Assembly (NCBI GenBank): GCA_946061795.1
Contig: CAMGSK010000029.1
Location: 1-12,745 of the forward strand
Direction: 5' to 3'
DNA: 12,745 nucleotides
Origin: an uncultured Elusimicrobium sp.
GTDB taxonomy: Bacteria > Elusimicrobiota > Elusimicrobia > Elusimicrobiales > Elusimicrobiaceae
Below, one piece after another: positions 1 to 12,745 of this stretch (position 1 is its first letter; the number at the start of each line of letters is the position of its first letter). Position numbers and translations under genes: made by a program. The notes under the pieces are model-generated. The model was not told where the DNA came from. It worked only from the letters and a program-made list of their open reading frames with translations, and ran no database searches.

Positions 1-1
1 C

Positions 2-1846
2 ACCCAATATCTCATTACGCGTCTGCTGGCCGAAAAGCACCGCAAGCTCTGCGTGGTGGGAGACCCGGACCAAAGCATTTATTCTTGGCGCGGGGCGAAC
101 ATTCGCAATATTTTGGAATTTGAAAAAGATTTTAAAGACGCCAAAATTATCACACTGGAGCAGAATTACCGCTCCACCAAAGTGATTTTGGAGGCGTCCA
201 ACAAACTCATCGCCAAAAACAGCCAGCGCAAAGAAAAAAATCTGTTCACCAATAAGGAACATGGTGACGATATTGAAGTGCGCGAAATGCCCACGGAAGG
301 CAACGAAGCCTCCTGGGTGGCGCAAAACATCAAAGCGTTGGTGGACGAAGGGAGCTCTTTGAGCGAAATCGCGGTGTTTTACCGCACCAACGCGCAGAGC
401 CGTAATTTTGAAGAAACATTCCGCCGCTACCAAATTCCGTATCGTTTGGTGGGCACCGTCCGCTTTTATGACCGCAAAGAAATTAAAGACGTGCTCTGCT
501 ACGCCCGCCTGCTGATTAACCCCAATGACAACATCAGCCTGCTGCGCGTGATCAATACGCCTTCGCGGGGTTTGGGCAAAACCGCCCAAGACCGCCTGCT
601 GGCTTATGCGGAGGCGAACGGCCTGTCTTTGTACGGCGCGCTCAAAGCGGCGCAGTCCGTGCCGGATTTGACCCCTATGGCCCGGCGGGCGTCCATGGAG
701 TTCGTGCGCCTGGTGGAAGGGTGGCGTGCGGACATGTTTGTTTCTTCTCCTACGGAAGTGATGGATAAAATTTTAAATACGTCGGGCTATTTGCAGGCCG
801 TCAAAGCCGACATGGAAAAGGACCCGGAAGCCGAAAGCCGCCTGCAGAACTTGGACGAGTTGGTCAATGCCGTGAAGGAATACGAGGAGCGTAAAAAAGA
901 AGAAGCGTCTTTGTCGGACTTTTTACAGGAAATTTCTCTTTTGACGGGGACGGACGATTCCCAGGCGGGAGAGGGGGGAGCCGTCACGCTGATGACCGTG
1001 CATTTGGCCAAAGGCTTGGAATTCAACTCCGTATTTGTGACGGGATTGGAGGAGGAGCTGTTCCCTCTTAAGTGCGACGGAGAAGACGAAATGGAGGAAG
1101 AGCGCCGTCTGTGCTATGTGGCCATGACGCGCGCGCGCCAACGGCTTTTTATGACCTATGCGCTTTGCCGGCGCAAATACGGCAAAACGTATGAGAACGT
1201 TCCTTCGCGTTTTTTGTTTGAATGCGGTCTGTTGGACGAAGAGGAAGAGCAAGAACGGCGCGAAGCCGCGCGGCCCCGCTATGATAATTTTAAATCCAAA
1301 TACGGCCTCTACGGCCAGGGCGGCGGTTTTTACGGTGGCGCGCGCAACAAAAGCGGCTATCACGGCTCCGCCGGCCGCAGTACAAACAGCTATAACGGAT
1401 TTGAAGGTTTTGTCAGCCGCAGTCAGTTCCAGAAAAAATATGACGAGCACGGGTATGAAGTGGAAGACGACGACTTGGATTATACGTCTTCTTCTTACAA
1501 AGGGTCATCTGGATTGGGGTCTTTGTATTCTAAGCCGGCCGCTTCCCGCGGCGGCTCTTACGGTTCTTCTTACGGAGCGCGGCGTTTTTCCGCTTCGGAC
1601 GGACGGCGGCAATTCCCGGGAGGGAGCGGGTATTCTTCCGCACCCAAACAGGAGCCGGGCACTTCCACCACCGCCGCGGGCGGAAAGAAAGTGGCCGTGG
1701 GAGGAAAAGTTAAACACGGCGTGTTTGGGCTCGGTACGGTGACCGCGGTGGCGGGCTCGGACGAGAGCTGCAAAATTACCGTACAATTTGCAGGCGGCGT
1801 GCAGCGTACGTTTATGCTGTCCTTCGCTCCGCTAGAAATTTTGTAA
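2..1846 (+). CDS. pcrA: ATP-dependent DNA helicase PcrA/UvrD, 5'-truncated by the window edge
   Basis: Superfamily 1A 3'-5' DNA helicase acting in nucleotide excision repair, replication restart and removal of stalled RNA polymerase. The frame is open from base 2, so the GTG at 53 is internal and the N-terminal Walker A and DExx region lies outside the window. Visible motifs are GDPDQSIYSWRG (motif III, 59-94), LEQNYRS (motif IV, 155-175), TVHLAKGLEF (motif V, 995-1024) and LCYVAMTRARQRL (motif VI, 1109-1147). After the helicase core comes a linker of about 150 residues (about 1245-1696), very rich in Gly, Ser, Tyr and Arg. The last 49 residues (1697-1843, with KVKHGVFGLGTV) match the Tudor-like C-terminal domain that in PcrA contacts RNA polymerase. 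The linker seems longer than in Bacillus PcrA. A hairpin terminator follows 17 bases after the stop. PcrA is preferred over Rep because of the C-terminal domain. Confidence 0.95.
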   Translation, partial: TQYLITRLLAEKHRKLCVVGDPDQSIYSWRGANIRNILEFEKDFKDAKIITLEQNYRSTKVILEASNKLIAKNSQRKEKNLFTNKEHGDDIEVREMPTEGNEASWVAQNIKALVDEGSSLSEIAVFYRTNAQSRNFEETFRRYQIPYRLVGTVRFYDRKEIKDVLCYARLLINPNDNISLLRVINTPSRGLGKTAQDRLLAYAEANGLSLYGALKAAQSVPDLTPMARRASMEFVRLVEGWRADMFVSSPTEVMDKILNTSGYLQAVKADMEKDPEAESRLQNLDELVNAVKEYEERKKEEASLSDFLQEISLLTGTDDSQAGEGGAVTLMTVHLAKGLEFNSVFVTGLEEELFPLKCDGEDEMEEERRLCYVAMTRARQRLFMTYALCRRKYGKTYENVPSRFLFECGLLDEEEEQERREAARPRYDNFKSKYGLYGQGGGFYGGARNKSGYHGSAGRSTNSYNGFEGFVSRSQFQKKYDEHGYEVEDDDLDYTSSSYKGSSGLGSLYSKPAASRGGSYGSSYGARRFSASDGRRQFPGGSGYSSAPKQEPGTSTTAAGGKKVAVGGKVKHGVFGLGTVTAVAGSDESCKITVQFAGGVQRTFMLSFAPLEIL

Positions 1847-1863
1847 GAGAAAGGTTTTTCTTG

Positions 1864-1900
1864 TCCCGCACAAATAGATGTGCGGGATTTTTTGTTGTTT
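1864..1900 (+). terminator. Rho-independent terminator after pcrA
   Basis: The arms TCCCGCAC (1864-1871) and GTGCGGGA (1880-1887) pair perfectly around an 8-nt loop. They are followed by T6 and then more T-rich sequence. This separates pcrA from the pilin gene downstream. Confidence 0.85.
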
Positions 1901-1924
1901 TTTGCGGAGTGTCTGAGAGGAGGG

Positions 1925-1952
1925 TTGACTCGTTTTTTTTTTTTGATAAATT
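1925..1952 (+). promoter_or_regulatory. Promoter of the first pilin gene, with a T12 spacer
   Basis: TTGACT (1925-1930) resembles a -35 box. It is followed by CG and exactly twelve T (1933-1944), then TAAATT (1947-1952) as a -10-like box with 16-bp spacing. The alternative reading TTG-N19-TAAATTTTG also resembles the Bacteroidota -33/-7 layout. The predicted start falls near 1959, at the ATG. The same arrangement recurs before the second pilin gene (8109-8137), which supports function. The box assignment is inference. Confidence 0.55.
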
Positions 1953-1979
1953 TTGACTATGAACAAAATTTATCAAAAA
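1940..1979. repeat. Perfect 16-bp inverted repeat enclosing the pilin start codon
   Basis: The arms TTTTTGATAAATTTTG (1940-1955) and CAAAATTTATCAAAAA (1964-1979) are perfectly complementary around the 8-nt centre ACTATGAA. The ATG at 1959 lies in that centre. The core 11-bp arms and the T run recur at 8118-8162. It could be a dimeric-regulator operator or, if transcribed from upstream, an RNA hairpin that presents or hides the start codon. Confidence 0.8.
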
Positions 1980-2462
1980 TCCTTCTCCGGCGATAAAAAC
2001 GCCGGATTTACGCTGATAGAATTGCTGGTGGTTGTTTTAATCATTGGTATTCTGTCAGCCGTTGCCCTGCCGCAATATACGTTGGCGGTGGAAAAAGCCC
2101 ATATGACCGAAGCGCAGACGTTGCTGCGTTCTTTGATGACGGCGGAAAAAGTGTATTATATGGCCAATGGGCGGTATGCGGAACAATTTGACGATTTGGA
2201 TGTTTCCGTACCGGGTGCGACGGGACGGCGTTTTAATACCAAACACTTTACTTTCTTTACGCATACGGCCGGCACAGCGGCTAATTTTCATATTGATTGC
2301 CAACGTTTGGACGGAGCCTACGAAATAGACGGCTGGCTGTCAAAAGACGCAAAGTATGACAAGATTATGTGTAATCCAAAGTCGGATTTCGGTACGAAAC
2401 TGTGCAAGTCAATGGGTGCGATAGACCCCGATGTCAGTTCGCAATATTATGTGATGTATTAA
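1959..2462 (+). CDS. Type IV pilin-like protein (PilE type), orphan
   Basis: A 167-residue prepilin. The leader of 16 residues ends in Gly16, followed by FTLIELLVVVLIIGIL. This is the prepilin peptidase signature, with cleavage expected after Gly16, Phe17 at +1 and Glu21 at +5. The hydrophobic helix spans about residues 17-38 and continues as PQYTLAVEKA, as in PilE/PilA pilins. The C-terminal half has three Cys (114, 138, 149); the pair 138/149 may form the D-region disulfide. The ATG at 1959 is chosen over the in-frame TTG at 1953 because it sits at the expected transcript start; no Shine-Dalgarno sequence lies close to either, so translation may be leaderless. The gene is monocistronic with its own promoter and terminator, and no pilus assembly genes are nearby. 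The body is visibly more AT-rich than neighbouring genes. A pseudopilin of a secretion or uptake system is the alternative. Confidence 0.9.
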   Translation: MNKIYQKSFSGDKNAGFTLIELLVVVLIIGILSAVALPQYTLAVEKAHMTEAQTLLRSLMTAEKVYYMANGRYAEQFDDLDVSVPGATGRRFNTKHFTFFTHTAGTAANFHIDCQRLDGAYEIDGWLSKDAKYDKIMCNPKSDFGTKLCKSMGAIDPDVSSQYYVMY

Positions 2463-2490
2463 AAAACCCCCGGCAAGAGCCGGGGGTTTT
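2463..2490. terminator. Bidirectional terminator between pilin and dispanin-like gene
   Basis: AAAA-CCCCCGGC (2463-2474), loop AAGA (2475-2478), GCCGGGGG-TTTT (2479-2490). The flanking A and T runs let it act on both strands. It serves the pilin gene from the left and the convergent minus-strand gene ending at 2510 from the right. Confidence 0.9.
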
Positions 2491-2509
2491 CGGTAAATCC
2501 CGTCCGGAT

Positions 2510-2854
2510 TTACATGGCGCTTATAAAAGCGGCCAGTCCGGCCAATATCGCTCCCCCAAAAAACAAAACGAGCGCGACGGGCAATACCGCAACAATTACG
2601 GTAATCCACCCGAAAAGGCCCGACCAATAAGCCGTGCGCGCCGCATCCTCCGTCCGCCCTTGCTGCACTTGATCTTGGGCACGCAAGGAAAGGATCAACG
2701 CCGCCAGCGCCAGCGGAATGGCGAACAATCCCAAAAAACAAGACAAACATACCGCCGTCACCGACAGCGCAAAATGCGTGTTCACGCATGGCATTTGCGC
2801 TTCATGCATGTGCGTCGGTTTCTCCTGCGTCGGTATTTGTTCGTGTTGTTTCAT
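2510..2854 (-). CDS. CD225/dispanin-like small membrane protein
   Basis: A 114-residue protein with a polar, His/Gln-rich N-terminus (about 1-27) and two hydrophobic helices (about 28-57 and 79-112). The helices are joined by a polar loop, LRAQDQVQQGRTEDAARTA. The pattern of first helix with CLSCFLGLFAIPLALAAL, then SLRAQ, a charged loop with an Asp/Ala segment, and a second helix opening with SGLFGWI fits the CD225 (dispanin/IFITM-like) family. Bacterial members are mostly uncharacterised. The start is supported by GGAGG on the minus strand (complement of 2861-2865), six bases before the ATG. It runs convergent to the first pilin gene and divergent from gatC. Cys23, Cys36 and Cys39 near the first helix could be lipidated as in IFITM proteins, but that is inference. 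A DUF4190-type two-helix protein is the alternative. Confidence 0.7.
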   Translation of the reverse strand: MKQHEQIPTQEKPTHMHEAQMPCVNTHFALSVTAVCLSCFLGLFAIPLALAALILSLRAQDQVQQGRTEDAARTAYWSGLFGWITVIVAVLPVALVLFFGGAILAGLAAFISAM

Positions 2855-2896
2855 CGTTCGCCTCCGTATTTTATTTTCCGATTTCTGCCGGAAAGA

Positions 2897-2932
2897 TTAT
2901 TTCTTTTTGCCGCCACCGCATCCGCATCCCAT
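2897..2932 (-). CDS. Possible micro-ORF encoding an 11-residue Cys-Gly-Lys peptide
   Basis: On the minus strand an ATG at 2932 opens an 11-codon frame, MGCGCGGGKKK, ending in TAA at 2897-2899. AGGGGG (complement of 2940-2945) lies seven bases before the start and is a fair Shine-Dalgarno match. The dispanin-like gene begins 42 bases downstream on the same strand, so it could be a co-transcribed peptide or a leader. The composition (two Cys, six Gly or Ala-free small residues, three Lys) is not random-looking, but an ORF this short can arise by chance. Confidence 0.3.
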   Translation of the reverse strand: MGCGCGGGKKK

Positions 2933-2947
2933 AACGGCACCCCCTGT

Positions 2948-2977
2948 TTGGTATAGTAAACTGCTAAATTATTATAT
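2948..2977 (+). promoter_or_regulatory. Candidate promoter of the gatC operon
   Basis: TTGGTA (2948-2953) and TTATAT (2972-2977) are separated by 18 bp within an AT-rich stretch. The start would fall about 20 bases before the ribosome binding site AGGAG (2993-2997). The -10 assignment is uncertain because several overlapping TATA-like hexamers occur here. Confidence 0.4.
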
Positions 2978-3006
2978 AAAATGTATTTTCACAGGAGCCC
3001 TTTAAA

Positions 3007-3288
3007 ATGAGATTAGAACAAGACAACGCCGCCCAGTGCGCGCGCATGGCCAAAATCCGTCTGACGGAAGAAGAAACCGCCGTTTTCCAGCGGGAGATGC
3101 AGGAGCTTTTCGGCTGGGTAAAACAGCTTGCCGAAGTGGACGTAAGCTCGGTGGAAGAAACCGCCGTTTCCCGCGCGGCGTATTTGCGGCCGGACGAACC
3201 GGTCTGCGACCAAGCGCTTTCCAGCGAATTGGTGAATGCTTTTAACGGACGGGAAAATTCCTGTGCCAAGGTAAAAAAGGTGCTGTAA
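3007..3288 (+). CDS. gatC: Asp-tRNA(Asn)/Glu-tRNA(Gln) amidotransferase subunit C
   Basis: GatC is the small clamp subunit that wraps around GatA and stabilises the GatA-GatB interface of the transamidosome. That enzyme converts misacylated Glu-tRNA(Gln) or Asp-tRNA(Asn) to Gln-tRNA or Asn-tRNA. The 93 residues have the family pattern: ARMAKIRLTEEE near the N-terminus, a helix with MQELFGWVKQLAEVDVSSVEET, then LRPDEP at about 60-65. The length is typical of the family. AGGAG (2993-2997) lies nine bases before the ATG. gatA starts one base after this stop, so the two are translationally coupled. Confidence 0.93.
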   Translation: MRLEQDNAAQCARMAKIRLTEEETAVFQREMQELFGWVKQLAEVDVSSVEETAVSRAAYLRPDEPVCDQALSSELVNAFNGRENSCAKVKKVL

Positions 3289-3289
3289 T

Positions 3290-4705
3290 ATGAGAACCGT
3301 TTTTGAAATCGCACAAGCCGTGCAAACCGGAAAGCTGACCGCCCGCCAAGCGGTGGCGGAATCTTTGGGTAAAATCAAGGAATTAAATCCGCAAATCAAC
3401 GCATTTGTGGAAACCTGGCCGGAAGAGGCGCTTCGCCGCGCCGACGAAATTGACGCCCGCCGCGCCCGCGGCGAAAAACTGGGCCCTCTGGCCGGCGTGC
3501 CCGTGGGTATCAAAGATAATATTTTATACAAAGGCCATAAAGCCTCCTGTTGTTCCAAAATGCTGGAAAATTACGTCGCTCCGTACAGTGCGACTGTAGT
3601 GGAAAAATTGCTGGCCGCGGACGCGGTGATTGTAGGCCGCACCAATATGGACGAGTTCGCCATGGGCAGCAGCAACCAAACGTCCGTCTATGGCCCCGTA
3701 CACAATCCGGTGGATTTCGGCCGCGTGCCCGGCGGCAGTTCCGGCGGCAGTGCGGCGGCCGTGGCTGCCGGGATGGTGCCTGCCGCTTTGGGCACCGACA
3801 CGGGCGGTTCCGTCCGTCAGCCGGCGGCGTTCTGCGGTGTGGTGGGTGTAAAGCCCGGCTACGGGCGCATTTCGCGCTATGGCGTGGTGGCTTTCTCCTC
3901 CAGCGCGGACCAGGTGGGCGTTTTGGCCGCCGATGTAAAGAGCGCCGCGCTGATGCTGGAGACGCTGTGCGGGCGCGACGAGAATGATTCCACCTCGCTG
4001 GAGGACAAAGTGCCTTCCTTCAGCCAAAATTTCACTCCGTCTTTGGCGGGGCTGCGGGTAGGCATGCCCAAAGGGTTTTTGGACGATTTGGGCGAAGAAG
4101 TGAAAGAAAAAATTTTGGCCGCCGCGGATAAACTCAAAGATTTGGGCGCGCAAATCGTAGAAGTGGAAGTGCCTCACGCCAAATATTCCGCGCCGTGCTA
4201 CTACATTATCACCAGTGCGGAAGCCAGTTCCAATTTGGCCCGTTTTGATGGAATCCGCTACGGCTACGCCGATCCGGCGGCCCAAAATTTAAACGACCAG
4301 TATGAGCTGGACCGCGCGCCGTTTGGTTTTGAAGTCAAAAAGCGCATTATCATCGGTTCTACGGCTTTAAAGGCGGAGAATTATGCGGAGTGTTATTTAC
4401 AGGCCGTGAAAGTGCGGGAACTCATTAAGCGCGATTTTGCCAAAGCGTTTGAAAAAGCCGACGTGATTTTGACCCCCACCTCTCCGACCACGGCGTTCCG
4501 CCTGGGCGAACACAAGGACAATCCGCTGGCCGTCTATTTGGCGGATTTGTACACCTGTCAGGGCAACATCGGCGGTTTGGCCGGCATCAGCGTGCCCTGC
4601 GGCAACGACGGACTGGGCCTGCCGGTCGGCTTGCAGTTTTACGGGCCGATTTTGCAGGAAGAAAAAATCTTAAACGCGGCGTATCATTTTGAGAAGGCGT
4701 TATGA
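3290..4705 (+). CDS. gatA: Asp-tRNA(Asn)/Glu-tRNA(Gln) amidotransferase subunit A
   Basis: GatA is the amidase-signature glutaminase of the GatCAB complex. It releases ammonia from Gln for amidation of Glu-tRNA(Gln) or Asp-tRNA(Asn). The Ser-cisSer-Lys triad is visible: Lys75 in VGIKDNI, Ser150 in GGSSGGSAAAVAAG and Ser174 in GTDTGGSVRQPAAF. Their spacing matches the triad Lys79/Ser154/Ser178 that I recall from Staphylococcus GatA. At 471 residues the protein is slightly short of the usual 480-490 but complete, ending with an intact C-terminal region (VGLQFYGPILQEEKIL). It starts one base after gatC and overlaps the NUDIX gene by ATGA. gatB is not in this operon and must be elsewhere for the enzyme to work. 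Confidence 0.97.
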   Translation: MRTVFEIAQAVQTGKLTARQAVAESLGKIKELNPQINAFVETWPEEALRRADEIDARRARGEKLGPLAGVPVGIKDNILYKGHKASCCSKMLENYVAPYSATVVEKLLAADAVIVGRTNMDEFAMGSSNQTSVYGPVHNPVDFGRVPGGSSGGSAAAVAAGMVPAALGTDTGGSVRQPAAFCGVVGVKPGYGRISRYGVVAFSSSADQVGVLAADVKSAALMLETLCGRDENDSTSLEDKVPSFSQNFTPSLAGLRVGMPKGFLDDLGEEVKEKILAAADKLKDLGAQIVEVEVPHAKYSAPCYYIITSAEASSNLARFDGIRYGYADPAAQNLNDQYELDRAPFGFEVKKRIIIGSTALKAENYAECYLQAVKVRELIKRDFAKAFEKADVILTPTSPTTAFRLGEHKDNPLAVYLADLYTCQGNIGGLAGISVPCGNDGLGLPVGLQFYGPILQEEKILNAAYHFEKAL

Positions 4706-5151
4706 TTGTTTCCGAATTTTCGTGCGGCGGCGTGATCTTGGACGGGCGCAAGGTGCTCCTTGTGCAGGTCAAGAACATGAAAGGCAAAAAAATATGGACC
4801 TTTCCCAAGGGTCATATAGAAGCGGGGGAAACGCCCCGTCAGGCCGCGCTGCGCGAAGTGCTGGAAGAGACGGGATATAAAGCCGTTATCGTACGTCCGA
4901 TGATACGCGTCAAATACGCTTTTACGCTGCAGGGCAACTACATCAAAAAAATGGTGCAGTGGTATTTGATGAAAAAGCTGGGCCGTATCGGCAAACACGA
5001 CGCGGCGGAAATATTGTCCATACGCTGGGTGTCTTTGCTCAAAGCGCGCGAACTGGTGCAATACCCCAGCGACATCCGCCTGGTGGATATGCTGCTTTCT
5101 TCTTTTCACATTGAGCCGGCGGAAAGCCCGGACACGGACGAGAAGGAATAA
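4702..5151 (+). CDS. NUDIX hydrolase (Ap4A hydrolase/MutT-like)
   Basis: A 149-residue NUDIX hydrolase. The full box GX5EX7REUXEEXGU spans residues 37-59: Gly37, Glu43, Arg51, Glu52, Glu55, Glu56 and Gly58, the metal-binding set for hydrolysis of a nucleoside diphosphate linked to another group. The preceding IWTFPKGHIEAGE resembles diadenosine tetraphosphate (Ap4A) hydrolases more than MutT proper, so Ap4A cleavage is a reasonable but unproven substrate guess. The ATG overlaps the gatA stop (ATGA at 4702-4705), a clear sign of translational coupling. The tail is acidic (PDTDEKE). Ap4A is a by-product of aminoacyl-tRNA synthetases, which would fit its place next to gatCA; that link is inference. 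Confidence 0.92.
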   Translation: MIVSEFSCGGVILDGRKVLLVQVKNMKGKKIWTFPKGHIEAGETPRQAALREVLEETGYKAVIVRPMIRVKYAFTLQGNYIKKMVQWYLMKKLGRIGKHDAAEILSIRWVSLLKARELVQYPSDIRLVDMLLSSFHIEPAESPDTDEKE

Positions 5152-5175
5152 CTATCTTTTGCGAAAAGCTTTAGG

Positions 5176-5212
5176 CGGACGGGACAAAATTTTTGTTCCG
5201 TCCGTTTTTTTT
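5176..5212 (+). terminator. Rho-independent terminator of the gatCA-NUDIX operon
   Basis: CGGACGGGAC (5176-5185) pairs with GTTCCGTCCG (5195-5204) with one G-T wobble. The loop is A/T-rich and could extend the stem. A run of eight T follows (5205-5212). Confidence 0.85.
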
Positions 5213-5216
5213 GCAT

Positions 5217-5248
5217 AAAAAACCTCCGCTTTTAAGGCGGAGGTTTTT
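5217..5248. terminator. Second hairpin, terminator for the minus-strand YtxH-like gene
   Basis: AAAAAACCTCCGC (5217-5229) and GCGGAGGTTTTT (5237-5248) pair around a short loop. On the minus strand the stem ends in a T6 run, so it suits the gene ending at 5259. It can also back up the plus-strand terminator just before it. Confidence 0.85.
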
Positions 5249-5258
5249 CGGAATCTGT

Positions 5259-5651
5259 TTATCTGATTTTTTTGGCGGCTTTTTCCAGCTCGTCGGCTGC
5301 TTTTTCGCGCAGGTTTTCGGTTTTGTCCATGGCGCGGTGTTTGAACTCTTCCGCTTTTTCGCCCAGGCGTTCTTTCATTTCTCCTGCCCGTTCGCTTAGG
5401 CTTTCTTTCACGCGGGCCGCCTTTTCGCGCAGTTCTTCTCCGTGGCGGTGAGCGCATTCTTTTACGTCATGCACCCGTTCGGCCAGTTCTTCTTTGCCTT
5501 CTTCATACGCGTCCAACGCAAAGCGTTTGATTTTGCGGCGCGTGGTTTCTCCTTTGGCGGGAGCAAACAGCACCCCCAGCGCGGCCCCCATCAGTGCGCC
5601 CAAGACGAATGTGGCCAGCCCTTCGGCGTGGCAATTGCATTTTTCAGTCAT
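5259..5651 (-). CDS. YtxH-like protein with an 11-residue amphipathic repeat
   Basis: A 130-residue protein. After MTEKCNCHAEG comes a hydrophobic, Gly/Ala-rich segment at about 11-31 (LATFVLGALMGAALGVLFAP) followed by the basic KGETTRRKIKR. This is the YtxH-type N-terminus, with one membrane-associated helix. The rest is a charged, uninterrupted helix with an 11-residue period. The units are LAERVHDVKEC (56-66), AHRHGEELREK (67-77), AARVKESLSER (78-88), AGEMKERLGEK (89-99), AEEFKHRAMDK (100-110) and TENLREKAADE (111-121), plus a partial last unit. Such periodicity is known from group 3 LEA proteins and apolipoprotein-like helices, so a membrane-surface or stress role is possible but unproven. 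The start at 5651 is preferred over an upstream in-frame one because AAGGAGG (complement of 5656-5662) lies just before it. Confidence 0.8.
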   Translation of the reverse strand: MTEKCNCHAEGLATFVLGALMGAALGVLFAPAKGETTRRKIKRFALDAYEEGKEELAERVHDVKECAHRHGEELREKAARVKESLSERAGEMKERLGEKAEEFKHRAMDKTENLREKAADELEKAAKKIR

Positions 5652-5681
5652 AACCCCTCCTTGTTGATTCGGTTCTAATAT

Positions 5682-5709
5682 ATTGTATAACATAACCCCT
5701 GTTTTTCAA
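5682..5709 (-). promoter_or_regulatory. Promoter of the YtxH-like gene
   Basis: On the minus strand TTGAAA (complement of 5704-5709) and TACAAT (complement of 5682-5687) are 16 bp apart, close to the sigma-70 consensus. The expected start lies about 25 bases before the ATG at 5651. Confidence 0.6.
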
Positions 5710-5714
5710 TATAC

Positions 5715-5720
5715 TATAAT
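5715..5720 (+). promoter_or_regulatory. Candidate -10 element for the nfnBA operon
   Basis: A consensus TATAAT (5715-5720) sits in an AT-rich stretch about 60 bases before the nfnB start. No convincing -35 hexamer lies at the right distance. It abuts the divergent promoter of the YtxH-like gene, so the two may interfere. Confidence 0.3.
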
Positions 5721-5779
5721 AAATATAACACGCAAACCTGTTTTTTGCCGTTTGTTTTTTAGATTAGGAGGTTGTTTTT

Positions 5780-7168
5780 ATGCCCAATCCGTCTGCGCCG
5801 CGCCAGAGCGGCCGTCAGCAAGATCCCGCCGTACGCCGTACCAATTTTGAAGAAGTGGCTCATACGTTTACCAAAGAAGAAGCGTTGGCGGAGGCGGACC
5901 GCTGCCTCAACTGTCCCACGCACCCTTGCCAAAACGCCTGCCCCGTCGGTGTGCACATTCCGGCGTTCATCGCCAAAATCAAAGCCGGAGACGTCGGCGC
6001 CGCCGCGTCCGAAATTATGAAGACCAGCTTGCTGCCCGCCATTTGCGGCCGCGTCTGCCCGCAGGAAAAACATTGCGAAGGGCACTGCGTTTTGAAAGCC
6101 AAGTTCGGCTCCGTCAATATCGGCGGATTGGAACGCTACGCCGCGGACACCGCCCGCGCCGAAGGCGCGTTGCGCCCGCCCGTTCCGTCCGTTTCTACGG
6201 GTAAAAAAGTGATTTGTATTGGGTCCGGGCCGTCTTCTTTGGCGTGCGCCGCGGAACTGCGCCGCGCCGGCCACGACGTGACGGTGCTGGAAGCCTTGCA
6301 CGCCTACGGCGGCGTACTGCGCTACGGTATTCCTTCTTTCCGTTTGCCGCGCGAAGTCATCAACAAAGAAGTGGAAACCGTACAAAGCATGGGCGTAAAG
6401 TTTAAAACGGACGTATTGGTGGGGGCGACCATTACCCTTAAAGAATTGCTGGAAGAATATGACGCCGTGTATATCGGCTCCGGCGCGGGACTGCCCATGA
6501 TGTTGGGCATCCCCGGAGAAAATGCCGTGGGCGTGTACAGCGCCAACGAATTTTTGACGCGCGTGAATTTGATGCAGGCTTATAAATTCCCGCAGACGGA
6601 TACGCCTATCCGGGTGGGACGGCGCGTCATTGTGCTGGGCGGCGGCAACAGCGCCATGGACGCTGCGCGCTGCGCCATGCGCCTGCAGCCCGAAACGGTG
6701 ACGGTGGCTTACCGCCGCAGCCGCGAAGAAATGCCCGCCCGCGCCGCCGAAGTGGAACACGCGCAGGAAGAAGGGGTAAAATTTGAATATTTGGTGACGC
6801 CCAAAGAAGTGGTCAAAGATGAAAACGGCCGCGTGACGGGCGTGCGTTTTACGCGCAATGAACTGGGCGCGCCGGATGAGAAGGGCCGCCGCCGTCCCGT
6901 GGAAATTCCGGATTCGGATTTTGTGGAACCCGCCGATACGGTCATTACGGCCATCGGCCAGCGTCCCAACCCGACCATTTCCAAAACGACGCCGGATTTG
7001 AAGGTGACGGAACGCGGCGTCATTGCGCTTAACGAAAAAGGGGAAACCTCTCTGCGCGGCGTATTTGCCGGAGGGGACATCATCCGCGGCGGAGCCACCG
7101 TTTTGCTGGCCATGAACGACGGAATCGCCGCCGCGCGCAAAATCAACGAATATTTGGGGGAGAAATAA
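5780..7168 (+). CDS. nfnB: NADPH-binding large subunit of NfnAB-type bifurcating transhydrogenase (GltD/SudA-like)
   Basis: A 462-residue flavoprotein of the glutamate synthase small-chain family. The N-terminal ferredoxin-like domain carries eight Cys in two groups, Cys42, 45, 50, 54 and Cys89, 93, 99, 103 (CGRVCPQEKHCEGHC), for two [4Fe-4S] clusters. The FAD-binding segment GSGPSS is at 148-153 and the NADPH-binding segment GGGNSAMDAA at 287-296. AGGD-IIRGGATVLLAMNDG at 430-448 closes the FAD site. The next gene encodes the matching FAD/[2Fe-2S] subunit with a one-base gap. This pairing identifies NfnAB (large subunit also called NfnL), which couples NADH and reduced ferredoxin to NADP+ reduction in anaerobes, or the close SudAB enzyme. 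AGGAGG (5766-5771) lies eight bases before the ATG. No large GltB-type glutamate synthase subunit is present, so a GltD role is less likely. Confidence 0.92.
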   Translation: MPNPSAPRQSGRQQDPAVRRTNFEEVAHTFTKEEALAEADRCLNCPTHPCQNACPVGVHIPAFIAKIKAGDVGAAASEIMKTSLLPAICGRVCPQEKHCEGHCVLKAKFGSVNIGGLERYAADTARAEGALRPPVPSVSTGKKVICIGSGPSSLACAAELRRAGHDVTVLEALHAYGGVLRYGIPSFRLPREVINKEVETVQSMGVKFKTDVLVGATITLKELLEEYDAVYIGSGAGLPMMLGIPGENAVGVYSANEFLTRVNLMQAYKFPQTDTPIRVGRRVIVLGGGNSAMDAARCAMRLQPETVTVAYRRSREEMPARAAEVEHAQEEGVKFEYLVTPKEVVKDENGRVTGVRFTRNELGAPDEKGRRRPVEIPDSDFVEPADTVITAIGQRPNPTISKTTPDLKVTERGVIALNEKGETSLRGVFAGGDIIRGGATVLLAMNDGIAAARKINEYLGEK

Positions 7169-7169
7169 G

Positions 7170-8024
7170 ATGAAAGAAAACGAAATTTTGCTCAAAGAGC
7201 AGCTCAATGACGTGGTCATGAAGTTTGTCATTTACAAGCCTTTGGTGGCCAAAGCGGCCAAAGCCGGGCAGTTTGTCATTTTGCGCGGCCGGGAAGGCGG
7301 CGAACGTGTACCCGTCACGTTGGTGGACTGGGACGCGCACAAAGGGACCATTACCGTCATTATCCAGTCCATAGGCAAGTCCACATTTATGTTTAATTCG
7401 CTCAGTCAAGGCGATTGTTTTCTAAATATTCTGGGCCCGCTGGGCACGCCCGTGGCGATTGAAAACTATGGTGCGACGGCCGTCATCGGCGGCGGCGTGG
7501 GCATTGCCGAAGTGTATCCCATCGCCAAAGCGCTGAAAGCGGCGGGGAACAAAGTAATTTCCGTCTTGGGCGCACGCACGAAAGATTTGCTGATTTTGGA
7601 GCCGGAGATGAAGGCGGTGTCCGATATGACGATTTCCTGCACGGACGACGGCTCCTACGGCCAAAAAGGCATGGTGACCGACGCGCTGCGCGGTATCGTG
7701 GAAGCGGGCGAAAAAATCAACGCCGGCTTTGTCATTGGACCGATACCCATGATGAAGTTCACCTCCAAACTGATGTTGGAACTGGGCATAGAGCCCTACG
7801 CCAGTTTAAACCCGATTATGTTGGACGGGACGGGTATGTGCGGCGGCTGCCGCGTGACGGTGGAAGGAAAGGTGCGTTTTGCGTGTGTGGACGGGCCGAT
7901 GTTCCCCGCGCGCACGATAGATTTTGACGAACTGATCCGCCGTACGGGCGAATACAAAGACAAAGAAAAATTAGCCGTCAGCCAATGCGAGAAAGACCAT
8001 AAATGTAAACTGGGTTTGCATTAA
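7170..8024 (+). CDS. nfnA: FAD/[2Fe-2S] small subunit of NfnAB-type transhydrogenase (SudB-like)
   Basis: A 284-residue protein of the dihydroorotate dehydrogenase electron-transfer/ferredoxin-NADP reductase type. The N-terminal FAD-binding barrel (about 1-100, with ERVPVTLVDWD) is followed by an NAD-binding Rossmann domain starting at AVIGGGVGIAEVYPIAKAL (104-122). The C-terminal cluster region holds Asp219, Cys224, Cys227 and Cys239 (MLDGTGMCGGC and FACVDGPMF). This agrees with the Asp-plus-three-Cys [2Fe-2S] ligation I recall from Thermotoga NfnA. In NfnAB this subunit binds NADH and carries the flavin facing the [2Fe-2S] cluster. GGGGGAG before the start, within the end of nfnB, serves as ribosome binding site. 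A SudB sulfide dehydrogenase subunit is the alternative; sequence alone does not separate them. Confidence 0.92.
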   Translation: MKENEILLKEQLNDVVMKFVIYKPLVAKAAKAGQFVILRGREGGERVPVTLVDWDAHKGTITVIIQSIGKSTFMFNSLSQGDCFLNILGPLGTPVAIENYGATAVIGGGVGIAEVYPIAKALKAAGNKVISVLGARTKDLLILEPEMKAVSDMTISCTDDGSYGQKGMVTDALRGIVEAGEKINAGFVIGPIPMMKFTSKLMLELGIEPYASLNPIMLDGTGMCGGCRVTVEGKVRFACVDGPMFPARTIDFDELIRRTGEYKDKEKLAVSQCEKDHKCKLGLH

Positions 8025-8048
8025 CCGCCCGGTTTGATTGTTGCTTTT

Positions 8049-8086
8049 TATCCGTTCCCGGCTTTGGCCGGGGACGGATATTTCTT
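8049..8086 (+). terminator. Probable terminator after nfnA
   Basis: TATCCGTTCCCGGC (8049-8062) and GCCGGGGACGGATA (8067-8080) pair over 14 bp with one wobble and a TTTG loop. The T run after it is short (TTTCTT), so termination may be partial. Confidence 0.6.
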
Positions 8087-8108
8087 GGGCTGGGATTACC
8101 GGGAAGAG

Positions 8109-8137
8109 TTGCATTGGTTTTTTTTTTTTGGTAAATT
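8109..8137 (+). promoter_or_regulatory. Promoter of the second pilin gene, with a T12 spacer
   Basis: TTGCAT (8109-8114) and TAAATT (8132-8137) are 17 bp apart. The spacer contains exactly twelve T (8118-8129), as in the first pilin promoter. The predicted start is near 8144, giving a leader of about 33 bases that contains the ribosome binding site. The repeat of the layout at 1925-1952 is the main support. Confidence 0.55.
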
Positions 8138-8162
8138 TTGATCTGTAAACAAAATTTATCAC
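8118..8162 (+). repeat. Second copy of the pilin upstream cassette (T12 plus inverted repeat)
   Basis: This copy matches 1933-1976. After the T12 run, GGTAAATTTTG (8130-8140) and CAAAATTTATC (8150-8160) form an 11-bp inverted repeat with one G-T mismatch, around a 9-nt centre (ATCTGTAAA). Unlike the first copy, it lies wholly upstream of the gene. The ribosome binding site and ATG follow 15-26 bases later. Confidence 0.75.
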
Positions 8163-8176
8163 AAAAGAGGAAAGGT

Positions 8177-8707
8177 ATGAAAAATGCGTTTAAGAGCGAT
8201 TTAAAGGGGTTTACGCTCATAGAGCTTTTGGTGGTGGTGTTGATTATCGGCATATTGTCGGCAATTGCTTTGCCGCAATATGAAAAAGCGGTGGAAAAAA
8301 GCCGCGGGGCGGAGGCTATTTCCGCGCTGAACGGGTTATACCGGCAGTATGAATTATGCCGGCTGGAGCAAGATGACGAAAGAAATTGCGATATGGCCGG
8401 AGATTTTGAAAATTTTACGGTACCTCCCCCGGGAGAAAAACTGTCCAACGATTGTTATAAAACCAAGGATTGGTATTATTGCCCTCCGCAGCAGTCCGAC
8501 ATTATAGCCATTCGTCGGAGTTCTTCCTCTTCCGATTCTAAACCGTACAGCAATGCCAAAGGATTTTTAACGATGTGGGGGTATGGATGGGGCGATGATA
8601 AATGTGTGGGCACCATTACTTGTGACGCCGGAACGGATGCAGATTTTTGTAAAAAACTTGGATTTACCGCGACCAAACAAGGTTGCAGCGGGAAAGTCCA
8701 GCCGTAA
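8177..8707 (+). CDS. Type IV pilin-like protein (PilE type), Cys-rich, orphan
   Basis: A 176-residue prepilin. The short leader MKNAFKSDLKG is cleaved after Gly11 in the expected way, leaving FTLIELLVVVLIIGILSAIALPQ with Glu16 at +5. It continues as YEKAVEKSRGAEA, the usual PilE-like helix. The globular part has eight Cys (61, 71, 93, 102, 143, 149, 158, 170), which suggests several disulfides and an extracellular fold. It also has a Ser run (115-119) and a Trp/Gly patch (MWGYGWGDDK). The segment FCKKLGFT resembles LCKSMGAI of the first pilin, so the two are paralogues with diverged heads. The ATG at 8177 is chosen because GAGG (8167-8170) lies six bases before it; in-frame codons upstream are inside the cassette. 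It is monocistronic, more AT-rich than its neighbours, with no assembly genes nearby. Confidence 0.92.
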   Translation: MKNAFKSDLKGFTLIELLVVVLIIGILSAIALPQYEKAVEKSRGAEAISALNGLYRQYELCRLEQDDERNCDMAGDFENFTVPPPGEKLSNDCYKTKDWYYCPPQQSDIIAIRRSSSSSDSKPYSNAKGFLTMWGYGWGDDKCVGTITCDAGTDADFCKKLGFTATKQGCSGKVQP

Positions 8708-8721
8708 AGTTTTTAACACAT

Positions 8722-8749
8722 AAAAAGCCCCGCGGAAGCGGGGCTTTTT
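8722..8749. terminator. Bidirectional terminator between pilin 2 and phoH2
   Basis: AAAAAGCCCCGC (8722-8733), loop GGAA, GCGGGGCTTTTT (8738-8749). It is perfectly paired and flanked by A and T runs, serving the two convergent genes. Confidence 0.92.
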
Positions 8750-8766
8750 GTTTGCAAACTTTGCGT

Positions 8767-10092
8767 TTACAGCAATTTGGAGGCCAGGTCCGCCAGGCGG
8801 CTGCGCTCTGTTTTGGTAAACGTAATATGTCCGTAAGAGGGCTGGCCTTTAAGGCGGTCCACCAAATAGGTCAGGCCGTTGGATTCAATGTCCAAATACG
8901 GGGTGTCTATCTGATACGGGTCCCCGGTGACGACGATTTTGGTCCCTTCGCCCGCGCGGGTAAGAATGGTTTTCATCTCGTGAGGGGTCAAGTTCTGCGC
9001 GTCATCGACAATCATGTACTGGCGCGGCAAAGAACGTCCGCGCATGTGCGTGACGGAGGCGATTTCTATTTTGCCGCTGTCGAGCAAGTAATGGGCTTTT
9101 TCTTCTCCTTCATCCGGGTTTTTGTGGTCGGCCAAAAACGCCAGGTTGTCGTAAATGGCGCCCATCCAGGCTTCCAGTTTTTCTTCTTTGGTGCCGGGGA
9201 GAAAGCCCAAATCTTTGCCCACGGGCACGATGGAGCGGCACACCACCATGCGGCGGTAGGCGTTGTCATCCATGGTGCGCTGCAGGCCGGTGGCCAGCGT
9301 AATCAGCGTTTTGCCGGTGCCGGCGGTGCCAACGAGGGTGACGATGTCCAGGCTGTCGTCGAGCAGCAGTTCCATGGCAAAGCGTTGCTCTTTGTTAAGC
9401 GGTTTGATGCCCCACGCCACGGGGTCCTGAGCGGAAAGGGGGCGCAGCTCGTTAGAGCCGTTGTTGGCCACGCGGCCCATGGCGGATTTTTTGCTGCCGT
9501 CATTGGCTTTTAGAATTAAAAACTGGTTGGGGAAAAAGCGGTCCTTGGGCAATACCAGCTTTTTGTCCCGGTAGAACGCGTCAATTTGCGCGGAATCGGT
9601 TTCCCATTCCACCACGCCGGTGTAAAGTTCGTCATAATTGACTTTGTCGGAGGTGTAGTCCTGCGCGCTCAGGCCCAAGGCTTCGGCTTTCAGGCGCATG
9701 TTGATGTCTTTGGTGACCACGATGACGGGATTTTGGTTTTTCTTGTAGGAGCCTTCTTTTTTGGCCATCGTGTAAGCGATGTTTAAAATGCTGTTGTCGG
9801 ATTTATTAAAAGAAAAGACCTGCGGCAGAATATTGGATTTGTCCAGTTCTATTTTCAGCGTGCCGCCTTTGGGCAGGGGTACTCCTTCGCTCAGGCGGCC
9901 GTTTTCGCGCAGGGCGTCCAGCTCGCGCGACACCATGCGGGCGTTTTTGCCGCGGGTGTCCCCTTCGCTTTTAAAGTTGTCCAGTTCCTCAATGACGACC
10001 ATGGGGATGACGACGTCATTGTCCTCAAACGCATAAATGGAGTTGACGTCATGCAATAGCACGTTGGTATCCAGAATAAATGTTTTTTTCAT
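8767..10092 (-). CDS. phoH2: PhoH family protein with N-terminal PIN domain (PhoH2/YlaK type)
   Basis: A 441-residue two-domain protein. Residues 1 to about 150 form a PIN-type nuclease: Asp8 in FILDTNVLLHD, Glu35/36 in VVIEELDNFK, Asp99 in NKSDNSIL and Asp129 in VVTKDINMRLKA form the acidic metal site. Residues about 230-441 are a PhoH ATPase, with Walker A GTAGTGKT (255-262), Walker B MIVDDAQN (360-367) and a sensor-like VVTGDPYQID (387-396). PIN-PhoH proteins characterised in mycobacteria act as sequence-influenced RNA helicase/ribonucleases, so a role in RNA metabolism is likely. The length agrees with the family. GAGGTGA (complement of 10097-10103) precedes the ATG, and a strong promoter lies further upstream. 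No small antitoxin-like gene adjoins the 5' end, since the next gene upstream is divergent. Confidence 0.95.
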   Translation of the reverse strand: MKKTFILDTNVLLHDVNSIYAFEDNDVVIPMVVIEELDNFKSEGDTRGKNARMVSRELDALRENGRLSEGVPLPKGGTLKIELDKSNILPQVFSFNKSDNSILNIAYTMAKKEGSYKKNQNPVIVVTKDINMRLKAEALGLSAQDYTSDKVNYDELYTGVVEWETDSAQIDAFYRDKKLVLPKDRFFPNQFLILKANDGSKKSAMGRVANNGSNELRPLSAQDPVAWGIKPLNKEQRFAMELLLDDSLDIVTLVGTAGTGKTLITLATGLQRTMDDNAYRRMVVCRSIVPVGKDLGFLPGTKEEKLEAWMGAIYDNLAFLADHKNPDEGEEKAHYLLDSGKIEIASVTHMRGRSLPRQYMIVDDAQNLTPHEMKTILTRAGEGTKIVVTGDPYQIDTPYLDIESNGLTYLVDRLKGQPSYGHITFTKTERSRLADLASKLL

Positions 10093-10134
10093 AGGTTCAC
10101 CTCGGGCCGTCGCAAAAGCGGACGGGATACCTAT

Positions 10135-10163
10135 AGTATAAAGTTTACGCGCGGTTTAATCAA
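10135..10163 (-). promoter_or_regulatory. Sigma-70 type promoter of phoH2
   Basis: On the minus strand TTGATT (complement of 10158-10163) and TATACT (complement of 10135-10140) are separated by exactly 17 bp. The start would lie about 35 bases before the ATG at 10092. Confidence 0.72.
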
Positions 10164-10206
10164 GTTTTTTCCGCCGGGCAAAGAGTGCAAAGCGCGGGGA
10201 TTAATT

Positions 10207-10214
10207 GGTATAAC
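10207..10214 (+). promoter_or_regulatory. Extended -10 element just before the GH57 gene
   Basis: TATAAC (10209-10214) is preceded by TTGG, close to an extended -10. No clear -35 is visible. The predicted start falls at about 10221, one base before the ATG, and no Shine-Dalgarno sequence lies between. Confidence 0.4.
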
Positions 10215-10221
10215 TATATAT

Positions 10222-12594
10222 ATGAAATATCTTTGTATTCACGGACACTTTTACCAACCCCCGCGCGAAAACGCCTGGCTGGAGCAGGTGGAGACGCAAG
10301 ACAGCGCGGCCCCTTTTCACGATTGGAACGCGCGTATCACCGCCGAATGCTATGGTCCCAACGCGCTGGCGCGCGTACTCAATGACAAAGGAGAACTGAC
10401 TTCTTTGGTCAACAATTACGCCCATATCAGTTTCAATTTCGGGCCCACGCTTTTGTCTTGGATGGAAACGCACGCGCCGCGCGTATATCAGGCGGTGCTG
10501 GAGTCGGATAAGCAAAGCCAGGAAAACTTCGGCGGGCACGGCTCCGCCATCGCACAGGTGTACAATCACGTCATTATGCCGCTGGCCAATGCGCGGGATA
10601 AAGAAACGCAGGTAAAGTGGGGGCTTGCCGATTTTAAGAAACGTTTTGGGCGGGAGCCGGAAGCCATGTGGCTGGCCGAGACCGCCTGCAATACCGAAAC
10701 GCTGGAAGTGCTGGCCGCTCACGGAATGAAGTACGTCATTCTGGCCCCGGGCCAATGCGCGCGCATACGCAAGATCGGCGCGAAAGACTGGACGGACGTT
10801 TCCGGGGCAAAGGTGGATCCAAAACGGGCCTATTTGTGCAAATTACCCTCCGGCCGGCGCATTGCATTGTTTTTCTATGACGGTCCTGTTTCGCAAGGCA
10901 TTGCTTTTTCGGATACGCTCAAAAGCGGCGAAAATTTTGCCGGGCGTTTGCTGGGGGCGTATGACCGCCGCCAGGAGCCGCAGCTCATGCACATCGCCAC
11001 GGACGGCGAAACCTACGGCCATCATCAGAAATTCGCCGATATGGCTTTGGCCTGCTGTTTAAAGCGCGTCATGGATATGCCAGACGTGAATCTGACCGTT
11101 TATGGGGAATTTTTGGAAAAATATCCGCCGGAGTATGAAGCGGAAATTTTTGAGAATACGTCTTGGAGTTGTTTCCACGGAGTGGAACGCTGGAGAGCCG
11201 ACTGCGGCTGCAATTCCGGCGGAAGACCGGGCTGGAACCAAAAATGGCGCGCGCCGCTTCGCAAAGCGCTGGATTTCATCCGGGACGAAATGATAAAAAC
11301 GTTTGAGGGAAAAGGCCGCGAATATTTTAAAGATCCCTGGGCCGCCCGCAACGATTATATAGAGCTGATTTTGGACCGGAGCCTGGACGCGCAACACCGC
11401 TTTTTTCTGCGTCACGCCACGGAAAAAGCCTGGAATGACCGCCCCGGCGCGCTGGCTTTGCTGGAAATGCAGCGCAACGCCATGCTGATGTACACCAGCT
11501 GCGGGTGGTTTTTTGACGAAATCAGCGGGCTGGAAACCGTGCAGATTTTGCAATACGCCGCGCGGGCCTTGGAATTGAACCGGCGCATGGGCGGAGCGGA
11601 CGTGGAGCCGCGTTTTGTAAAACTGCTTTCCGACGCGCCCAGCAACCTGAAAGATTTAAAAAACGGCGCGGTGGTCTATGAGCGTTTTGTCAAACCTTCT
11701 TTTGTGCCGGCGGCCAAAGCCGCGCTGCAGCTGGTGCTGACAAAATTCCCAAAAGAAGACGCCTGTACCATGGAAGGAGGCGCATTTTATGCGCAGGACT
11801 GCCGTTTTGAGCGGGAAACAAAAGGAGAAAACGGATTGTATTTCGGAACGCTGACGCTCAAAAACCGCGTCACGCTGGAAGAATGCCCAATGGCTTTTGC
11901 CGTGTGCCAGACGCGCGGCGCGCATATTACGTGCGGGGCCGCCCGGACTGACGAACTCAATGCCGCGGAAACGTTTGCCTTCTTGCAGAAAACGGCCCGT
12001 GGCGGGGACTTTGAAACCTTGCATGAGGAAATTGCCAAGCGTTTCCCGTCCGTCTATCCATTCTCTTCGTTTTTTAAAGACGCCCAGCGCAGCGTAATAG
12101 ACGGGGTGTTGGAGCGGGTATCCCGGAAGACGGGGGAAGAGTTCGGCCGTATTTTTGAAGAGCAATATCCCGCCGTGCGCGGATTAAAATATATCGGCGC
12201 GCCGCTCCCCGCGGCTTTTACTACGGTGGCGGATTACGTGCTGACGGCGGATTTGCTGGCGGAACTGGAAAAAGACCCGGTGGACGTCAACGCGTTGGAA
12301 GAACTGATGGACGACGTTCGTACGCTGGGGCTGACGCTGGAAAGCGGCAGAATCAACGCCATCGCGCAAAAACGTTTGCTGGGCTATGCGCGGGAACTCA
12401 AAGAAAAACCGGGCGATTTAAACGTCGCCGTGAAAATGGTGGAGTTTTTAAATTATATGGAAATCTTCGGTTTTTCGCCGGAGCTCTCCCAAGTTCAGCT
12501 GGAAGTGTTTCAGGCTTTACAAAATCTGCCTGCGGAAAAACGCGGCAAAAGCATTTTAAAAGCTTTGGCTAAAAAGTTGAAAATTGCTTTATAA
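10222..12594 (+). CDS. Glycoside hydrolase family 57 protein with DUF3536-type C-terminal region
   Basis: A 790-residue protein. The N-terminal GH57 (beta/alpha)7-barrel starts at once with CIHGHFYQPPRE (His7, His9). The likely nucleophile is Glu153 in MWLAETACNTETL and the acid/base is Asp261 in HIATDGETYGHH, the two positions that define GH57 catalysis. Known GH57 enzymes are retaining alpha-glucan-active enzymes (alpha-amylase, 4-alpha-glucanotransferase, branching enzyme), so storage or dietary alpha-glucan is the probable substrate; the exact reaction cannot be read here. From about residue 300 the sequence (EYEAEIFENTSWSCFHGVERWRADCGC and on) fits the DUF3536 region that accompanies one GH57 subgroup; the far C-terminus is helical and charged. 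There is no signal peptide, so it should be cytoplasmic. The first ATG lacks a Shine-Dalgarno sequence, and no earlier in-frame start looks better. It is divergent from phoH2 and monocistronic. Confidence 0.92.
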   Translation: MKYLCIHGHFYQPPRENAWLEQVETQDSAAPFHDWNARITAECYGPNALARVLNDKGELTSLVNNYAHISFNFGPTLLSWMETHAPRVYQAVLESDKQSQENFGGHGSAIAQVYNHVIMPLANARDKETQVKWGLADFKKRFGREPEAMWLAETACNTETLEVLAAHGMKYVILAPGQCARIRKIGAKDWTDVSGAKVDPKRAYLCKLPSGRRIALFFYDGPVSQGIAFSDTLKSGENFAGRLLGAYDRRQEPQLMHIATDGETYGHHQKFADMALACCLKRVMDMPDVNLTVYGEFLEKYPPEYEAEIFENTSWSCFHGVERWRADCGCNSGGRPGWNQKWRAPLRKALDFIRDEMIKTFEGKGREYFKDPWAARNDYIELILDRSLDAQHRFFLRHATEKAWNDRPGALALLEMQRNAMLMYTSCGWFFDEISGLETVQILQYAARALELNRRMGGADVEPRFVKLLSDAPSNLKDLKNGAVVYERFVKPSFVPAAKAALQLVLTKFPKEDACTMEGGAFYAQDCRFERETKGENGLYFGTLTLKNRVTLEECPMAFAVCQTRGAHITCGAARTDELNAAETFAFLQKTARGGDFETLHEEIAKRFPSVYPFSSFFKDAQRSVIDGVLERVSRKTGEEFGRIFEEQYPAVRGLKYIGAPLPAAFTTVADYVLTADLLAELEKDPVDVNALEELMDDVRTLGLTLESGRINAIAQKRLLGYARELKEKPGDLNVAVKMVEFLNYMEIFGFSPELSQVQLEVFQALQNLPAEKRGKSILKALAKKLKIAL

Positions 12595-12596
12595 AT

Positions 12597-12624
12597 AAAA
12601 CCCCGGAGAAATCCGGGGTTTTTA
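12597..12624. terminator. Bidirectional terminator after the GH57 gene
   Basis: AAAACCCCGGA (12597-12607), loop GAAA, TCCGGGGTTTT (12612-12622), followed by more T. It is perfectly paired and lies between two convergent genes. Confidence 0.9.
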
Positions 12625-12654
12625 ATAAATTTTTAAACGGCTTCCGCCTGGGAT

Positions 12655-12744
12655 TTATTTGTTGCGGACAAGCCGTTGGTTTTCCAGCGTATATACCGCG
12701 TCAGCAAAATTTGCCGCGTGTACGTCGTGCGTGACCATCAGCAC
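12655..12744 (-). CDS. ABC transporter ATP-binding protein, C-terminal 29 residues only
   Basis: Only the 3' end of this minus-strand gene is inside the window; it begins beyond the right edge and stops with TAA at 12655-12657. The visible residues start VLMVTHDVHAANFADAVYTL and end QRLVRNK. The VTHD segment is the H-loop (switch His) of ABC ATPases, followed by the usual 'AD.vy.L..g.l' tail. The style resembles LolD/MacB-type exporters, but 29 residues are too few to name the transporter. Confidence 0.75.
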   Translation of the reverse strand: MLMVTHDVHAANFADAVYTLENQRLVRNK

Positions 12745-12745
12745 G

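Follow-up and report, generated by a model that had tools for sequence, protein, structure and literature searches.

A shared T-tract promoter of dispersed pilin genes in Elusimicrobiales and a palindrome that might hide ribosome sites in read-through RNA

Two pilin genes in the window share an upstream element

The window, by which we mean the whole 12,745-nucleotide stretch analyzed here (contig CAMGSK010000029.1 of an uncultured Elusimicrobium sp., assembly GCA_946061795.1), contains two pilin genes that are preceded by the same succession of elements, namely, a TTG motif, a T12 tract, a left arm, a loop, and a right arm (Table 1). Both copies had been described in a sequence-only reading of this DNA and were confirmed by reading the sequence back. 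That reading saw 11-bp arms kept in both copies of a noncoding stretch. The arms are complete at pilin 1, but those of pilin 2 form only 10 regular pairs out of 11, the remaining one being a G·T; likewise, the right arm is noncoding at pilin 2, whereas at pilin 1 the loop contains the start codon (1959 to 1961), with the right arm falling within codons 2 to 6 (MNKIYQK). Neither this location of the start codon nor the leaderless geometry of pilin 1 had been noticed.

Table 1. Features of the two pilin elements (positions in the window)
Feature	Positions	Strand	Remarks
-35 element TTGACT, pilin 1	1925..1930	+	Read back from sequence
T12 tract, pilin 1	1933..1944	+	Fills the -35/-10 spacer (16 nt = CG + T12 + GA)
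Left arm GATAAATTTTG, pilin 1	1945..1955	+	Contains the -10
-10 hexamer TAAATT, pilin 1	1947..1952	+	Most frequent -10 of the family (239/337); begins exactly 12 bp 5' of the ATG
Loop ACTATGAA, 8 nt, pilin 1	1956..1963	+	Contains the start codon
Pilin 1 CDS, 167 aa, MNKIYQK..GFTLIELLVV	1959..2462	+	PF07963, E = 7.5e-9; ATG at predicted +1
Right arm CAAAATTTATC, pilin 1	1964..1974	+	Coding, within codons 2 to 6
A5 run, pilin 1	1975..1979	+	In read-through RNA, predicted partner of the T tract (16-bp stem)
-35 element TTGCAT, pilin 2	8109..8114	+	Read back from sequence
T12 tract, pilin 2	8118..8129	+	Spacer 17
Left arm GGTAAATTTTG, pilin 2	8130..8140	+	Contains the -10, TAAATT (8132 to 8137)
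Loop, 9 nt, pilin 2	8141..8149	+	Read back from sequence
Right arm CAAAATTTATC, pilin 2	8150..8160	+	Noncoding 5' UTR
Shine-Dalgarno region GAGGAAAGG, pilin 2	8167..8175	+	Predicted unpaired 0.89 in native versus 0.02 in read-through RNA (AAGAGG scored)
Pilin 2 CDS, 176 aa, leadered	8177..8707	+	PF07963, E = 3.9e-8

An Rfam search of the window gave no match at the gathering score, so that no known structured RNA family was recognized in it. Perfect 11-bp inverted repeats with loops of 6 to 10 nt occur at four places in the window, in the pilin 1 element and at 2463, 5218, and 8722; the last three look like terminators. Another inverted repeat, TCCGGCG/CGCCGGA, which is GC rich and perfect over 7 bp, lies in the early codons of pilin 1 (1986 to 1992 and 2000 to 2006). 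Judged by eye it is preserved in part of the paralogues, and it is predicted to fold in the native mRNA. The profile of ComP_DUS, a DNA-uptake-sequence receptor pilin, scored 26.2 bits on pilin 1 (1959 to 2459), just below its cutoff of 27.3.

The element marks a pilin regulon in the genome and across much of the genus

In the genome from which the window derives (1.30 Mb in 159 contigs, 85.6% complete), we found 32 exact inverted repeats of the form TAAATTTTG-N6-12-CAAAATTTA versus none of the reversed pattern, 36 sites of a longer inverted-repeat form within three mismatches (0 reversed), and 53 T10GATA sites (0 in the reversed control). The pilin N-terminal motif PF07963 has 78 matches in this genome, 75 of them above the cutoff. 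A pilin head lies within about 330 nt downstream of 44 of the 53 T10GATA sites; six sites stand at contig ends with just 7 to 118 nt of downstream sequence, and three precede other open reading frames (ORFs), on contigs C6, C71, and C93. The longest of the six contig ends (C116) shows 34 codons that start with MNKIYQK and lack the pilin motif, and the C6 site precedes a 19-codon ORF that starts with MNKNYQK. On C71 (position 39; locus L215), a T12 promoter with a Shine-Dalgarno (SD) sequence stands before the gene of a 390-aa, secreted-looking, cysteine-rich protein with CTKTCGxGYTLNEExCEC repeats, for which Pfam gave no match. On C93 (position 4559; L216), a DUF1796 gene (putative papain-like peptidase) starts at the leaderless T-tract promoter position, without a palindrome. 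Five contigs (C54, C60, C74, C96, and C125) begin or end near a conserved pilin head or element, so that the real copy number may exceed our count.

At least one T10GATA site is present in 49 of the 61 genomes of the genus (this genome included), with up to 103 sites per genome. The strict pattern TTG-N5-T12-GATANNNT was found in 19 of 29 genomes of the genus, in 4 of 12 from other genera of the family (all four from one genus), and in 0 of 40 from the other family of the order, while the reversed pattern was absent from all 81 genomes. Each species was represented by one assembly, mostly metagenomic, in which homopolymers may be misassembled. A scan of named genomes yielded at least 110 element stretches; among the 80 matches listed, one was labeled Pelagibacteraceae, which we took to be chance, and the rest were labeled Elusimicrobiales, Candidatus Avelusimicrobium, or “uncultured bacterium.” We also ascribed to chance a lone palindrome match in the sister family (G052, L049), around which 160 nt hold no T-tract/GATA promoter. 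Three T10-11 GATATGTCAAGC sites (L153, L187, and L199) with TTATCG upstream, for which no pilin head was found, were set aside.

In the pooled loci, those of this genome among them, a pilin head was found no more than 420 nt away from 337 of 363 distinct elements. Because some of the loci had been retrieved through a pilin or an element, this proportion overstates specificity. Pilin heads in the relatives were assigned by a short sequence pattern, not by HMM. The element counts leave out exact duplicates and elements with less than 60 nt of downstream sequence (less than 150 nt for the ATG-offset count, which also leaves out elements without a pilin head or an in-frame ATG), and those that draw on the named-genome scan take in about 30 stretches beyond the 80 listed. 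Related pilin paralogues are not independent observations.

The element had no match in viral contigs, nor in the phage and plasmid collections searched. A free mobile repeat (REP-like) and phage or plasmid cargo were therefore rejected, given the 44 of 53 sites at pilins and the absence of viral matches. The suggestion of a dedicated promoter for a dispersed pilin family, and not of a mobile repeat, is thus borne out by a genome-wide search, in which most sites precede pilin heads, and by the occurrence of the sites across much of the genus; the observation is real and larger than the sequence-only reading saw.

Promoter layout

The module consists of a -35 element TTGNNN, a 16-nt spacer made of the T12 tract, and an extended -10, TGATANNNT. 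TTG(A/C/T) was found at -35 distance in 324 of 337 pilin-linked elements, the other 13 having no -35 call; where several TTG candidates were present, the one nearest to a spacer of 16.5 was chosen. The -35 hexamers comprise TTGACT, TTGATT, TTGCAT, and variants. Of the 324 elements, 230 have a 16-nt spacer, 28 have one of 17 nt, and 8 have one of 18 nt; lengths from 12 to 20 nt were seen. Besides TAAATT, the -10 hexamers include TACACT, TACATT, TACCAT, TACCCT, TATAGT, TACAAT, TATAAT, and more. The tract is T12 in 202 of 300 elements and ranges from 8 to 16. By eye, the sequence 5' of the -35 is unrelated between copies.

The elements thus combine a TTGACA-like -35 and a TANNNT -10 at a spacing of about 16 to 18 nt, as sigma70-type promoters do. 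Going by these motifs, the module is laid out as an ordinary sigma70 promoter that has an extended TG, the all-T spacer being unusual. The special sigma factor that had been considered is unneeded, since TTGACT, TTGCAT, or TTGATT and TANNNT, mostly 16 nt apart, are sigma70-like, and a dedicated factor was dropped for this reason.

The start codon mostly lies at the predicted transcription start

Of 325 pilin-linked elements, 207 have their ATG at offset 14 (with the G of GATA as reference), one has it at offset 15, none at 16 to 24, and 117 at 25 or more; many of these last have it at 40 to 48, with an SD. If the -10 is TANNNT, then offset 14 is exactly +1. An ATG at the predicted +1 probably gives rise to leaderless mRNAs, and we infer both the transcription start and leaderless translation from this geometry. 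In these copies TANNNT stands exactly 12 bp before the ATG without an SD; the position of an SD is occupied by the T tract and the -10, and only 6 nt separate the -10 from the ATG. Copies without the palindrome, e.g., GATACCATTTTGATATG and GATACACTTTTTGCATG, also have the leaderless ATG position.

TANNNT about 12 bp upstream of the start has been read as a sign of a very short or missing 5' UTR (PMC3160421). The pilins, at exactly 12 bp, resemble these TA-led leaderless genes; the latter form a genome-wide class in many bacteria, whereas the former belong to a single gene family under a common promoter. That article's main text does not contain the string “Elusimicrob.” Taken by itself, the part of our interpretation that concerns promoter, regulon, and leaderless start appears highly probable.

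In one relative (G084), a separate family, GATATTCTCTCTTTATAA, was seen with the downstream SD AAGGAGAG(A/G)AAT (L186, L192, L198, and L204); its -10/discriminator is nearly complementary to the SD.

Arms of the palindrome covary

Whether copies are leaderless or leadered, the center of the dyad stays within about 1 nt of +1. Among 199 elements with the left arm GATAAATTTTG, including ones fetched by left arm and ATG alone regardless of the right arm, the arms pair at 11 of 11 positions in 148, at 10 in 34, at 9 in 10, and at fewer in 7. The leaderless pilins below the palindrome threshold number 18 of 204, and several of these 18 retain 9 pairs of 11. The right arm of leaderless copies encodes NKIYQ or SKIYQ in most cases, and their loop is nearly always 8 nt; in leadered copies, the right arm belongs to the 5' UTR and the loop varies by 1 to 2 nt. 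At least 9 pairs are formed in 24 of the 115 leadered pilins with the T-tract promoter (versus about 4% in a swap control), the other 91 scoring below 9 of 11. Two of the 24 (L317 and L368) resemble leaderless copies that have lost the ATG.

Leadered arms that differ in sequence and keep their pairing include TTTTGTT/AACAAAA, TTTGATT/AATCAAA, and TTTTACT/AGTAAAA, and a single genome (G069) has both of the first two. We hand-chose 11 distinct noncoding elements, aligned without gaps, from 37 leadered elements with an AAATTT- or CATTT-type left arm; in this set, which leans palindromic, 96.5% of cells are paired and three pairs changed on both sides. Their covariation score was 0.242 versus 0.146 for shuffled sets, of which 0 of 500 scored as high; the double-change pair count (130/500) and the pair-type count (286/500) were ordinary. 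Slid alignments of the same elements were 24 to 68% paired. Across 207 leaderless copies, pair 5-26 is A-T in 179 and C-G in 7, the remaining 21 having other combinations. Of the inner pairs of leaderless copies, 12-19 is formed in 50% (shuffled, 32%; maximum, 41%), and 13-18 shows no excess (29% versus 26% shuffled; maximum, 31%). Arm mismatches include A·C, and by eye G·U is not visibly favored. The arms covary as base pairs, and the palindrome persists, with compensatory changes, where the right arm is noncoding.

A hairpin predicted for read-through RNA

We tentatively read the element as the dedicated sigma70-type promoter module of a large, dispersed regulon of orphan pilins, combined with a hairpin that would form only in read-through RNA and hide the ribosome site; as a whole, this explanation is the best of those considered, though no better than tentative. 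RNA polymerase would read TTGNNN, 16 nt (NN-T12-GA), and TANNNT with the extended TG and would start at the A of the ATG in the leaderless majority and about 30 nt 5' of an SD-led ATG in many others. Because the T12 tract and the left arm both precede +1, native RNA would contain neither, and in palindromic members they would be found only in RNA coming from a neighboring gene. There, the T tract and left arm would pair with the right arm and A run over about 16 to 25 bp; in leaderless copies the AUG would thereby be enclosed in the loop, and in leadered copies the SD would be buried. A scattered pilin would then be made only when its own promoter fires, whatever the position of its gene in the genome. 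The T tract would set the promoter spacer and could tune or switch the promoter by slippage.

Folding predictions are consistent with parts of this scheme. For the read-through stretch 1925 to 1985, they give a stem of 16 bp (-14.1 kcal/mol; z = -4.7) whose loop contains the AUG. For 8108 to 8180, the predicted fold (-17.3; z = -3.3) pairs the SD with the U run in the minimum free energy structure, not in the centroid, and the native stretch 8139 to 8200 is predicted to be open (z = +0.5). We modeled leadered elements with the ATG at 36 to 60 after removal of near-duplicates. In 17 palindromic ones, the mean modeled probability of an unpaired SD was 0.11 in read-through versus 0.73 in native RNA, the former being less than half of the latter in 16 of the 17, and it was 0.27 when the left arm was shuffled and the U run kept. 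The model does not hide the AUG of this group (unpaired, 0.71 in read-through and 0.58 in native RNA). In 48 nonpalindromic leadered elements, the corresponding SD values were 0.39 (read-through), 0.69 (native), and 0.42 (left arm shuffled). SD burial, as modeled, thus comes mostly through the U run, and the left arm would contribute only in the palindromic group.

In a duplex test of 77 leadered elements reduced to 36 clusters, cognate left arms beat swapped ones modestly (8 clusters at ≤0.05; KS P = 0.013; letter-shuffle control, P = 0.033), and on reading the rows this advantage is not clear outside the TAAATTT family. In view of the modest signal, a general complementarity of left arm and SD in all leadered pilins is not claimed outside that family.

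The proposed lock is evidently not required, since 18 of 204 leaderless and 91 of 115 leadered pilins have the promoter without a good palindrome. For the leaderless majority it may also add little, because an internal AUG without an SD is poorly used, which weakens the lock reading. Both the lock function and switching by slippage are put forward as what the arrangement may do.

Replication polarity and dispersal

In G070, which has contigs of 916 and 700 kb, all 60 of 60 T10GATA sites lie on the leading strand. On contig 1 the sites are on the minus strand up to 185 kb and on the plus strand from 265 kb (28 of 28 as expected); on contig 2 all 32 are on the minus strand. The switch points were set from GC skew (about 215 kb on contig 1 and 150 kb on contig 2): in 20 sampled 20-kb stretches, of which one (570 kb) had a skew near zero, the skew changes sign within the gap between the minus- and plus-strand sites of contig 1, and on contig 2 it does so ahead of the first site. 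On the leading strand of these samples are 30 of 30 T promoters, 33 of 34 pilin-like ORFs, and 173 of 310 (56%) other ORFs of at least 120 aa. The T12 pilin promoters behind the G070 polarity are loci L219 to L238. In G084, 15 of the 16 contigs with at least two of the 90 sites listed (of 103) are one-sided. Selection for codirectional transcription and replication-linked insertion could both explain the bias.

A pilin head is located within 1.5 kb upstream of gatC in 11 of 30 neighborhoods. In six genomes (G067, G022, G032, G024, G010, and G080), the same small gene comes after uvrD, and the two are not separated by a pilin head. This presence and absence at gatC/uvrD indicates that cassettes were gained or lost at a conserved spot.

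Alternative explanations

The palindrome might instead be a double-stranded operator: a dimeric repressor (or coactivator) would bind the 30 bp from -14 to +16 and block the -10, and the palindromic pilins would constitute a regulated subregulon. Dimeric repressors use dyad operators over the -10 and +1, their classical location, and the element overlaps both. Such a subregulon agrees with a dyad center that never strays more than about 1 nt from +1 in either class of copies, with the nearly constant 8-nt loop of the leaderless ones, and with the restriction of the palindrome to part of the family. Half-sites of one consensus at fixed spacing are largely what the leaderless copies have (148 of 199 perfect) but not what the leadered ones have, whose arms covary within one genome and whose spacing differs by 1 to 2 bp. 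The covariation within G069 is expected from base pairing and not from two half-sites of one protein, and one leadered subfamily retains a bulged A. Loop variation and arm covariation within single genomes therefore fit the folding of a strand better than one operator sequence. For the dimeric regulator first suggested for these pilins, the center at +1 fits, but only a subset of them (see the counts above) has the palindrome. We consider the operator unlikely and nonetheless a serious rival of the read-through hairpin. Rather improbable is a by-product, in which only the promoter matters and an ancestral palindrome spread as the genes were copied, its perfection being maintained through gene conversion or through template switching at quasi-palindromes. 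Promoter and leaderless start are indeed conserved also without the palindrome, the paralogues are clearly related, and single mismatches occur; however, palindromes of different sequence occupy the same position in several genomes, coding and noncoding, and synonymous third-position changes are rare in codons 3 to 7, a rarity for which genome codon usage was not the yardstick.

The T tract raises a doubtful possibility of another kind, namely, that slippage alters the 16-nt spacer and flips single pilins on or off, as with the C-stretch of the Bordetella fim promoters. Since the tract is the spacer, its length would change promoter geometry; both lengths vary, as given above, and near-identical copies at different loci differ as T12/T14 and T9/T12. 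The predominance of T12 argues for a held optimum, and phase variation is compatible with the hairpin reading rather than exclusive of it. As for a recombinase or single-strand insertion site that spreads pilin cassettes, the 11-8-11 form of the palindrome, the presence or absence of cassettes at a conserved spot, and the polarity in G070 would suit it, but its position is locked to the promoter and not to a cassette end, many promoter-bearing pilins have no palindrome, and neither the viral contigs nor the phage and plasmid collections gave a match; we judge it very improbable.

Relation to known systems and significance

The closest likeness to the read-through hairpin is offered by the transposase genes of IS10 and IS200, which are protected from read-through by a hairpin; it arises solely in RNA entering from outside and masks the initiation region. 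The proposed pilin hairpin would likewise be limited to read-through RNA, but IS10 and IS200 are transposons, whereas the left arm of the pilins is the promoter's own -10 plus the T-tract spacer in a chromosomal family. With dyad operators the pilin element shares a palindrome centered on +1; unlike them, leadered pilin arms covary within one genome and their spacing varies. In the Bordetella fim promoters, the length of a homopolymer tract affects transcription (PMC1891110). The genes concerned, fim2, fim3, and fimX, are alike in being several fimbrial subunit genes, each with a homopolymer tract (a C-stretch) in its promoter, and unlike in that the C tract lies between the activator region and the -10 and that the genes are few. 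The pilin element has T12 within the 16-nt -35/-10 spacer, tens of pilins, the ATG at +1, and a palindrome, and its switching is putative. Searches of the open-licence literature, a scope outside which most subscription papers fall, listed no paper that describes the element.

Taken together, leaderless, scattered pilins would share one promoter design whose -10 and T12 spacer double as a lock arm in read-through RNA only, in cassettes strictly codirectional with replication (60 of 60 in one genome), which hints at replication-linked spread or strong orientation selection; in this full form the picture is rather doubtful. The strict replication polarity stands apart as a strong, unexplained signal. 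Through the element, a large, dispersed pilin family of the little-studied gut Elusimicrobiales becomes accessible by sequence, and leaderless expression of a whole surface-protein regulon, switching through a T-tract spacer, and the use of a promoter's own -10 as a lock against neighboring transcription are now testable.
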